NCBI RefSeq assembly: GCF_014930455.1
Contig: NZ_JAAIYO010000003.1
Coordinates: 434,001 to 498,000, forward strand
From: Corallococcus soli
GTDB taxonomy: Bacteria; Myxococcota; Myxococcia; Myxococcales; Myxococcaceae
Direction of reading: 5' to 3'
Length of the DNA: 64,000 nucleotides
Positions 1-64,000 of the stretch are shown here, piece after piece. The position numbers and the translations under genes are program-made. Within the stretch, counting starts at the first letter, position 1. Each line of letters opens with the position of its first letter. The notes below the pieces were generated by a model. That model was not told the origin of the DNA and ran no database searches. It was given only the letters and a program-made list of their open reading frames with translations.

Positions 1-380
1 ACTGGGGCAGCGTCATCCTGTCGTGGCAGTCGGTGCTGGCGGGACTGCGCGATCCGAATGACGGCCACTCCACGGCCACGCATGAGTTCGCCCATGTCCT
101 GGACCGCGAGGACGGAAGCTTCGACGGCACTCCCCAGCTGCGCCGTTACTCGCACTACACGGCCTGGGCCTCGGTGATGGGCGAGCACTACCTCAAGCTT
201 CGCGAGGGCCGTCGTCCGGAGCGAAGGGTGCTGGATGACTATGGCGGGCTCAACGAGGCCGAGTTCTTCGCCGTGGCCACCGAGTCCTTCTTCGAGAAGC
301 CACGTCAGATGAAGGAGCAGACGCCGGACCTCTACGAGGAGCTCATGCGCTTCTACGGATGGGATCCGGCGCGCGGGTGA
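1..380 (+). CDS. mtfA: MtfA-type zinc metallopeptidase, C-terminal part
   Basis: The gene runs off the left edge; the open frame is already in phase at base 3 and ends at the TGA at 378-380. The visible part carries the HEFAH zinc-binding helix (HExxH, bases 81-95) preceded by the family-typical DPNDGHS stretch, and a downstream NEAEFFAVATESFFE segment that supplies the third glutamate ligand in this family. MtfA (peptidase family M90) is a cytoplasmic zinc peptidase; in E. coli it binds the repressor Mlc and so affects glucose uptake. Whether that role holds here is unknown, and Mlc is not in view. About half of a typical MtfA is visible. Confidence 0.85.
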   Translation, partial: WGSVILSWQSVLAGLRDPNDGHSTATHEFAHVLDREDGSFDGTPQLRRYSHYTAWASVMGEHYLKLREGRRPERRVLDDYGGLNEAEFFAVATESFFEKPRQMKEQTPDLYEELMRFYGWDPARG

Positions 381-417
381 TGGGCCGGCTCGACTTGGAA
401 GGGAACCGCATGGTGCA

Positions 418-1038
418 ATGACGCCCATGCCCAACGTGTTCCTCTACAACCCGTTCAAGAGCGACTGTATCGAAGACCTCATCGATAGATGGGTGAATGC
501 AGAGGAGGCTCGGGGTTGGAAGAAGGACCTGGTTCGGGTGCGACACGGCCCGAACAAACCGCTCGACGACCTGGAGCCCGGTGACACGCTCTACATCATC
601 GGCCACGGCGACGTGACGCCGAACCGCATCTGCGACCGGGCGAGTTCGGACGGTGGCACCCCGGAGATCCTCCATCCGCCCCAACTGGCCGCGCGGCTGT
701 TCGCGGACGGGCTGACGGACAAGGCGATCACCATCAAGATCTACAGCTGTCTGGCGGCCCGGGGCGTCCTGGACAGCTTCGCCACGAATGCCGCGCTCCA
801 GATCAAGCAGAAGTGTGGAAGCAGCGGAGGGCTGTCGTGCAAGTTCAACATCTACGGCTACGATGAGATTGTTTCCATCCTGGTCCTGAATCCCCAGACA
901 GGGGAGTACGGCAAGTTCGTCGGTGAGCTGAAGGAGGACGTTACCGGCGTGGGCGAGGACACCATCGAACTCACCACCCGAAAGGCGAAGTCCTCCAGGA
1001 AGCTCCTCGTCAAGAAGGGCTTCGGCCTCGTCATGTAG
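418..1038 (+). CDS. Small protein with possible clan-CD (caspase-like) dyad
   Basis: This is a 206-residue protein of no family I can name with certainty. It has no signal peptide or membrane segment. A hydrophobic strand ending in YIIGHGDV (near residues 58-65) is followed about 45 residues later by a second strand ending in IKIYSCLAA. A strand-H-G followed by a strand-(x)-C is the arrangement of the His/Cys dyad in clan CD peptidases (caspases, gingipains, C80 self-processing domains). That match is by eye and is an inference. A purine-rich stretch at about 397-405 could serve the ATG at 418 or the ATG at 427; a third ATG at 410 opens only a three-codon ORF. It converges on the DUF6600 gene with a 23-base gap. 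Confidence 0.6.
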   Translation: MTPMPNVFLYNPFKSDCIEDLIDRWVNAEEARGWKKDLVRVRHGPNKPLDDLEPGDTLYIIGHGDVTPNRICDRASSDGGTPEILHPPQLAARLFADGLTDKAITIKIYSCLAARGVLDSFATNAALQIKQKCGSSGGLSCKFNIYGYDEIVSILVLNPQTGEYGKFVGELKEDVTGVGEDTIELTTRKAKSSRKLLVKKGFGLVM

Positions 1039-1061
1039 CTCCGGGAAGCCGGTGGTCGCCG

Positions 1062-1832
1062 TCACCGTCCGGAGGTCGGCTCCGCGGGGCTCGCCGAGGC
1101 CCCGCTTTGGGCGCGGGGCGGCTGGCCGGTGGGGGGCGCCATGGGCTCCGCGAGCGGGATGGGCTGTCGGGTGACGCGCGCGACCTCGGCGGAGGTAGGG
1201 CCCGGGTTCCAGTAATCGCCGAGGCGGGAGACGACGTGTTCACCCACCGGCTGCGTCTGACGCAGCAATGCCGGGGCGCGCTCGGGCGGTGCGCGGTACT
1301 GCCCCACCGCCGGGCGCAGGAAGTCGCTCATGCTCACGAAGGTCCAGGCCAGCCCGGTGCTCACTCCAGGAGGCGCCATCGGTTGCCAGCCGATGTAGCC
1401 CTCGTCCCACCGCCAGTCCACCCAGGCCGGGGCCCATTCACTGTCGGGCCACCACACCCAGCCCACCGTGGGCTTGTCGACCCACCGGCCGTAATGGAAG
1501 GGCGCCCAATCCCAATCCCATTCGGTCTCGAAGGTCCAACCCCAATCACTGGACACCCAGCGCCCCCCGGTGGCGTAGGGCACGAAGTCCGCGCCCACGA
1601 CGTTGGCATCCGGGCGCCAGACCCAGCCGACGTCTGGCAGGTCCATCCAGGTGCCGTAGGGGGACAACACGTCCCGGAACTGCGTGATGGCGCTGCCCTC
1701 CGTCACGGCGCCGGAGCTCACCTGGCGGCCGAAGTCCTCCGGCCCCATCGCGCAGCCGGAGGCCGCCAGGAGGGCGATGACGCCCGTGCCACTGGCTCGA
1801 AGCCAGCGCCTCCGCGTGTTCCAGGGGCCCAT
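1062..1832 (-). CDS. DUF6600 family lipoprotein
   Basis: The start at 1832 was chosen because it gives a lipoprotein signal: positively charged MGPWNTRRRW, a hydrophobic stretch, then ASGC with the lipidated Cys at residue 27. The mature part contains the tryptophan-rich repeats of DUF6600, of the form YGTW..GWVWRP, WAPFHYGRW and GWVWWPDSEWAPAWV. The C-terminal 70 residues are proline-rich and probably disordered. The function of the family is unknown. It is expected to sit on the periplasmic side of a membrane. It diverges from the siderophore-interacting protein gene across 271 bases in which I see no clear regulatory site. Confidence 0.8.
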   Translation of the reverse strand: MGPWNTRRRWLRASGTGVIALLAASGCAMGPEDFGRQVSSGAVTEGSAITQFRDVLSPYGTWMDLPDVGWVWRPDANVVGADFVPYATGGRWVSSDWGWTFETEWDWDWAPFHYGRWVDKPTVGWVWWPDSEWAPAWVDWRWDEGYIGWQPMAPPGVSTGLAWTFVSMSDFLRPAVGQYRAPPERAPALLRQTQPVGEHVVSRLGDYWNPGPTSAEVARVTRQPIPLAEPMAPPTGQPPRAQSGASASPAEPTSGR

Positions 1833-2103
1833 GTCCGCTCTCTTTCGTGGGGGTCTGTCCTGGAAGATGTGCCTTCTCGTCCGGCGGGGAGGCACGTTCG
1901 AGCGGCCCGGCCGTCCACCGGGCGCACCACACGCGGCCCCGTTCCGCTGCTCCCCGTCTGCCCGGTCCCAGGAAGCAAGCGAATGGGTCCAGGGTCCGTC
2001 CGTGACGCAATGCCAGCCCCATCCCCCTGGCGACGCTTCACGCAACTTCACGGGCCAGCGGGAGGAAGGCGGCGTATGTACCTGCGCCGAAGGGGAGACA
2101 ACG

Positions 2104-2814
2104 ATGGCATCCGCGAAGGCGATGTTGGGCAGTGTCCTGGGACGCTTCCTCTTTCACGACTCCCAGGTGACGCAGGTGCGTGAGCTGTCGCGCGCCTTCC
2201 GTCAGGTGGACTGCGAAGGCCAGGCGCTGCGAGGCCAGGGATGGACGCCCGGCGACAAGGTGCAGGTGTTCCTGCCCGGCCTGGGCATGCGCACGTACAC
2301 GCCGCTGTCGTGGGACGAAGCGCGCGGCGCCACGTCCTTCCTCGTGTACCTGCACGGCGACAGCCCGGGCGCGAAGTGGGGCCGCGACGTGCGCGTCGGG
2401 GATGCCGTCCAGTTCTTCGGGCCCCGGCGCTCGCTGGTGTTGGACGCGGGCCGCGCCCCGGTGGTGCTCTTCGGTGACGAAACGTCATTCGCGGTGGCGC
2501 ATGCGTTCCGCACCGGAGCGAAGCGGGACGTCACGCCCGTCTTCGAGGTGTCCAGCCGCGAGGACTGCGCGCCCGCCCTGCGGGAGCTGGGCTTCGAGGG
2601 CCAGGACGTGGAGCGCCAGTCCGGTGACGCCCACCTGGCGCAGGTGCACGAACGGCTGCGCGAAGTGCTGCGCGCGAAGCCGGACGCGACGCTGGTGATG
2701 ACGGGGAGGGCGCAGTCCATCCAGGCCCTGCGCTCGCGGCTCAAGGCCGACGGCGCGCGCGCCACGCCCAAGGTGAAGGCCTACTGGGCGGTGGGCAAGG
2801 CGGGGCTCGACTGA
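2104..2814 (+). CDS. Siderophore-interacting FAD-binding protein
   Basis: This is a cytoplasmic flavoprotein of 236 residues resembling the siderophore-interacting (SIP/ViuB) family, which reduces ferric siderophores to release iron. The FAD-binding barrel includes a RTYTPLSW segment (family motif RxYTxR/S) and the downstream part, GRAPVVLFGDETSFAVAHAF, is the start of the NAD(P)H-binding SIP domain. The ATG at 2104 was chosen because the family alignment begins there and a GGGGAG sits about seven bases upstream. Longer in-frame starts exist from 1684 but would antisense-overlap the neighbouring gene. It stands alone, so its siderophore partner cannot be named. Confidence 0.8.
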   Translation: MASAKAMLGSVLGRFLFHDSQVTQVRELSRAFRQVDCEGQALRGQGWTPGDKVQVFLPGLGMRTYTPLSWDEARGATSFLVYLHGDSPGAKWGRDVRVGDAVQFFGPRRSLVLDAGRAPVVLFGDETSFAVAHAFRTGAKRDVTPVFEVSSREDCAPALRELGFEGQDVERQSGDAHLAQVHERLREVLRAKPDATLVMTGRAQSIQALRSRLKADGARATPKVKAYWAVGKAGLD

Positions 2815-2824
2815 GGTCCGCGAC

Positions 2825-3190
2825 TCACGCGGGCGCGAAGCTCAGCCCGCGCAGCAGGTCCTCGCGGTCACGGCTGATCCCGGCGGGGCGGCGCTTGGGC
2901 TTCTGTCGCAGGAAGCGCGACGCGTCCTTGCGGCGGTAGCAGGTGAGGAGCCGGTCCTCGTCATTGAGGATGAGGATCCACCCGCGCGCCTGTCGCGCCA
3001 GGGAGGAGTCCCGCAGGCTCCACGGCAGGTCGCGCTCGTGCACGGTGAGGTGGGTGGCACCACACGCCCGGGCAGGCGTGCCGAAGTCGAGGATGAACGC
3101 GACGACCTCCTCACGCAGCCGCCAGCGGGCGCACTGCTCGTTGAAGAGGCGGGTGATGGAGAACACGGACGACACGGGGCTCTGGCGCAT
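2825..3190 (-). CDS. Conserved-looking hypothetical protein
   Basis: A 121-residue basic, soluble protein without signal peptide. The central part reads FILDFGTPARACGATHLTVHERD and the C-terminal part has a hydrophobic strand followed by TCYRRKDASRFLRQKPKRR. The spacing of the His-containing strand and the YRR..RF..RKPK tail reminds me of small toxin-like DUF4258 proteins, but I could not verify this. It converges on the siderophore-interacting protein gene with a ten-base gap. The ATG at 3190 is the first in the frame. Confidence 0.5.
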   Translation of the reverse strand: MRQSPVSSVFSITRLFNEQCARWRLREEVVAFILDFGTPARACGATHLTVHERDLPWSLRDSSLARQARGWILILNDEDRLLTCYRRKDASRFLRQKPKRRPAGISRDREDLLRGLSFAPA

Positions 3191-3505
3191 GGCGGGCTAT
3201 CTCCTTGCGCTCCTCCCAATACACTTGCCGTTCCAAGGCCCCGCGCACGCGATTCCAGGGACTTGCGCGAACACCCCTCGGCCCCTGGAAGACAATCCGT
3301 CAATCCGGTGAGCGGGTCCTGTCAGCAAGGCACGCCATCCACGACGCGACCGTCCTCCGGCCTTCAAATCGCTGGAGGCTGCCTGCTTGATGGGAATGCG
3401 ACCCGCCTCAAAGAATTCCTGCACGGGGCCCAGGGCTTTTTGACAGGCTCCCTCAGGTGGCGCCGGAACCACCTCTGGCCGACGGGATTGGGAGGACGGG
3501 GCACG
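3191..3505. other. Intergenic region without recognised gene
   Basis: This is 315 bases between the divergent hypothetical gene and the cytochrome operon. It should hold the promoters for both. I see no strong minus 35/minus 10 pair, no hairpin terminator and no convincing ORF. The only clear signal is the GGAGG at 3491-3495 that serves the cytochrome gene. Confidence 0.5.
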
Positions 3506-4180
3506 ATGAGTCTTCGCTCGAAAGCACTGGGTGTCGTCCTGGGTGCGGGGGCCGCGGGGGTGACACTGGCGCTCGCGTTCGGTGTGGGGTGCGGTGGCCG
3601 CGCGGTCCAGGGAGGCACGGTGAAGCTGTCACCCGTGGAGTCCCAGGCGCTCCGCGCGCCGACGGCGTTCGCCTCCATCAGCGACAAGAAGGAGCGCTCG
3701 CGCGCGCTGTTCCTGGAGGCGAGCCGGGTGATGCTGCACCCCCGGTGCGTCAACTGCCATCCCGCGGGCGACAGCCCGACGCAGGGGGATGCCTTCCAAC
3801 TGCATGACCCGCCGGTGGTGCGGGGCCCCGAGGACCAGGGCGTGCCGGGTCTGGAGTGCACGTCCTGCCATCAGGAGAAGAACGCGGAGCTGGCGCGGGT
3901 CCCGGGCGCGCCCAAGTGGCACCTGGCGCCCAAGGTGATGGCGTGGCAGGGGCGGACGCCCCAATCCCTGTGCGAGCAGCTGAAGGACCCGGCGCGCAAC
4001 GGGGGCAAGAGCCTGGCGGAGATCGTCGAACACTCCGCGCATGATGAACTGGTGGGCTGGGGCTGGAAGCCGGGGGCGGACCGGGTGCCGGCGCCGGGGA
4101 CGCAGGCGGAGTTCGGGGCCCTGGTGGCCGCGTGGGTAAAGGACGGCGCGGAGTGCCCGCGCGAGGAGAGTCGACCGTGA
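3506..4180 (+). CDS. Di-heme cytochrome c-like lipoprotein
   Basis: The 224-residue product begins with a lipoprotein signal (lipobox FGVGC, Cys 29). It carries two CxxCH heme-attachment sites, CVNCH and CTSCH, so two covalent hemes are expected. It is the first gene of a three-gene operon: its TGA overlaps the GTG of the 2Fe-2S subunit by four bases. The likely role is to take electrons from the iron-sulfur/molybdopterin dehydrogenase encoded next and pass them to the respiratory chain. Many isoquinoline-oxidoreductase-type enzymes use a cytochrome subunit in this way. The start is set by GGAGG at 3491-3495. Confidence 0.8.
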
Positions 4181-4638
4181 GCATCCGTCTTCGCGTGAAT
4201 GGAACCGAGCACGTCCTCGATGTGGATCCGGAGATGCCGTTGCTCTGGGCGCTGCGCGACGTGCTGACGTTGACGGGCACGAAGTACGGCTGCGGGCAGG
4301 CGCTCTGCGGCGCGTGCGTGGTGCACATCGACGGGGCGGCGGTGCGCTCGTGCGTGACGCCGGTGCGCCGCGCGGACGGGCGCGAGGTGATGACCATTGA
4401 AGGCCTGTCGCCGGATGGTCAGCACCCGCTGCAGAAGGCGTGGGTGGAGCTGGCGGTGCCGCAGTGTGGCTTCTGTCAGGCGGGGCAGATCATGACGGCG
4501 GCGGCGCTGCTGGCGAAGAAGCCGAAGCCCACCGACGCGGAGATCGATCAATCGCTGGCGGGCAACCTGTGCCGCTGCGGGACGTACACGCGCATTCGCA
4601 CCGCCGTGAAGAAGGCGGCCGGGATGCCGACCGAATGA
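4177..4638 (+). CDS. 2Fe-2S subunit of molybdopterin dehydrogenase (IorA-like)
   Basis: A 153-residue small subunit of the xanthine dehydrogenase superfamily, closest in organisation to the isoquinoline 1-oxidoreductase alpha subunit. The plant-type ferredoxin cluster is held by Cys 39, 44, 47 and 59 (CGxxxCGxC...C). The second 2Fe-2S cluster is held by Cys 97, 100, 132 and 134 (CGFC ... CRC). It passes electrons from the molybdenum centre toward the cytochrome. The GTG at 4177 overlaps the upstream stop (GTGA), and GAGGAG lies about eight bases upstream. Its own stop overlaps the next ATG (4635-4638). Confidence 0.9.
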
Positions 4639-6917
4639 GTGGCTCGACCATGGAAGAACCCCGCATCCGGCTGTCGCGCCGTTCGGTGCTCCAGGGCCTG
4701 GGAATCGTGACCGCGGGGCTGAGCCTGGAGGTGGTGCTGCCCAACCGGGCGCACGCCGCGCCCATGCCCACCGCCTACCCGCCGGTGCCCCCGGAGGGCC
4801 TGCGGGCGAACGTCTTCGTGCACTTGGCGCCGGACGGGCTGGTCACCATCGTGTGCCACCGCTCGGAGATGGGGCAGGGCGTGCGCAGCTCGCTGCCGGT
4901 GCTCATCGCGGACGAGCTGGGCGCGGACATGGCCCACGTGAAGATCGTCCAGGGTGACGGCGACGAGGCGTACGGCGACCAGAACACCGACGGCTCCAGC
5001 AGCGTGCGGAAGATCTTCGACGACCTGCGGTACGCGGGCGCGACGGCGCGCACGATGTTGGTGGCGGTGGCGGCGAAGCGCTGGAAGGTGGCGCCCGAGG
5101 CGTGCGAGGCGCGCGACCACGCGGTGTTCCTCAAGGGCAGCCAGAAGGCCTTCAAGTTCGGGGAGCTGACGACCGACGCGGCGAAGCTCAAGGTCCCCGC
5201 GAAGAGCGCGGTGACGCTGCGTCCGCGCAGCGAGCTCAAGCACCTGGGCAAGGAGCTGCCGCTGATCGACGGCCCGGACATCGTGACGGGGCGTGCGGTG
5301 TTCGGCGCGGACGTGAAGCTGCCGGGGATGCTCACGGCGGTCATCGCGCGTCCGCCCGTGGCGGGAGGCAAGGTGGCCCGCTACGACGCGGCGAAGACGC
5401 TGGCGGTCCCGGGCGTGCGCAAGGTGGTGGAGCTGCCCACGGCGCAGAAGCCGTTCCTCTTCCAGCCGCTGGGCGGGCTGGTGGTGGTGGCGGACCACAC
5501 CTGGGCGGCGATGAAGGGCCGCGCGGTGTTGGACGTGACGTGGGAGGGCGGGGACAACGCCACCTATGACTCGGCGGCCTACCGCGAGCAGCTGCTGGAG
5601 GTGATTGGCAAGCCGGGCAAGGTGGTGCGCAACGTCGGCGACGCGGAGGCCGCGCTGGCGAAGTCAGCGAAGCGGGTGACGGCCACGTACAACACGCCGC
5701 ACCTGGCGCACGCGCCCATGGAGCCGCCCGCGGCGGTGGCGAAGGTGGAGAACGGCACCTGCGAGGTGTGGGCCACGACGCAGAATCCACAGGCCGCGCG
5801 CAGCGAGGTGGCGACGGCGCTCGGGATGGATCCGTCGAAGGTGACCATCCACGTCACGCTGCTGGGTGGCGGGTTCGGCCGCAAGTCGAAGCCGGACTAC
5901 GTGGTGGAGGCGGCGCTGGTGTCGAAGGCGATGGGCGCGCCGGTGCGCTTGCAGTGGACGCGCGAGGACGACGTGCGCCACGACTACTACCATTCGACGA
6001 GCGCGCAGCGGCTGGAGGCGGGCCTGGACGCGAACGGCAAGGTGGTGGCGTGGCACCAGCGCATCGCGTTCCCGCCGATCGGCTCCACGTTCGCGGACTC
6101 GACGTTCGCGGGGGAGGGGGAGATGGGGCAGGGAATCACGGACCTGCCGCTGGCCATCCCCGACGTCCGGATGGAGAACTGCGAAGCGCGGGCACACACG
6201 CGCATCGGCTGGCTGCGCTCCGTGGCGAACATCTACCACGCGTTCGCGGTGCAGAGCTTCATCGACGAGCTGGCGCACGCAAAGGGCACGGATCCGCGAG
6301 ACACGTTGCTGGAGGTGCTGGGGCCTTCCCGCATCGTGACGCCGAAGGAGCTGGGCGTCCCGAAGGTGCCGAACTACGGGCAGTCGCTGGAGCAGCACCC
6401 GGTGGACACGGCGCGGCTGCGGCGCGTGATCGAGCGCGTGACGGGGCTTGCGCGGTGGGATGAGCGCAAGCAGCAGGGAAGGGCGCTGGGGCTCGCGGCG
6501 CACCGCAGCTTCCTGACCTATGTGGCGGTGGTGGTGTCGGTGGTGAAGGACGCCAACGAGCAGATCCGCGTGGACGAGGCGTGGATCGTCGCGGACGCGG
6601 GCACCATCATCAACCTGGAGCGCGTGCGGGCCCAGATGGAGGGCGCGGTGGTGTTCGGCCTGAGCCTGGGGCTGTACGGACAGATCACGATGAAGGACGG
6701 CGCCACGGTGGAGAGCAACTTCCGTGACTACCGCCTGGCGCGCATCGCGGAGACGCCCCGGAAGATCCACGTCGACATCATCCCCAGCGACGGGCCGCCG
6801 GGGGGCGTGGGTGAGCCTGGAGTACCCCCCGTGGCCCCGGCGCTGGCCAATGCCGTGTTCGCGCTCACGGGCACCCGGGTGCGCGAGCTGCCGCTGGTGA
6901 AGTCCGTGAAGGTCTGA
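4635..6917 (+). CDS. Molybdopterin-binding dehydrogenase subunit (IorB-like), Tat-exported
   Basis: The 760-residue large subunit belongs to the xanthine dehydrogenase/aldehyde oxidase molybdopterin-binding family. Residues 14-20 (SRRSVLQ) followed by a hydrophobic stretch and AHA form a twin-arginine signal, so the folded holoenzyme is probably exported to the periplasm. The protein has the two-part molybdopterin domain, including [11 protein letters not shown], and ends with the GVGEPGVPP segment that carries the catalytic glutamate of the family. The substrate cannot be read from the sequence; N-heterocycles and aldehydes are typical. The ATG overlaps the upstream stop (ATGA). The last 192 bases recur at 9289-9480. 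Confidence 0.9.
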
Positions 6918-6918
6918 G
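6727..6918 (+). repeat. 192-bp direct repeat, left copy
   Basis: This segment is the 3' end of the IorB-like gene including its stop codon. It matches 9289-9480 with no gaps and, by my count, five substitutions in 192 positions. Three of the substitutions are synonymous and two change an amino acid (Ala to Gly, Thr to Ala). The match stops abruptly just past the stop codon on one side and at the DYR/NYR codons on the other. Confidence 0.95.
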
Positions 6919-6976
6919 GATGGCGCCGCCGACGCGATCCCTTCGCGGTGAGGAGGAGCCAACCGGGGGCGGCGGG

Positions 6977-7711
6977 ATGATGACGTTCCTGCGCTCGGTG
7001 ACGCTTCTGCGGGAAAAGGTGGCTGACATGGACCGGTATCCGTTCAGCATCCCGGCGCTCCGCCACCTGGAGACGCTGGAGTTCCACCCGCAGGTGACGT
7101 TCCTGGTCGGGGAGAACGGCAGCGGCAAGTCCACGCTCATTGAGGCCATTGCCCTGTCCATGGGCTTCAACGCCGAGGGCGGGAGCAAGAACTTCAACTT
7201 CTCCACGCGTCGGAGCGAATCCGACCTGCACGAGTACCTCCGGCCGGTTCGTGGCACGCGGCGTCCGAAGACGGGCTACTTCCTCCGCGCGGAGAGCTTC
7301 TTCAACGTGGCGACGGAAGTCGACAACAACCCCACGGCGCTCGACTCGCATGGCGGTGTGTCGCTGCACGAGCAGTCGCACGGCGAATCCTTCATGGCGC
7401 TGGTGACAAACCGCTTCTTCGCGAACGGGCTCTACATCCTGGACGAGCCCGAGGCCGCGCTCTCACCGCAGCGGCAGCTCGCGCTCTTGCGGACGATGGA
7501 TCAACTCGCCCGGGGGCAGGGGTCGCAGTTCATCATCGCGACCCACTCGCCCATCGTGCTCGCCTATCCGCACGCCCGCATCTATCAACTCGCGCCCGAG
7601 GGCATCTCGCCGGTGCTCTACGAAGAGACGGAGCACTACACGCTGACACGGGACTTCCTGCTCAACCGCGAGCGCTACCTGAAGCGGCTGTTCGAAGACG
7701 GTTGCAGTTGA
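6977..7711 (+). CDS. P-loop AAA/ABC-type ATPase (COG3910-like)
   Basis: A 244-residue soluble ATPase related to the RecF/SMC-type AAA ATPases. GENGSGKST (residues 45-53) is the Walker A motif, LYILDEPEAALS the Walker B with catalytic Glu, HEQSHGESF the signature-like segment, and IATHSP the switch histidine. Members of this group begin close to FLRSVTLLREK, which favours the ATG pair at 6977/6980 over the in-frame ATG at 6920. AGGAGGAG at 6951-6958 is somewhat far upstream. No substrate or partner is evident; there is no linked permease. It lies directly downstream of the molybdo-dehydrogenase operon, between the two 192-bp repeats. Confidence 0.8.
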   Translation: MMTFLRSVTLLREKVADMDRYPFSIPALRHLETLEFHPQVTFLVGENGSGKSTLIEAIALSMGFNAEGGSKNFNFSTRRSESDLHEYLRPVRGTRRPKTGYFLRAESFFNVATEVDNNPTALDSHGGVSLHEQSHGESFMALVTNRFFANGLYILDEPEAALSPQRQLALLRTMDQLARGQGSQFIIATHSPIVLAYPHARIYQLAPEGISPVLYEETEHYTLTRDFLLNRERYLKRLFEDGCS

Positions 7712-9288
7712 CCCTCGTGTCGCGCGGAGGTGCGGTCGAAGTTCACCCTGCTTCAAGCACCTACAGGCAAGATCCGAAACGCCCGCCGAAAAGATGATTG
7801 GCGATTGCGTTGATGGCTGGTCGTGTAATCTGCAATTAGCGAGGATTCATTGATATTCTTGCGCTATTGGAGATGCCATCGTGGGCGCGTTCTTGGAAAC
7901 CGGCAGGTGCGTAGGCTTGGCAGTGGCGATAGCCGCCATGGCTGCATGCGGTGATGCCGAGTCATTGATGCCGCAGTCACCGGGACAGCTCGAAGCCTTG
8001 GCTGGTGCCAGTCAGACAGGGCAGTCGCTCAATCTGGATCTTGGCTCTGTGCTTGGGTCACCCGTTCACTCCTCGAACACATGTGGCGCGTTCAATCAGC
8101 AGGCTCCTGCCTGTGGATATAGCAATGCCTCGGACCACTCCTACTACTGGACTGCCCCATCTAGCGGCCGCTTCACCTTCACCACGACGGGTTCCGGTTA
8201 CGACACGATTCTCCAGTTGATGGATGCTACATCCTCAGAAGTTCTTGGCTGTAACGATGATGCCAATGGCACGCTGCAGTCTTCCGTGAGTTTGGACCTT
8301 GCGGCAGGACAGCAACTTGTCGTCGTCGTGGATGGCTACAGCGAAAGATGTGGGGAGTTCAAGCTGAACGTTGTCGGAGGAGGACCGGTATCCGTCTATG
8401 TCGACGATAACTTCCGTGGTTCTTCGCAGAACCTCTGGCCCGGCAGTTACAATGCTTCACAACTGACTATAGGCAACGATACAATCAGTTCCCTGAGAAT
8501 GCCGTCGGGATGGTTTGTCGAAGTTCTTGAGAACGATTTCGCCGATCCTCAAGCAAGATTTCAGAGGTTCACTCAAGATGCCACTTTTGTTGGAACGGAG
8601 CTGAATGACAAGACTTCAAGTATTGTCGTTGAGGCCCCGGTTGTGATCTACGCTGACGGCAGCTTCTCAGGCGCCTATCAGTCGCTCTGGCCGGGTGTTT
8701 ATGGCCGGTCGCGACTTGCTGTCAGCGACAACAACATCAGCTCCCTGCGAGTGCCTCCTGGATGGCGGGTGACGCTCTATGACGAGGAGCTGACGGGACC
8801 TTCGCGTGTGTTCACGCAGGATACGACGTTGACGGGTGACAGCTTCAACAACACGGCCTCTAGTGTGGTCGTTGAAGGCCCCGCCGTGATCTATGAACAT
8901 GATTTTCACGGTCGGTACCAGAATCTCTGGCCGGGCTACTACACGCTTTCGCAGCTCACATTGCGAAATGACACCATCAGCTCAGTGCGTGTGCCGTCGG
9001 GATGGAAGGTCTGGCTCTATGAACATGATTTCGCAGGCCGGTGGAGGCTTCTCACTCAGGATGCGAATCTTGCGGGGACGGACTTCAACGACGTGACGTC
9101 CAGCATTGTCGTCGAAGCTCCGTGAAGGCAATGCCTTGGCTGAGCGTTGTAGCCCGTGTACGCATTCACCACGAGGGCGCTTCGGGTGTCGCCCAGCACC
9201 TCATTGGGTGTCGTGCTGACCCGACCCAGGCTAAAGCGATAGACGAGGAGCCACTTGCACTTCGACGTCTGGGTGAGGAAAGTCCAGA
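7712..9288. other. AT-richer island between the 192-bp repeats
   Basis: From about 7740 to 9250 base composition and codon choice change visibly. Codons such as AAT, GAT, TCA, ACA and AGA, rare elsewhere in the window, become common. The island carries the beta-gamma crystallin lipoprotein gene and ends against the second 192-bp repeat. Between 9126 and 9288 there is no intact gene. The minus strand of that stretch is open for about 50 codons but has no start or recognisable domain, so it may be a decayed gene end. The likely explanation is acquisition from elsewhere, but no integrase, tRNA or inverted-repeat ends are visible. Confidence 0.6.
7881..9125 (+). CDS. Lipoprotein with PPC-like and three beta-gamma crystallin domains
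   Basis: The 414-residue product starts with a lipoprotein signal (AAMAAC, Cys 23). Residues about 45-166 form a PPC-like beta-sandwich domain with the common WTAPSSG...YDTILQL...CNDD...VVVDGY pattern. Residues about 169-414 hold three tandem beta-gamma crystallin domains. Each has two copies of the calcium-binding motif (N/D)(N/D)xx(S/T)S: NDTISS 199, NDKTSS 242, DNNISS 283, NNTASS 323, NDTISS 363 and NDVTSS 403. Myxobacterial spore-coat protein S belongs to the same superfamily, so a calcium-stabilised surface role is plausible. GGAG at about 7869 supports the GTG start. Codon use is unlike the neighbouring genes. Confidence 0.85.
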   Translation: MGAFLETGRCVGLAVAIAAMAACGDAESLMPQSPGQLEALAGASQTGQSLNLDLGSVLGSPVHSSNTCGAFNQQAPACGYSNASDHSYYWTAPSSGRFTFTTTGSGYDTILQLMDATSSEVLGCNDDANGTLQSSVSLDLAAGQQLVVVVDGYSERCGEFKLNVVGGGPVSVYVDDNFRGSSQNLWPGSYNASQLTIGNDTISSLRMPSGWFVEVLENDFADPQARFQRFTQDATFVGTELNDKTSSIVVEAPVVIYADGSFSGAYQSLWPGVYGRSRLAVSDNNISSLRVPPGWRVTLYDEELTGPSRVFTQDTTLTGDSFNNTASSVVVEGPAVIYEHDFHGRYQNLWPGYYTLSQLTLRNDTISSVRVPSGWKVWLYEHDFAGRWRLLTQDANLAGTDFNDVTSSIVVEAP

Positions 9289-9479
9289 ACTACCGCCTGG
9301 GGCGCATCGCGGAGACGCCCCGGAAGATCCACGTCGACATCATCCCCAGCGACGGGCCGCCGGGGGGCGTGGGTGAGCCTGGCGTTCCCCCCGTGGCCCC
9401 AGCGCTGGCCAATGCCGTGTTCGCGCTCACGGGCGCCCGGGTGCGCGAGCTGCCGCTGGTGAAGTCCGTGAAGGTCTGA
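9289..9479 (+). pseudogene. Fragment of IorB-like gene (C-terminal 63 codons)
   Basis: This is the second copy of the 3' end of the molybdopterin subunit gene, in phase and ending with the same TGA. It encodes the catalytic-glutamate segment GVGEPGVPP but nothing of the rest of the enzyme. The open frame continues only to about 9255 upstream, with unrelated residues. It is therefore a broken remnant, either of a second dehydrogenase gene or of a duplication. The high identity to the intact copy suggests a recent event or gene conversion. Confidence 0.85.
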
Positions 9480-9480
9480 G
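9289..9480 (+). repeat. 192-bp direct repeat, right copy
   Basis: This copy is gap-free against 6727-6918, offset by 2562 bases. Together the two copies bracket the P-loop ATPase gene and the AT-richer crystallin island. Confidence 0.95.
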
Positions 9481-9498
9481 CGGGAGCTGGACGCGGTA

Positions 9499-9531
9499 CT
9501 TCGCGGGAGGGGGCCTCAGGCTCCCGCGAAG
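9499..9531. terminator. Bidirectional hairpin between converging genes
   Basis: CTTCGCGGGAG at 9499-9509 and CTCCCGCGAAG at 9521-9531 form a perfect 11-bp stem with an 11-base loop. It lies between the dehydrogenase remnant and the stop of the minus-strand lipoprotein gene. There is no clear U-run, so terminator function is inferred from position and stem strength. Confidence 0.6.
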
Positions 9532-9546
9532 GCGTGTCCGGCTTCG

Positions 9547-10116
9547 CTATTCGAAAGCGGTGAAGGAGAAGGTGGACTGGAGGTTCACGTCCGCGCCCTT
9601 GGTCGTGAAGGTGGTCGCGGCCGGGCCGCGCAGCACGACGGTGAACCTGCCGTCGAGGAACCGCGTGTAGTCCGCGTCCGGCATCGCCTCGGAGTCGAAG
9701 TCGACGGCGAGCGCCACCGGGCCGCTGCCCGAGGGGTTCTCCACGTGGCCCGCGACGTAGGTGTCGTTGGACTCTTCCATGAGGAAAAGCACGTCCACGC
9801 GGCCGGTGAAGACCTCCGCCAGGGAGACCGCGCCCACGCTTTCAGCACCCAGGGTGAGCGTCAGGCTCGTGAGCTCCACGCGAGACGGCGACTGGCCGTC
9901 CAATCCCAGACGCGCCTCATCGACGAAGACCTTGTAGGGGTTTCCCGACTCGGTCGAGATGTTCTTCTGGGAGGTGACGGTGCCTCCCGTGGAGTCGGAC
10001 GATTTGGCCTTGAGGTTGATGCCGACGGGCGCCGAGTACGACACTGGATCGCCTCCGCAGCCGATGAGCGTGAGGGTGGCGCACAGCACCAACGAGAGGA
10101 CGCGGCTCACCAGCAT
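9547..10116 (-). CDS. Hypothetical lipoprotein
   Basis: A 189-residue product with a clear lipoprotein signal (TLIGC, Cys 20) and a beta-rich mature part with no domain I recognise. Segments such as VELTSLTLTLGAES and DGRFTVVLRGPAATTF look like an immunoglobulin-like or lipocalin-like beta protein, but this is impression only. The ATG at 10116 is preceded by AGAAAGAG on the minus strand. Much longer reading-frame extensions run antisense to thiC and are not credible. It diverges from the thiC riboswitch. Confidence 0.7.
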   Translation of the reverse strand: MLVSRVLSLVLCATLTLIGCGGDPVSYSAPVGINLKAKSSDSTGGTVTSQKNISTESGNPYKVFVDEARLGLDGQSPSRVELTSLTLTLGAESVGAVSLAEVFTGRVDVLFLMEESNDTYVAGHVENPSGSGPVALAVDFDSEAMPDADYTRFLDGRFTVVLRGPAATTFTTKGADVNLQSTFSFTAFE

Positions 10117-10330
10117 GGGGGACTCTTTCTGAATGGAATGGAAGGGCGCACCCGGCCTGCGGCCCGTCTCACGGCTTGCGCCGTCGGGAACAAGGACCCA
10201 CGGGGCTGCTTCCTGGCCACATTGCGCCGTGGCGCGGGGGCGAAGGGATGGCCTCCCCATAGGGCCACCTGCTGTCCACTGGCCACGACCCCGCGCGTGC
10301 CCCGGTTGAAGCCCGCTCCCCCCTGCGCTA
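10117..10330. other. Intergenic region upstream of the TPP riboswitch
   Basis: About 210 bases separate the lipoprotein start from the riboswitch. The promoters for the minus-strand lipoprotein and for thiC should lie here, but I cannot point to a clear sigma-70 pair. No ORF or repeat stands out. Confidence 0.5.
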
Positions 10331-12372
<2,042 letters not shown>

Positions 12373-12502
12373 AGCCTCCAGGCGGACGGGGGCCTCCTTG
12401 GGGGTCCCCGTCCACTGGATGACAGGCACCGACACGGCGTGCCATGGTGCGAGGCTTCCGGGCGCATCCCGTCGCGCCCCGTTCATTTTTGGAGGGCGTT
12501 TC

Positions 12503-12907
12503 ATGGACCCACAGCAGCGCGAAGATCAGCAGTTCGGCTCGTTCATCACCGGCTCCCCCACGGCGAGCACGGATGAGAAGACGATGGGGATGTTGGCGCA
12601 CCTGGGCTCCATCGCCGGCATCGTGGTGGGCGCGGGCTTCCTGGGCTGGGCGGTGCCGCTGTTCCTGATGCTGACGAAGGGCAAGGAGTCCTCCTTCGTC
12701 CGCGCGCACGCGGTGGAGTCGCTCAACTTCCAGATCACCACCTTCATCGCGATGACGGTGTCCGCCGTCCTGATGTGCGTGGGCATCGGCTTCCTGCTGG
12801 CGCCCATCGTGGCGATCGGCTCCATCGTGTTCACCATCATCGCGGGCCTGAAGGCCAACGACGGGGAGCTCTACCGCTACCCCGTCAACCTGCGACTGGT
12901 GAAGTAG
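12503..12907 (+). CDS. DUF4870 family membrane protein
   Basis: A 134-residue protein with an N-terminal polar stretch and three to four hydrophobic segments. It shows the DUF4870 (Tic20-like) pattern: KTMGMLAHLGSIAG, then KGKESSFVRAHAVESLNFQIT, then a pair of helices and KANDGELYRYPVNLRLVK. The function of the family is unknown. GGAGGG at about 12491-12496 fixes the ATG at 12503. It converges on moaA with three bases between the stop codons. Confidence 0.9.
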   Translation: MDPQQREDQQFGSFITGSPTASTDEKTMGMLAHLGSIAGIVVGAGFLGWAVPLFLMLTKGKESSFVRAHAVESLNFQITTFIAMTVSAVLMCVGIGFLLAPIVAIGSIVFTIIAGLKANDGELYRYPVNLRLVK

Positions 12908-12910
12908 CCG

Positions 12911-13915
12911 TCAGCCGCCAATGCCCATCATGGGCAGGAGCGTGGCGCCGTTTCCGGCCTCCGTGAAACGGTGCCCCTCCGGCTTGTCCCCCAGCGCGCG
13001 GCGCACGGCCATGGCCAGCTCCGCGTCGGTGGCCCCGCCCCGGATGAGCTGGTGCAGCGGCGCCTGCGCCCGGCCGCCCAGGCAGCTGCGCAGGTCCCCG
13101 TTGGACGCCACCCGCACCCGGTTGCACCCGCCACAGAAGTTCTGGGTCAGCGGGGAGATGAAGCCCACCCGTCCGCCCGCCGTGCGCCAGTAGCGCGCCG
13201 GCCCGGAGGTGGGCGAAGCGGCGTCCTCCGGCGGCTCCTCGGTGAGCTGCCGCCCGCTGGACGCCAGCCGCTCCAGCAGCTCCGCGGTGGGCACCGGCGT
13301 GCCCTGGCCAAAGGGCATCAGCTCGATGAAGCGCGGGGTGATGCCGCGCGCGTGCGCGAAGTCCACCAGCGCGGGCACCTCCCCGTCGTTGATGCCGCGC
13401 ATCACCACGACGTTGAGCTTCAGCGACTGGAAGCCCGCCGCCGCCGCCGCGTCGATGCCGCGCAGCAGCGCGTCGAAGTCGCCCTGCTTGGAGATGCGCC
13501 GGAACGTCTCCGGCGACAGCGTGTCCAGGCTGAGGTTGAGCTGGGTGACGCCCGCCTCGCGCAGGGGCGCGGCCAGGGACTCCAGGCGGCTGGCGTTGGT
13601 GGTGATGGCCAGGTGCTGGATGCCCGGGACGGCGGCGAGCCTCCGGGCGATCTCCTGGATGTCCGGCCGGATGAGGGGCTCGCCCCCGGTGAGGCGCACG
13701 CGGCGGATGCCCATGCGCGCGAACACGGAGACGATGCGCTCGAACTCCGCCGCGTCCAGCAGGTCCTTCTTGCCGCCCCAGGACGCCGGGGAGCAGTAGG
13801 TGCAGCGGAAGTTGCAGCGGTCCGTGATGCTCAGCCGCAGGTACGTCATGCAGCGCCCCTGCGCGTCGAGCAGCGGAGGGGCGAGCGGATTGGCGGCGGG
13901 CAGGGGGGCGATCAT
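12911..13915 (-). CDS. moaA: GTP 3',8-cyclase MoaA
   Basis: MoaA catalyses the first step of molybdenum cofactor synthesis, converting GTP to 3',8-cyclo-GTP. The 334-residue protein has the radical-SAM cluster at Cys 34, 38 and 41 (CNFRCTYC) and the second, substrate-binding cluster at Cys 261, 264 and 278. It ends in the essential Gly-Gly tail. I chose the ATG at 13915 because GGAAGG lies seven bases upstream; an in-frame ATG at 13936 would add seven residues. The cofactor would serve the molybdo-dehydrogenase at 4635. The later-step gene moeA is at 49534. Confidence 0.95.
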   Translation of the reverse strand: MIAPLPAANPLAPPLLDAQGRCMTYLRLSITDRCNFRCTYCSPASWGGKKDLLDAAEFERIVSVFARMGIRRVRLTGGEPLIRPDIQEIARRLAAVPGIQHLAITTNASRLESLAAPLREAGVTQLNLSLDTLSPETFRRISKQGDFDALLRGIDAAAAAGFQSLKLNVVVMRGINDGEVPALVDFAHARGITPRFIELMPFGQGTPVPTAELLERLASSGRQLTEEPPEDAASPTSGPARYWRTAGGRVGFISPLTQNFCGGCNRVRVASNGDLRSCLGGRAQAPLHQLIRGGATDAELAMAVRRALGDKPEGHRFTEAGNGATLLPMMGIGG

Positions 13916-13977
13916 CACGGGGCCTTCCGCCTTCATAACAATCCGCCCCGGGAAATCATCGCTCCCCGTGGGGGCCC

Positions 13978-15219
13978 TCAGCCTTCGGTGCCCGACGCTG
14001 AACGGATCGCGATGGGCGCCGTCACATGGGCCGGGGCCGCGTTCGAGGCGGGGCCCACCGGCGGCGAATCCGCTTCGTCATCCAGGTCGGTGAGGCGCGC
14101 CAGCTCCGTCTCCGCCTCGGCGGCGTCGGCGGCGGCCTGCATCGGGTTGAGCTTCTTCTCCGCCATCTCCTTCTTGATGCGGATGAGCCCCTCCTCGCCG
14201 ATGTCCAGGAACGCCTTCACCACGTCCGGATCGAACTGGGTGTTGGCGCAGCGTTTGATCTCCTGGATGGCGTTGGCGAACGTCGTGCCCTTGCGGTACG
14301 GCCGGTCGCTCGTCATCGCGTCCAGCGTGTCCGCCACCGCGAAGATGCGCGCGCCGATGTGGATCTCATTGCGCTGGAGGTTGCGCGGGTAGCCCGCGCC
14401 GTCGAACCGCTCCTGGTGCGACAGGACGATGTCCGCCGGGGTGGAGAGGAAGGGGATGTTCTGGATCATCTGGAAGCCGATCTCCGGATGACGCCGCATC
14501 TCCAGCCACTCGTCGGGGGTGAGCTTGCCGGGCTTGAGCAGCACCGCGTCCGGCACGCCGATCTTGCCGATGTCGTGCAGGAGCGCGCCTCGGCCGATCT
14601 CCTCCATCTGCTTGCCGTGGATGCCCATGCGGCTGGCGATGGCGCTCGTGTAGCTGACCACGCGCTGGGAATGGTCGCTCGTCTCGTGCTCGCGCGCGTC
14701 CAGCGCCGCCACCAGGGCCAGCAGCGTGTTCTGGTACGTGTTGGCGATGTTGTGCAGGGCGCTGCGAAGCTCGGCGGTGCGGTCGCGCACCTTGCCCTCG
14801 AGCTTCTTCTGGTAGCGCTTGCGCGCCATCTCGATGCGCCGCTTGGCGAGCGCCCGCTCGATGGCCCGGATGAGATCTGTGAGCTTGGGTGGCTTGAGCA
14901 GGTAGTCCACCGCGCCCCGGCGCAGACAGTCCACCGCGGACTCGGTGTCGCCGTAGCCGGTGAGCATGATGACGGACGTGTCCGGCAGCCGCTCGCGCAG
15001 GTTCTCCAGCAGCCACAGTCCGTCGCGGCCCGGCATCTTCATGTCGCTGATGACGAGCGGCGTCTCTTCTTCGCCCGCGACATCGAGCGCCATCTCGGCG
15101 CCATTGGCCACGACGCAGTTGTAGCCCTCCTCACGGAGGAGCACGGAGATGACGTCGCGGACGGAATCGTCGTCGTCGACGATCAGGATTCGAGGCGGGG
15201 CGGGGGGGATGGCTTCCAC
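13978..15219 (-). CDS. Response regulator with HD-GYP domain
   Basis: A 413-residue protein. Residues about 9-125 form a receiver domain with the acidic pocket DDDD, phospho-acceptor Asp 59 (VISDMKMPG) and conserved Lys 109. A coiled-coil-like linker follows. Residues about 165-365 form an HD-GYP domain, with HD at 215-216 and GYP at 276-278. HD-GYP proteins hydrolyse cyclic di-GMP. The usual HHExxDGxGYP motif here reads HQERFDGAGYP, so one metal-binding His is Gln. The last 50 residues are acidic and alanine-rich. No histidine kinase is adjacent. The GTG at 15219 is the best start by homology; no good ribosome-binding site precedes it. Confidence 0.9.
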   Translation of the reverse strand: MEAIPPAPPRILIVDDDDSVRDVISVLLREEGYNCVVANGAEMALDVAGEEETPLVISDMKMPGRDGLWLLENLRERLPDTSVIMLTGYGDTESAVDCLRRGAVDYLLKPPKLTDLIRAIERALAKRRIEMARKRYQKKLEGKVRDRTAELRSALHNIANTYQNTLLALVAALDAREHETSDHSQRVVSYTSAIASRMGIHGKQMEEIGRGALLHDIGKIGVPDAVLLKPGKLTPDEWLEMRRHPEIGFQMIQNIPFLSTPADIVLSHQERFDGAGYPRNLQRNEIHIGARIFAVADTLDAMTSDRPYRKGTTFANAIQEIKRCANTQFDPDVVKAFLDIGEEGLIRIKKEMAEKKLNPMQAAADAAEAETELARLTDLDDEADSPPVGPASNAAPAHVTAPIAIRSASGTEG

Positions 15220-15348
15220 GGCCGAAGATTCTAGAGGTTTCCGGGTCTTAAAGGCGAACGAGTGCGAGAAATTACCACCCGCCTCGCTTCCTTGGCGTCC
15301 AGGGCAGGGGGCAGGCCCTGGGGCCCCGGAGCACGTCCCGGGTTCGCG

Positions 15349-15383
15349 CCGGGCCGCCCGCCGCCGGGGGTAGGGCGGCCCGG
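15349..15383 (-). terminator. Hairpin downstream of thiO
   Basis: CCGGGCCGCCC at 15349-15359 pairs perfectly with GGGCGGCCCGG at 15373-15383, an 11-bp GC-only stem just past the thiO stop on the minus strand. There is no U-run, so terminator function is an inference from position. Confidence 0.5.
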
Positions 15384-15388
15384 GGCCC

Positions 15389-16504
15389 TCAGCTCCGCGT
15401 CCCGGGGCCCCGGTCATACCGGAAGGGGGCCAGGTCCACGGACGGCTTCTCGCCGAGCACCGACTGGGCGACCAGCTTCGCGGTGATGGGGGTGAGGAGG
15501 ATGCCGTTGCGGAAGTGGCCGGTGGCCAGGAAGAGGCCGGGCACGGGCCCCTCCCCGATGTAGGGGAGCGCGTCCCGGGTCCACGGGCGGAAGCCGGCCC
15601 AGGTCTCCGTCACCGGGGCGCTGCCCAGCTCCGGACACAGCTCCAGCGCCATGTCGAGGATCCGCGCCAGCCCCGCCGCCGTCACCTGCTTGTCGAAGCC
15701 CACGTGCTCCATGGTGCTGCCCGCGATGATCCGCCCGTCCGCGCGCGGCACCAGGTAGCCCTTGGCGGACGTCACGATCCGTTCCAGCACGGGCAGCCGG
15801 GTCTGGAGCTGGATCATCTGGCCGCGCGCCGGGCGCACCGCCTGCGCCGCCACGCCCACGCCCTGCACCAGGGACGACCAGGAGCCCGCCGCCAGCACCA
15901 CGGCGTCCGCGCGCAGCACCTCGCCATCCAGGTCCACGCCCACCGCGCGGCCCCCTTCGTGCACCACGCCGCTCACGTGGCCGCTCTTGAACGTGGTCCC
16001 CACGCGCGCGGCGGCCATGGTCAGCGCGCGCACGAGCAGCCGGTTGTCGACCTGGTGATCATCCGGGAAGTGCGCGGCGCCCACGGCCTGGGGTGACAGC
16101 CGGGGCTCCAGCTCGCGCGCGCCCTGTCCGTCCAGCAGCTCCGCGCGCAGGCCCATGCCGTGCTGCCAGCCCACGGTGGACTCCACGTGGTGGTGATCCG
16201 CTTCGTCGAAGGCGACGCGCAGCAGGCCGCACGGCCGGTAGGCGATGTCCACGCCCGTCAGCTCGCGCAGCTCCGCGGCGAAGCTCCCGTAGAGGGCGCG
16301 GCTGCGCAGGCACAGCTCGAAGAAGGGGCCCGGCCCGTCGGACTCCCACTGCGGCGCGAGGATGCCGGCGGCGGCGCTGGAGGCCTCGGCGCCCGGGATG
16401 GAGCGCTCCAGCACCGTCACGCGCGCACCTGCCTGCCGCAGCCGCAGCGCGATGCCGCAGCCCATCAAGCCACCGCCCACCACCAGGACGTCCGAGGTCC
16501 GCAT
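15389..16504 (-). CDS. thiO: Glycine oxidase ThiO (FAD-dependent)
   Basis: The 371-residue flavoprotein of the DAO family oxidises glycine to iminoacetate (dehydroglycine), which feeds the thiazole half of thiamine. VLVVGGGLMGCGIALRL is the N-terminal FAD-binding Rossmann motif. GRIIAGSTMEHVGFD and TWAGFRPWTRDALPYIG are typical of ThiO/glycine oxidase, and the protein ends with GHFRNGILLTPITA. Related D-amino-acid oxidases cannot be fully excluded. It is not clustered with other thi genes. Its start lies 312 bases from hisG, on the opposite strand, across the his leader region. Confidence 0.85.
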   Translation of the reverse strand: MRTSDVLVVGGGLMGCGIALRLRQAGARVTVLERSIPGAEASSAAAGILAPQWESDGPGPFFELCLRSRALYGSFAAELRELTGVDIAYRPCGLLRVAFDEADHHHVESTVGWQHGMGLRAELLDGQGARELEPRLSPQAVGAAHFPDDHQVDNRLLVRALTMAAARVGTTFKSGHVSGVVHEGGRAVGVDLDGEVLRADAVVLAAGSWSSLVQGVGVAAQAVRPARGQMIQLQTRLPVLERIVTSAKGYLVPRADGRIIAGSTMEHVGFDKQVTAAGLARILDMALELCPELGSAPVTETWAGFRPWTRDALPYIGEGPVPGLFLATGHFRNGILLTPITAKLVAQSVLGEKPSVDLAPFRYDRGPGTRS

Positions 16505-16570
16505 GGGCCGCTTGTGCTCAAGCAGGGACGGGTTTGCAAGCCTCAAGACAGGCTCGCACCCGGGGGTGGC

Positions 16571-16599
16571 TTGACGGGAGGGCCTCCGGTCGTTAACCC
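16571..16599 (+). promoter_or_regulatory. Candidate promoter of the his operon
   Basis: TTGACG at 16571-16576 followed after 17 bases by TAACCC at 16594-16599 is the best sigma-70-like pair between thiO and the his leader. The minus 35 box is strong and the minus 10 box weak. Transcription from it would begin near 16606, at the very start of the leader ORF. Confidence 0.4.
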
Positions 16600-16606
16600 T
16601 AGGGGC

Positions 16607-16699
16607 GTGCGTTCCATCTCCGTGCATCATCATCATGCGCATCATCGGCCGGCCCACGACGGGACCGTTCGCCGCGCGCATGCCTGGGTGACGCACTAG
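16607..16699 (+). CDS. hisL: Histidine-rich leader peptide
   Basis: A 30-codon ORF (GTG at 16607, or GTG at 16622) ends with TAG at 16697-16699, about 120 bases before hisG. It contains nine histidines, with the run HHHHAHH at codons 7-13 plus three more near its end. This is the expected design of a leader peptide whose translation senses charged tRNA-His. It is followed immediately by a strong terminator hairpin ahead of the his genes. The function is inferred from composition and position. If the TSS is near 16606, the first GTG would be leaderless. Confidence 0.75.
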   Translation: MRSISVHHHHAHHRPAHDGTVRRAHAWVTH

Positions 16700-16734
16700 A
16701 AGCGCACCTCCTCCGGCAGATGCCGCAGTGATCG

Positions 16735-16766
16735 AAGGCCCGTCCCCCCAGGACGGGCCTTTTTTC
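16735..16766 (+). terminator. his operon attenuator (rho-independent terminator)
   Basis: AAGGCCCGTCC at 16735-16745 pairs perfectly with GGACGGGCCTT at 16751-16761 around a five-base loop, and a run of six U follows. It sits between the histidine-rich leader ORF and hisG, so it would end transcription early when the leader is translated freely. The GACGGG at 16658-16663 inside the leader is complementary to CCCGTC in the left arm and could take part in an alternative pairing. I have not folded the RNA. Confidence 0.85.
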
Positions 16767-16816
16767 GTTTCCGCTCCCCCTTCCAGTCCCCTCGCAGTCC
16801 CGCCCGTGAGCCACCC

Positions 16817-17674
16817 ATGTTGAAGATTGCCCTGCCCAACAAAGGCCGTCTGTCCGAGGAAGTGCGCGAGCTGTTCAACGACGCGGGCCTGGAGGTCCGC
16901 GGCCGTGGCGAGCGGGCCCTCACCGCGTCCCTGGGCGGCGAGTTCGAGGCCATCTTCGTCCGTGCCCAGGACATCCCGGAGTTCGTCGCGGACGGCGCGG
17001 CGCAGGCGGGCGTCACCGGCTGGGACCTGGTCAACGAGGCGGGCCGCACGCTGGAGTCGCTGATGGACCTGGAGTTCGGCCGCTGCCGGCTGGTGGTGGC
17101 CGCGCGCGACGAGAGCGGCATCACCCGCGTGGAGGACGTGAAGGACGGGATGCGGGTGGCGTCCTGCTTCCCCCGGCTGACGCAGGGCTACTTCCAGCAG
17201 CGGGGCCAGCGGGTGACGGTGGTGCCGGTGAGCGGCGCGGCGGAGATCGCCCCGCACCTGGGCATCGCGGACATCGTGGTGGACCTCACCTCCACGGGCT
17301 CCACGCTGAAGATGAACGGCCTGCGCGAGGTGTCCACGGTGCTGGAGTCCAGCGCCCGGCTGGTGGCGTATCCCGGCAACGGCGCGGACGCGCGGCGCTC
17401 CCTGGAGGAGCTGACCCAGGCGCTGTCGTCGGTGCTGGCGGCGAGGGGCCGGCGCTACCTGATGGCCAACGTGCCCAAGGCGTCCCTGGCGCAGGTGCGC
17501 GAGGTGCTGCCCGGCCTCAACGGCCCCACGGTGGTGGACGTGATGGACGGGGGCAGCTTCGTCGCGGTGCACGCGGTGGTGTCGTCTCGCACCATCTACC
17601 GCACGGTGAACGCCCTGAAGGCCCTGGGCGGGCAGGGCATCCTCGTCACGCGCATCGAGAGGTTGATGGCATGA
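16817..17674 (+). CDS. hisG: ATP phosphoribosyltransferase HisG (long form)
   Basis: First enzyme of histidine synthesis: joins PRPP and ATP. The 285-residue length and the C-terminal region starting near MANVPKASLAQVREVLPG indicate the long, hexameric form with its own regulatory ACT-like domain, so no HisZ is needed. The PRPP-binding segment is the ADIVVDLTSTGSTLKMNGL region. It is the first structural gene after the leader/attenuator, and its TGA overlaps the hisD ATG by four bases (17671-17674). In other organisms histidine inhibits this form allosterically. Confidence 0.96.
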   Translation: MLKIALPNKGRLSEEVRELFNDAGLEVRGRGERALTASLGGEFEAIFVRAQDIPEFVADGAAQAGVTGWDLVNEAGRTLESLMDLEFGRCRLVVAARDESGITRVEDVKDGMRVASCFPRLTQGYFQQRGQRVTVVPVSGAAEIAPHLGIADIVVDLTSTGSTLKMNGLREVSTVLESSARLVAYPGNGADARRSLEELTQALSSVLAARGRRYLMANVPKASLAQVREVLPGLNGPTVVDVMDGGSFVAVHAVVSSRTIYRTVNALKALGGQGILVTRIERLMA

Positions 17675-18975
17675 GCGCCCCCGTCCTGAAGTACCAGGGC
17701 GCCCTGGCCGCCCTGACGTCCGAAGCGCGGCGCCGGCTGCTGGAGCGCGGCGGCGCGGAGTGCGACACGCAGGTGGCCGCCCGCGTCCAGGCGATCATCG
17801 CCCGGGTGCGCGAGGAGGGGGACCGGGCCCTGTTCGACTTCGCGCGCCAGTTCGACCGCGTGGAGCTGGAGGCCCTGGAGGTGCCCCGCGCGCGGTGGGA
17901 CGCGGCGCTGGAGTCGCTTCCTTCCGGGGTGCGCGCGGCGCTGGAGCGCGCGGCGCGCAACATCGCCCGGGCCCACGCGGCGCAGCGGCCCCTGGCGATG
18001 GAGGTGGAGACGGAGCCCGGCGTGGTGGTGGGCCGGCGGCCGGATCCGCTGGGCCGGGTGGGGGTGTACGCGCCCGGCGGCCGGGCGGTGTACCCAAGCA
18101 GCGTGCTGATGGGCGTGGTGCCCGCGAAGGTGGCGGGGGTGGGGGAGACCATCGTCTGCTCGCCGCCGGGGCCGGACGGACTGCCGAGCGCGGGGGTGCT
18201 CGCGGCGGCGGCGCTGGCGGGAGCGGATCGCGTCTTCGCGCTGGGCGGGGCGGGCGCGGTGGCGGCGCTGGCATATGGGACCCGGAGCGTGCCCCGGGTG
18301 GACCGCATCGTCGGGCCGGGCAATGCGTACGTCGCGGCGGCCAAGCTCCAGGTGGTGGACGCGGTCGCCATCGACGCGCCGGCGGGGCCCAGCGAAATCC
18401 TCATCGTCGCCGACGGCAGCGCCCGTCCGGATGCGGTGGCGCGCGAGCTGCTGGCCCAGGCGGAGCATGATCCGGAGGCGTGCTGCGTGGCGCTGGTGCT
18501 GGGCGCGCCGCTCGCGCAGGAGGTGCGGGACGCGGTGGAGCGTCAGGCCCGGGCCGCGAAGCGGGGGGACATCGTGCTGTCGGCGCTCGGGAGCCGGGGC
18601 GCGGTGCTGCGGATCGACTCCCTGGAGGAGGCGTGGCCCTTCGTCGCGGAGTTCGCGCCGGAGCACCTGTTGATCGCGACGGCGACGGCCGAGGACGACC
18701 TGTCGAAGGTGCGCAACGCGGGCACGGTGTTCGTGGGCCAGCGCGCGTCGGTGGCCTTCGGGGACTACCTGACGGGCGCCAACCACGTCCTGCCCACGGC
18801 GGGGCTCGCGCGGGCCTATTCGGGGCTGAGCGTGCTGGACTTCTACCGGTGGACGACGTGGCAGCGCGTGACGCCGGAAGCCGCGGCGGCGATGGCGGAC
18901 GACGTGGGAGCACTTGCGGACAGCGAGGGCCTCTTCGCCCACGCGGACGCGGCGCGGGCCTGGAGGTTGCCGTGA
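17671..18975 (+). CDS. hisD: Histidinol dehydrogenase HisD
   Basis: HisD performs the last two steps, oxidising histidinol to histidine with NAD. The 434-residue length matches the family. YAPGGRAVYPSSVLMGVVPA, the VGPGNAYVAAAK segment, AGPSEILIVAD and EFAPEHLLI (with the catalytic Glu-His pair) are all present. Its start and stop both overlap neighbouring genes by four bases (ATGA with hisG, GTGA with hisC). Confidence 0.97.
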   Translation: MSAPVLKYQGALAALTSEARRRLLERGGAECDTQVAARVQAIIARVREEGDRALFDFARQFDRVELEALEVPRARWDAALESLPSGVRAALERAARNIARAHAAQRPLAMEVETEPGVVVGRRPDPLGRVGVYAPGGRAVYPSSVLMGVVPAKVAGVGETIVCSPPGPDGLPSAGVLAAAALAGADRVFALGGAGAVAALAYGTRSVPRVDRIVGPGNAYVAAAKLQVVDAVAIDAPAGPSEILIVADGSARPDAVARELLAQAEHDPEACCVALVLGAPLAQEVRDAVERQARAAKRGDIVLSALGSRGAVLRIDSLEEAWPFVAEFAPEHLLIATATAEDDLSKVRNAGTVFVGQRASVAFGDYLTGANHVLPTAGLARAYSGLSVLDFYRWTTWQRVTPEAAAAMADDVGALADSEGLFAHADAARAWRLP

Positions 18976-20009
18976 TTCCCTTCCGCGACACGTACCGGGA
19001 CATCCCCCTGTATTCCCCCGCGAGGAAGCGCTGCCGGGTGGACCTGAGCGACAACACCAACCTCTTCGGCGCCCCGCCGTCGGCGGAGCGCGTGCTGCGC
19101 GAGGAGGGGCTCCAGTCCCTGGCGCGCTACCCTGCGAGCTACGCGCCGGACCTGAAGCGCGCCGTGGCCGCCTATGCGGGCGTCGCGGTGGAGAACGTGA
19201 CGACGGGGTGCGGCTCGGATGACGTCATCGACTGCGCGCTGCGCGCGTTCCTGGAGCCGGGGGACGCGGTGGCGTTCCCGGATCCGACCTTCGTGATGGT
19301 GCCGCTGTTCGCCCGGCTGAGCGCGCTGCGGCCGGTGCCGGTGCCCTTGCGGCCGGACCTGGCGCTGGATGTGGACGGGCTGCTCGCGACGGGCGCGAAG
19401 CTGCTCTACGTCTGCACGCCCAACAACCCCACGGGCACGGTGGCCTCGCGCGCGGCGCTGGAGCGGCTGGTGGACCGGGCCCCGGGGGTGGTGGTCATCG
19501 ACCAGGCCTACGTGGAGTTCACCCGGGGAGGGGACTTCCTGGACCTGGCGCGCACGCGGCCCAACGTGCTGGTGACGCGCACGATGTCCAAGGCGTTCGG
19601 CCTGGCCGGCCTGCGGGTGGGCTGGGGGGTGGGGGCCCCTTCGCTGGTGGCGGAGGTGGAGAAGGCCCGGGGGCCGTACAAGCACACGGCGCTGGGCGAG
19701 GCCGTGGCGGTGTCCGCGCTCACGGAGGACACCGCGTGGATGGAGGCCTGCGCGGCGGAGGCGGTGGAGAACCGCGAGCGGCTGCGCGGTGGGTTGAGGG
19801 TGCTGGGCCTGGAGCCCCTGCCCTCGGAAGCGAACTTCCTCCTCGTCCCCGTGCCGGAGGCGCGGCGGGTGGGAGAGGCGATGCGGGAGCGCAACGTGAA
19901 CGTGCGGGTGTTCGAAGGGCTCGCGGGCGTGGGAGATGCGCTGCGCATCGGCAGCGCTCCCTGGCCCCTGATGGCGACGGCGCTCAAGGCGCTCCAGGAG
20001 GCACTGTGA
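18972..20009 (+). CDS. hisC: Histidinol-phosphate aminotransferase HisC
   Basis: A PLP enzyme of 345 residues, aminotransferase fold type I. The PLP lysine is Lys 207 in TMSKAFGLAGLR. YVCTPNNPTGT and the later RVFEGLAGVGDALRIG (phosphate-binding arginine region) are family landmarks. It transfers an amino group from glutamate to imidazole acetol phosphate. The GTG start is fixed by the GTGA overlap with hisD, and its stop overlaps the hisH GTG. Confidence 0.95.
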   Translation: MIPFRDTYRDIPLYSPARKRCRVDLSDNTNLFGAPPSAERVLREEGLQSLARYPASYAPDLKRAVAAYAGVAVENVTTGCGSDDVIDCALRAFLEPGDAVAFPDPTFVMVPLFARLSALRPVPVPLRPDLALDVDGLLATGAKLLYVCTPNNPTGTVASRAALERLVDRAPGVVVIDQAYVEFTRGGDFLDLARTRPNVLVTRTMSKAFGLAGLRVGWGVGAPSLVAEVEKARGPYKHTALGEAVAVSALTEDTAWMEACAAEAVENRERLRGGLRVLGLEPLPSEANFLLVPVPEARRVGEAMRERNVNVRVFEGLAGVGDALRIGSAPWPLMATALKALQEAL

Positions 20010-20602
20010 AGCGGGTGACCCTGTTCGACTATGGCGCCGGCAACCTGCACTCGCTGGCGAAGGCCCTCGTCACGGCGCCGGGCGTGGAGGTGAGCGTGCA
20101 GGAGGATCCGCTGCGCGCGCTCGACACGGACGTGCTGGTGCTGCCGGGGGTGGGCGCCTTCGGCTCGGCGGCGGCGCGGCTGGCCCCGGGGCGCCAGGCG
20201 ATGCGCCGGGCGCTGGACGCGGGCCTGCCCTGCCTGGGCATCTGCCTGGGCATGCAGCTGCTCTTCGAGGAGAGCGACGAGGGGGCGGGCCTGGGCCTGG
20301 GCTACTTCCAGGGCCGGGTGACGCGGCTGACCGCGCGGCAGGTTCCGCAGATTGGCTGGAACGACGTGGAGGAGGACCGGGCGCTGGAGTCCGCGAAGCT
20401 GGCCTCCGTGTACTTCGCGCACAGCTTCGTCTGCCGCGCGGCGGAGCCCCGGGACGTCGTGGGCTGGACGACCCATGAGGATGACCGGTTCCCCGCCTCG
20501 GTCCGGCGCGGGAAGGTGCTGGGCGTGCAGTTCCATCCGGAGAAGTCCTCGCGCGCGGGCGTGCGCTTCGTGCAGGCGTTCCTGGCGGAGGTGGCGCCGT
20601 GA
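20006..20602 (+). CDS. hisH: Imidazole glycerol phosphate synthase glutaminase subunit HisH
   Basis: Class I glutamine amidotransferase subunit of 198 residues. The catalytic triad is visible as Cys 80 (GICLGMQ), His 177 and Glu 179 (VQFHPEKS). It releases ammonia that passes to HisF, encoded three genes downstream. Coupled starts and stops: GTGA at 20006-20009 with hisC and GTGA at 20599-20602 with hisA. Confidence 0.96.
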   Translation: MKRVTLFDYGAGNLHSLAKALVTAPGVEVSVQEDPLRALDTDVLVLPGVGAFGSAAARLAPGRQAMRRALDAGLPCLGICLGMQLLFEESDEGAGLGLGYFQGRVTRLTARQVPQIGWNDVEEDRALESAKLASVYFAHSFVCRAAEPRDVVGWTTHEDDRFPASVRRGKVLGVQFHPEKSSRAGVRFVQAFLAEVAP

Positions 20603-21315
20603 TCGCCATTCCGGCCATCGACCTGCGGGAGGGCGCGTGCGTGCAGCTCGTGGGGGGCTCCTACGCGGAGGAGCGCGTTCGCGTGAATGATCCGCTGGAC
20701 GCACTGAAGCAGTGGCTGGCCCTGGGCTTCCGCACGTTCCACGTCGTGGACCTGGACGCGGCGCTGGGCAAGGGCTCCAACGCGGAGGTGGTCACGCGGC
20801 TGGTGTCGCACGCGCCGGGCCTCACCTTCACGGTGGGCGGCGGCGTGCGCGACGGCGCGCGGGTGGAGGCGGTGCTCGCGGCGGGGGCCTCGTCGGTCGT
20901 CGTGGGCACGCGCGCCATTGAAGACCTCGCGTGGCTCACCGACGTCACCGCGCGCTTCCCGGGGCGGGTGGTGGTGGCCGCGGACGTGAAGGGGCGGGAG
21001 GTGGTGACGCGTGGCTGGACGTCGGGCAGCGCCCGGGACATCCGCGACGTGCTGGCCGCGCTGGAGCCGCTGCCGCTGGGCGGGATGCTCGTGACGGCGG
21101 TGCACAAGGAAGGGCAGCTGGAGGGCGTGGACCTGCCCCTGATGGAGGAGGTGGCTCGCACGGGTCGGCACCGGCTCTACGCGTCCGGGGGCGTGACGAC
21201 CCTGGAGGACCTGCGCGCGCTGGCGAAGGTGGGCGCGCACGGGGCGGTGGTGGGTATGGCGCTGTACACGGGACGACTGGACGCGCGCGCGGTCGCGCAG
21301 GAGTTCGCGGAATGA
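20599..21315 (+). CDS. hisA: ProFAR isomerase HisA
   Basis: A TIM-barrel isomerase of 238 residues that opens the ribose of ProFAR to give PRFAR. The catalytic aspartate is in IPAIDLREG (Asp 8), and the phosphate-binding loops VGGGVRDGARV and YASGGVTTLEDL are present. It starts with GTG overlapping the hisH stop and ends overlapping the hisB ATG. Confidence 0.96.
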   Translation: MIAIPAIDLREGACVQLVGGSYAEERVRVNDPLDALKQWLALGFRTFHVVDLDAALGKGSNAEVVTRLVSHAPGLTFTVGGGVRDGARVEAVLAAGASSVVVGTRAIEDLAWLTDVTARFPGRVVVAADVKGREVVTRGWTSGSARDIRDVLAALEPLPLGGMLVTAVHKEGQLEGVDLPLMEEVARTGRHRLYASGGVTTLEDLRALAKVGAHGAVVGMALYTGRLDARAVAQEFAE

Positions 21316-21863
21316 GCACGGGCACGAGCACGCGGGTCGTCCGGGAGACGAAAGAGACGAAGGTCACGGTGGAGCTGGCGCGCGGTTCGGGGGCGGCCCG
21401 GGTGGACACGGGCCTGAAGTTCTTCGACCACATGCTCGCCACCTTCGCGCGCTACGCGGGGTTGGAGCTGACGCTGCACGCGCGGGGCGACCTGCGCCAC
21501 CACCTGATGGAGGACGTGGCCATCACGCTGGGCACCGCGGTGCAGCGCGTGGTGCCGGCCACGGCGGCGCGCTACGGCGAGCGCACCGTGCCCATGGACG
21601 ACGCGCTGGTGCAGGCGTGCCTGGACGCGGGCGGGCGCTTCTACTACCGGGGGCCGCTGAAGAACCGGCTGTATGAGCACTGGATGCGCTCGTTCTGCGA
21701 GCACTCGCGCATCACGCTGCACCTGCGCGTGCTGCGCGGCCGGGACAGCCACCACCTCACCGAGGCGGCCTTCAAGGCCCTGGGGCTCGCGCTGCGCGAC
21801 GCCATGGTGGACTCCGGCGTCGTCTTCAGCATGAAGGGCAGTGTCTCCCTGGAGGTGACGTGA
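21312..21863 (+). CDS. hisB: Imidazoleglycerol-phosphate dehydratase HisB
   Basis: A monofunctional dehydratase of 183 residues. The two metal-binding motifs HHLMEDVAI and [11 protein letters not shown] are intact. The N-terminal phosphatase domain of the enteric bifunctional HisB is absent, which explains the separate hisN in this operon. The ATG overlaps the hisA stop (ATGA). Confidence 0.96.
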
Positions 21864-22624
21864 TGCTCAGCCGACGGCTCATCGTCTGCCTGGACGTGAA
21901 GGGAGGGCGCGTGGTGAAGGGCGTCCAGTTCGAGGGGCTGCGCGACGTGGGCGACCCCGTGGCGCTGGCGCTGCGCTACGAGGAGGAGGGCGCGGACGAG
22001 GTGACGTTCCTGGACATCTCCGCGAGCGCGGAGGAGCGCGAGACGCTGTGGGACCTGGTCCAGCGCACGGCGGAGCGCCTGTTCATCCCGCTCACCGTGG
22101 GCGGGGGCGTGCGCACGGTGGACGACGTGGCCCGGGCGCTCCGGGCCGGCGCGGACAAGGTGAGCATCAACTCCGCGGCGGTGGCCACGCCGGAGCTGCT
22201 CACCGGCTGCGCGGAGCGCTTCGGCGCCCAGTGCGTGGTGGCGAGCATCGACGCGAAGCGGGACGGCGCCGGCTACCGCGTCTACACGCACGGCGGCCGT
22301 CGCCCCACGGATCTGGACGCGGTGGCCTGGGCGAGGGAGTGCGTGCGGCGCGGCGCGGGCGAGGTGCTGCTCACCAGCATCGACCGTGACGGCGCGCGCA
22401 CGGGCTACGACCTGGGCCTGACGCGCGAGGTGGCGGACGCGGTGGACGTGCCCGTCATCGCCTCCGGCGGCGCCGGCCGCGCGGAGCACGTCCGCGAGGC
22501 GCTGACGCTGGGCGGAGCGGACGCCGCCCTGGTGGCGGGCATCCTCCACGACGGCGTCACCACCGTGGGCGCCCTCAAATCCCTGCTGCGTGACAGCGGC
22601 CTTCCCATCCGGAGCACGACATGA
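21863..22624 (+). CDS. hisF: Imidazole glycerol phosphate synthase cyclase subunit HisF
   Basis: TIM-barrel cyclase of 253 residues that works with HisH. The N-terminal [20 protein letters not shown] carries catalytic Asp 11; [11 protein letters not shown] and [12 protein letters not shown] are the phosphate loops. I placed the start at the ATG at 21863, seven bases after GGAGG at 21851-21855. A GTG at 21860 would add one residue. This is the only junction in the operon that uses TGATG rather than a four-base overlap. Confidence 0.96.
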
Positions 22625-23403
22625 GTGTGGACCCCCGAGACCTGATGGAGGCCGCCGCCGACGTGGCGCGCAAGGCCGGTGACGTGGCGCTGGGCTTCTT
22701 CCGCGGCGGTATCGCCGTGGACATCAAGAGCGACGGAACCCCCGTGACGGTGGCGGATCGCACCGCCGAGTGGACCGCCCGCCAGTGGCTGGAGGAGCGC
22801 TTCCCCCAGGACGGCCTCCTGGGCGAGGAGTTCGGTGAGACGCGGCCGGGCGCGCGGCGCCGCTGGATCTTGGATCCCATCGACGGGACGAAGACCTTCA
22901 TCCGGGGCGTGCCGCTGTGGGGCACGCTGGTGGCGGTGGCGGAGGGCGAGCGCATCCTCGCGGGCGCGGCGTACTTCCCGGCCGTGAACGAGTTGCTCGT
23001 CGCCTCCCCGGGCCTCGGCTGCTTCTGGAACGGCACCGCCGCGCGCGTGTCGACCCAGGATTCGCTGTCCCAGGCCGTGGTGCTGAGCACCGACGAGCGC
23101 TTCCTCCAGAGCCCCACGAAGGGCGCGGCCTGGCGGGAGCTGTCGCGGCAGGCGGCGCTGTGCCGCACCTGGGGCGACTGCTACGGCTACCTGCTGGTCG
23201 CCACCGGGCGCGCGGAGGTCATGGTGGATGAGGGCCTGTCGCCCTGGGACGCGGCGGCGCTGCAACCCATCATCGAGGAGGCCGGCGGCGTGTTCACCGA
23301 CTGGAAGGGGAGCCGCACGGCGTTCGGCGGCGACGGCATCGCCACCAACGCGGCGCTGGCGGCGCGCGTGCGCGACGTGCTGGGCGCGGGAGGCAGGCCG
23401 TGA
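22621..23403 (+). CDS. hisN: Histidinol-phosphatase HisN (inositol monophosphatase family)
   Basis: A 260-residue metal-dependent phosphatase with the family signatures [18 protein letters not shown] and [16 protein letters not shown]. The family includes inositol, PAP and histidinol phosphatases. Its position inside a his operon whose HisB lacks a phosphatase domain makes histidinol-phosphatase the natural role. Overlaps: ATGA with hisF and GTGA with hisIE. Confidence 0.9.
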
Positions 23404-24017
23404 AGCTGGACGTGGCGGCGTTGAACTTCGACAAGGGCCAGGGGCTGGTGACGGTGGTGACGCAGGATGCGCGCACCGGCGACGTCCTGATGGTGGCGCA
23501 CGCGGACCGCGAAGCCCTGGAGCGCACGCTCTCCACGGGAGAAATGCACTACCGCTCCCGCACGCGCGGCCTCTGGCACAAGGGCGCCACCAGCGGGAAC
23601 ACCCAGAAGGTCGTGTCCCTGCGCGCGGACTGCGACGGCGACGCGGTGCTCGCGCGCGTGGAGAAGGCCGGCCCCGCGTGCCACACCGGCGAGGAGACCT
23701 GCTTCGGTGAGGGCCGCTGGGACGCGCTCGCGCACCTGGACGCGACGCTCGCGGCCCGCGCGGATGACTCCGCCCGTGACGGAGCGAAGGCCAGCTACAC
23801 GCGCCGGCTGCTGGACGACCGGAACCTGCGCCTGAAGAAGCTGGGCGAAGAGGCCGCGGAGCTGGTGACGGCCTGCGCGGATGCGGATCCACCCCGGGCC
23901 GCGGAGGAGGCAGCCGACCTGCTCTACCACCTGCTCGTCGCCATCCGCCCGCTGGGGCTCACGCTGGAGGACGTGAAGACCGTGCTGGCGGCCCGCGCAC
24001 AGCCCTCCAAGGGCTGA
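23400..24017 (+). CDS. hisI: Bifunctional PRA-CH / PRA-PH HisIE
   Basis: A 205-residue fusion. Residues about 1-110 are the cyclohydrolase HisI, with [18 protein letters not shown], metal-binding CDGDA and CHTGEETCF. Residues about 120-205 are the pyrophosphohydrolase HisE, with the acidic [12 protein letters not shown] helix and [10 protein letters not shown]. It carries out steps two and three. It is the last gene of the operon. No U-run terminator follows; only a short GGGCT/AGCCC hairpin occurs near 24011. Confidence 0.95.
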
Positions 24018-24237
24018 TCAGCCCGAAAAAGGGGGCGTGTCGGTTGCGACCCAGCCGGAGTTGTCCACCTGTACTGCAGCTCGACAGCGTGGCTGGCACA
24101 CAGGCGCCCCAAAGGTACATGAGTGTGTCCGCTACTCTTCAACCGCCCTTGCGATCCTGGTACAGAATCCGGCCTGCGGCGCGGGCCGCGCCTAACGAGG
24201 CGCCCCAGTTCTCAGCGTTCGCTTCACCGGAGGATTC

Positions 24238-24681
24238 GTGACTTCCACGTACCAATCCGAACTCATCGACCGCGTGTTCTTCTCTCGTTGGCACAACCCG
24301 CCGACGAAGGACGACGTCGCGGCCATCATGGCGCAGATGGAGGAGGCGACCCAGCGGCTGGGGACGAACGTGCTGTACATCGCCTCCATCAGCCCCAAGG
24401 CCAAGGTTCCGGACGCGACCGAGCGCGCGCACCTGAACCAGATGGTGGCCGAGGGCCGACGGTTCTGTGAGCAGTCCTGGCTGGTGTACGAGGGCACGGA
24501 CCTGCAGCACAACCTCCAGCGAGTCATCATCTCGGGCGTGCTCATCCTCACGCGCACGTTCGACAACTACCTGTCGGTCGCCAAGTCGGCGGACGCCATC
24601 GTGAAGGACGTCTCCACCGCGCTGAAGCGCGACGCGTCCGGCATCTTCAAGACCGCGCGCGAGCGTGGCCTCATCGCCTGA
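24238..24681 (+). CDS. Hypothetical cytoplasmic protein
   Basis: A 147-residue protein without signal peptide or membrane segment. Alternating helices and a VLYIASISPKAK strand suggest a small alpha/beta fold, perhaps STAS-like, but no motif confirms this. GGAGGA at about 24229-24234 gives a firm GTG start. It stands 220 bases after the his operon in its own transcription unit. I cannot assign a function. Confidence 0.7.
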   Translation: MTSTYQSELIDRVFFSRWHNPPTKDDVAAIMAQMEEATQRLGTNVLYIASISPKAKVPDATERAHLNQMVAEGRRFCEQSWLVYEGTDLQHNLQRVIISGVLILTRTFDNYLSVAKSADAIVKDVSTALKRDASGIFKTARERGLIA

Positions 24682-24696
24682 GTTCCACGCGAGCGA

Positions 24697-24717
24697 CGTC
24701 GGAGCCCCACTCCGACG
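24697..24717. terminator. Bidirectional hairpin between converging genes
   Basis: CGTCGGAG at 24697-24704 and CTCCGACG at 24710-24717 form a perfect 8-bp stem with a CCCCA loop, midway between two converging genes. No U-run is present on either strand. Confidence 0.5.
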
Positions 24718-24740
24718 CCGCGTGATCGCTGGCGCCCGCG

Positions 24741-25871
24741 TTACCGGGCGCCGATGATTTCCAGTTCCTTCAGTTCCACGCCCGGCCGCTCCGGTAGGAC
24801 GCTCACCGCGTCCACGTCGAGCAGCGGAACGGCGGGCTTGCAGATCTCCCACGCACCCGTGCCGCGAAAGCGGCAGACGGTCGGGTCGACGTGGAAGGCA
24901 TCGCCCTGGCCATCCTTGCGTCCCACGCCCTCCGGCGCGCGGACGAGGGCGCGCAGCGTGCCCGGGCCCGTGGCGCGCACCTGGAACGACACGACCTGCT
25001 TCAGCGGCGGCGCGTAGCCCAGCCGCAGGGCCCCGTCCGCCCCGGTTCCCGTCCCCACCGGCAGCTTCACGCCGGACAGCTCGTCCTGATCGAACGCCCG
25101 GAACGCATCCCCCGGGCCGGTCTGCTGATCCGGCTCGATGGGCGCCGTCTCCACGATGCGGCCGGTGAACAGCGACGCGAGCCGGGGCGCCCGCGCCCCC
25201 TGCTGCACCGCCGCGGCGCTCAGGAGCGGCGCGGGCAGCTGCTCCGTCTGGACGCAGGTGGGCGCCAGCTCCTCGGCCAGCGCCAGCAGGGGCGGCTCCA
25301 GGTCCGGCCCGGACAGGGCGGCGGGCCCCACGGCCAGGCGGGCAAGCTCCTGGCAGGCCGCGCCCATGGCCGCGCCCGCGTGCTCCAGGCTCCAGCGGGC
25401 CTCCTGGAGATCCGGGTTCCCGCGCCGGGCCGCCTCCTGCAACGCGCGCGTCACGGCGTGCCCGCAGGGGTTGTCCTGGGGCGCGCAGCGCTCGCACAGG
25501 GTGGTGAGCATGGCCCGGGGCACCGCGTCGCCTCCGACGGGCGGGGCGCGGGAGGCCAGGGCGGCGCCCCTCGCGCACGCCTCGGCGGGAGGGGTGGGGC
25601 AGTCCCCCAGCTGGCGGTGCGCGGCGCTCCAGGCGGAGCCGGCGTCCCGGGCGTCGGGGGAGGTGCCGGCGTCGGACTGGAGGACGTCCGCCAGCACCGC
25701 GTCCAGGCTCCGGCACGCGGCGGGCCCCAGGTCGGGCGGCGGGGGCAGCGCGGCCGGTCCCTTCCGGGGGACGGGAGCGGGCATGTCGCGGTGGGTCACG
25801 TAATACAGGCGCCCGAAGGCCAGCAGCGCTACTACCATCAACAGGAGCCGATGAAGTGGGAAGCGGCGCAC
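24741..25871 (-). CDS. Membrane-anchored periplasmic protein of unknown function
   Basis: The 376-residue product has one N-terminal membrane segment (about residues 6-22, LHRLLLMVVALLAFGRLYYV), then a proline/alanine-rich linker and a large extracytoplasmic part. That part holds about ten cysteines in its first half and a beta-rich second half. The start at the GTG at 25871 is set by AAGGAG about seven bases upstream on the minus strand; a longer frame to 25928 lacks such a site. No family is recognised. It diverges from the dihydrolipoyl dehydrogenase gene over about 80 bases. Confidence 0.7.
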   Translation of the reverse strand: MRRFPLHRLLLMVVALLAFGRLYYVTHRDMPAPVPRKGPAALPPPPDLGPAACRSLDAVLADVLQSDAGTSPDARDAGSAWSAAHRQLGDCPTPPAEACARGAALASRAPPVGGDAVPRAMLTTLCERCAPQDNPCGHAVTRALQEAARRGNPDLQEARWSLEHAGAAMGAACQELARLAVGPAALSGPDLEPPLLALAEELAPTCVQTEQLPAPLLSAAAVQQGARAPRLASLFTGRIVETAPIEPDQQTGPGDAFRAFDQDELSGVKLPVGTGTGADGALRLGYAPPLKQVVSFQVRATGPGTLRALVRAPEGVGRKDGQGDAFHVDPTVCRFRGTGAWEICKPAVPLLDVDAVSVLPERPGVELKELEIIGAR

Positions 25872-25952
25872 GAGCAAACTCCTTGATTCCAACCGGGACC
25901 GGGGGTTATCAGCGCCCGCGAGTTCCATCCAAAATTAATGACGGAGGCGTGC

Positions 25953-27350
25953 GTGGCTGAGACTTTCGACTTGGTGATCATCGGCTCGGGTCCTGGCGGC
26001 TATGTGGGCGCCATCCGCGCGGCCCAGCTCGGGCTGAAGACGGCCATCATCGAGAAGGACAAGCGCCTGGGCGGCACCTGTCTGCATCGCGGCTGCATCC
26101 CGACGAAGTCGCTGCTGTGGACCGCGTCGCTCTTCCACCACATCAAGGAAGCGGCGGACTTCGGCATCGACACGGCCAACCCCACCGTCAACTGGGCCAA
26201 CGCCCAGAAGCACAAGGACAAGGTCGTCACCAAGGGTGCCAACGGCATCGACTTCCTGATGAAGAAGAACAAGATCACGGTCGTGAAGGGCCATGGTCGC
26301 ATCAGCGGGAAGGGCAAGGTGGAGGTGACGGCGGAGGACGGCTCCAAGCAGACCCTGGAGACGAAGAACATCATCATCGCCACGGGCTCCGTGCCCAAGT
26401 CCCTGCCGAACGTGCAGGTGGACCACAAGCGGGTGATGAACAGTGACTCCATCCTGACCATCGACCGCATCCCCAAGAGCATCATCGTCCTGGGCGCGGG
26501 CGCGGTGGGCTGCGAGTTCGCCTCCGTGTTCAACCACGTGGGCAGCAAGACGGCCATCGTGGAGTACATGCCGGCGCTCCTCCCCATCGAGGACGCGGAC
26601 GTGTCCAAGGAGCTGGACAAGATCTTCCGCCGCCGCGGCATCGACGTGCACACCGGCGCCAAGGTGGAGAAGGTGGAGCACACGGCGGACGGCGTGAAGG
26701 TCACCATGACGGTGGGCTCGGAGACCAAGACGCTGGAGGCCGAAATCCTCCTGTCCGCGGTGGGCCGCTCGCCCGTCACGGAGGACGTGGGCCTCAACAA
26801 GACGGCCGTGCAGACCGACCGCGGCTTCATCAAGGTCGACGCGCAGTGCCGCACCAGCGAGCCCAACGTCTACGCCATCGGGGACGTCATCCCCACGCCC
26901 ATGCTGGCGCACATGGCCAGCGCCGAGTGCGTGATGGTGGTGGAGCACATCGCCGGGAAGAACCCCGCGCCCATCAACTACGACCTCACGCCGTCGGCCA
27001 CCTACTGCTACCCGGAGGTCGCGTCGGTGGGCCTCACGGAGAAGAAGGCCAAGGAGCGCGGCTACGACGTGAAGGTGGGCATCGCCCCCTTCGGCGCCGT
27101 CACCAAGTCGGCCATCTCCAACGAGTCGATCGGCATGATCAAGATCGTCTCCGACCGCAAGTACGACGAGGTGCTGGGCATCCACATCATCGGGCCGCAC
27201 GCCACGGAGCTGCTCGCCGAGGCCTGCGTCGCCATGAAGCTGGAGATCACCACCGAGGAGCTGGCGCACACCATCCACGCGCACCCGACGCTCTCGGAGA
27301 TCATGCACGAGGGCGCCGAGGCCACGCTGGGCCACCCGCTGCACTTCTAG
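25953..27350 (+). CDS. lpdA: Dihydrolipoyl dehydrogenase (E3)
   Basis: The 465-residue flavoenzyme reoxidises the dihydrolipoyl arms of 2-oxoacid dehydrogenase and glycine-cleavage complexes. It shows the N-terminal FAD motif GSGPGGYVGA, the redox-active disulfide Cys 43/Cys 48 (GGTCLHRGCIPTK), a second NAD motif GAGAVGCEFA, and the active-site HAHPTLSE near the C-terminus. GGAGG at 25942-25946 with six bases spacing fixes the GTG at 25953; the ATG at 25938 is upstream of it. A likely partner E2 is encoded at 43591. The stop codon shares a CTAG palindrome with the converging WYL gene. Confidence 0.95.
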   Translation: MAETFDLVIIGSGPGGYVGAIRAAQLGLKTAIIEKDKRLGGTCLHRGCIPTKSLLWTASLFHHIKEAADFGIDTANPTVNWANAQKHKDKVVTKGANGIDFLMKKNKITVVKGHGRISGKGKVEVTAEDGSKQTLETKNIIIATGSVPKSLPNVQVDHKRVMNSDSILTIDRIPKSIIVLGAGAVGCEFASVFNHVGSKTAIVEYMPALLPIEDADVSKELDKIFRRRGIDVHTGAKVEKVEHTADGVKVTMTVGSETKTLEAEILLSAVGRSPVTEDVGLNKTAVQTDRGFIKVDAQCRTSEPNVYAIGDVIPTPMLAHMASAECVMVVEHIAGKNPAPINYDLTPSATYCYPEVASVGLTEKKAKERGYDVKVGIAPFGAVTKSAISNESIGMIKIVSDRKYDEVLGIHIIGPHATELLAEACVAMKLEITTEELAHTIHAHPTLSEIMHEGAEATLGHPLHF

Positions 27351-28351
27351 CGGGCGCGGCGCGCACGGCGGCCCGGAGCCGTCCTGGGGCCGCCGTAGAG
27401 CGCCTGGAGTGAGGCCGCCAGCGCGGCCAGCCGTCGTCGCAGCGACTCCGGGGCGAGCACCTCCACGCCCGCCCCGATTTCGCACAGCTGGGAGACCGCG
27501 ATGGACTCCCGCTCGAAGTCCAGGGTCGCCTCGCGCTTCCCTCCGCGTGCCGCGGGCGCCTTGGTCAGGCGCTCACCGTCGGCCGGGGGACGCAGCTTGC
27601 GCAGCGCGGCTTCCCCTTCCGCCGTGAAGCGCAGCGTGACGTCGTAGCGGGGCCGCTCGACGGCGAACCTCGCGCACCAGTCCTTCCAGAACGCGGGCAG
27701 GTCGAACTTCGCGGGGCGGGTGAAGCCCTGGGGCCGCAGCCGCACGCCCCCGATGCGTGCGCCCCGGAAGACGCGGGGGCCCTTGTCCGTCCCGGCGACC
27801 AGGTACCAGCGGTCCGCCTTGATGACGAGCGCGTACGGATCCACCACGCGGCGGGTGCTGGCCCCGTCGAAGTCCTGGTAGCTCAGCGACACGCGCCGGT
27901 CCTGCCAGGCCGCGTCGCGCAGCGCGCCCAGGTGGGGGACGGGCTCGCGGCCGGTGAACCACCCGGACGCGTCCACGAGCAGCCGCTGACGCGCGTGCTC
28001 CAGCGCCGGCTGCTGGAGGGCGGGGAGCGCCGCCGCCAGCTTCACCATGCCCGTGCGCAGGGGCGCGGACAGGCCCAGGTCCTCCAGGGCGCCTGGCGCG
28101 CCCACCGTGGCCAGCGCCTGGAGCTCCGGGCGCGTGAGTCCGGTGAGCTGCGTGCGCCAGCCCTCCATCAGCGCCACGCCGCCCGCCGCGCCGCGCGTGG
28201 CGTACACGGGGATGCCCGCGCCGGACAGCGCGTCCAGGTCGCGGTGCACGGTGCGGCTGGACACCTGGAGCTCCCGGGCCAGCGCCCCCACGGTGCTGTG
28301 GGGGCGGGATTGCAGGCGCATCAGCAGGTGCACGAGTCGGTCGGCGCGCAG
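27347..28351 (-). CDS. WYL-domain transcriptional regulator
   Basis: A DeoR-type helix-turn-helix (TVGALARELQVSSRTVHRDLDAL) is followed by a WYL domain (DPYALVIKADRWYLVAG) and the WCX C-terminal extension. Such regulators often sense nucleic acids or small ligands and control a divergent gene. Homologues start close to LRADRLVHLLMRLQ. No ATG occurs there, but a CTG at 28351 is preceded by GGAGGA at good spacing, so I propose this start. An ATG at 28465 would add 38 atypical residues and overlap the divergent gene. A 10-bp-arm inverted repeat lies between the two genes. Confidence 0.8.
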   Translation of the reverse strand: MRADRLVHLLMRLQSRPHSTVGALARELQVSSRTVHRDLDALSGAGIPVYATRGAAGGVALMEGWRTQLTGLTRPELQALATVGAPGALEDLGLSAPLRTGMVKLAAALPALQQPALEHARQRLLVDASGWFTGREPVPHLGALRDAAWQDRRVSLSYQDFDGASTRRVVDPYALVIKADRWYLVAGTDKGPRVFRGARIGGVRLRPQGFTRPAKFDLPAFWKDWCARFAVERPRYDVTLRFTAEGEAALRKLRPPADGERLTKAPAARGGKREATLDFERESIAVSQLCEIGAGVEVLAPESLRRRLAALAASLQALYGGPRTAPGRRARRAR

Positions 28352-28392
28352 GGGGTGTCCTCCATCAACGGGTGCGGACAGCTTCGTCCGGC

Positions 28393-28417
28393 AATCATGA
28401 CAGGGGATGTCAGGATT
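28393..28417. promoter_or_regulatory. Candidate operator of the WYL regulator
   Basis: AATCATGACA and TGTCAGGATT are inverted arms of ten bases around a five-base centre, with nine of ten positions pairing. The site lies in the 104 bases between the divergent WYL regulator and dehydrogenase genes, where a local repressor or activator would bind. Binding by the WYL protein is an inference. Confidence 0.5.
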
Positions 28418-28455
28418 GGGGGCGCAGGGTGGAGGCTGCAAAGGGGAGGACCACC

Positions 28456-29412
28456 ATGAAGCCACTTGAAGGACGGATTGCCCTGGTCGCGGGCGCGACG
28501 CGGGGCGCGGGGCGTGGAATCGCGACGATGCTGGGGGAGGCGGGCGCGACGGTGTACTGCACCGGGCGCAGCGTGCGGGGGCGGCCGGCGAGCGGGGAGA
28601 ACCGGCCGGAGACGATTGAAGAGACGGCGGAGCTCGTCACCGCGCGGGGCGGGAAGGGCATCGCGGTGCGGGTGGACCACTCCGTGGAGGCGGAGGTGGA
28701 GGCGCTGTGCCAGCGCATCCGCGCGGAGGCGGGACGGCTGGACGTGCTCGTCAACGACATCTGGGGCGGGGAGTCCCTGGCGGAGCTGGGGGTGCCGTTC
28801 TGGAAGCAGTCGGCCCAGAACGCCCGCTTGATGTTCGAGCGCGCCATCGTCACCCACGTCATCACCAGCCGCCACGCGGTGCCGCTGATGCTGGAGCGCG
28901 ACCGGGGGCTCATCGTGGAGGTGACGGACGGGGACCACTTCGGCTACCGGGGCGCGCTGGCGTACGACGTGACGAAGATGGCCGTCATCCGGCTGGCCTT
29001 CGCGATGTCGCGCGACCTGCGCCGCACGAACGTCACCGCGCTCGCCGTGACGCCGGGCTTCCTGCGCTCGGAGGAGATGCTGGACGGCTTCGGGGTGAAG
29101 GAGGCGAACTGGCGCGACGGGGCGAAGGTGCACCCGGACTTCATCGCGTCGGAGACCCCCAGCTTCGTGGGCCGCGCGGTGGCGGCGCTCGCGGCGGACC
29201 CCCACGTACACCAGCGGGCGGGGCGCGTCGTCGCGTCGTGGACGCTGGCGCGCGAGTACGGCTTCACCGACCTGGATGGCTCCCAGCCGCACTGGGCGGA
29301 GTACTTCGAGAAGACCTACGGCAAGCGCTACCCCGTCGCGGACGACGCGGCCTATTCGACCTGGTTCGGGGGCCCCGTCGAGATCGCGCTCCCCGACTGG
29401 CCCGTCTACTGA
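28456..29412 (+). CDS. Short-chain dehydrogenase/reductase
   Basis: A 318-residue SDR oxidoreductase. The cofactor-binding GATRGAGRGIA (TGxxxGxG type) begins near residue 14, and the CTGRS segment after strand two suggests NADP. The usual NNAG motif reads VNDIWGG and the catalytic YxxxK is YDVTK. It is about 60 residues longer than the classical form, with a C-terminal extension ending in FGGPVEIALPDWPVY. The substrate is unknown. GGGGAGGA at 28442-28449 supports the ATG. It is divergent from, and probably controlled by, the WYL regulator. Confidence 0.85.
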   Translation: MKPLEGRIALVAGATRGAGRGIATMLGEAGATVYCTGRSVRGRPASGENRPETIEETAELVTARGGKGIAVRVDHSVEAEVEALCQRIRAEAGRLDVLVNDIWGGESLAELGVPFWKQSAQNARLMFERAIVTHVITSRHAVPLMLERDRGLIVEVTDGDHFGYRGALAYDVTKMAVIRLAFAMSRDLRRTNVTALAVTPGFLRSEEMLDGFGVKEANWRDGAKVHPDFIASETPSFVGRAVAALAADPHVHQRAGRVVASWTLAREYGFTDLDGSQPHWAEYFEKTYGKRYPVADDAAYSTWFGGPVEIALPDWPVY

Positions 29413-29424
29413 GCGGTGCCGGAC

Positions 29425-29448
29425 GCCCGCTCCCTCTGGGGAGCGGGC
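29425..29448 (+). terminator. Hairpin after the short-chain dehydrogenase gene
   Basis: GCCCGCTCCC at 29425-29434 pairs with GGGAGCGGGC at 29439-29448 around a four-base loop, just past the stop codon. It lacks a U-run, so termination is likely but not certain. Confidence 0.45.
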
Positions 29449-29501
29449 CATCCCCCCGAGCCCGGGCAACGCGGTATGGTCCCGCGCGAGAGGGCGCGCA
29501 C

Positions 29502-30740
29502 ATGGCGAAGGGGCACAACAGGAACCGCGGTTCGGAGGCGGAGCCCGTCGAGGAGACCCGCGTCGCGCCGCTCGACGACCTGGACGAGACGGAAGAGGTC
29601 CGCACCGAAACGACCCAGCTGCCTCCTGCGTCGCCCCGGACGTCCGACGCCGGCCCGGAGCTGAAGTCCTCCGGGGGGGGCTCCGGGCGCAAGTCGTGGG
29701 GCAACCAGACCCGCGTCGCGCCCACCACGGGGGCGGACATCCGGGCGTCGGAGCTCGCCGGGTACGAGAGCCGGATGACGCCGCCCCCCGTGCCGGATGA
29801 GGACCTGCCGCTGGAGACCCGCGTGTCGGAGCCCCTGGCGCCGCCGCCCCGTGCCCGGGCCCCGGGAGAGGGGAAGGACGCAGGCAGGGGCCATCGCGGC
29901 GGTCGCGGTGGCGCCGAATCGGCCCGTGGCGGTGAGTCCGCGCGGGGGGCCGCCGCCGAGCCGGCTCGCGGCAACCCCCGGGAGGAGGGCTTCGGCCTGC
30001 CGGAGATCATCCGCGCGGGGCGGAGCGCGGAGCTGGACGGTGCACCCGAACTTCCCCGCATCGCCGAACCGCCCCGGCTGGGGCGCGGCCCGGAGGCTCG
30101 CGGCGGCAACGACGAAGGCCGTGGCGCGGCGAGGGCCGCGCGGCAGGAGGAGCTGATCCTCGCGCCCCTTCCCTCCGCGCAGGCCGCGAATCGCGCGGGG
30201 GAGCCGGAGACGGCCGAGCTGCGCACCATGTTCGCGACCCACTCGGCGCTGCTCGCGGAGCGCCTCAAGGCCGAACTCCAGCACAAGATCTACGGCCGCA
30301 CCCCGCACCGCGTCCTGCGCGTGGACGAACCCGAGGGCCCCAGCACCGCGGGCGGCAAGCAGGCCCGCCAGGCCATCTCGCTGGTGGACCGCAAGGGGAC
30401 GGCGCCCGCGGTCGTCGCGGGCTGGGTGGACGTGGCCAAGGGACAGGCCTCGCTGCGCAACCACGAGGCCGTGGCGAAGCGCTACGAGTTCCAGCACGGC
30501 ACCCCGCTGGAGCTCATCCCCGAGGAATACGACAAGTTCCTCACCGACGTGGAGGAGGTGCTGCGCACGTCCGCCATCCAGGTCCGCCTCCTCGTGCCGG
30601 ACGAATCCGCGCCCACCCGGGCCATGGTGGGACAGCCGGTGCCGCGCGCCGCCGCCGTGCCCGTGCGCTGGGTGGTGCTGCTCGTCACGGTGGCGTTCCT
30701 GATGGGGCTGGCCGGCGGCGCGCTGTACGGCGGCGGCTAA
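29502..30740 (+). CDS. Disordered protein with C-terminal membrane anchor
   Basis: The 412-residue product has about 235 residues rich in Pro, Gly, Arg, Glu and Ala that look disordered. A more ordered region follows (about 240-380) starting at ELRTMFATHSALLAERLKAELQHK. It ends with a single hydrophobic segment, RWVVLLVTVAFLMGLAGGALYGGG, at the extreme C-terminus. That topology is a tail-anchored membrane protein with its bulk in the cytoplasm. I recognise no family. It starts in its own unit 89 bases after the dehydrogenase. Confidence 0.7.
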   Translation: MAKGHNRNRGSEAEPVEETRVAPLDDLDETEEVRTETTQLPPASPRTSDAGPELKSSGGGSGRKSWGNQTRVAPTTGADIRASELAGYESRMTPPPVPDEDLPLETRVSEPLAPPPRARAPGEGKDAGRGHRGGRGGAESARGGESARGAAAEPARGNPREEGFGLPEIIRAGRSAELDGAPELPRIAEPPRLGRGPEARGGNDEGRGAARAARQEELILAPLPSAQAANRAGEPETAELRTMFATHSALLAERLKAELQHKIYGRTPHRVLRVDEPEGPSTAGGKQARQAISLVDRKGTAPAVVAGWVDVAKGQASLRNHEAVAKRYEFQHGTPLELIPEEYDKFLTDVEEVLRTSAIQVRLLVPDESAPTRAMVGQPVPRAAAVPVRWVVLLVTVAFLMGLAGGALYGGG

Positions 30741-31171
30741 GGCCTCCTCCCGACGGCGGGCCGCGTCACTGTCCGGTCACCGAAAGGGAGCCTGCGCACC
30801 GGGGCGATGGCCGCGCCCCGGCTCCCTTCACATGGTTGATGCCTCCCGCAGGCCCGCGAGCCGGAGGCCCCATGGCGTCGTCCCGTCACCGACCGAAGTC
30901 CCGTCTGCGCAAGCTGCTGGGCGGCTTCGTCGTCGCGGTCGCGGAGTCCTTCGCGCCGGAGTCCGTCCTCGCGGCCGGAGCCCCGGAGCGGGAGGCCTCC
31001 GCGCGTCAGGGCCCCGGACAGCGGAGCGGCTCTTGGAGGCTTGGAATCCGAGGAGTGGAGCCCCGCCCGGGGGAGTGACGGCGGGGTGGGGGGCCCCGTG
31101 GTACGGTGCTCGCGTCATTTTTCCGGGGTGGAGCCCACGCGTGCTCGCCCAGGGACCTCGTGAGCCCCACC
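30741..31171. other. Intergenic stretch ahead of the alpha-2-macroglobulin operon
   Basis: These 431 bases hold at most one small ORF (30872-31078). The promoter for the alpha-2-macroglobulin operon should lie in the last part, but no clear sigma-70 boxes stand out. Confidence 0.4.
30872..31078 (+). CDS. Possible small basic protein
   Basis: A 68-codon ORF starting with ATG four bases after GGAGG (30863-30867). The product, beginning MASSRHRPKSRLRKLLGGFVVAVAES, is strongly basic with one weakly hydrophobic segment, and its second half is low-complexity. There is no recognisable family. The ribosome-binding site is the only positive evidence, so it may not be a real gene. Confidence 0.35.
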   Translation: MASSRHRPKSRLRKLLGGFVVAVAESFAPESVLAAGAPEREASARQGPGQRSGSWRLGIRGVEPRPGE

Positions 31172-34100
31172 ATGCGCAGAATTTCATTGCTCGCCCTCGT
31201 GTGCCTCGTCGTCACCGCGTGTTCGCGCGGAGACAAGGACGCGAAGGACGGCGTCCCGGATGCCGGCCTCGCGTCGGCTTCGTCCCCGAAGCGCGGCGGT
31301 ATCGCCGTCGAACCCCTGCCGGAGCCCCCCGCGCTCCAGATCGATCCTTCGGAGCTCGCGGACCAGGGCCCGCTGAGCGTCGTGGCCGCGCGGCCCCAGG
31401 GCAAGGCGAACGGCAACATCCGGCCGACCATCACCTTCACCAAGCCGATGATCGCCCTGGGCACGGTGGCCCAGGAGCGCGGGCTGGCGGCGCCCGCGAA
31501 GATTGAGCCCGCGCTGCAGGGCGAGTGGCGCTGGGTGGGCTCCGCGAGCGTGGAGTTCGTGCCCCAGGCGGGCGTGAAGCTGGCGACGCAGTACACGGTG
31601 ACGGTGCCCGCGGGCCTCAAGGCCATGGACGGCACCACGCTGGATGCGCCCTACACCTTCGAGTTCGAGACGACGCGCCCCGCGCTCCAGTCCGCGCAGC
31701 CGGAGGTGGAGTTCCGCTGGCTGCAGCCCGAACAGGTCTTCACGCTGGTGTTCAACCAGAAGGTGAAGGACCTGCCCCAGCACGCGCGCCTGGAGCCGGC
31801 GGGCGGCGCCCCGGTGCCGCTCACGCTGGTGAAGGAGACGGCCTTCGCGGACATGAAGGAAGCGCAGGTGGGCAGCGGCCCGGAGCGCAAGTCACAGGAC
31901 CGGCGCGTGAAGTACGAGCTGAAGCCCGCGCAGAAGCTGCCCCCCGGCACCCGGTTCACCCTGGTGGTGGACGGGTCGCTGACGGGCGTGGAAGGCCCGC
32001 TGGCGATGGAGGAGGCCGTGCGCCACGGCTACGCCACCTACGGCGCGCTCAAGGTGGAGTCCGCGGGCGCGTGCGTGTTCACCTGGGGCGACGAGCCGTG
32101 CTCCTACGGCCCGCTGACCCTGCACACGTCGAACGAGCTGGACGTGACCTCCCTCAAGGGCAAGGTGACGCTGGAGCCGAAGGCGGAGATCGACTGGGAC
32201 CGCGTCCAGACGCAGATGCCGTGGTCGGGCTCGGAGCTGAGGTACCCCTACGTGTCGCTGCCCGGCCGCTTCCGCCCCGGCACCACGTACAAGATCAAGG
32301 TGGCCGCGGGCTACAAGGACCTCTTCGGCCAGACGGGCCCCGCCTTCGAGGGCCAGGTGAAGCTGTCGGACGTGGAGCCCTCGTTCGACTCCGGCTCCGA
32401 CGAGGCGCTGGTGGAGGCCTCCGGTGACGGTTCGCTGCCGCTCATCGTCACCAACGTCCCGGAGGTGGAGGCGGAGCTGTGGTCCCTGTCGCCCTCGCAG
32501 CTCGCGCAGATGCTGGCCTCTGGCAACGCGTGGCCGTCCACCGAACCCATCAGGACGACCGTCGACACGACGGCCGCGCGCAACGTGCAGCGCTCGGTGC
32601 CGTTCGACCTGCGCCAGGCGTTCAGCGGCGCGAAGACGGGCCTGTTCATCGCGCGGCTGAACGCGCCGGTGCTCAAGCAGCGCTTCCCGCGCCGCATCGT
32701 GGGGCAGGTGACGGACCTGGCGGTGCACGCGAAGCTGGGGGCCACCTCCGGCGTGGTGTGGGTGACGTCGCTCAAGACGGGCGCGCCGGTGCCGGACGCG
32801 CAGCTCACGCTGTGGGACAAGGAGGGCACGGAGCACTGGGCGGGCAAGACGGACGCCAACGGGCTCGCGAAGGTGCCGGGCCTGTCGGAGCTCATCCGCG
32901 TCAAGCGCGAGTCGAGCTGGGAGACGCCGTGGGCCATGGTGTCCGCGCAGAAGGACACGGACGTCGGCGTGACGCTGTCCACATGGCAGGGGGGCATGTC
33001 GCCCGGCGCGTTCTCGCTGATGAGCGCGTGGGACGGCCTCACCCCGGAGGGCCTGGGCTTCGTGTTCGCCGACCGCGGCATCTACCGCCCGGGCGACGAG
33101 GTGATGCTCAAGGGCGTGACGCGCTACCGCCAGCTGGGCGTGCTCAAGTCGCCGCCCGCGGGCTCCAAGGCGCAGGTGACGGTGACCAGCTCGCGCGGCG
33201 AGAAGGTCTTCCAGGGCGAAGCGGCCATCACGAAGTACGGCACGTTCAGCGCGAACATGAAGCTGGGCGCGGACGCGCCGCTGGGCTTCTACGACGTGGC
33301 CGCGACGCTGAAGATCGCCGGTGAGACGGTGAGCTACGGCGGCATGTTCCGCGTGGAGGAGTACCGCGCGCCGCAGTTCCGCGTGGACGTGGCGGTGCCC
33401 CAGCAGCACGTGGCGGCGGGCGAGGCGCTCACCGCGCGCGTGGAGGCGCGCTACCTGTTCGGCGGCGCCATGGGCAACTCGCAGGTGCGCTGGAGCGTGG
33501 GCCGGGTCAGCTCCTTCTTCACGCCGCCGGGCAACGAGGCGTTCACCTTCGGCGTGAACACCTGGTGGTGGGACGACGAGCAGCCGGAGCACAGCAGTGA
33601 GACGTTCGCCACGGGCGACGGCCGCACGGACGCCACCGGGCAGCTGGCGCTGGCGCTGGGCACCGCGGAGACGCCGGGCGGCAAGACGTGGGAGTACACG
33701 CTGGAGGCGGAGGTGGAGGACGTCAACCGCCAGCGCATCGCCAACCGCAACCTCATCACCGTGCACCCCGCGGACGTGTACGCGGGCCTGCGGATGCTCT
33801 CCACGGGCTTCGCGGAGGCCGGCAAGGAGGTGGCCCTGGAGCTGGTGGCGGTGACGCCCGCGGGCCAGCGGCAGGAAGGCATCGCGGTGGACGTGAACGT
33901 CAAGCGCCGCGAGTGGAAGTCCATCCGCAAGAAGGGCGACGGCGGCCAGTACTTCACCGTGACGGAGCCGGTGGAGCTGGAGGTGTCGAAGTGCTCGGTG
34001 AAGAGCGCGGCCACGCCGCAGGCGTGCAGGTTCACCCCGGCCCTGCCCGGCCTGTACGTGCTGGAGGCCGTGGCGACGGACGCGAAGGGCCGCAAGGCGA

Positions 34101-37075
34101 CGACGCGCGACTCGCTCTACGTCACCGGCTCCGGCTGGGTGTCGTGGCAGCGCAACGACACGGATCGCATCGACCTGGTGGCGGACAAGCAGCTCTATGA
34201 CGTGGGCGACACCGCGAAGATTTTGGTGAAGAGCCCGTACCCGGAGGCGGAGGCGCTGGTGACGGTGGAGCGCGAGGGCGTGCTCAGCGTGCGTCGCGTG
34301 AAGCTCAAGGGCAGCGCCACGGCGCTGGACATCCCGCTGGGTGACGGGGCCATCCCCAACGTCTTCGTGGGCGTGGTGCTGGTGCGGGGCCGCGTGGAGT
34401 CCGCCAAGGGCATCGAGTCCGGGGACGATCCGGGCCGCCCCGCGGTGCGCGTGGGCTACACCGAGCTGAAGGTGGAGAAGAAGCAGAAGCGCCTGTCGGT
34501 GGCGCTGACGCCGGACGCGCAGGACAAGCGGCCGCGCGACAAGGTGACGGTGAACGTCGCGGTGAAGGACGCGGCGGGCAAGGGCGCGAAGTCGGAGGTG
34601 ACGCTGTGGGCCGTGGACGAAGGCGTGCTGCGCATGACGGGCTACCAGGCGCCGGATCCGGTGGAGCAGCTGTTCCCGCTGCGCGGCCTGTCGGTGCGCA
34701 TCGGCGAGCCGCTCATCCACCTGGTGCTGCGCAAGCTGTACGGTGAGAAGGGCTCGCGGCCGGGCGGCTCCGGTGGTTCGGACACGTCGGGCTCCGGCTT
34801 CCGGTCCAACTTCAAGACGACGGCGGTGTTCCAGTCGGTGGAGACGGACGACCAGGGCCTGGCGAAGGTGGAGTTCACGCTGCCGGACAACCTGACCACC
34901 TTCCGCATCATGGCCATCGCGGTGACGGACGCGGACCGCTTCGGCGTGGGGGAGAGCAAGGTGCAGGTGGCCAAGCCGCTGCTGGCGCTGCCGGCGCTGC
35001 CCCGCATGGTGCGCGTGGGCGACAAGGCGGAGGCGGGCGTGGTCATCCACACCACGAACCCGGCCATCAAGGAGGCGAAGGTCACCGCGCACCTCACAGG
35101 CGTGCGCGTGGAGGGCCCGGCGGAGAAGACGGTGACGCTGGTGGACGGCAAGGCCCGGGAGGTGCGCTTCACCTTCGTGGCGGAGCAGCCCGGCACCGCG
35201 GTCCTGCGCTTCTCCGTGGCGGGTGGCGGGGAGACGGACGGGGTGGAGCAGAAGATCCCCGTGCAGCTCCCGGTGGGCCTGGAGGCGGTGGCCACCTACG
35301 GCGACACCACCAGCGAGCGGGTGGAGGGGCTCAAGCCGCCGGGCGGCGTGCGTCCCGGCGTGGGCGGCCTGACGGTGACGATGGCGTCCACGGTGATGGG
35401 CGGCTTCGAGGAGTCGATGAACCAGCTGGTGGACTACCCCTACGGCTGCCTGGAGCAGATGTCGTCGCGGCTGGTGCCGTTCGTCGCGCTGCGCGAGCTG
35501 TCCGGCAAGTTCGGGGTGGCCTGGACGGGCGGCTCGGAGGAGCAGAAGCAGGAGTTCGTGCGCGGCTTCCTCAGTGACGACGCCATGAAGACGCAGGGCA
35601 CGTTGGATCCGGACGCGGTGGTGATGGCGACGGTGCGCAAGATCGAAGCGCTCCAGTCCCACGAGGGGGGCTTCCGGTTCTGGGCCTCCAGCGAGTGCTC
35701 GTCGCCGTATGCCTCCGCGTACGCGACGCTCGCGCTCGCGCGGGCGAAGGAGGTGGGCTACGCGGTGAACGAGGCAGGGCTCGCCAAGGCGAAGAAGTTC
35801 CTGGCGGACAAGGTCGCCGCGGGCGTCTGCACCCCGTGCGGTTCGGGCTGTGCGGCCCCGAACATGGAGACGCGCGTCTTCGCGCTCTACACGCTGGCGC
35901 GCACGGGTTCGCCCCGGCCGTCGTACTACAACGAGCTGTTCGAGAAGCGGCAGTCGCTGCCGCTCTTCTCCCAGGCGATGCTGACGGACGCCATCTTCGT
36001 GGGGAAGGGCAACCGCGCGCAGGGACAGAGGCTCCTCCAGGAGCTCCTGAACAAGGCGCAGGAGACGGCCGCGGGGGTGCACTTCCAGGAGACGGACGCG
36101 AAGACGTACGCGCCGCTCTGGTCGTCGGACACGCGCACCACGGCGCTGGTGCTCCAGACGCTGGTGGGCATCACGCCGGATCACCCCTACGTGTCGAAGA
36201 TGGGCCGCTACCTGGCGTCCGCTCGCGAAGGGGATGGCCGGTTCCGCAACACCCAGGAGGCGGCCTTCACGCTGATGGCGCTGTCGGACGTGGTGCGCCG
36301 CAAGGAGACGGCCGTGCCGGAGTTCGAGGCGGTGGTGAAGCTGGGCGGGCAGGTGATCGCGTCCGCCGACTTCAAGGGCCGCGACCTGGGCGTGAAGACG
36401 GTGCAGGTGCCGGTGGAGAAGCTGGGCACGGCGGACAAGGCGCAGCCGCTGACCTTCGGCGTCAACGGCACGGGCAACCTCTACTACGGGGCGCTCTTGC
36501 GCTACGCGCCGGCGGTGATGCCGTTGGACCCGATGGACCGGGGCCTCATCGTCCAGCGCTGGTTCGAGCCGTACGACGGCGGCGGTCAGGCGAAGGCGGC
36601 GCGCGCGGGTGAGCTGGTGCGCGTGCGCGTGCGCGTGGCGACGCCCATGCGCCGCCACTTCGTCGTGGTGGACGTGCCGCTGCCCGCGGGCCTGGAGGCG
36701 GTGGACACGTCGCTGGCCACCACCGCGAAGCTGCCCGGGCCGGTGGGCTCCGGCGAGGAGGAGGGCCCCGGCGAGGGCTACGACTACGAGAGCGGGGAGG
36801 ACCTGTCGGAGACGGACGCGCCGGCCAGCCCCTGGGTGACGCGCTTCTGGTCGCCGTTCAACCACACGGAGATGCGGGATGACCGGGTCATGTTCTTCGC
36901 GGACGAGCTGCCGCCCGGCGTGCACGTGACGAGCTTCGTCGCCCGGGCCACGACGCCGGGTGACTTCGTGCTCAAGCCCGCGAAGGCGGAGGAGATGTAC
37001 GCGCCGGAGGTCTTCGGTCGCTCCGAGGGCGGGCGCTTCCCGGTGCTGATGCCCGAAGAGGTCGCGACGAAGTGA
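31172..37075 (+). CDS. Bacterial alpha-2-macroglobulin lipoprotein
   Basis: The 1967-residue product starts with a lipoprotein signal (VVTAC, Cys 17). Its central part carries macroglobulin beta-sandwich domains, including EGLGFVFADRGIYRPGDEV, and the thioester motif CLEQ at residues 1426-1429 (YPYGCLEQ). An alpha/alpha-toroid region and a C-terminal receptor-like domain follow. Bacterial alpha-2-macroglobulins trap foreign proteases by covalent capture and are thought to protect the envelope. It is longer than the E. coli homologue (about 1650). The next gene is pbpC, with a four-base GTGA overlap, matching the yfhM-pbpC pairing seen in other bacteria. Confidence 0.93.
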   Translation: MRRISLLALVCLVVTACSRGDKDAKDGVPDAGLASASSPKRGGIAVEPLPEPPALQIDPSELADQGPLSVVAARPQGKANGNIRPTITFTKPMIALGTVAQERGLAAPAKIEPALQGEWRWVGSASVEFVPQAGVKLATQYTVTVPAGLKAMDGTTLDAPYTFEFETTRPALQSAQPEVEFRWLQPEQVFTLVFNQKVKDLPQHARLEPAGGAPVPLTLVKETAFADMKEAQVGSGPERKSQDRRVKYELKPAQKLPPGTRFTLVVDGSLTGVEGPLAMEEAVRHGYATYGALKVESAGACVFTWGDEPCSYGPLTLHTSNELDVTSLKGKVTLEPKAEIDWDRVQTQMPWSGSELRYPYVSLPGRFRPGTTYKIKVAAGYKDLFGQTGPAFEGQVKLSDVEPSFDSGSDEALVEASGDGSLPLIVTNVPEVEAELWSLSPSQLAQMLASGNAWPSTEPIRTTVDTTAARNVQRSVPFDLRQAFSGAKTGLFIARLNAPVLKQRFPRRIVGQVTDLAVHAKLGATSGVVWVTSLKTGAPVPDAQLTLWDKEGTEHWAGKTDANGLAKVPGLSELIRVKRESSWETPWAMVSAQKDTDVGVTLSTWQGGMSPGAFSLMSAWDGLTPEGLGFVFADRGIYRPGDEVMLKGVTRYRQLGVLKSPPAGSKAQVTVTSSRGEKVFQGEAAITKYGTFSANMKLGADAPLGFYDVAATLKIAGETVSYGGMFRVEEYRAPQFRVDVAVPQQHVAAGEALTARVEARYLFGGAMGNSQVRWSVGRVSSFFTPPGNEAFTFGVNTWWWDDEQPEHSSETFATGDGRTDATGQLALALGTAETPGGKTWEYTLEAEVEDVNRQRIANRNLITVHPADVYAGLRMLSTGFAEAGKEVALELVAVTPAGQRQEGIAVDVNVKRREWKSIRKKGDGGQYFTVTEPVELEVSKCSVKSAATPQACRFTPALPGLYVLEAVATDAKGRKATTRDSLYVTGSGWVSWQRNDTDRIDLVADKQLYDVGDTAKILVKSPYPEAEALVTVEREGVLSVRRVKLKGSATALDIPLGDGAIPNVFVGVVLVRGRVESAKGIESGDDPGRPAVRVGYTELKVEKKQKRLSVALTPDAQDKRPRDKVTVNVAVKDAAGKGAKSEVTLWAVDEGVLRMTGYQAPDPVEQLFPLRGLSVRIGEPLIHLVLRKLYGEKGSRPGGSGGSDTSGSGFRSNFKTTAVFQSVETDDQGLAKVEFTLPDNLTTFRIMAIAVTDADRFGVGESKVQVAKPLLALPALPRMVRVGDKAEAGVVIHTTNPAIKEAKVTAHLTGVRVEGPAEKTVTLVDGKAREVRFTFVAEQPGTAVLRFSVAGGGETDGVEQKIPVQLPVGLEAVATYGDTTSERVEGLKPPGGVRPGVGGLTVTMASTVMGGFEESMNQLVDYPYGCLEQMSSRLVPFVALRELSGKFGVAWTGGSEEQKQEFVRGFLSDDAMKTQGTLDPDAVVMATVRKIEALQSHEGGFRFWASSECSSPYASAYATLALARAKEVGYAVNEAGLAKAKKFLADKVAAGVCTPCGSGCAAPNMETRVFALYTLARTGSPRPSYYNELFEKRQSLPLFSQAMLTDAIFVGKGNRAQGQRLLQELLNKAQETAAGVHFQETDAKTYAPLWSSDTRTTALVLQTLVGITPDHPYVSKMGRYLASAREGDGRFRNTQEAAFTLMALSDVVRRKETAVPEFEAVVKLGGQVIASADFKGRDLGVKTVQVPVEKLGTADKAQPLTFGVNGTGNLYYGALLRYAPAVMPLDPMDRGLIVQRWFEPYDGGGQAKAARAGELVRVRVRVATPMRRHFVVVDVPLPAGLEAVDTSLATTAKLPGPVGSGEEEGPGEGYDYESGEDLSETDAPASPWVTRFWSPFNHTEMRDDRVMFFADELPPGVHVTSFVARATTPGDFVLKPAKAEEMYAPEVFGRSEGGRFPVLMPEEVATK

Positions 37076-39378
37076 TGCGGCGCTTCACGCTTCGTGGGAT
37101 GGCACGCGCCGTGGCGGTGGCCACGGCATTGTTGGTGGTGGGGTGCGTCGGCTTCATCGCCATGCCCCTGCCAGGCGCGTTGCTGTCCCGCGAGGCGCTG
37201 TCCTCGCTGGTGATCACCGACCGCACGGGACAGGCCCTGCGCGAGGTGCTCTCCCGCGAGGATGGACGCAGTGTGGGGCTGGCGGGGGGGCGCATCCCCC
37301 CGTTGGTCCGCGCGGCCTTCATCGCCGCGGAGGATCAGCGGTTCTCGTGGCATCCGGGCGTGGACGGGGTGGCGGTGGCGCGCGCGGCGCGCGACAACGT
37401 GAAGGCGGGGCGCATCGTGTCGGGTGCGTCCACGATTCCGCAGCAGCTGGCGCGCCGCCTGGTGCCGCGCGAGCGTTCGTGGTGGGGCAAGGCGGGCGAG
37501 GCGCTGTGGGCGCTGCGGCTCACGGCGCACCTGCCCAAGGACCGGGTGCTGCTGGAGTACCTGGACCGCGTGCCGCTGGGGAACTCCACCTTCGGGGTGG
37601 AGGCGGCGGCGCGGCGCTACTTCGGGCGGCCGGCGGAGCGGCTGTCGGCGGGACAGGCGGCGCTGCTCGCGGGCATGGCCCGGTCGCCCGCGCGCAGGGA
37701 CCCCTTCCGCCGGCCGGACGCGGCGGTGGCGGGCATGCGCGGCGTGCTGGCGCGCATGGTGGAGGAGGGCTTCCTGACGGCGGAGGAGGCGCGGCTGGCG
37801 GCGGAGACGCCGTTGGACCTGACGCCGGCCGAGCGCGTCTTCGAGGTGCCGCACCTGACGACGGCGCTGCTCCAGCGGCTGCCGCAGCTGGGGTTGGATG
37901 GGGCGACGCGCATCGAGACGACCATCGACCCGGCGCTCCAGGCGGCCGTGGAGAAGGCGATCATCGAGGAGCTGCGGGGCCTGGCGGAGCGCAGGGTGGG
38001 GGAGGCGGCGGCCATCGTCCTGGACAACGCGACGGGCGAGGTGCTCGCTTACGTGGGGTCCTCGGACTTCCTGGACGAGGCGAAGGGCGGGCAGAACGAC
38101 GGCGTGCGGTCGCTGCGGCAACCCGGCTCCGCGCTGAAGCCGTTCGCGTACGGGCTGGCGCTCAGCAAGGGCTTCACGCCGTCCAGCGTGCTGGCGGACG
38201 TGGAGGTGCACCTGGCCACGCCGGGCGGGTCGTACGTGCCCAAGAACTATGACCGCCGCGTGCACGGTCCGGTGCGGCTGCGCGCGGCGCTGGCGGCCAG
38301 CTACAACATCCCGGCGGTGCGGCTGACGGACGCGCTGGGGCCGGAGCAGGTGCTGCGCGTGCTGCGCGAGGCGGGCTTCGAGAGCCTCACGCAGAGCGCG
38401 TCGCACTACGGGGTGGGCATCGTGCTGGGCAATGGCGACGTGACGCTGCGCGAGCTGGCGCGGGCGTACCGGGGGCTGGCGCGGGGCGGGGTGGTGGGGC
38501 CGGTGAAGGAGGTCCGCGCGGCGTTCGGCCCGGCCGGCGCGCCGCTGCGCATCCCGGTGGAGCTGGAGGAGCACCGGTTCCTGGCGGCCCGGCCGGTGGA
38601 GCTGCTCACCGACGTGCTGGCGGACGAGGCCGCGCGGGCGCCGGCCTTCGGGTTGGACAATGCGTTGCGGATGCGGTTCCGGGTGGCGGCGAAGACGGGG
38701 ACCAGCCGGGCGCACGTGGACAACTGGGCCGCGGGCTTCACCCGGGAGCGCACCGTCGCCGTCTGGGTGGGCAACTTCGACGGCACGCCGATGCGGGGCG
38801 TGTCCGGCATCACGGGCGCGGGCCCGGTGTTCGCGCGGGTGATGTCGCTGGCGATGCGGGGGATCCGCGCCGCGCCGCTGGTGGACCGGAGCCGCTTCGA
38901 GGCCGCCGCCATCTGCCCGCTGTCCGGCGAGCGCGCCGGGCCGAACTGCCCCGGCGCCCTGAAGGAGGTCTACCTGCCGGGCACGGCGCCCCGGCACGAC
39001 TGCACGATGCACCGGAGCGATGGCGCGCTGGACGTGGGCCCGGCGTACCTCGCCTGGGCGCAGGCGGAGGGACTGGCCTCCACGTCCGTGGGAGCGCAGG
39101 GGCGGCCGGGCAGCCGGGCCGGGTTCATCCTGCCGGCGGACGGGGACGAGTTCCTGGTGGAGCCCGAGCTGCCCGAGAGCGCCCAGGCCGTGCCCGTGCG
39201 CGTGATGGCGCCCGCCGGGGCGAAGATGCTGGAGCTGCGCACGGAGGACGGGCGCCGCATCGAACTGCCGCCCCCGTTCGTCACGCGCCTGCCCGCGGTG
39301 GCGGGGGAGCGCAGGCTGGAGCTGTGGGCGCCCGGCGGCTCCGAACCGCTGGCGGTGACGCGGTATCGCGTCCGATGA
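37072..39378 (+). CDS. pbpC: Penicillin-binding protein 1C
   Basis: A 768-residue bifunctional peptidoglycan synthase. An N-terminal membrane anchor precedes the glycosyltransferase domain, with catalytic Glu 87 in AAEDQRF. The transpeptidase domain has SxxK at Ser 353 to Lys 356, SYN (AASYNIPAVR) and KTG at Lys 541. The C-terminal domain, with paired cysteines (CPLSGERAGPNCPG), is the BiPBP_C type found in PBP1C. It probably repairs peptidoglycan after attack, in concert with the alpha-2-macroglobulin. The GTG at 37072 overlaps the upstream stop; the ATG at 37075 is an alternative. Confidence 0.95.
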   Translation: MMRRFTLRGMARAVAVATALLVVGCVGFIAMPLPGALLSREALSSLVITDRTGQALREVLSREDGRSVGLAGGRIPPLVRAAFIAAEDQRFSWHPGVDGVAVARAARDNVKAGRIVSGASTIPQQLARRLVPRERSWWGKAGEALWALRLTAHLPKDRVLLEYLDRVPLGNSTFGVEAAARRYFGRPAERLSAGQAALLAGMARSPARRDPFRRPDAAVAGMRGVLARMVEEGFLTAEEARLAAETPLDLTPAERVFEVPHLTTALLQRLPQLGLDGATRIETTIDPALQAAVEKAIIEELRGLAERRVGEAAAIVLDNATGEVLAYVGSSDFLDEAKGGQNDGVRSLRQPGSALKPFAYGLALSKGFTPSSVLADVEVHLATPGGSYVPKNYDRRVHGPVRLRAALAASYNIPAVRLTDALGPEQVLRVLREAGFESLTQSASHYGVGIVLGNGDVTLRELARAYRGLARGGVVGPVKEVRAAFGPAGAPLRIPVELEEHRFLAARPVELLTDVLADEAARAPAFGLDNALRMRFRVAAKTGTSRAHVDNWAAGFTRERTVAVWVGNFDGTPMRGVSGITGAGPVFARVMSLAMRGIRAAPLVDRSRFEAAAICPLSGERAGPNCPGALKEVYLPGTAPRHDCTMHRSDGALDVGPAYLAWAQAEGLASTSVGAQGRPGSRAGFILPADGDEFLVEPELPESAQAVPVRVMAPAGAKMLELRTEDGRRIELPPPFVTRLPAVAGERRLELWAPGGSEPLAVTRYRVR

Positions 39379-40538
39379 ACGCGGTGGGCGTGGCCGTCCT
39401 GCTCGCCGCGATGGTGGCGGGCACCGCCTCCGGGGGCACGCCCGCGCTCCCACGGCCAGGACGCCCGGTGCCCGGGCCCGGCGCCGCGAAGTCCGAGGAG
39501 GCGCGTGGGGCGAGGCCCGCACCGGCCTCCGATGCGAGCGTGGAGGTGCGGCTGCTCTCCAAGCACCGGCCCTCGCGACTGCGCCTGGATGGCCCCCGCT
39601 CGCTGGAGGTCGTGGCCTCGCGCGACGTGCTGCTCGTGGACGGACGCGCCGTGCCGCAACCCCTGCGACTGGAGGCCGGACGGTGGCGGGTCCGGGGTCG
39701 CGGCCTGGACCGACGCTACGAGGGCTCACTGTCCCTGCGCGCCCGCGCGGGGGAGCTGGGTCTGGTGGCCACGCTCGCCCTGGAGGCCTACGTCGCGGCG
39801 GTCACCGCCAGCGAGACGGAGGTCGGCGCGCCGTTCGAGGCGCTCCGGGCCCAGGCCATCACCGCCCGCAGCTATGTGCTCGCGTCGGGCCGCCGGCACG
39901 AGGACGCGCGGGCGTGTGATCTCACCCACTGCCAGGTCCTGCGCGGCGAAGGTCTGGCCCGTCACCTGGACCGCTCCCGCGACGCCGCCCGCTCCACGCA
40001 AGGGGTCGTGCTGCGCCTGGCGGATGGCACCATCGCCCTGGCTCCATTCCACGCGAGCTGCGGCGGGCACACCGCCGGGCCCGTGGCCGTGTTCGGCGCT
40101 CCGGATCTCACCGGCGCCGCCGCCGTGCCGGACCGCTGCCCCGCGTCGCCCTGGCGCGCCGTCGTGTCCCGCGCGCTCGTGACGGCCGCCGCCACCCAGG
40201 CGCTCGGCGGCCCCGCGCAGGCCGTGGACCTGTTGCTGGAGCGGGACGCCAGCGGCACGGTGGTGCGCGTGGTGGACCGCGCTTCGGGGCGCGACGCCCG
40301 GGGCGACGCCTTCTTCCGCGCGCTCGGCGCCCGCGCCGGTTGGGATCGCATCCGCAGCGCGCGGTTCTCCCTCGCGTTCGGTGGAGACCAGGTGCTCCTC
40401 GAAGGGCAGGGGCACGGGCATGGTGTCGGCCTCTGTCAGGCCGGCGCGTCCCTGCTCGCCCGGCAGGGCCAGACCGCGGAGCAGTTGCTCGCGCACTACT
40501 TCCCGCACGCCGTTCCCCTGCGGCCGCGGGACAACTGA
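39375..40538 (+). CDS. SpoIID/LytB-domain protein
   Basis: The 387-residue product has an N-terminal hydrophobic export signal (AVGVAVLLAAMVAGTASG), a proline-rich linker, and a SpoIID/LytB domain from about residue 110. Landmarks are LALEAYVAAVTASE, ALRAQAITARSYVLAS, the FHASCGGHTA segment and the terminal GHGHGVGLCQAGASLLA. SpoIID is a lytic transglycosylase on denuded glycan in sporulating Firmicutes; related proteins enhance amidases. The ATG overlaps the pbpC stop (ATGA), so all three genes form one coupled operon of peptidoglycan and envelope defence functions. Confidence 0.9.
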   Translation: MNAVGVAVLLAAMVAGTASGGTPALPRPGRPVPGPGAAKSEEARGARPAPASDASVEVRLLSKHRPSRLRLDGPRSLEVVASRDVLLVDGRAVPQPLRLEAGRWRVRGRGLDRRYEGSLSLRARAGELGLVATLALEAYVAAVTASETEVGAPFEALRAQAITARSYVLASGRRHEDARACDLTHCQVLRGEGLARHLDRSRDAARSTQGVVLRLADGTIALAPFHASCGGHTAGPVAVFGAPDLTGAAAVPDRCPASPWRAVVSRALVTAAATQALGGPAQAVDLLLERDASGTVVRVVDRASGRDARGDAFFRALGARAGWDRIRSARFSLAFGGDQVLLEGQGHGHGVGLCQAGASLLARQGQTAEQLLAHYFPHAVPLRPRDN

Positions 40539-40748
40539 CCCCGGGGGCCGCAAGGGGCCCGGGTTCACAGTTGTTCGCGTGGGGGACGTGCGTTCAGGGG
40601 CCGTGCCTTCCGGCTCCCCCGCGAGGGGTTATCAGCACCCTGGGCGCTCCGTATCGATTGCACAGAGCCCTCAGCTCCGCGCCATCCGGCGGGGCGTGGC
40701 CTCACGCACCGGCCATCCCGGTGCGGGACCCAACCGGGGAGGCATCAC

Positions 40749-42305
40749 ATGGCGTTCAACCTGATCGAAGCGGTCGGCTCACAGTTCATGAAGAAGGGGT
40801 TGCTCCAGAAGATCAGCGGGTCCCTGGGAGAGGATCCGCAGGCGACCACCAAGGTGCTGCCGGGCGCCATCGCCGCTGTGGCCGCGGGCGTCGTGGACCA
40901 GGGCAGCAACGAGGCGGGGGCGCACCGGCTGCTGTCGAAGCTCAACGAGGGCGGCTTCACCGGACCCGACGCGCCCTCACGGCCCGAAGGCGCGGGCGAG
41001 GGCCTGATGGACGAGGAGGAGCGCGGGAAGGGGATGTTGAACGGGCTTTTCGGCAACAAGCTGAACGGCGTCGCGGAGGGCCTCTCGCGCTTCGGCGGGC
41101 TGCGCAACTCCGGCTCCGCGATGAAGCTGTTGTCCCTGGCCGCGCCCATGATGATGGGCGTCCTGGGCAAGCAGGTGCGGGATCAGCGCATGGGGGCGTC
41201 CGGCCTGATGCAGATGCTGGGCAGCCAGCGCTCCAACATCGCCGCCGTGCTGCCGGCCGGCGTGGGCAGCATCCTGGGCTTCGGGGGCGGCGCGCGCCAC
41301 GCGGTCGCGGAGGTCATTGAGCCGCACCGCGAGACCGTGACGCACGTGCGGGAGACGCGGGAGACGGCGCCCGTGCGCGAAGCCATCCCCCGTCAGAACC
41401 TCAACCGTCCCCCGGAGAAGAAGAAGGGCATCGCCGGGTGGGCCATCCCGCTGGCCCTGCTCGCGCTGGTGGCGCTCGCGTGGGGGGCGTTGCGCGGACG
41501 CAGGAACGAACCTGCCCAGGCCCCGCAGGTGACCCGCACCACACCCGCGCCCCGCGTGGAGGAGCGCGTCGCCCAGGCGCCACAGCCCGCGGCACCCACC
41601 CCTCGACAGGAGCCGGTGGCGGCGCCTCCAGCCGCGACGCCGCCCGCGGAGCCGACGCCTCCGGCCACGGGTGGCTCCGGCACGGAGGAGCCTCCCGCCA
41701 CGCCGCCGGCGGAGCCGACCCCGCCGGCCACGGGCGGCTCCGGCACGGAAGAGCCTCCCGCCACGTCGCAGCAGCCCGTGGAGCCGACCCCGCCGGCCAC
41801 GGGTGGCTCCGGCACGGAGGAGCCCCCCGCCACGTCGCCCGAGGAGCCGGCCACGGGCGGCTCCGGCACGGAGGGGACGGGCGGTGCGGGCATGGAGAAG
41901 GTGCGCGTGAGCGACGCCGCCGGCCTGCGTGAGGCCCTGGAGAGCGACGCCGCGCGCAGCCAGGGCTTCGTGCTGGAAGGCGTGGAGTTCAAGACGGGTT
42001 CGGCGCAGCTCACCGCGAAGAGCCAGCAGATGGTGGGTGAGCTGGGCAACGTGCTGAAGGAGGAGGCCGACGCGCGCGTGCGCATCAAGGGCTTCACCGA
42101 CTCCACGGGCAACGCGGACGCCAACCAGCGCCTGTCCCAGACGCGCGCGGACAGCGTGCGCCAGGCCCTGGTGCGCGACGGCGTGCCCGCCAACCGCATC
42201 GAGGCCAGCGGCGAGGGTGACGCGGAGCCCATCGCCCCCAACGACACCCCTGAGGGCCGCGTGCAGAACCGTCGCATCGAGGTGCAGGTGCTCGGTCAGC
42301 AGTAG
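40749..42305 (+). CDS. DUF937 / OmpA-domain peptidoglycan-binding membrane protein
   Basis: A 518-residue protein with an unusual order. Residues 1-185 form a DUF937-like, glycine- and leucine-rich helical domain. Residues 229-248 form a single membrane segment. Residues about 250-390 are a proline-rich linker with tandem repeats. Residues about 405-518 form an OmpA-type peptidoglycan-binding domain (FKTGSAQL ... RIKGFTDSTGNADANQRLSQTRADSVRQAL ... NRRIEVQ). No N-terminal signal exists, so the DUF937 part should stay cytoplasmic while OmpA grips the wall. It is a single-gene unit with a strong terminator behind it. Confidence 0.85.
   Translation: MAFNLIEAVGSQFMKKGLLQKISGSLGEDPQATTKVLPGAIAAVAAGVVDQGSNEAGAHRLLSKLNEGGFTGPDAPSRPEGAGEGLMDEEERGKGMLNGLFGNKLNGVAEGLSRFGGLRNSGSAMKLLSLAAPMMMGVLGKQVRDQRMGASGLMQMLGSQRSNIAAVLPAGVGSILGFGGGARHAVAEVIEPHRETVTHVRETRETAPVREAIPRQNLNRPPEKKKGIAGWAIPLALLALVALAWGALRGRRNEPAQAPQVTRTTPAPRVEERVAQAPQPAAPTPRQEPVAAPPAATPPAEPTPPATGGSGTEEPPATPPAEPTPPATGGSGTEEPPATSQQPVEPTPPATGGSGTEEPPATSPEEPATGGSGTEGTGGAGMEKVRVSDAAGLREALESDAARSQGFVLEGVEFKTGSAQLTAKSQQMVGELGNVLKEEADARVRIKGFTDSTGNADANQRLSQTRADSVRQALVRDGVPANRIEASGEGDAEPIAPNDTPEGRVQNRRIEVQVLGQQ
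41640..41891 (+). repeat. 63-bp tandem repeats encoding a Pro/Glu/Thr linker
   Basis: Residues 298-381 of the DUF937-OmpA protein are three near-identical copies plus one shorter copy of a 21 to 23-residue unit, PPAEPTPPATGGSGTEEPPAT. The first two copies are the same at protein level. Such repeats can change copy number by slippage and would alter the reach of the OmpA domain. Confidence 0.9.
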
Positions 42306-42330
42306 CCAACTCCCCCGGACACGCGGTCCC

Positions 42331-42374
42331 GGCGGCGTACGGCCTTCCTGCGAAGGCCGTGCGCCGCCGCTTTT
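42331..42374 (+). terminator. Rho-independent terminator
   Basis: A 16-bp stem (42331-42346 with 42353-42368, one G-U pair) with a six-base loop is followed by GC and a short run of four T. It lies 26 bases after the stop of the DUF937-OmpA gene and is one of the clearest terminators in the window. Confidence 0.85.
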
Positions 42375-42619
42375 CCATCCCCCTGCTCATGGACCGCATC
42401 AGGGCAGGCAGGAGGGCAGGGGAGCGCCCCGTGGCTGCCGGCCGGCCCCCTTCGCCGCCCGTCCGGCACGGGTGGGCCCGTCGGGCGTGACTGGCCGCGT
42501 CCTGTCCACCGCGTTACATCCCCCCGGGGCACCACTTCTGTCAGGCAGGCGCTAACGCCTCGCGTTAGGGCTTCACGCTTGACCCTGCTTTCACCCACCC
42601 TCTAGAAGGCCCGCGACCC
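42375..42619. other. lipA upstream region with inverted repeat and promoter-like boxes
   Basis: CTAACGC at 42552-42558 and GCGTTAG at 42562-42568 form a perfect 7-bp inverted repeat around CTC. Eleven bases further, TTGACC at 42579-42584 is followed after 18 bases by TAGAAG at 42603-42608, a plausible promoter. That promoter would leave almost no leader before the lipA ATG at 42620, and it overlaps the GAAGG that could serve as ribosome-binding site, so the two readings compete. The first half of the region shows nothing. Confidence 0.4.
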
Positions 42620-43549
42620 ATGGCGACTCCCGATCGGTTTCCCCTCCCACAGGTCTCCGAATCCACCCGCAAGCCCGAGTGGTTGAAGGTGCGTCTGCCG
42701 CACGGGGAAGGGTACGAGCGGGTCAAGGCCATCGTGAAGCGCACGAAGCTGGCCACGGTGTGCGAGGAGGCCCGCTGCCCGAACATCGCCGAGTGCTGGG
42801 GTGGAGGCACGGCGACGGTGATGTTGATGGGCGAGGTGTGCACGCGCGCCTGCCGCTTCTGCCACGTGAAGGTCGGGGCGCCGCCGCCGCTGGATCCGAT
42901 GGAGCCCATCCATCTGGCGCAGGCGGTGAAGGAGATGAACCTGGAGTACATCGTCGTCACGTCGGTGAACCGCGACGACCGCCCGGACGGGGGCGCCAGC
43001 CACTTCGCGTCCGCCATCCGGGAGCTGCGCAAGGAGAGCCCGCGCACCCTCGTGGAGGTCCTCATCCCCGACTTCAAGGGGCAGGAGAAGGACCTCGTCA
43101 CGGTGGCGGAGGCGAAGCCGCACGTGGTGGCGCACAACGTGGAGACGGTGGAGCGCCTGACGCCCTCGGTGCGCGACCGCCGCGCCACCTACCGCCAGTC
43201 CCTGCGCGTGCTGGAGTTCCTCAAGCACCGCCCGGAGCGCCTCTACACCAAGACGTCCGTGATGGTGGGCCTGGGCGAAACGGACGAGGAGCTGGAGCGC
43301 ACCTTCAAGGATCTGCGCGACGTGGGCGTGGACGTGCTCACGCTGGGCCAGTACCTGCAGCCCTCGCAGTACCACCTGCGCGTGGAGCGCTTCGTGACGC
43401 CCGCGCAGTTCGACGCATACAAGGCGCTGGCGGAGTCCTTCGGATTCCTCTACGTGGCCTCCGGGCCGCTGGTTCGCTCCAGCTACCGCGCCGCCGAGTT
43501 CTTCATGAAGGGTCTGATGGAGCGCGAGCGCGTGGAGCGCCTGGGCTGA
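42620..43549 (+). CDS. lipA: Lipoyl synthase LipA
   Basis: A radical-SAM enzyme of 309 residues that inserts two sulfur atoms into octanoyl groups on lipoyl domains. The auxiliary cluster CxxxxCxxxxxC (CEEARCPNIAEC), the radical-SAM CxxxCxxC (CTRACRFC) and the C-terminal RSSYRA motif are all intact. It heads a cluster with an E2 subunit and lipB, so substrate and both lipoylation enzymes are encoded together. Confidence 0.97.
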   Translation: MATPDRFPLPQVSESTRKPEWLKVRLPHGEGYERVKAIVKRTKLATVCEEARCPNIAECWGGGTATVMLMGEVCTRACRFCHVKVGAPPPLDPMEPIHLAQAVKEMNLEYIVVTSVNRDDRPDGGASHFASAIRELRKESPRTLVEVLIPDFKGQEKDLVTVAEAKPHVVAHNVETVERLTPSVRDRRATYRQSLRVLEFLKHRPERLYTKTSVMVGLGETDEELERTFKDLRDVGVDVLTLGQYLQPSQYHLRVERFVTPAQFDAYKALAESFGFLYVASGPLVRSSYRAAEFFMKGLMERERVERLG

Positions 43550-43590
43550 CCTGAGGCACCCTTCCCCAACACAGAGAGACACACCCCCTC

Positions 43591-44865
43591 ATGGCGACTT
43601 TCGAATTCAAGCTCCCGGACCTCGGCGAAGGCGTGATGGAGGGCGAGCTTGTGAAGTGGCACGTCAAGGAGGGCGACCTGGTGAAGGAAGACCAGGTGCT
43701 CGCCGAGGTGATGACCGACAAGGCCACCGTCACGGTGCCCAGCCCCCGCGCGGGTCGCGTCGTGAAGACGCACGGCCGTGAAGGCGACATGGCCAAGGTG
43801 CACCAGCTGCTGGTGACGCTGGAGACCGAAGGGGGCGCCCCCGCGGCGCAGGCCCCGGCCCACGGCGCTCCGGCCCACGGCGCTCCGGCGGCCGCCCCGG
43901 CCGCGGCGGCTCCTGCCCAGGCCCAGGCGGCCTCCCAGGCCCAGGCGACGAAGGTGCTGGCCACGCCCGTCACGCGTCGCATGGCGCGCGAGCACGGCCT
44001 GGACCTGGCGGACATCTCCGGCAGCGGCCCGCAGGGTCGGGTGACGAAGGCGGACGTGGTGGCGGCGCTGGAGGGTGGCGGCGCGCCGAAGAAGAACGAG
44101 GTGGCGGCCCCCGCGCCGCAGGCCGCGCGTCCGGCGGCGCCGCTGGCGACGGGGCGGGGCGACGAGCGCATCGCGCTGCGCGGGCTGCGCAAGAAGATCG
44201 CGGAGAAGATGGTCCGCTCGAAGTTCACGATGCCGCACTTCGCGTTCGTGGAGGAGGTGGACGCCACGGATCTGGTGGCCCTGCGCACGCGGCTCAACAG
44301 CCAGCTGGCGGCGGCCGGTGACGGCACCAAGCTCACGTACCTGCCGTTCATCGTGAAGGCGACGATCGCGGCGATGAAGAAGTTCCCGCACCTCAACGCG
44401 AACTTCGACGAGGCGTCGCAGGAGCTGGTGGTGCGCGGCGAGTACAACATCGGCATCGCGGTGGCCACGCCGGACGGCCTCACGGTGGCGGTGGTGCGCA
44501 ACGCGGATCAGCTGACGCTGGGCGAGCTGGCGAAGGAGATCTCCCGCCTGAGCGCCGCCGCGCGCGACCGCAAGCTGAAGATGGAGGAGCTGACGGGCGG
44601 CACCTTCACCATCACCTCGCTGGGGCAGAGCGGTGGGTTGTTCGCCACGCCCATCCTCAACCACCCCGAGGTGGGCATCATGGGCGTTCACAAGCTGAAG
44701 AAGCGCCCGGCGGTGAAGAACGATCAGGTGGTCATCCGGGACATGATGAACCTGTCGCTGTCCTGCGATCACCGCGTCATCGACGGTGACGTGGCGGCGA
44801 GCTTCGTCTACGAGGTCATCAAGTATCTGGAGGCACCGGACCTGCTGTTCCTCGCGATGGCGTGA
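43591..44865 (+). CDS. 2-oxoacid dehydrogenase E2 (dihydrolipoyl acyltransferase)
   Basis: The 424-residue core enzyme has one N-terminal lipoyl domain with lipoylated Lys 44 (MTDKATV), an Ala/Pro linker, a peripheral-subunit-binding domain (about 121-160, ATPVTRRMAREHGLDL...GRVTKADV) and the catalytic domain. That domain has the active-site His 394 and Asp 398 (SCDHRVIDGD). A single lipoyl domain and the overall sequence suit a branched-chain or pyruvate-type complex; the E1 genes are not in view, so the substrate is open. It lies 41 bases after lipA. Confidence 0.93.
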   Translation: MATFEFKLPDLGEGVMEGELVKWHVKEGDLVKEDQVLAEVMTDKATVTVPSPRAGRVVKTHGREGDMAKVHQLLVTLETEGGAPAAQAPAHGAPAHGAPAAAPAAAAPAQAQAASQAQATKVLATPVTRRMAREHGLDLADISGSGPQGRVTKADVVAALEGGGAPKKNEVAAPAPQAARPAAPLATGRGDERIALRGLRKKIAEKMVRSKFTMPHFAFVEEVDATDLVALRTRLNSQLAAAGDGTKLTYLPFIVKATIAAMKKFPHLNANFDEASQELVVRGEYNIGIAVATPDGLTVAVVRNADQLTLGELAKEISRLSAAARDRKLKMEELTGGTFTITSLGQSGGLFATPILNHPEVGIMGVHKLKKRPAVKNDQVVIRDMMNLSLSCDHRVIDGDVAASFVYEVIKYLEAPDLLFLAMA

Positions 44866-44961
44866 GGACGCGCGCCGCGGTGCTCGCCCGGCCGCCCTGA
44901 CTCCGGGGGGCGGTGGGCGCGGGGGGACTTCCGGGAATGATTACCAAGGCGGGCATCCGCG

Positions 44962-46812
44962 ATGGCCGACAATCCCCGTGAGTTGATCCGCGCCGCCCAG
45001 GCCGCGGAGCTTCAGGGAGACATGACGCGCGCGGCGGACTGCCTGGAGCAGGCCGCGGCGCTCTACCAGAAGTCCGGGCACACCTCGCGCGCCTCGCAGT
45101 TGCAGCGGCAGGCGCGCCAGTTGAAGACCCGGTCGCCGGACGTGAGCCCTGCCTTCGCCGCGATGGCGGGCGGCAAGGACGCCGTGGCGTATCGCTCCCT
45201 GTCCTCGGTGACCTGGAGCGACGCGGTGTCCGCCGCGTCCAACGAGAAGGCCGAGGGAGCCCCTCACGGTTCGACGGGGGAGGCTGGAGCGCGGCGGCCC
45301 ACCACCGGGCGCCACGAGGCCGTCGAGCCCGGGAGTCAGCAGCCCACCGGGCGCCACGAAGCCGTCGAGGCGGGAAGCCCGCAGCGGTCCACCGGGCGCC
45401 ATGAGGCCGTCGACCCCGGCGGACTGCCGCCCCTGGCCGGGCATGATGAAGCCAATGAATCCGGGGGCCTTCCGTCGCTGGCCGGACGCGTTGAGGCCAT
45501 CGGGTCCGGAGGCCTTCCGCCGCTGGCCGGGCGCATTGAAGCCATCGGGTCCGGCCGCCTCACCCCTGCACCCGTGCCGCCCGGGGCGGCGGGGCTGCCC
45601 CCCCTCACCGAGCGGATCGCGGCGGTCGGCCTCGAAGGCGCTTCACGTCCGTCCAGCGGCCTGGAGGCGGTCGCCGCTGGGCCCTCCGACTGCGCGGCAT
45701 CCGCCCAGCTCGCGGAGGCCCTGGGGCACTCCGACGCCGTGCAGGCCCCGGCATCAGCGCGGCCCGACGACGATGACGCCCTCCAACCCGGCGGCCTGCT
45801 GAGCCCTCCCGAGGACGACGACGCCATCGTTCCCGGAGGCCTGCTGCGTCCACCGGACGAGGACGAATTCCCCGAAGCCGTCCGGCCCGCGCAGGGCCGC
45901 CGCCGCGAGAAGCGCCTCATCGAACGGGGTCCCACCCGGGCGGATCCAGCCCTGGATACGTGGTGTTCGTTCTGCTGCCGGCCCCGTGGAGAGGTGGGCG
46001 ACCTGGTGGCGGGCCCCGCGGGCGCGTTCATCTGCAAGGGCTGCCTGGGCGAATCCCAGGGGCTCCTGGGCGACGTCGTTCCCCGGGCCTCCGTGCGCAA
46101 GCCCGTGGAGGACGCGACCGCCGGGGGCGTGGAGATGGTGGGCCACGACGACGTGCGGACCCTGCTGGAGCGCACGCTCCAGGCCGGGGCGCGCTGCCTG
46201 CTGCTCGTGGGGCCGGAGGGCTGCGGCAAGAGCGTCTTCTTCCAGGCGGTGCAGCGGCGGGGCCAAGGCGTGCTCACGTCGGTGGAGGCCCTGGAGTCCG
46301 CCCCGGGCGCGGATGTCCTGCTGGTGGAGGACGTGGACCGCCTGGAGTCCGGGGCGCAGGCCGCGCTGGTCACCTTCCTCGTGAACCACCCGGAGCGCGC
46401 GGTGGTGATGAGCGCGCGGGGCGCGGTGGCGTCCCTGGGCCTGTGGGTGCGGGGGGAGGGCGGCAGCCTGCCGGTGCCCACCACCGCGGGCCTCATGGAC
46501 GCGGTGCAGGGCTCCGTCCCGGTGGCGCTGCTGGAGCGCGTGCAGGTGCTGCTGCCGGTGCGCCGTCCGACGGTGCCGGAGCTGGTGGAGGTGGCCCGGC
46601 GTTCGCTGGCCCTGCGCCGGCCGGCGGTGTCCCTGTCGGAGGAGGTGCTGGGCGCCTTCGCGGCGGAGGCGGTCCGTTCGCCCCGAGCCGGCCATGAGCT
46701 GCGCGCCCTGCTGTCGCGCGTCTACGCGGGCTCCTGGAGCCTGGAGGCCGCGCAGACGCCCGCGCCGACCCCCTCCCACAACAGCCGGGGAGGCCGGAAG
46801 GGGACGCCATGA
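44962..46812 (+). CDS. Repeat, zinc-finger and P-loop protein of unknown function
   Basis: A 616-residue protein with four parts. Residues 1-57 look like a helical TPR-like hairpin (RAAQAAELQGDMTRAADCLEQAAALYQ). Residues 116-204 hold six 15-residue repeats around G(R/H)xEA(V/I). Residues 335-361 have a ClpX-type four-cysteine zinc finger (CSFC ... CKGC). Residues about 390-600 form a P-loop domain with Walker A GPEGCGKS (417-424), a Walker-B-like DVLLVEDVDRL, and a helical lid like that of sigma-54 activators, but no clear arginine finger. It is coupled to lipB by ATGA. The role is unknown. Confidence 0.75.
   Translation: MADNPRELIRAAQAAELQGDMTRAADCLEQAAALYQKSGHTSRASQLQRQARQLKTRSPDVSPAFAAMAGGKDAVAYRSLSSVTWSDAVSAASNEKAEGAPHGSTGEAGARRPTTGRHEAVEPGSQQPTGRHEAVEAGSPQRSTGRHEAVDPGGLPPLAGHDEANESGGLPSLAGRVEAIGSGGLPPLAGRIEAIGSGRLTPAPVPPGAAGLPPLTERIAAVGLEGASRPSSGLEAVAAGPSDCAASAQLAEALGHSDAVQAPASARPDDDDALQPGGLLSPPEDDDAIVPGGLLRPPDEDEFPEAVRPAQGRRREKRLIERGPTRADPALDTWCSFCCRPRGEVGDLVAGPAGAFICKGCLGESQGLLGDVVPRASVRKPVEDATAGGVEMVGHDDVRTLLERTLQAGARCLLLVGPEGCGKSVFFQAVQRRGQGVLTSVEALESAPGADVLLVEDVDRLESGAQAALVTFLVNHPERAVVMSARGAVASLGLWVRGEGGSLPVPTTAGLMDAVQGSVPVALLERVQVLLPVRRPTVPELVEVARRSLALRRPAVSLSEEVLGAFAAEAVRSPRAGHELRALLSRVYAGSWSLEAAQTPAPTPSHNSRGGRKGTP
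45307..45573 (+). repeat. Six 45-bp tandem repeats
   Basis: Six units of 15 codons encode variants of GRHEAVEPGSQQPTx, drifting to GRIEAIGSGRLTPAP toward the end, with more degenerate copies after them. The period is regular and in frame within the zinc-finger/P-loop protein gene. Confidence 0.85.
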
Positions 46813-47903
46813 ACACGCTCACCGTCTTCCGCCTGGGCCGGGTGGAGTACGAGGACGGGCTGAAGCTGATGCACCTGTTCGGCGAGGCCCGCATGCAGGG
46901 GCTCGTCGGGGACACGCTGCTGCTGCTGGAGCACCCGCCCGTCCTCACGCTGGGCCGGGCCGCGAAGCGCGAGAACATCACCGCCACCGACGCGCGTCTC
47001 CTGGAGGAGGGCGTGGAGGTCTTCGACACCAACCGGGGCGGCGACGTCACCTACCACGGGCCGGGACAGGTGGTGGGCTACCCCATCCTCCTGCTGCCGC
47101 CGGAGCGCCAGGACGTGCGCCGCTACGTGCGCGACGTGGAGCGCGGCCTCATCCAGACGCTCGCGGGCTTCGGCCTCACCGCGGCGCCCATTCCCAGGTG
47201 GCCCGGCGTGTGGATGGGGCAGGAGGGGTCGCCGGACGCGCGGAAGATTGGCGCCATTGGCGTGCACCTGTCGCGCTGGCTCACCACGCACGGCTTCGCG
47301 CTCAACGTGAACACCCGGCTGGAGCACTTCCAGCTCATCGTCCCGTGCGGCATCCGCGAGGCGGGCGTCACGTCCATGCAGCGCGAGCTGGGCCACGCCG
47401 TGTCGGTGCCGGACGTGGAGGAGGCGCTCGCCCGCGAGTTCAGCCAGATCTTCGACGCCCGGCGCGTGGACGGCGCGGTGTCCCTGCGCACGGTGAGCGT
47501 CGCGGTGGTGAAGGGGCAGGGCCCGGAGGCGCGCGTGCTGCTGCTCAAGCGGACGCCGGAGCGCGGCGGCTTCTGGCAGACCGTGACGGGCCGCCTGGAG
47601 CCGGGCGAGTCCCCCGCCGAGGCCGCGCGCCGCGAGGTGGCGGAGGAGACGGGCCTCACCGTGGAGCCCGTGGACCTGAGTTACCGCCACGCGTTCGCGC
47701 TGGGGGACGCGCTGCCGCCGAAGCTGGTGGAGGAGAGCGGCTTCGCGGTGCACGTCGCGTCGGACGCCCCGGTGCGTCTGGGTCCGGAGCACGAAGCGTT
47801 CGAGTGGGTGGACGTGCCCACCGCCTTGCAGCGGCTGCCCTTCCGGGGCCTGCGCGAGACGGTGGCGCGGGCCCTGGAAGCGCGGCGCCCGACTACAGCT
47901 TGA
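46809..47903 (+). CDS. lipB: Octanoyltransferase LipB fused to a Nudix hydrolase
   Basis: Residues 1-215 are LipB, which moves octanoyl groups from acyl carrier protein to lipoyl domains. RGGDVTYHGPGQ, Lys 146 (ARKIGAIGVH) and catalytic Cys 180 (VPCGIREAGVTSM) are present. Residues about 225-360 form a complete Nudix domain, with the Nudix box at 261-283 intact, including Glu 267, Arg 275, Glu 276, Glu 279 and Glu 280. Typical LipB proteins are about 210-230 residues. The Nudix part resembles NudB-type enzymes, but its substrate is unknown. The ATG overlaps the upstream stop. The 3' end overlaps the converging MBL gene by 11 bases. Confidence 0.92.
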   Translation: MNTLTVFRLGRVEYEDGLKLMHLFGEARMQGLVGDTLLLLEHPPVLTLGRAAKRENITATDARLLEEGVEVFDTNRGGDVTYHGPGQVVGYPILLLPPERQDVRRYVRDVERGLIQTLAGFGLTAAPIPRWPGVWMGQEGSPDARKIGAIGVHLSRWLTTHGFALNVNTRLEHFQLIVPCGIREAGVTSMQRELGHAVSVPDVEEALAREFSQIFDARRVDGAVSLRTVSVAVVKGQGPEARVLLLKRTPERGGFWQTVTGRLEPGESPAEAARREVAEETGLTVEPVDLSYRHAFALGDALPPKLVEESGFAVHVASDAPVRLGPEHEAFEWVDVPTALQRLPFRGLRETVARALEARRPTTA

Positions 47904-48780
47904 GCACCATCGCCTCCTTCGCGGCGATGGCCTCCGGGCGCTGCTTGCGCACCTGACGCACCAGCTTGTCCATGGCCGCGTCATCGCGACCTGGATCATG
48001 GTGGAAGAGCACCAGTTGCTTCACGTCGCTGGCGTTGGCCGCGCGCACGGCGGCCTCCCAGGTGGAGTGGCCCCAGCCCGTGCGGCCCCGGTACTCGTCC
48101 TCCGTGTACATGGAGTCGTAGATGAGCGCGTCCGCGCCGCGCGCGAAGTCGAACAGGCCCTCATCCAGCGCGGTGCCGTGCTCCACGTCCGTGGCGTACA
48201 CCAGCGAGCGCCCGCCGAAGTCCACGCGGTAGCCCACGTTGCCGCCAGGGTGGTTCAGTTCCAGCGTGCGCACCGTCGCCTCGCCCACCGGGATGTCCTT
48301 GCCCACGATGACGTCCCGGTACTCCAGGCGCGTGCGGAACACGTCCTCCGCCGTCACCGGGAAGTAGGGGTGCACCATCTGCCCGGCCAGTATCTGCTTC
48401 AGCGACTTCCCATCACGCGGCGACCCGTGGAGCGTCACGTCGTTCGCGGGCGAGAACATCGGCGCGAAGAACGGCAGGCCCTGCAGGTGGTCGTAGTGGT
48501 AGTGCGAGATGAAGATGTGGGCCTTGATGGGCTTGCGCGTCGCCGCCAGCGCATCCCCCAGGCCGCGCGCTCCCGAGCCCAGGTCGAAGATGAGCAGCTC
48601 GTCGCCACAGCGGACCTCCACGCACGGCGTGTTGCCACCGTAGCGCTTCGTCTGCGGGCCGGGCGCGGGGATGGAACCGCGCACCCCCCAGAACCGCACC
48701 TCGAAGCGCGCGGTGCTCCGCCGGACCGGGCGCTTAGCCGGCCTTGGCTTCGGTGTCGTCGTCCTCCGCGAAGAGCTCAA
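47893..48780 (-). CDS. MBL-fold metal-dependent hydrolase
   Basis: A metallo-beta-lactamase fold protein of up to 295 residues with the metal-binding HYHYDH (residues 93-98 from the 48780 start), later ELNHPGGNVGYR, VYATDVEHG and FHHDP. The N-terminal FWGVRGSIPAPGPQTKRYGGNT is typical of a cyclic-phosphodiesterase or RNase-Z-like subgroup. The substrate is unknown. The first start, TTG at 48780, lies inside the 3' end of ribA, suggesting coupling. A GTG at 48699 is an alternative and would remove a basic 27-residue N-terminus. Confidence 0.8.
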   Translation of the reverse strand: MSSSRRTTTPKPRPAKRPVRRSTARFEVRFWGVRGSIPAPGPQTKRYGGNTPCVEVRCGDELLIFDLGSGARGLGDALAATRKPIKAHIFISHYHYDHLQGLPFFAPMFSPANDVTLHGSPRDGKSLKQILAGQMVHPYFPVTAEDVFRTRLEYRDVIVGKDIPVGEATVRTLELNHPGGNVGYRVDFGGRSLVYATDVEHGTALDEGLFDFARGADALIYDSMYTEDEYRGRTGWGHSTWEAAVRAANASDVKQLVLFHHDPGRDDAAMDKLVRQVRKQRPEAIAAKEAMVLKL

Positions 48781-49408
48781 TCAGGTGCCCCGTACGCTCA
48801 CGCTTCGTCTTCAAATAGTCGACGTTATGCGGATTGTGCTCGGTCCGGGAAGGGATTCGGCGTCGAACCGCCACTCCCTCCTCCACCAGCCCGGCGATCT
48901 TCAGCGGATTGTTGGTGATCAGGTCCACCGACTGCACCCCCAGCGAGCGCAGCATCTCCGCCGCCACGTCGTAGGAGCGCAAATCGTCCGCGAAGCCGAG
49001 CTGCCGGTTGGCCTCGTAGGTGTCCAGTCCCTTGGACTGGAGGGCATAGGCCTTGATCTTGTTGCCCAGGCCGATGCCCCGGCCCTCCTGGCGCAGGTAC
49101 AGCACCACGCCCAGGCCGTTCTGGGTGACGAAGTCCAGCGCCCGGTCCAACTGCTCCCGGCAGTCGCACTTGAGGCTGCCAAAGACTTCGCTCGTCAGGC
49201 ACTCGGAGTGGATGCGCACCGGCACCCCGTCCAGCCCTTCGGGTTCCCCCACCACCAGCGCCACGTGCTCCCGCCCGTTGCGCTTGTCGCGAAAGACGAT
49301 GGTCTTCAGCACGCCACGGGCCGTGGGCACGTCCGCCTCCGAATACCGCTCCAGATGCTGGGTCGGCTTTCGGGTTGGCAGGACCTGGGGTGGGCGAGTG
49401 TCGGACAT
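48734..49408 (-). CDS. ribA: GTP cyclohydrolase II RibA
   Basis: The 224-residue enzyme opens GTP to the first intermediate of riboflavin synthesis. The zinc site CLTSEVFGSLKCDC and the catalytic RQEGRGIGLGNKIKAY segment are intact, followed by DLRSYDVAAEML and LLTNNP-like LITNNPLKI. It is a stand-alone RibA, not fused to RibB. I start at the ATG at 49408, where the family alignment begins. No FMN riboswitch is visible upstream. The MBL hydrolase gene overlaps its end. Confidence 0.94.
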   Translation of the reverse strand: MSDTRPPQVLPTRKPTQHLERYSEADVPTARGVLKTIVFRDKRNGREHVALVVGEPEGLDGVPVRIHSECLTSEVFGSLKCDCREQLDRALDFVTQNGLGVVLYLRQEGRGIGLGNKIKAYALQSKGLDTYEANRQLGFADDLRSYDVAAEMLRSLGVQSVDLITNNPLKIAGLVEEGVAVRRRIPSRTEHNPHNVDYLKTKRERTGHLIELFAEDDDTEAKAG

Positions 49409-49533
49409 GGTAGGTCTTCTCCCAGTGGAGGAGCGTTTCTTCTCGCTCCGCCGGATGCAAGTCAAGGCGGCACCCCCCCGGGGGTGAGGCAACACCCGCA
49501 CGGAGTAGATGCTGTTCCGGGTTTCAGCGTTCC

Positions 49534-50760
49534 TCAGGCGACCCACGACAGGGGGAGCAGCTCGACATGGGAACCATCAGTCAGGCTGCTGCTCTCCCGG
49601 GGGAAGTGGAGCAGGTGGGTGGCTGCGGACGCTGAACGCAGGACACCCGACGTTTGCGTCCCCAGGGGCTTCGCCCACAGCTCGCCTGCCCGCCAGGTCG
49701 CCGTGACGCGGACGAAGTGGGCAAGGCCCGGCTGCTTCGTCAGGCGGCCTTCCAGGCGCCCGGACACCCGCGGGGGCTCCACGTCCTCCAGGCCCAGGAG
49801 CCGGCGCAGGGCGGGGCGCACGAAGAGTTCGAAGGTCACGAGCGACGACGTCGGGTTGCCGGGCAGCCCGAAGAAGAGCGTCGGGCCCCGCTGGCCCACC
49901 ACCAGCGGCTTGCCGGGCTTGATGGCCACGCGCCAGAAGTGCTGCTCCACGCCCAGGGCCTCCAGGGCGGCCTTCACGAAGTCATGGTCGCCCACGGACA
50001 CGCCCGCGCTGGTGAGGACCACGTCGAAGCCGTCCGTGCGCGCCAGGGCCTCCTGCACGGCTTCCTGCGTGTCCCGGGCGATGCCCAGCATCGTGGGCAG
50101 GCCCCCCGCGCGCCGCACCGCCAGGGCCAGCGCCGGCGCGTTGGTGTCCACGATGCGGCCTTCGGGGGGTTCGTCCGCCCGGCACAGCTCGTCGCCGGTG
50201 GACAGCACCGCCACGCGCGGCCGCCGGGGCACCGGCACGGACGTCATCCCCTGCGCCCACAAGAGCCCCAGCTCCGGGATGCCCAGCGGGGTGCCGCGCC
50301 TGGCCAGCACGTCGCCCTCGCGCGCGTCCTCGCCCCGGGGCCGGATGAAGTTTCCCGGCGCGACGGCCTCCAGGATCTCCACCGTGTCGGCGCCAGCGAT
50401 GGCGCGGGTGCGCTCGCGCATCACCACCGCGTCCGCGCCCTGGGGAAGCGGGGCCCCGGTCATGATCCGCGCGCAGGTGCCGGGGGTGAGTTCGCGGACC
50501 GGAAGTCTTCCAGCGAACACTGTCTCCCCGACGGCGAGCCGCACGGGCAGCGGGCCGCGGAGGTCCTCGGCGCGCACCGCGTAGCCGTCCATCGCGGAGT
50601 TGTCCCAGGGGGGCAGGGTGCGGCGGGCCAGGACGTCCTCGGCCAGCGCGCGGCCCAGGGCTTCGTCTCCGGAAACCCACTCGGTGGGCAGCGGCGCGCA
50701 GCGCTCGAGGATCCGCGCGCGGGCCTCCTCCACCGGCAGCAATGCGGGGACGTCGCTCAT
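49534..50760 (-). CDS. moeA: Molybdopterin molybdotransferase MoeA
   Basis: The 408-residue enzyme inserts molybdenum into adenylated molybdopterin, the last step before cofactor use. Landmarks are PPWDNSAMDGYAVRAEDL near the N-terminus, PGTCARIMTGAPLPQGADAVV, the VLSTGDEL segment, TSAGVSVGDHDFVK, and FGLPGNPTSSLVTFELFVRP. It is a separate unit from moaA, 36 kb away. Both would serve the molybdo-dehydrogenase at 4635. It diverges from the H1-tailed protein gene. Confidence 0.95.
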   Translation of the reverse strand: MSDVPALLPVEEARARILERCAPLPTEWVSGDEALGRALAEDVLARRTLPPWDNSAMDGYAVRAEDLRGPLPVRLAVGETVFAGRLPVRELTPGTCARIMTGAPLPQGADAVVMRERTRAIAGADTVEILEAVAPGNFIRPRGEDAREGDVLARRGTPLGIPELGLLWAQGMTSVPVPRRPRVAVLSTGDELCRADEPPEGRIVDTNAPALALAVRRAGGLPTMLGIARDTQEAVQEALARTDGFDVVLTSAGVSVGDHDFVKAALEALGVEQHFWRVAIKPGKPLVVGQRGPTLFFGLPGNPTSSLVTFELFVRPALRRLLGLEDVEPPRVSGRLEGRLTKQPGLAHFVRVTATWRAGELWAKPLGTQTSGVLRSASAATHLLHFPRESSSLTDGSHVELLPLSWVA

Positions 50761-50838
50761 GGGGCTGATCTATAACGGCGAAGGGGCCTTCCAAGGACGT
50801 TTTCGCAACCAAAGTCCGAGGGAAAATCAAGTGTTAGT

Positions 50839-50867
50839 TTGACAGCCCAACTGATCACCGTTACAAG
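50839..50867 (+). promoter_or_regulatory. Sigma-70-type promoter
   Basis: TTGACA at 50839-50844 is a perfect minus 35 box. It is separated by 17 bases from TACAAG at 50862-50867, which matches four of six minus 10 positions. The promoter points at the H1-tailed protein gene, whose AAGGAG (50942-50947) and ATG (50957) follow with a leader of about 80 bases. It is the best sigma-70 match I found in the window. Confidence 0.7.
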
Positions 50868-50956
50868 CAACCGTGATCGCGAGGCTCGCGTCCAACAGCA
50901 GGGGCGTCCCGCCAACCCGTTGATAGCACACGGGAATTTTCAAGGAGACAGCGTCG

Positions 50957-52357
50957 ATGGCCAAGCCCAGGTCCGGGGCGAAGAAGCCGACTCCCGCTGC
51001 AAAAACCGGTGCGAAGCCTGCCGCGAAGAAGGACAACGCGTCCCGGCTGGATCTGATCCGGAACGCCTCGAAGAAGGTGGCGACGGCCGCGACGAAGGTC
51101 GTCAAGGCGGTTGCTGAAGGGGCGAAGGGGAAGGTCGCGGCGGCGAAGAAGGCGGCGGCGGAGAAGCCCGAGAAGGCCTCTTCAGCGGCCAAGGGAAAGG
51201 CGGCGGCCAAGGCGGCTGCGCCAGCTCCCGCCACCGCCAAGGGCGCCAAGGCCGCGGCGCCTCCTCCCGCGAAGGCCGCGCCCGCCGCGGCCGGGAAGAA
51301 GGCGACAGGCAAGGCCGGGTCCAAGACCCAGCCGGCCGTCCCCTCCGGCCCCCCCGTGGAGAAGCCGCGTCCGCGCGCCACCAAGCTGCCGCCCGTGGGC
51401 GAGCCGCTCACGAAGCGCGAGATGGAGCAGCTGCTGACCGCCGGCGAGGGCCGCGGCGTGATGGGGGAGGGCAGCCTCAAGGGCCGGCTCATCCTCAGCG
51501 GCGAGCTGCCCCACCTGGTGGTCGTGGGCCGCGACAAGCGCGAGCTGACGTTCCTGCTCCAGGGGCCTGATCAGGAGGTCCTCCCGGCCTACGTGGACCA
51601 CAAGGTCTCCGTGAGCGGGATGATCCGCAAGACGACGAACCACAGCGGCGTGGTGGACGTGCGCAAGTACTCCGCCAAGAAGCCGGAGGTGGAGGAGCCC
51701 ACGCCGCCGCCCTCGGATTCGGAGCCGAAGCTGCGCTACCTGTCGCCCGGCGAGGTCTCCATGGCCGTCGCCGCCGGCATGGGCGCGGGCATCAAGGGCT
51801 TCGCCAGCATCCGGGGCAACCTGGAGATGATGGGCGACGACTTCGTGCTCGTCGTGTCCAACGGTGGCACGCGCCAGCAGGTGTCGTTCGCCATCGAAGG
51901 CAAGGCTGCGGTCAAGAGCCTGCGCAAGCACGTGGGGCAGACGCTCCAGGTGACGGGCGTGGTGGACAAGTCGTCCGGCTGGGGCGGTCGCATCACCGCG
52001 GAGAACGTGGAGCCGCGTCCGTCCGAGGCCCGCTCGGTGTCGCGCGACGAGATGGAGCTCGTGCACATCGAGGGCGAGGTGCCCACGTCCGTGGACGTGA
52101 AGCTCAACCACGGCCTCACGGTGCGCCTGCAGGAGCAGCCCGGCGCGTTCTGGGCCATTGAACCGACGCTGGCCAAGCGCGTGGGCCTGCGCGAAGCCAA
52201 CTTCGAGCCGGGTCCCAACGGCAGCCCGGCCACCCGCGAGTTCTTCTTCACGCCGCGCAACCCCGGCAGCTTCGAGATGGAGTTCTTCCTCGCCAAGGCG
52301 TTCACGCCGGGCGTGGTGGAGCGCTCCTTCAAGATCAACGTCACGGTCAGACCCTGA
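50957..52357 (+). CDS. Histone-H1-like tail with two OB-like domains and a chagasin-like domain
   Basis: A 466-residue protein of unknown function. Residues 1-130 are Lys/Ala/Pro-rich, with many AAK/KAA units like histone H1 tails, and should bind nucleic acid. Two beta-barrel regions follow (about 165-235 and 275-350). Both have the pattern of a strand-rich OB fold with VSVSGMIRKTT and LQVTGVVDKSS near their ends. Residues about 375-466 (LNHGLTVRLQEQPGAFWAIEP ... FTPRNPGSFEMEF) resemble a chagasin/I42 beta-sandwich. These fold calls are by eye. A strong promoter and ribosome-binding site suggest high expression. Confidence 0.7.
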   Translation: MAKPRSGAKKPTPAAKTGAKPAAKKDNASRLDLIRNASKKVATAATKVVKAVAEGAKGKVAAAKKAAAEKPEKASSAAKGKAAAKAAAPAPATAKGAKAAAPPPAKAAPAAAGKKATGKAGSKTQPAVPSGPPVEKPRPRATKLPPVGEPLTKREMEQLLTAGEGRGVMGEGSLKGRLILSGELPHLVVVGRDKRELTFLLQGPDQEVLPAYVDHKVSVSGMIRKTTNHSGVVDVRKYSAKKPEVEEPTPPPSDSEPKLRYLSPGEVSMAVAAGMGAGIKGFASIRGNLEMMGDDFVLVVSNGGTRQQVSFAIEGKAAVKSLRKHVGQTLQVTGVVDKSSGWGGRITAENVEPRPSEARSVSRDEMELVHIEGEVPTSVDVKLNHGLTVRLQEQPGAFWAIEPTLAKRVGLREANFEPGPNGSPATREFFFTPRNPGSFEMEFFLAKAFTPGVVERSFKINVTVRP

Positions 52358-52373
52358 GGGTCTGGCCGCACGG

Positions 52374-52408
52374 GCCCTCCCTGGACCGCAAGGTCCGCTG
52401 GGGAGGGC
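52374..52408 (+). terminator. Stem-loop between the H1-tailed protein gene and rnr
   Basis: GCCCTCCC at 52374-52381 pairs with GGGAGGGC at 52401-52408, and inside it GGACC/GGTCC closes a GCAA tetraloop, making one long hairpin with a small internal loop. No U-run follows. It may terminate the upstream transcript or stabilise its 3' end. Confidence 0.45.
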
Positions 52409-52484
52409 GAATGGGGCCCGGGGGGTTCCCGCCCGCACCCTTCGGGCTTACCCGTTCCCTGAGCGGCCTTGCCGCACCCCTCCC

Positions 52485-55400
52485 GTGAGCCTTTCCCAAG
52501 AACACATCCGACAGCTCCTCGCCGAGGCCGACCACCCGTTGGGCGTGAAGGAACTCCTGCGCCTCGGGGGGCTCCATCCCGGCCAGCAGACCGAACTCAA
52601 GCGCGCCCTGCGTGAGCTGGTGCGAGCCGGCGTCATCCTCAAGGACGGCAAGCGCTTCCGCCTGGAGGGGCCCCGCCGGCCCGCTGCCCCGGAGGCCGAC
52701 GCGGAGCCCCGCCGTCCGGCGGCAGCACCGCCCACGCGCAAGCGCGGCCCCGTGCCGGGCAGCGGGCGCGAGGAGCGCCGGCCCGCCTTCCGCGACGTGT
52801 CCCCCAGCGGCTTCTCCCGGGGAGCGGACGACTTCCGGCGCCGCCAGCAGCGTGGCGACCGGGGCAGGGACGAGCGCTTCGCGGACTCCAACGAGCCCAC
52901 GATGGAGGGCATCCTCCACGTCCACCGGGACGGCTTCGGCTTCGTGCACCCGGTGTCCGGCGAGGGCGAGAACGTCTTCCTGCCGCCGCAGGAGGCCCAG
53001 CGGGCGCTCGACAACGACCGGGTCCTCGTGGAGGTGGCGGGCAAGCCGGGACGCTTTGAAGGCCGGCTGCTGAAGGTCATCAACCGCCGGCGCGAGCTGG
53101 CGGTGGGCACGTACGTGGAGCAGGGCCGGCACTCGCTGGTGACGCCCAATGACACGAGCCTGCCGGGGCCCATCCGGGTCCCCGCGACGCAGATGGCGCG
53201 CGACGGCGACCTGGTGAAGGTGCGCCTGGGCGTGGGCGCGGATCTGCTGGAGCCGGGGCAGGGCCTCTTCGGTGAGGTGGCCGGCTCGCTGGGCCGGCCG
53301 GGCGAGCCGAGCGCGGAGGTGCTGGGGTCGGCCTTCTCGCAGGGCTTCTCCGACGAGTTCCCTCCCGAGGTGATGGACGAGGCGGATGCGTTCGCCGTGC
53401 GCGTCACCGAGGCCGAGGCGACGGCGGAGAACCGCCGCGATCTGCGCTCGCTGCCGTTGATCACCATCGACGGCGAGGACGCGCGCGACTTCGACGACGC
53501 GGTGTACGCGGAGCCTCGCGCCGACGGCTGGCGCCTGGTGGTGGCCATCGCGGACGTGTCCCACTACGTGAAGGAGCGCAGCGCGCTGGACGCGGAGGCC
53601 CTCAACCGCGCCACGTCGGTGTACCTGCCGGACCGTGTGCTGCCCATGCTGCCGGAGCGGCTGAGCAACGGCATCTGTTCGCTGCGTCCGGACGAGGACC
53701 GGCTGTGCATGGTGGCGGACATGACGTTCGACCGTCAGGGCACGCGCCGCTCGTCGGAGCTGTACCCGGCGGTGATGCGCAGCGTGGCGCGCTGCACGTA
53801 CAACGAGGTGCAGGACGTCCTGGAGGGCCAGGACGTGCCGCACCGCAACGCCTTCAAGCCGCAGTTCGAGCAGCTGATGGCGCTGGCGCGCGCGCTGATG
53901 GGCATGCGCAAGGCGCGAGGCGCCATCGACTTCGACGTGCCGGAGCACAAGGTGGTGCTCGGGCCGGACGGCCTGCCCCTGCGCATGGAGAAGCGCGAGC
54001 GCAAGGACAGCCACCGGCTCATCGAGGAGTGCATGCTCGCCGCCAACGAGGCGGTGGCCACGTACTTCCAGGACGAGGGCCTGCCGTCGGTGTACCGGTT
54101 CCACGGCGAGCCGGATCCGGAGAAGCTGGCCGCGTTCGCGACGCTGGCGGAGGCGTACGGCTTCCACCTGGACGTGGATGACGGCGTGTCGTCGAAGGAA
54201 CTGGACGCGTTCATCACGCAGCTGCACGGCCACCCGGAGCAGCGGGCGCTCAACCAGCTGCTGCTGCGCTCGATGATGCAGGCCATCTACACCGCGACGC
54301 GGGTGGGCCACTACGGGCTCGCGGCGGAGAACTACCTGCACTTCACGTCGCCCATCCGGCGGTATCCGGACCTGCTGGTGCACCGCATCCTCAAGGCGGT
54401 GTGGGCGCGCAAGGGCAAGCGGCCGTCGGAAGCGCAGCTGGAGCGCGAGGAGGAGCGGCTGGAGGGTATGGCCCAGCAGTGCTCGGAGCGCGAGCGCGCG
54501 GCCATGACGGTGGAGCGCGAGGTGGTGTCGTTCTACGCGGCGCTCCTGATGAAGGACCGCGTGGGCGAGGAGTTCGACGCGACGGTGGCGGGCATCGCCG
54601 AGTTCGGCTTCTTCGTGGAGCTGGACACGGAGCACGTCGAGGGCCTGGTCAAGGCAGAGACGCTGGGGCCGGGGTCCAAGCTGGACAAGCGCGTGCACTC
54701 GCTCGTGTATCCGAACGGGCGGCGCGTGCGCGTGGGGCAGAAGCTGCGCGTGCGCCTGCTGTCCGCGAGCACCGTGTCGCGGAAGATCGACTTCGAGGCG
54801 CTCCAGTTCGAAGGTGAGTCGCCGCTCGCGCGCGCCGAGGCCGCGCCGCCGACCTCCCGCCGCCGCGAGTACGCGAGCGAAGCGCCTCCGCGCCATGGGG
54901 GCAGGGCCGGCCGCGGCGAGCGCGAGGCCTTCAAGGCGGGCCGCAAGCCCTGGGAGAAGGCCCCTCCGGCGGAAGCGCCCGTGGGTCGCAAGCCCTGGGA
55001 GAAGGCCGCCCCGTCGGACACGCTGCTGGAGCGCAAGCCGTGGGAGAAGCCCTCCTCGGCGAAGGCTCCAGCAGGCCGCAAGCCGTGGGAGAAGGCTGCG
55101 CCGGGAGAGGCTCCAGCGGGCCGCAAGCCGTGGGAGAAGGCTGCTCCTGGGGATGAGACCTCGGGCCGCAAGCCCAGGGCGGATGCCGCCCCGTGGGACG
55201 TGTCGGCGGAGCAGACGCCCTTTGGCGTCCGGACGTGGGAGCCGCCCACGGACGAGGACGTCGCCTCGGAAGAGGCCGCGTTCCTGACCGGCTACGACGA
55301 TGCCACGCGCGCTGCATCCACGGACGAAGCCACCCCCGAGGAAACCTCCAAGCCCCGCCCGCGTGGCCGCTTCAGCCGCGAAGGTCGCCGCGAGGAGGCC

Positions 55401-55895
55401 GCACCGGCTCGGGCTGGCTCTCGCTTCTCGCGTGCCCGGTCCGAGGACGCCGCACCCGAGGCGCGCGCACCGAAGGCGGAGCCGGCCACCCCGACGAAGG
55501 GCAAGCGTCGCCTGTTCCGCCCCGCGGAGCCGGTGCGCCCGCCGCCCGATGTCGGTGACGCACCGTCCGACGACGTGCCGGAGGTGAAGGCACCGCGTGA
55601 GGACTTCACGCCGCCGGGGCCGGCCTTCGACGCCGACGGCTTCGGTGAGGACGCGCCAGCCGTGTCGCCGCACCCGGGCTTCGACCGGATCCGCGCCCTG
55701 GCCGCGCAGCGGGGCCTGCTGTCCGAGTCTCCGGCTCCGGGCCGCGGAAGCACCGCGAAGAAGGGCCGCAAGCCAGCGACGCAATCGCGCGCGAAGCCCG
55801 CGAAGAAGTCCCCGGCGGGGAAGAAGAAGCCCGGCGGGAAGAAGGGCGCGAGCCCGAAGCCGGGGCGCGGTGCTCCTGGCAAGCGCAAGCGCTGA
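52485..55895 (+). CDS. rnr: Ribonuclease R with long C-terminal repeat tail
   Basis: A 1136-residue 3'-5' exoribonuclease. Residues 3-60 form the RNase R winged helix. A basic linker and cold-shock domains follow. The RNB domain has catalytic Asp 329, 335, 337 and 338 (IDGEDARDFDD), and the S1 domain spans about 694-780. Typical RNase R ends with a basic tail of tens of residues. Here about 350 extra residues follow, with six 15-residue GRKPWEK repeats, an acidic/arginine section, and a Lys/Gly-rich end. The GTG at 52485 is chosen by homology; its ribosome-binding site is weak. Confidence 0.93.
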   Translation: MSLSQEHIRQLLAEADHPLGVKELLRLGGLHPGQQTELKRALRELVRAGVILKDGKRFRLEGPRRPAAPEADAEPRRPAAAPPTRKRGPVPGSGREERRPAFRDVSPSGFSRGADDFRRRQQRGDRGRDERFADSNEPTMEGILHVHRDGFGFVHPVSGEGENVFLPPQEAQRALDNDRVLVEVAGKPGRFEGRLLKVINRRRELAVGTYVEQGRHSLVTPNDTSLPGPIRVPATQMARDGDLVKVRLGVGADLLEPGQGLFGEVAGSLGRPGEPSAEVLGSAFSQGFSDEFPPEVMDEADAFAVRVTEAEATAENRRDLRSLPLITIDGEDARDFDDAVYAEPRADGWRLVVAIADVSHYVKERSALDAEALNRATSVYLPDRVLPMLPERLSNGICSLRPDEDRLCMVADMTFDRQGTRRSSELYPAVMRSVARCTYNEVQDVLEGQDVPHRNAFKPQFEQLMALARALMGMRKARGAIDFDVPEHKVVLGPDGLPLRMEKRERKDSHRLIEECMLAANEAVATYFQDEGLPSVYRFHGEPDPEKLAAFATLAEAYGFHLDVDDGVSSKELDAFITQLHGHPEQRALNQLLLRSMMQAIYTATRVGHYGLAAENYLHFTSPIRRYPDLLVHRILKAVWARKGKRPSEAQLEREEERLEGMAQQCSERERAAMTVEREVVSFYAALLMKDRVGEEFDATVAGIAEFGFFVELDTEHVEGLVKAETLGPGSKLDKRVHSLVYPNGRRVRVGQKLRVRLLSASTVSRKIDFEALQFEGESPLARAEAAPPTSRRREYASEAPPRHGGRAGRGEREAFKAGRKPWEKAPPAEAPVGRKPWEKAAPSDTLLERKPWEKPSSAKAPAGRKPWEKAAPGEAPAGRKPWEKAAPGDETSGRKPRADAAPWDVSAEQTPFGVRTWEPPTDEDVASEEAAFLTGYDDATRAASTDEATPEETSKPRPRGRFSREGRREEAAPARAGSRFSRARSEDAAPEARAPKAEPATPTKGKRRLFRPAEPVRPPPDVGDAPSDDVPEVKAPREDFTPPGPAFDADGFGEDAPAVSPHPGFDRIRALAAQRGLLSESPAPGRGSTAKKGRKPATQSRAKPAKKSPAGKKKPGGKKGASPKPGRGAPGKRKR
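54939..55208 (+). repeat. Six 45-bp repeats in the RNase R tail
   Basis: Six units of 15 codons encode (G/E)RKPWEKAAPxxxxx, starting near 54939, 54984, 55029, 55074, 55119 and 55164. The last unit is degenerate (GRKPRADAAPWD). The repeat follows the S1 domain and adds a basic, tryptophan-containing motif in series. Confidence 0.85.
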
Positions 55896-55901
55896 AACGA
55901 C

Positions 55902-55922
55902 GGGCCGGGACGCTCCCGGCCC
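55902..55922 (+). terminator. Hairpin after rnr
   Basis: GGGCCGGGA at 55902-55910 pairs perfectly with TCCCGGCCC at 55914-55922 over a CGC loop, seven bases past the rnr stop. There is no U-run. Confidence 0.5.
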
Positions 55923-55949
55923 CGCCGTCAATCCATCCAAGGAGGCTGT

Positions 55950-56168
55950 GTGGGCGCTGTGCGAATCGTGGGGTTGATGCTCGCCGTCGCGGGCGGGGTG
56001 CTGCTGTTCACCGGGCTCAAGGCGAAGGACTCGCTGACCGAGCGCGCCAGTGAGCTGCTCACCGGGCGCAACACCGAGCAGACGACGCTCTACGTCGCGG
56101 GCGGCGGCGCGGCGCTCGTGGGCGGGGTGCTGCTGGCCCTCTTCGGAGGAGGGCGGGGCCGCCGTTAG
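55950..56168 (+). CDS. Small membrane protein (DUF3185-like)
   Basis: A 72-residue protein with two hydrophobic segments (about 5-22 and 47-65) separated by a polar stretch, TGLKAKDSLTERASELLTGRNTEQTT, and a short basic tail. Length and pattern match the DUF3185 family of unknown function. AAGGAGG at about 55939-55945 makes the GTG at 55950 secure. Confidence 0.75.
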   Translation: MGAVRIVGLMLAVAGGVLLFTGLKAKDSLTERASELLTGRNTEQTTLYVAGGGAALVGGVLLALFGGGRGRR

Positions 56169-56200
56169 GCCCCACCCCTTTCCGGTACGTCCGCGCGGGC

Positions 56201-57046
56201 CTACTTCTTGTCGGAGGCCTGCGCGGCCTGCGCGGCCTTGGCGCGCTTGGTCGCCTCGCCGAACTGCTTCGTCATCTCGTTGAACTCGGCCTGGAGCTGG
56301 TCGATGCGCACCTGGTGGGCCGCGGCGCTCGCCTTGGCGGCGGCGACGCGCTCGGCCGCGTCCGGATCCACGACGGCCTTCTTGCCCTTCTCCGGCTTCG
56401 GCGGCGTGGCGGCCTCGATGGCCTCCTGCTCGGCGGCGTCGCGCATGGCCTTCGAGTGCTCCATGTACTTCGCCATCACGACGCGCTTGTTGAGGTACGA
56501 GTTGGCGGAGTCCGGGTTGATGGCGATGACCTGGTCATAGACCTTCAGCGCCTTCTCCAACTCCTCGGGAACCGCCGGGGCCGTCATGCTGCGGGCGCCG
56601 CCGCGCTGCGAGTGCATCTCCGCGATCCAGCCCAGGGAGTCGGTGTCCTTCGGGTTGATCTTCAGCGCCTCCTGGAAGTACTGCACCGCCTTCTCCATCG
56701 GGCCGTTCTTCGCGTACATGGCCGCGATGTTGCGGTAGACGCCGGCCTTGTCGTCAGGCGTCTTGGCGAAGTCCATCAGCTTCATCGCCGCCTCGGCGGC
56801 CGCATCCGTCTGCCCCAGCTGCAGGTGCGCGAAGGCCTTCTTCTCCCAGACCTTGTCCTGGGTGGGGTCCAGCTTCAGCGACTCCTCGTACTCCTTCGTC
56901 GCCTCCGCGTAGTTCTTGTCGGCGAGGAAGTTGGTGCCCTTGATCCGGTGCTCCTTGGCCTTCTCCGCCTTCTCGTCCGAACAGCCGAAGGTCCCGCCCA
57001 GGGTCAGCACCCCGAGCATCAATCCCACGCGTCCCAACCGCTTCAT
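56201..57046 (-). CDS. TPR-repeat lipoprotein
   Basis: A 281-residue lipoprotein (TFGC, Cys 22) with TPR units at about residues 33-180 (GTNFLADKNYAEATKEYEESLKLDP, KAVQYFQEALKINPKDTDSLGW, KVYDQVIAINPDSANSYLN). A charged alanine/lysine-rich coiled-coil tail follows. Such proteins act as scaffolds in periplasmic complexes. The frame opens from 57229, but the signal peptide fixes the ATG at 57046. It stands between a converging small membrane protein gene and the BtuFDC-type operon on the same strand. Confidence 0.85.
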   Translation of the reverse strand: MKRLGRVGLMLGVLTLGGTFGCSDEKAEKAKEHRIKGTNFLADKNYAEATKEYEESLKLDPTQDKVWEKKAFAHLQLGQTDAAAEAAMKLMDFAKTPDDKAGVYRNIAAMYAKNGPMEKAVQYFQEALKINPKDTDSLGWIAEMHSQRGGARSMTAPAVPEELEKALKVYDQVIAINPDSANSYLNKRVVMAKYMEHSKAMRDAAEQEAIEAATPPKPEKGKKAVVDPDAAERVAAAKASAAAHQVRIDQLQAEFNEMTKQFGEATKRAKAAQAAQASDKK

Positions 57047-57182
57047 GCCCAAAGCCTTTCGTGAAGTTCCAGGAGCACGCCTCGCGGGGCCCCATGTGGC
57101 ACGGAATATACCCGAACTCGCCGCGTGAGCCGCTTGTCCTGAAGGCTGGGGCTGCCTCCAGGCGGGCGGGGCCCCGGGCGCC

Positions 57183-58118
57183 TCAGGGGCGACCGCGCGC
57201 GACCAGGTAGACGAGCAGGGGGGTGCCAAGGGCGGCCGTCACCACCCCCACTGGCAATTCACGGCCCGGCAGGATGACGCGGGCCGACGCATCGCACAAT
57301 GCGAGGAACGCGGCCCCCACCACCACCGACCCGGGCAGCAGGACGCGCCGGCTCACCCCCAGCGTCCGGCGCACCAGGTGCGGGACGATGAGCTCCACGA
57401 AGGCGATGGGGCCACACCAGGCGACACACGCGGCCACGCCCAGCGCGCCCAGGCCGATGGCCACCGTGCGCACGCGGCGGACGGGGACGCCCTGGGACTC
57501 GGCGTGCTCCTCCCCGGCGATGAACACCTCCAGGGCGCGGGTGAGGGCGAGCAGGCCCACCCCGGTGACGAGCGCGAAGGGCGACAGCATCAGCACGCCC
57601 GAATAGCCCACCTGGGGCAGGTGCCCCAGGGACCAGCGGGTGGCGGCCATCAGCTCCGCGGAGTCCGCGGAGAACTGCAACCCGGTGGCGAGCGCCCCGG
57701 CCGCCATGGAGCAGGCGATGCCCGCGAGCACCACGTCGTTCATCCGCACCCGGCGGCCCGCGGCGATGGCGGCCACGATGAAGCTGACGCCCAGGGCCCC
57801 CACGAAGGCGGCGGCGGTGATGAGTGGCAGGCCCCCGGGCGCCAGCCGGGCCCCCAGGACGATGGCCACCAGGGCGCCCAGGGTCGCTCCGGCGGTGGTG
57901 CCCACGGTGCTGGGCGCGGCCAGCGGGTTCGCGAAGAGCGACTGGTACACCGCGCCGACGAGCGACAGCGTGCCGCCCACCAGCATCGCCATCAGCGTGC
58001 GGGGCACGCGCAGCTGCCAGAAGATGAAGTCCGCCGTGTCCGCGGAGAAGCCCGGGCCGATGAACGGCGCCACCGCGCAAGCCATCAGGCACAGCGCCAG
58101 CAGGAGCCAGAACCTCAT
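57183..58118 (-). CDS. BtuC/FecCD-type ABC importer permease
   Basis: A 311-residue membrane protein with nine to ten hydrophobic helices. It carries family signatures such as RVPRTLMAMLVGGTLSLVGAVYQSLFANPLAAPSTVG and WCGPIAFVELIVPHLVRRTLG. It forms the channel of a cobalamin, heme or siderophore importer. The ATG overlaps the ATPase stop (ATGA at 58115-58118). It is the last gene of the three-gene operon. Confidence 0.9.
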   Translation of the reverse strand: MRFWLLLALCLMACAVAPFIGPGFSADTADFIFWQLRVPRTLMAMLVGGTLSLVGAVYQSLFANPLAAPSTVGTTAGATLGALVAIVLGARLAPGGLPLITAAAFVGALGVSFIVAAIAAGRRVRMNDVVLAGIACSMAAGALATGLQFSADSAELMAATRWSLGHLPQVGYSGVLMLSPFALVTGVGLLALTRALEVFIAGEEHAESQGVPVRRVRTVAIGLGALGVAACVAWCGPIAFVELIVPHLVRRTLGVSRRVLLPGSVVVGAAFLALCDASARVILPGRELPVGVVTAALGTPLLVYLVARGRP

Positions 58119-58909
58119 CGCGCGCCTCCGCCATGGGGCAGGCCGACGAAGACGCGGTGTCCGTCCACGGACGTGCTGCGCATCCGCACCCCGAACAGCG
58201 CGCCCAGGTGCTCGCCCAGGTCGGGTGCGTCGTAGTCCACGTCGAACCTCACGCGCCCCTGGGCCAGTCCCACCACGCGGGGGGCTCGGGTGCCGGGGAC
58301 GCGCGCGTGGGTGAGCACGTTGACGTCGTGCGTGACGCAGAGCAGGCCCCGGCCTGCGCGCCACAACTGGCCCACGCGCGTGTACAGGTCCATCTGCTGC
58401 GCGGGGTCCAGGAAGTTGGCGGGCTCGTCCAGCAACACCCACGGCGTCTCCTGTGCCAGCAGGCCCGCCATCGCCACGCGCTGCCGCTCGCCTCCGGACA
58501 GCTCCGTCACGGGGCGCACCGCGAAGTCCTGGGCTCCCACCTCCGCGAGCGCCCGGTGCGCCGCCGCCTCGGAGGCTCGGCGGGACTCCGGGAAGCGGTA
58601 GCGCGCCGCCACCACCTGCTCCAGCGCGGTGATGGGCTCCGCCGCCTCCAGCCGCTGCGGCAGCCACGCGAGCCGCGCCGCGCGCTCCTTCGGCGCGAGG
58701 TCCGCCACGTCGCGCCCCTCCACGCGTGCCCTCCCGGCGTCGGGCCGTAGCAGCCCCAGCGCCACGCGCAGGAGCGTCGACTTTCCGGCGCCATTGGGCC
58801 CGACGATGGCCACGAACTCGCCGGGCGCGACGTCCAGGGACACGCCGTCCAGCAGCGTCCGCCCGCGCGCGCGCACCGTCACCGTGTCCAGCGTCAGCCC
58901 GGCCGTCAT
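58115..58909 (-). CDS. BtuD/FecE-type ABC importer ATPase
   Basis: A 264-residue ATP-binding subunit with Walker A GPNGAGKST, signature LSGGERQRVAMA, Walker B WVLLDEPANFLD and switch His in CVTHD. The C-terminal 60 residues resemble the cobalamin/Fe-siderophore group. It is coupled by ATGA overlaps to the binding protein upstream and the permease downstream. Confidence 0.92.
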   Translation of the reverse strand: MTAGLTLDTVTVRARGRTLLDGVSLDVAPGEFVAIVGPNGAGKSTLLRVALGLLRPDAGRARVEGRDVADLAPKERAARLAWLPQRLEAAEPITALEQVVAARYRFPESRRASEAAAHRALAEVGAQDFAVRPVTELSGGERQRVAMAGLLAQETPWVLLDEPANFLDPAQQMDLYTRVGQLWRAGRGLLCVTHDVNVLTHARVPGTRAPRVVGLAQGRVRFDVDYDAPDLGEHLGALFGVRMRSTSVDGHRVFVGLPHGGGAR

Positions 58910-59775
58910 CGCGCGGAGGGCAGGGTGCCCAGGGCGGAGCGCAGCCGCTCCACGACGTCGAGGATGGCCGGCCCGGTGGACTGCACGTCGGGACCGATGA
59001 CCAGCCGCACCCGGTCCTCCCGGGCGGCCCGCAGCCCGGTGAGCTTCTTCCACGGCGCGAGCACCAGGGCCTGCTGCCCGGCGTCCATTTCCGCAGCGGT
59101 GACGAGCAGCAGCACCGCGTCCGGATCCACCGCGATGAGCCCCTCCAGCGACAGGTTGGGCGGGCCGGCGCCGTCCTCGGCCACGGCGTTGCGCGCCCCC
59201 GCGGCCTCCAGCGCGGCGCCATGCAGCGAGCCGCGCTTCATGTACCAGACCTCCGACAGCGTGCCCGACGCGTCGCCCAGCACCAGCAGCACCCGGGGCG
59301 CGTCCTTGGGAGCAGGGCGCGACAGCGTGCCCTGGAACCGCTCCGCCAACGCCGTGGCCTGGGCCTCGCGTCCACTCAGCCGGCCCAGCTCCTTCACGCT
59401 CGCCACCACGTCGGAGAGCGAGAGCCACGGCAGGACCTTCAGCGGCGCGAGCGCGGACAGCGCCTCCGCGGGCGCCTGCTTCACCTGCTGATCCACGAGC
59501 AGCGTGGGCTTGAGCCTCGCGATGGCCTCGAAGTTCGGCGCGAACGTGGTGCCCACCTTCGGCAGGGCGGGGGTGCCTTCGGGCAGCACCGTGTAGTCCG
59601 AAACGCCCACCACCTCCGGACCCGCGCCCAGCGCGAAGAGCGTCTCCGTGACGGACGGCGACAGCGAGACGATCCGCCGCGCCTGCGCCTCTGAAGCGGG
59701 AGGCGCCGACTTCTGGCAGCCGGCCGCGAGCGCCAGCACGACGACGAGCAGGGAGGGGAGGCGGAAGGGACTCAT
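58906..59775 (-). CDS. BtuF-like substrate-binding lipoprotein
   Basis: A 289-residue lipoprotein (ALAAGC, Cys 20) of the helical-backbone metal-receptor family. The N-terminal RIVSLSPSVTETLFALGAGPEVVGVSDY is typical of BtuF and related siderophore-binding proteins. The substrate could be cobalamin, heme or a ferric siderophore. No cobalamin riboswitch is visible in the 111 bases upstream. It is the first gene of the operon, and GAAGG lies about nine bases before the ATG at 59775. Confidence 0.88.
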   Translation of the reverse strand: MSPFRLPSLLVVVLALAAGCQKSAPPASEAQARRIVSLSPSVTETLFALGAGPEVVGVSDYTVLPEGTPALPKVGTTFAPNFEAIARLKPTLLVDQQVKQAPAEALSALAPLKVLPWLSLSDVVASVKELGRLSGREAQATALAERFQGTLSRPAPKDAPRVLLVLGDASGTLSEVWYMKRGSLHGAALEAAGARNAVAEDGAGPPNLSLEGLIAVDPDAVLLLVTAAEMDAGQQALVLAPWKKLTGLRAAREDRVRLVIGPDVQSTGPAILDVVERLRSALGTLPSAR

Positions 59776-59886
59776 GGGGCGGTGGCCTTCTAACACGGGC
59801 CCGGTCCCGGGTGCCGGGAAGCGGGGCCTGGGCTTCGCTCGCCGCGCGCGTATCCTTGGGCATCCTCACAGGGGGATTTCCCAGAC

Positions 59887-61098
59887 ATGTCTTTCCGGAT
59901 TCCGTTGTCCCGCGCGCTCTGCGCCGCGGTGTTCCTTTGCGCTTCTTCCGCCTTCGCCGCCTCGCCCTTCACGGAAGGGATGGTCTCCATCGCGTTGGAT
60001 GACGGCTGGACCACGCAGTACACGCTCGCGCGGCCGGCGCTTAACTCACGCGGCCTCCGTGCCACGTACTACGTGGTCACCGACGCGGTGGATCAAGGCT
60101 GGAGCGGCTACATGAGCCTCGCGCAGGTGCGGACGCTCCACGCGGAGAACCATGAAATCGCCAGCCACACGCGCACGCACGCGGACCTCACCTCGCTGAC
60201 GCCCGCGCAGCTCACGTCGGAGCTGCACGACTCGCGCGCCTACCTGGCCGCGAACGTCGGCGCGATGTGCGGCAGCAACTTCGCCTCTCCCTATGGCGCG
60301 TACAACGCGACGGTGATGACGTCACTGAAGGCGGAGTACGCCAGCCACCGCACCATCAACGCGGGCCGCAACTACCGCGACACCGTCGTCTACGAGCTGC
60401 GCGCCAACGACGTGTCGAGCGCGGTGTCGGTGGCGACGGTGAAGGGGTGGATCAACCAGGCCATCGCGGAGAAGAGCTGGCTCATCATCCTCTTCCACGA
60501 GTTCACCACCGGCACGCCCACGCGCACGACGCAGTACAGGTCCACGAACTTCGCCAGCATCCTCAACCACGTGACGTCGACCGGCATCCGCACCGTCACC
60601 GTGGCGGAGGGCCTGGCGCTGACGGACGGCCTCACGAACGCCCCGCCATCGGTGGGCACGGTCATCTACGACGACGCGATGGGCAGCGGGTTCCAGGACT
60701 GGAGCTGGGCGACGCACGACCTGGATGAGGCCGTCACGGTGCACGCCGGCTCCACGGCGATCCGCTTCGAGCCGGACTACTGGGAGGCGCTGATGTTCCA
60801 CCACACCGGGCTGGACCTGTCGCTGTACCAGTCCATCGACCTGTGGGTGCACGGCGGCACGTCCGGCGGGCAGCAGCTGCGGCTGGCGCTCTACGACAAC
60901 GCCACGCACCTGGGCAGCATCAACCTGGCGTCGGTGCTGGGCCACCCCATCGCGGCGGGGACCTGGCAGAAGGTGTCCATCCCGCTGAGCCTGCTGGGCG
61001 CGACGTCCGGCACGGTGAACGACTTCTACGTGTCGGACGACTCCGGGTCGGACCAGGGCGCGGTGTACGTGGACGACTTCGTGCTCGTCCCGCACTGA
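59887..61098 (+). CDS. Secreted polysaccharide deacetylase with C-terminal binding domain
   Basis: The 403-residue product has a cleavable signal peptide (to about residue 24, AFA). Residues 30-250 form a NodB deacetylase domain: Asp 38-Asp 39 (IALDDGW), the metal-binding His 94 and His 98 (SHTRTH), a SPYG segment and LFHEF. Residues about 260-403 form a beta-sandwich (DWSWATHDLDE ... YVDDFVLVP) that looks like a carbohydrate-binding module. It would remove acetyl groups from a polysaccharide outside the cell. It converges on the GH16 gene. Confidence 0.9.
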   Translation: MSFRIPLSRALCAAVFLCASSAFAASPFTEGMVSIALDDGWTTQYTLARPALNSRGLRATYYVVTDAVDQGWSGYMSLAQVRTLHAENHEIASHTRTHADLTSLTPAQLTSELHDSRAYLAANVGAMCGSNFASPYGAYNATVMTSLKAEYASHRTINAGRNYRDTVVYELRANDVSSAVSVATVKGWINQAIAEKSWLIILFHEFTTGTPTRTTQYRSTNFASILNHVTSTGIRTVTVAEGLALTDGLTNAPPSVGTVIYDDAMGSGFQDWSWATHDLDEAVTVHAGSTAIRFEPDYWEALMFHHTGLDLSLYQSIDLWVHGGTSGGQQLRLALYDNATHLGSINLASVLGHPIAAGTWQKVSIPLSLLGATSGTVNDFYVSDDSGSDQGAVYVDDFVLVPH

Positions 61099-61110
61099 GG
61101 AACGAAGCCA

Positions 61111-61143
61111 CCGCGCGCGCTGGCGGGACACCGGCGCGCGCGG
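61111..61143. terminator. Bidirectional hairpin between converging genes
   Basis: The arms 61111-61123 and 61131-61143 form a 13-bp GC-rich stem with one G-U pair and a seven-base loop, centred between the deacetylase and glucanase stops. No U-run is present, but stem strength and position suggest a shared terminator. Confidence 0.6.
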
Positions 61144-61156
61144 CGGGGAGGCTCGC

Positions 61157-62515
61157 TTAGAGGCGGACCAGCTCCACGTCATCCATGTGGATGAAGCTGG
61201 AGCCGTTGTGCGTGGGCGCCTTGCTGTGCAGGCCGAACTCCAGGTAGCCGTTGGCCGGCACGGAGATGGCGGGCGTCTCCAGCAGCGTGTAGCCGCCGTA
61301 GGTGCCCAGGTTGGTGATGGCCGGCGCGCACGAGCCGCAGGTCTTCACCTGGAAGCGCGCGAAGTCGAACGTGCCGCCCTTGCGGAACCACGCGCGCAGC
61401 TTGTACGTGCCCGCCTGCAGGCCGGACTTCGTCTGGTACGTCCAGGACTCGAAGGGCGCGCCCGACGTCCAGTGCGTCAGGTGGTAGCTGCCCGAGTGCC
61501 CGCCGTTGTACGTCTCCGAGATGGCGGCGGACGTGGTGCCCCAGGTGTTCCAGCCCGTCAGGCCCTGCTCGAAGCCCGCGTTGGTGAGCCCCAGCGACTG
61601 CGAGCCACCGGGCTGGTACCAGCGCACCCACTCGACCTCCATCGTCTTCCGGGCGCCCCACGGCAGGTCGATGGCGTTCGGTGACGGGTGGCCGTACCAG
61701 TTGCCGCCCATCGCGAGGTTCAGGATGAGGTAGTGCGGCTGCTGGAACTCCGACTCGTTGTGGCCGAAGGTCGCCGTGGACACGAAGTCGCGGTCCAACC
61801 GGAACACGATGCTGTTGGCGTTCCACTCCACCTCATACGTGTGGAAGTCCTGCGACAGGTCCACGCCACGGCTGGCGCCGGTGCCCCAGTCCGCCTGCCC
61901 GCCGTTGTGCCAGTGCAGCGCGGACTTCATCCAGGTGGGCTCGTTGGAGTGCCACTCCAGGATGTCGATCTCCCCCGCGGCGGGCCAGCCCGCGCTGGAC
62001 ATGTTGGAGCCCAGCGTCCAGAACGCCGGCCACATGCCGTAGCCGGGGGGAATCTTGATGCTCGCGACGATCTTCCCGTAGCGCCCCTCCACCTTGCCCT
62101 TGGTGTGCAGGCGGCCGGAGTAGAACGAACGGTGGTTGCCGGGGCAGCGCGGGTCCGTGGGGTTGTCGCCCGTGCGCTCGCCCGTGATGATCAGCTTGCC
62201 GTTGCCCACCGTCACGTTCTGCGCGCGCGGGTACTCCAGCTCGCCCGTGCCGAAGTTGCAGTTGTTGGTGACGGGATCCCAGTTGCTCGTCAGCACCGTC
62301 CACGCGCCCGTGTTCAGCGACGTGCCGGTGAAGTCGTCCTGCCAGGTCAGGTTCCAGCCCGCGCCCGGATCATAGGAGCGCTCGCCCTGCTGCGTCTGGC
62401 CATAGCCGCTCTCCTCCACGGGGGCCCCGGAGGGCGCTTCCGGCTCGGGCGAACAGCCGGAGAGGGTGGCGAGGAAGCCTGCCGCGACGAGGCCAGCACG
62501 AGTGGGGGAAGACAT
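61157..62515 (-). CDS. GH16 beta-glucanase (laminarinase-type) lipoprotein
   Basis: The 452-residue product has a lipoprotein signal (TLSGC, Cys 21) and a GH16 catalytic domain at about 50-305. Its active site EIDILE has Glu 182, Asp 184 and Glu 187, the ExDxxE form of laminarinases, preceded by the substrate-groove GMWPAFWTLG. Residues about 310-452 form a CBM-like jelly-roll (LTNAGFEQGLTGWNTWG ... HMDDVELVRL). It would cut beta-1,3 or mixed-linkage glucans at the cell surface, possibly from fungal prey. GGAG supports the ATG at 62515. Confidence 0.92.
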   Translation of the reverse strand: MSSPTRAGLVAAGFLATLSGCSPEPEAPSGAPVEESGYGQTQQGERSYDPGAGWNLTWQDDFTGTSLNTGAWTVLTSNWDPVTNNCNFGTGELEYPRAQNVTVGNGKLIITGERTGDNPTDPRCPGNHRSFYSGRLHTKGKVEGRYGKIVASIKIPPGYGMWPAFWTLGSNMSSAGWPAAGEIDILEWHSNEPTWMKSALHWHNGGQADWGTGASRGVDLSQDFHTYEVEWNANSIVFRLDRDFVSTATFGHNESEFQQPHYLILNLAMGGNWYGHPSPNAIDLPWGARKTMEVEWVRWYQPGGSQSLGLTNAGFEQGLTGWNTWGTTSAAISETYNGGHSGSYHLTHWTSGAPFESWTYQTKSGLQAGTYKLRAWFRKGGTFDFARFQVKTCGSCAPAITNLGTYGGYTLLETPAISVPANGYLEFGLHSKAPTHNGSSFIHMDDVELVRL

Positions 62516-62535
62516 GGGTGCTCCGGGTTGAGGGA

Positions 62536-62549
62536 GCAATCATGATTGC
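62536..62549. promoter_or_regulatory. Perfect 14-bp palindrome, candidate operator
   Basis: GCAATCATGATTGC is a perfect palindrome located 20 bases upstream of the glucanase start, in the 129-base divergent region shared with the iron-type transporter gene. The surrounding DNA is AT-richer than average, as expected of a regulatory site. The regulator is unknown. Confidence 0.4.
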
Positions 62550-62644
62550 CTGTTTTAACGTGTCTTGCCAGGAAGACATGGATGCGGGGCGGTGGAGATG
62601 CGTGGATGTGAAAGGGTGGTGGGTGCCGCATACTCGACGTCCGC

Positions 62645-63691
62645 ATGCGCATCCCCCTCCCGCTCCGGGGTCTTGGCTTCGCCCTCGTGACCCTCGTCCT
62701 GGTCGCGTGTCGCATCGAATCCGCCGCGCCGTCGGGTGGGGCCGCCGTGTCGCAGGCCGCGACGCCCTCCGGTGAGGTGTGGGTCTACACGTCGATGTAC
62801 CGGCACGTCCTGGACGCGCTGGAGCCGCTGCTCAAGGAGCGGCTGCCCGGCGTGCAGGTGCACTGGTACCAGGCGGGCAGCGAGAAGGTGTCCAGCCGCC
62901 TGGAGGCGGAGCGGGCCGCGGGCGCGGTGCGCGCGGACGTGCTGATGACGTCGGATCCGTTCCTCTACGAACGGCTGGCGCGGGACGGGGCGTTCCTCCG
63001 GTACGCGTCCGTGAACGCGCTGCGCATCCCCCGCACGCTGCTGGACCTGGAGGCGAGGTACGCGGCGGTGCGGCTGTCCACGATGGTGCTGGTGCACCGG
63101 GCGGGGGCGGGCGAGGCGCCGAAGTCGTTCGCGGCGCTGGTGGATGGGAGCTGGAAGGGGAGGGTCGCCATTGGGGATCCGCTCACGTCGGGCACGGCGT
63201 TCACCTGGGCGGTGTTCATGCATGCGCGGCAGGGCGACGCGTACTTCGCGGGGCTGCGGGAGCGGGGCGCGGTGGTGGCGGGCGGCAACGCGGCCGTGCT
63301 CCAGAAGGTGGAGAGCGGCGAGGTGGACGCGGGCGTGCTGCTCCTGGAGAACGCGCTCGCGGCGAGGGCGAAGGGCAGCCCCGTCGAGGTGGTTTGGCCC
63401 GACGATGGCGCCGTCGTCATCCCCGGCCCGGTGGGGCTGTTCGCGACGACGCGCAACCCGGTGGCGGCGAAGGCGCTGGTGGACGTGCTGCTGTCCCCGG
63501 AAGGCCAGCGCATCATCGTGGAGAAAGGCGACATGCACGCGGTGGATCCGCGCCTGGGCGGACCTCGTGGCGAGCCCGGCGTGGAGGGCCTGCTGGGCCG
63601 TGCGCGAGCCTGGTCCCCGGCGCTGCTGGACCAGGGGCTGCGGCACGGGGGCGACATCAAGGAAGCCTTCAGCCGGGCGTTCGCGCGATGA
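62645..63691 (+). CDS. FbpA/AfuA-type substrate-binding lipoprotein
   Basis: A 348-residue type-2 periplasmic binding protein with a lipoprotein signal (LVLVAC, Cys 22). GEVWVYTSMYRHVLDALEPLLKER, VHWYQAGSEKVSSRLEAE and RADVLMTSDPFLYERL are typical of the ferric-iron (FbpA/FutA) and 2-aminoethylphosphonate groups. The ligand is probably Fe(III) or a small anion. The iron-ligand tyrosine pair of FbpA is not obvious to me. Its stop overlaps the permease ATG (ATGA, 63688-63691). Confidence 0.85.
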   Translation: MRIPLPLRGLGFALVTLVLVACRIESAAPSGGAAVSQAATPSGEVWVYTSMYRHVLDALEPLLKERLPGVQVHWYQAGSEKVSSRLEAERAAGAVRADVLMTSDPFLYERLARDGAFLRYASVNALRIPRTLLDLEARYAAVRLSTMVLVHRAGAGEAPKSFAALVDGSWKGRVAIGDPLTSGTAFTWAVFMHARQGDAYFAGLRERGAVVAGGNAAVLQKVESGEVDAGVLLLENALAARAKGSPVEVVWPDDGAVVIPGPVGLFATTRNPVAAKALVDVLLSPEGQRIIVEKGDMHAVDPRLGGPRGEPGVEGLLGRARAWSPALLDQGLRHGGDIKEAFSRAFAR

Positions 63692-64000
63692 CGGGGCGTG
63701 GCTGGGGACGGTGGCTGGCGCTGGGCGCGTGGTCGGTGCCGCTGCTGCTCTTCGCGGTGCTGCCGGTCGCGGCGCTGCTGCGGGGCGTGGGCGCGGCGAC
63801 GGGGGGCATGGGGCAGGTGCTCGCGGGGGAGTCCGGGGCCCTGCTGAACACGCTGGCCAGCTCCCTGGGGGCGACGGCGTGGGCGCTGGGGCTGGGGGCG
63901 CCGCTGGCGCTCCTGCTGTTCCGCACCGACCTGCCCGGGCGGGGCGCGTTCACGGTGTTGTTCACGCTGCCCTCCGCCATTCCGGCGTTCATCTGGGGCA
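63688..64000 (+). CDS. ABC transporter permease, N-terminal part (FbpB-like)
   Basis: The gene runs off the right edge; 104 codons are visible. The product opens MTGRGWGRWLALGAWSVPLL with a membrane helix. It then shows the periplasmic loop and the start of the second and third helices of a binding-protein-dependent permease (GALLNTLASSLGATAWALGLGAPLALLLFRTDLPGRG). It is coupled to the binding protein by a four-base overlap. Confidence 0.8.
   Translation, partial: MTGRGWGRWLALGAWSVPLLLFAVLPVAALLRGVGAATGGMGQVLAGESGALLNTLASSLGATAWALGLGAPLALLLFRTDLPGRGAFTVLFTLPSAIPAFIWG

Follow-up and report, generated by a model that had tools for sequence, protein, structure and literature searches.

A probable ribosome-mediated attenuator with an apparently leaderless histidine leader peptide ahead of the his operon of Corallococcus soli and its relatives

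The his operon of Corallococcus soli is very probably controlled by a ribosome-mediated transcription attenuator in which a leaderless or near-leaderless transcript encodes the leader peptide. The element lies on the plus strand of the window (i.e. the whole 64,000-nucleotide stretch of DNA that was analysed), within the 312-base gap between the divergent thiO gene (15389–16504, minus strand) and hisG. The first-pass annotation had pointed to a 30-codon ORF with nine His codons, including HHHHAHH, followed by a perfect 11-bp terminator with a U-run and then by hisG, and all of these were recovered. The ORF runs from GTG 16607 to TAG 16697–16699 on the plus strand and encodes MRSISVHHHHAHHRPAHDGTVRRAHAWVTH, with HHHHAHH at 16625–16645. 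The terminator pairs AAGGCCCGTCC (16735–16745) with GGACGGGCCTT (16751–16761) around the loop CCCCA, and its T-run occupies 16760–16765. A terminator scan of the window region found one terminator, compared with a mean of 0.2 in shuffled sequence. Downstream of the leader, NCBIfam matches yielded a complete hisGDCHABF-N-IE operon; hisC, hisA and hisB scored below the curated cut-offs and are named as best matches, all in one operon. The features are as follows.

16571–16576, plus strand: predicted −35 box TTGACG (80 of 83 leaders have TTGAC here)
16594–16599, plus strand: predicted −10 box TAACCC, with a 17-nt spacer and 7 nt to GTG (promoter and start mapping in leaders)
16607–16699, plus strand: histidine leader ORF, 30 codons plus TAG, predicted leaderless (His codons differ by T or C in the third base)
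16625–16645, plus strand: regulatory His codons HHHHAHH (relatives keep the His run)
16634–16640, plus strand: 5' arm of the outer (pause) stem, CATGCGC, overlapping the His codons (covarying helix 1 of alignment A4; fold)
16646–16655, plus strand: strand 1, the 5' arm of the inner hairpin, predicted to sequester strand 2 (fold; covarying helices 2–3)
16658–16667, plus strand: strand 2, GACGGGACCG, with strand 1 and the 5' terminator arm as alternative partners (covariation, pairing test, fold)
16676–16682, plus strand: 3' arm of the outer (pause) stem, GCGCATG (covariation; fold)
16735–16745, plus strand: strand 3, the 5' terminator arm and also the antiterminator partner of strand 2 (sequence, pairing test, fold)
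16751–16765, plus strand: strand 4, the 3' terminator arm and U-run (terminator scan; covarying helix 4)
16817–17674, plus strand: hisG, the first gene of the operon (TIGR00070, TIGR03455)
17671–24017, plus strand: hisD, C, H, A, B, F, N and IE, the remainder of the his operon (NCBIfam matches)

We infer the following sequence of events. RNA polymerase would start on GTG 16607 or no more than a few bases away from it, and a ribosome would load directly at the 5' end, unaided by a Shine-Dalgarno sequence. When charged tRNA-His is scarce, this ribosome would stall in HHHHAHH and block the pause stem, and at later His codons also strand 1. Strand 2 (GACGGG), once freed, would form its computed pairing with the 5' terminator arm, presumably before the 3' arm exists, and polymerase would read through into hisG, so that the his genes are on when histidine is low. 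When histidine is plentiful, the ribosome would reach the stop codon at 16697, strand 1 would retrap strand 2, and the terminator at 16735–16765 would form. The default would be off, because the hairpin and terminator are predicted to form without translation as well.

The histidine run and the apparent start of the leader

The His run alone proves little. The pattern CAYCAYCAYCAYNNNCAYCAY occurred twice in the 9.4-Mb genome, exactly as often as its reversed control, so that such a run is rare yet within chance. What places the leader beyond chance is its conservation in front of related hisG genes. A His-rich ORF preceded hisG at every locus whose hisG was at least 63% identical and whose upstream sequence was long enough (one locus with just 20 bases upstream was excluded). 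The carriers comprised Corallococcus, Myxococcus, Pyxidicoccus, Hyalangium, Archangium, Citreicoccus and uncultured Myxococcaceae and, beyond this family, many Gemmatimonadota and several Eiseniibacteriota. Other Myxococcota with distant hisG loci (six loci, identity ≤42%) lacked such a leader. The CAN codons at the His positions among the first eight codons of the run were CAT (270), CAC (193) and CAG (1). Hence, the third base was T or C in 463 of 464 cases, which points to selection for histidine, in a set that was picked for His runs and therefore gives a somewhat inflated count.

The first-pass annotation had also suspected a leaderless start, and the conservation of the promoter-to-start spacing across phyla is consistent with this suspicion. 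In all 83 mapped leaders, drawn from three phyla, the −10 box lay 5–10 nt before an in-frame start codon, and TTGAC was correctly spaced in 80 of them; the distance from the −10 box was exactly 7 nt in 30 of the 39 Myxococcaceae leaders. The mapping script accepted only starts 4–12 nt from the −10 box, so that these 83 leaders are those that fit. They come from 89 distinct leaders with a His cluster, after leaving out one member of a deep Myxococcaceae sub-branch (L072), which had no fitting start, and five whose U-run the script did not recognise. Outside the Myxococcaceae the choice of start was forced, because 42 of the 44 leaders contain just this one in-frame start between the −10 box and the His run. 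A transcript begun 6–9 nt past the −10 box would have its 5' end on the start codon or a few bases from it, with no room for a Shine-Dalgarno sequence. Judged by this promoter spacing, translation of the leader should be leaderless or nearly so. The genetically tractable Myxococcus xanthus carries the element with an ATG start.

Alternative pairings and the computed switch

The structure model, consisting of the outer stem, the inner hairpin and the terminator, was built from 39 leaders in a sequence-only alignment (A2). This alignment contained 23 double-change cells, compared with 7.7 in shuffles, and none of 500 shuffles was as high. A structural alignment of 100 sequences gave 130 double-change cells against 33 in shuffles (0 of 500 reached it), changes on both sides in 15 of 23 pairs, and a drop to 30–51% paired in slid controls, although these numbers lean towards the structure to which the alignment was fitted. 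Its 100 rows include two low-scoring model matches without a His run, which were judged false by eye. From a sequence-only alignment of 69 leaders, RNAalifold recovered the terminator alone, because codon insertions misalign the leader stems; a structure-based alignment was needed to see them. In these alignments the predicted pause stem, inner hairpin and terminator covary.

The paired RNA also accounts for features of the peptide. The His run is broken by Ala or Val because that codon belongs to the outer stem, and GPTG or GPDG is conserved after the run because it lies in the inner stem. There the pairing survives changes of the peptide, as GACC/GGUC, AGCCC/GGGCU and CGCCC/GGGCG in the leader alignment.

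A segment at 16658–16663 had been noted as complementary to the left terminator arm. Indeed, GACGGG at these positions, part of strand 2, matches CCCGTC at 16739–16744, and strand 2 and the 5' terminator arm form at least 6 contiguous pairs in 88 of 91 leaders. Native partners outpaired permuted ones, which did as well in 8 of 2000 cases by number of pairs and in 1 of 2000 by longest helix, in a comparison that leaves relatedness uncontrolled. Covariation support for the antiterminator was modest, because its core hardly varies. In the Myxococcaceae, the segment directly before the terminator, TGCCGCAGTGACCGAA (16717–16736 in the window), showed strong conservation; the computed antiterminator pairs this segment with the end of the leader ORF, which lengthens the helix of strands 2 and 3. 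Three leaders from a deep Myxococcaceae sub-branch (L106, L061 and L072) have a different terminator, of the GACCGGGCCC type, and their strand 2 appears shifted to fit it (GGUCGG with CCGACC).

We folded the transcript of the window as far as the 3' terminator arm, with a ribosome placed on it or absent. Strands 2 and 3 paired with a probability of 0.02 when no ribosome was present. Stalling a ribosome at a His codon raised this value to 0.82–0.84, whichever of the four codons tested was chosen, and with the ribosome at the stop codon it was again 0.02. Means for 39 Myxococcaceae were 0.06 without a ribosome, 0.84 at the best His codon and 0.14 at the stop codon. Their switch index was 0.47, compared with 0.02 when the spacer was shuffled, and 27 of 31 leaders beat every shuffle. 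For 44 leaders from outside the family, the corresponding means were 0.49, 0.90 and 0.48, and 7 of 25 leaders beat every shuffle; the folding contrast in Gemmatimonadota was weak. Outside the Myxococcaceae, the case for the proposed mechanism comes from homology and covariation and not from the fold calculation. Comparing the plain pairing probability of the 5' terminator arm with that in shuffles told us little, since an arm so rich in GC finds a partner in most shuffles, whereas the contrast between ribosome states was informative.

In the complete window transcript, pairing of strands 3 and 4 had a probability of 1.0 in every ribosome state, i.e. the terminator is thermodynamically favoured. 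Since it wins in the full transcript whatever the state, antitermination must be kinetic. Attenuators in general are held to act by timing. Conservation, covariation and the computed ribosome-dependent switch together support the attenuation layout that had been proposed: relatives keep both the His run and the terminator, and the predicted hairpins are mutually exclusive and covary.

Other readings of the same element can be weighed against these results. The attenuator might be the same but be transcribed from a start further upstream, with the ribosome initiating on a longer, ordinary 5' UTR. Two observations would suit such a leadered transcript: the −10 box matches weakly, and the window promoter (−10 = TAACCC) was not called by a strict sigma-70 scan. 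This reading is nevertheless unlikely, given that the −10 box keeps its short distance to the start in every mapped leader of three phyla, nearly always with a well-spaced TTGAC, and that nearly all leaders outside the Myxococcaceae offer no alternative start before the His run.

Two further readings depart from attenuation altogether. Metal binding is possible for His-rich peptides, and many Gemmatimonadota leaders share the motif HGPTGRG, so that the ORF could encode a functional small metal-binding peptide, with the terminator merely ending its transcript. We regard this as highly improbable, because the ORF is located before hisG (once before hisC), the C-termini differ between groups, and the residues that are conserved behind the His run fall within paired RNA and vary together with the pairing (GPTG to DLTG with GACC:GGUC). 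The hairpin could also be a constitutive terminator or operon insulator preceded by a chance ORF. No other element is as conserved as this hairpin, which folds in every ribosome state, but conservation extends to the His codons, the reading frame and the alternative pairings, and the shuffle control was exceeded, which makes this reading the most far-fetched of all. A search of the window region and relatives for leaders and riboswitches known to Rfam, T-box included, returned sub-threshold chance matches only. A ribosome-mediated attenuator with an apparently leaderless start remains the preferred reading.

Distribution and lineage of the element

The first-pass annotation had placed the element ahead of a myxobacterial his operon. 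This holds for the Myxococcaceae but is too narrow, since the element also occurs in Gemmatimonadota and Eiseniibacteriota. A model search was positive in about 70 Myxococcota genomes, mostly with one copy, and all of these were Myxococcaceae except for three weak matches. It was also positive in roughly 90 of 298 sampled Gemmatimonadota genomes (at E ≤ 1e-5) and in 7 of 47 Eiseniibacteriota genomes. Within the C. soli genome, the trpE-like and ilvB-like genes showed no similar leaderless leaders by a crude promoter-plus-start pattern, and leuA gave only a weak match.

The HisG proteins encoded behind the leader formed one supported group (97/93), apart from other Myxococcota HisG, in a tree whose long branches make the wider placement uncertain. 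This single group points to joint transfer of attenuator and operon between phyla. Tentatively, and with slightly more doubt than confidence, we propose that one homologous RNA–peptide element moved with one his operon lineage found in Myxococcaceae, Gemmatimonadota and Eiseniibacteriota, and that loading of the ribosome at the 5' end, often on GTG, is required for the timing between ribosome and polymerase.

Several individual records deserve mention. One Gemmatimonadota genome (G291, contig 210) carries two copies about 9.5 kb apart (401–531 of L184 and 401–531 of L185). The two copies lie in front of hisG and hisC, respectively, as expected if the regulatory element was copied during a split of the operon, and each has an apparent promoter of its own and a start that looks near-leaderless. 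A record titled Comamonas sp. KCTC 72670 (L016, BNCN01000004.1) contains a Myxococcus-like his operon and leader, with a hisG that is 86% identical, and is probably mislabelled. A metagenome-assembled record titled Candidatus Kuenenia stuttgartiensis (L057, CALQGY020000055.1) contains a Gemmatimonadota-type hisG and leader, and is probably misbinned or misnamed.

Relation to known attenuators

Attenuation by a His leader is classic in enteric bacteria. The element resembles enteric hisL (RF00514) in its leader peptide with His codons, mutually exclusive hairpins, U-run terminator and downstream his operon. It differs in its apparently leaderless start, in its sequence, and in the run HHHHAHH, which is interrupted by an Ala codon in a paired stem. 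The RF00514 His_leader model matched neither the window region nor any of 11 relatives, even at E values up to 1.

The first-pass annotation knew of few cases outside the gamma-proteobacteria, which turned out to be inaccurate. According to the excerpted text of PMC9413887, His-leader attenuators had already been predicted in three Firmicutes lineages (the B. cereus group, Peptostreptococcaceae and Erysipelotrichales). As described there, these share the His-leader peptide, the terminator and antiterminator and the location outside the gamma-proteobacteria, and are missed by RF00514 too; they belong to another phylum and have three to five consecutive His codons, and the excerpt does not mention a leaderless start. 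In the open-access literature searched, we found no description for Myxococcota or Gemmatimonadota, although the attenuation surveys of Lyubetsky and colleagues, as far as they are represented by citation in PMC4833913, may list some.

Leaderless leader peptides also feed other attenuators. The trpL transcript of Sinorhizobium meliloti begins at the start codon of the leader ORF (PMC7298713); this system concerns tryptophan, in an alpha-proteobacterium, with an ATG start. In mycobacteria, leaderless short ORFs encoding polycysteine attenuate an operon (Canestrari et al. 2020, as cited in PMC13236596). Compared by this citation only, they likewise combine a leaderless regulatory ORF, a run of a single amino acid and operon attenuation; they differ in relying on cysteine and in belonging to the Actinobacteria.

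The finding of the same switch in two other phyla argues for a variant of the classic mechanism rather than a new mechanism. Its logic is that of known ribosome-mediated his attenuation, while the conserved, apparently leaderless start, the sequence family and the phyla are new. Textbook his attenuation is thereby extended to three groups for which the open-access literature searched holds no description, and a covariance model is supplied that Rfam lacks. Moreover, the element offers a clean natural system to study how a leaderless start, GTG included, sets the timing between ribosome and polymerase that attenuation needs.
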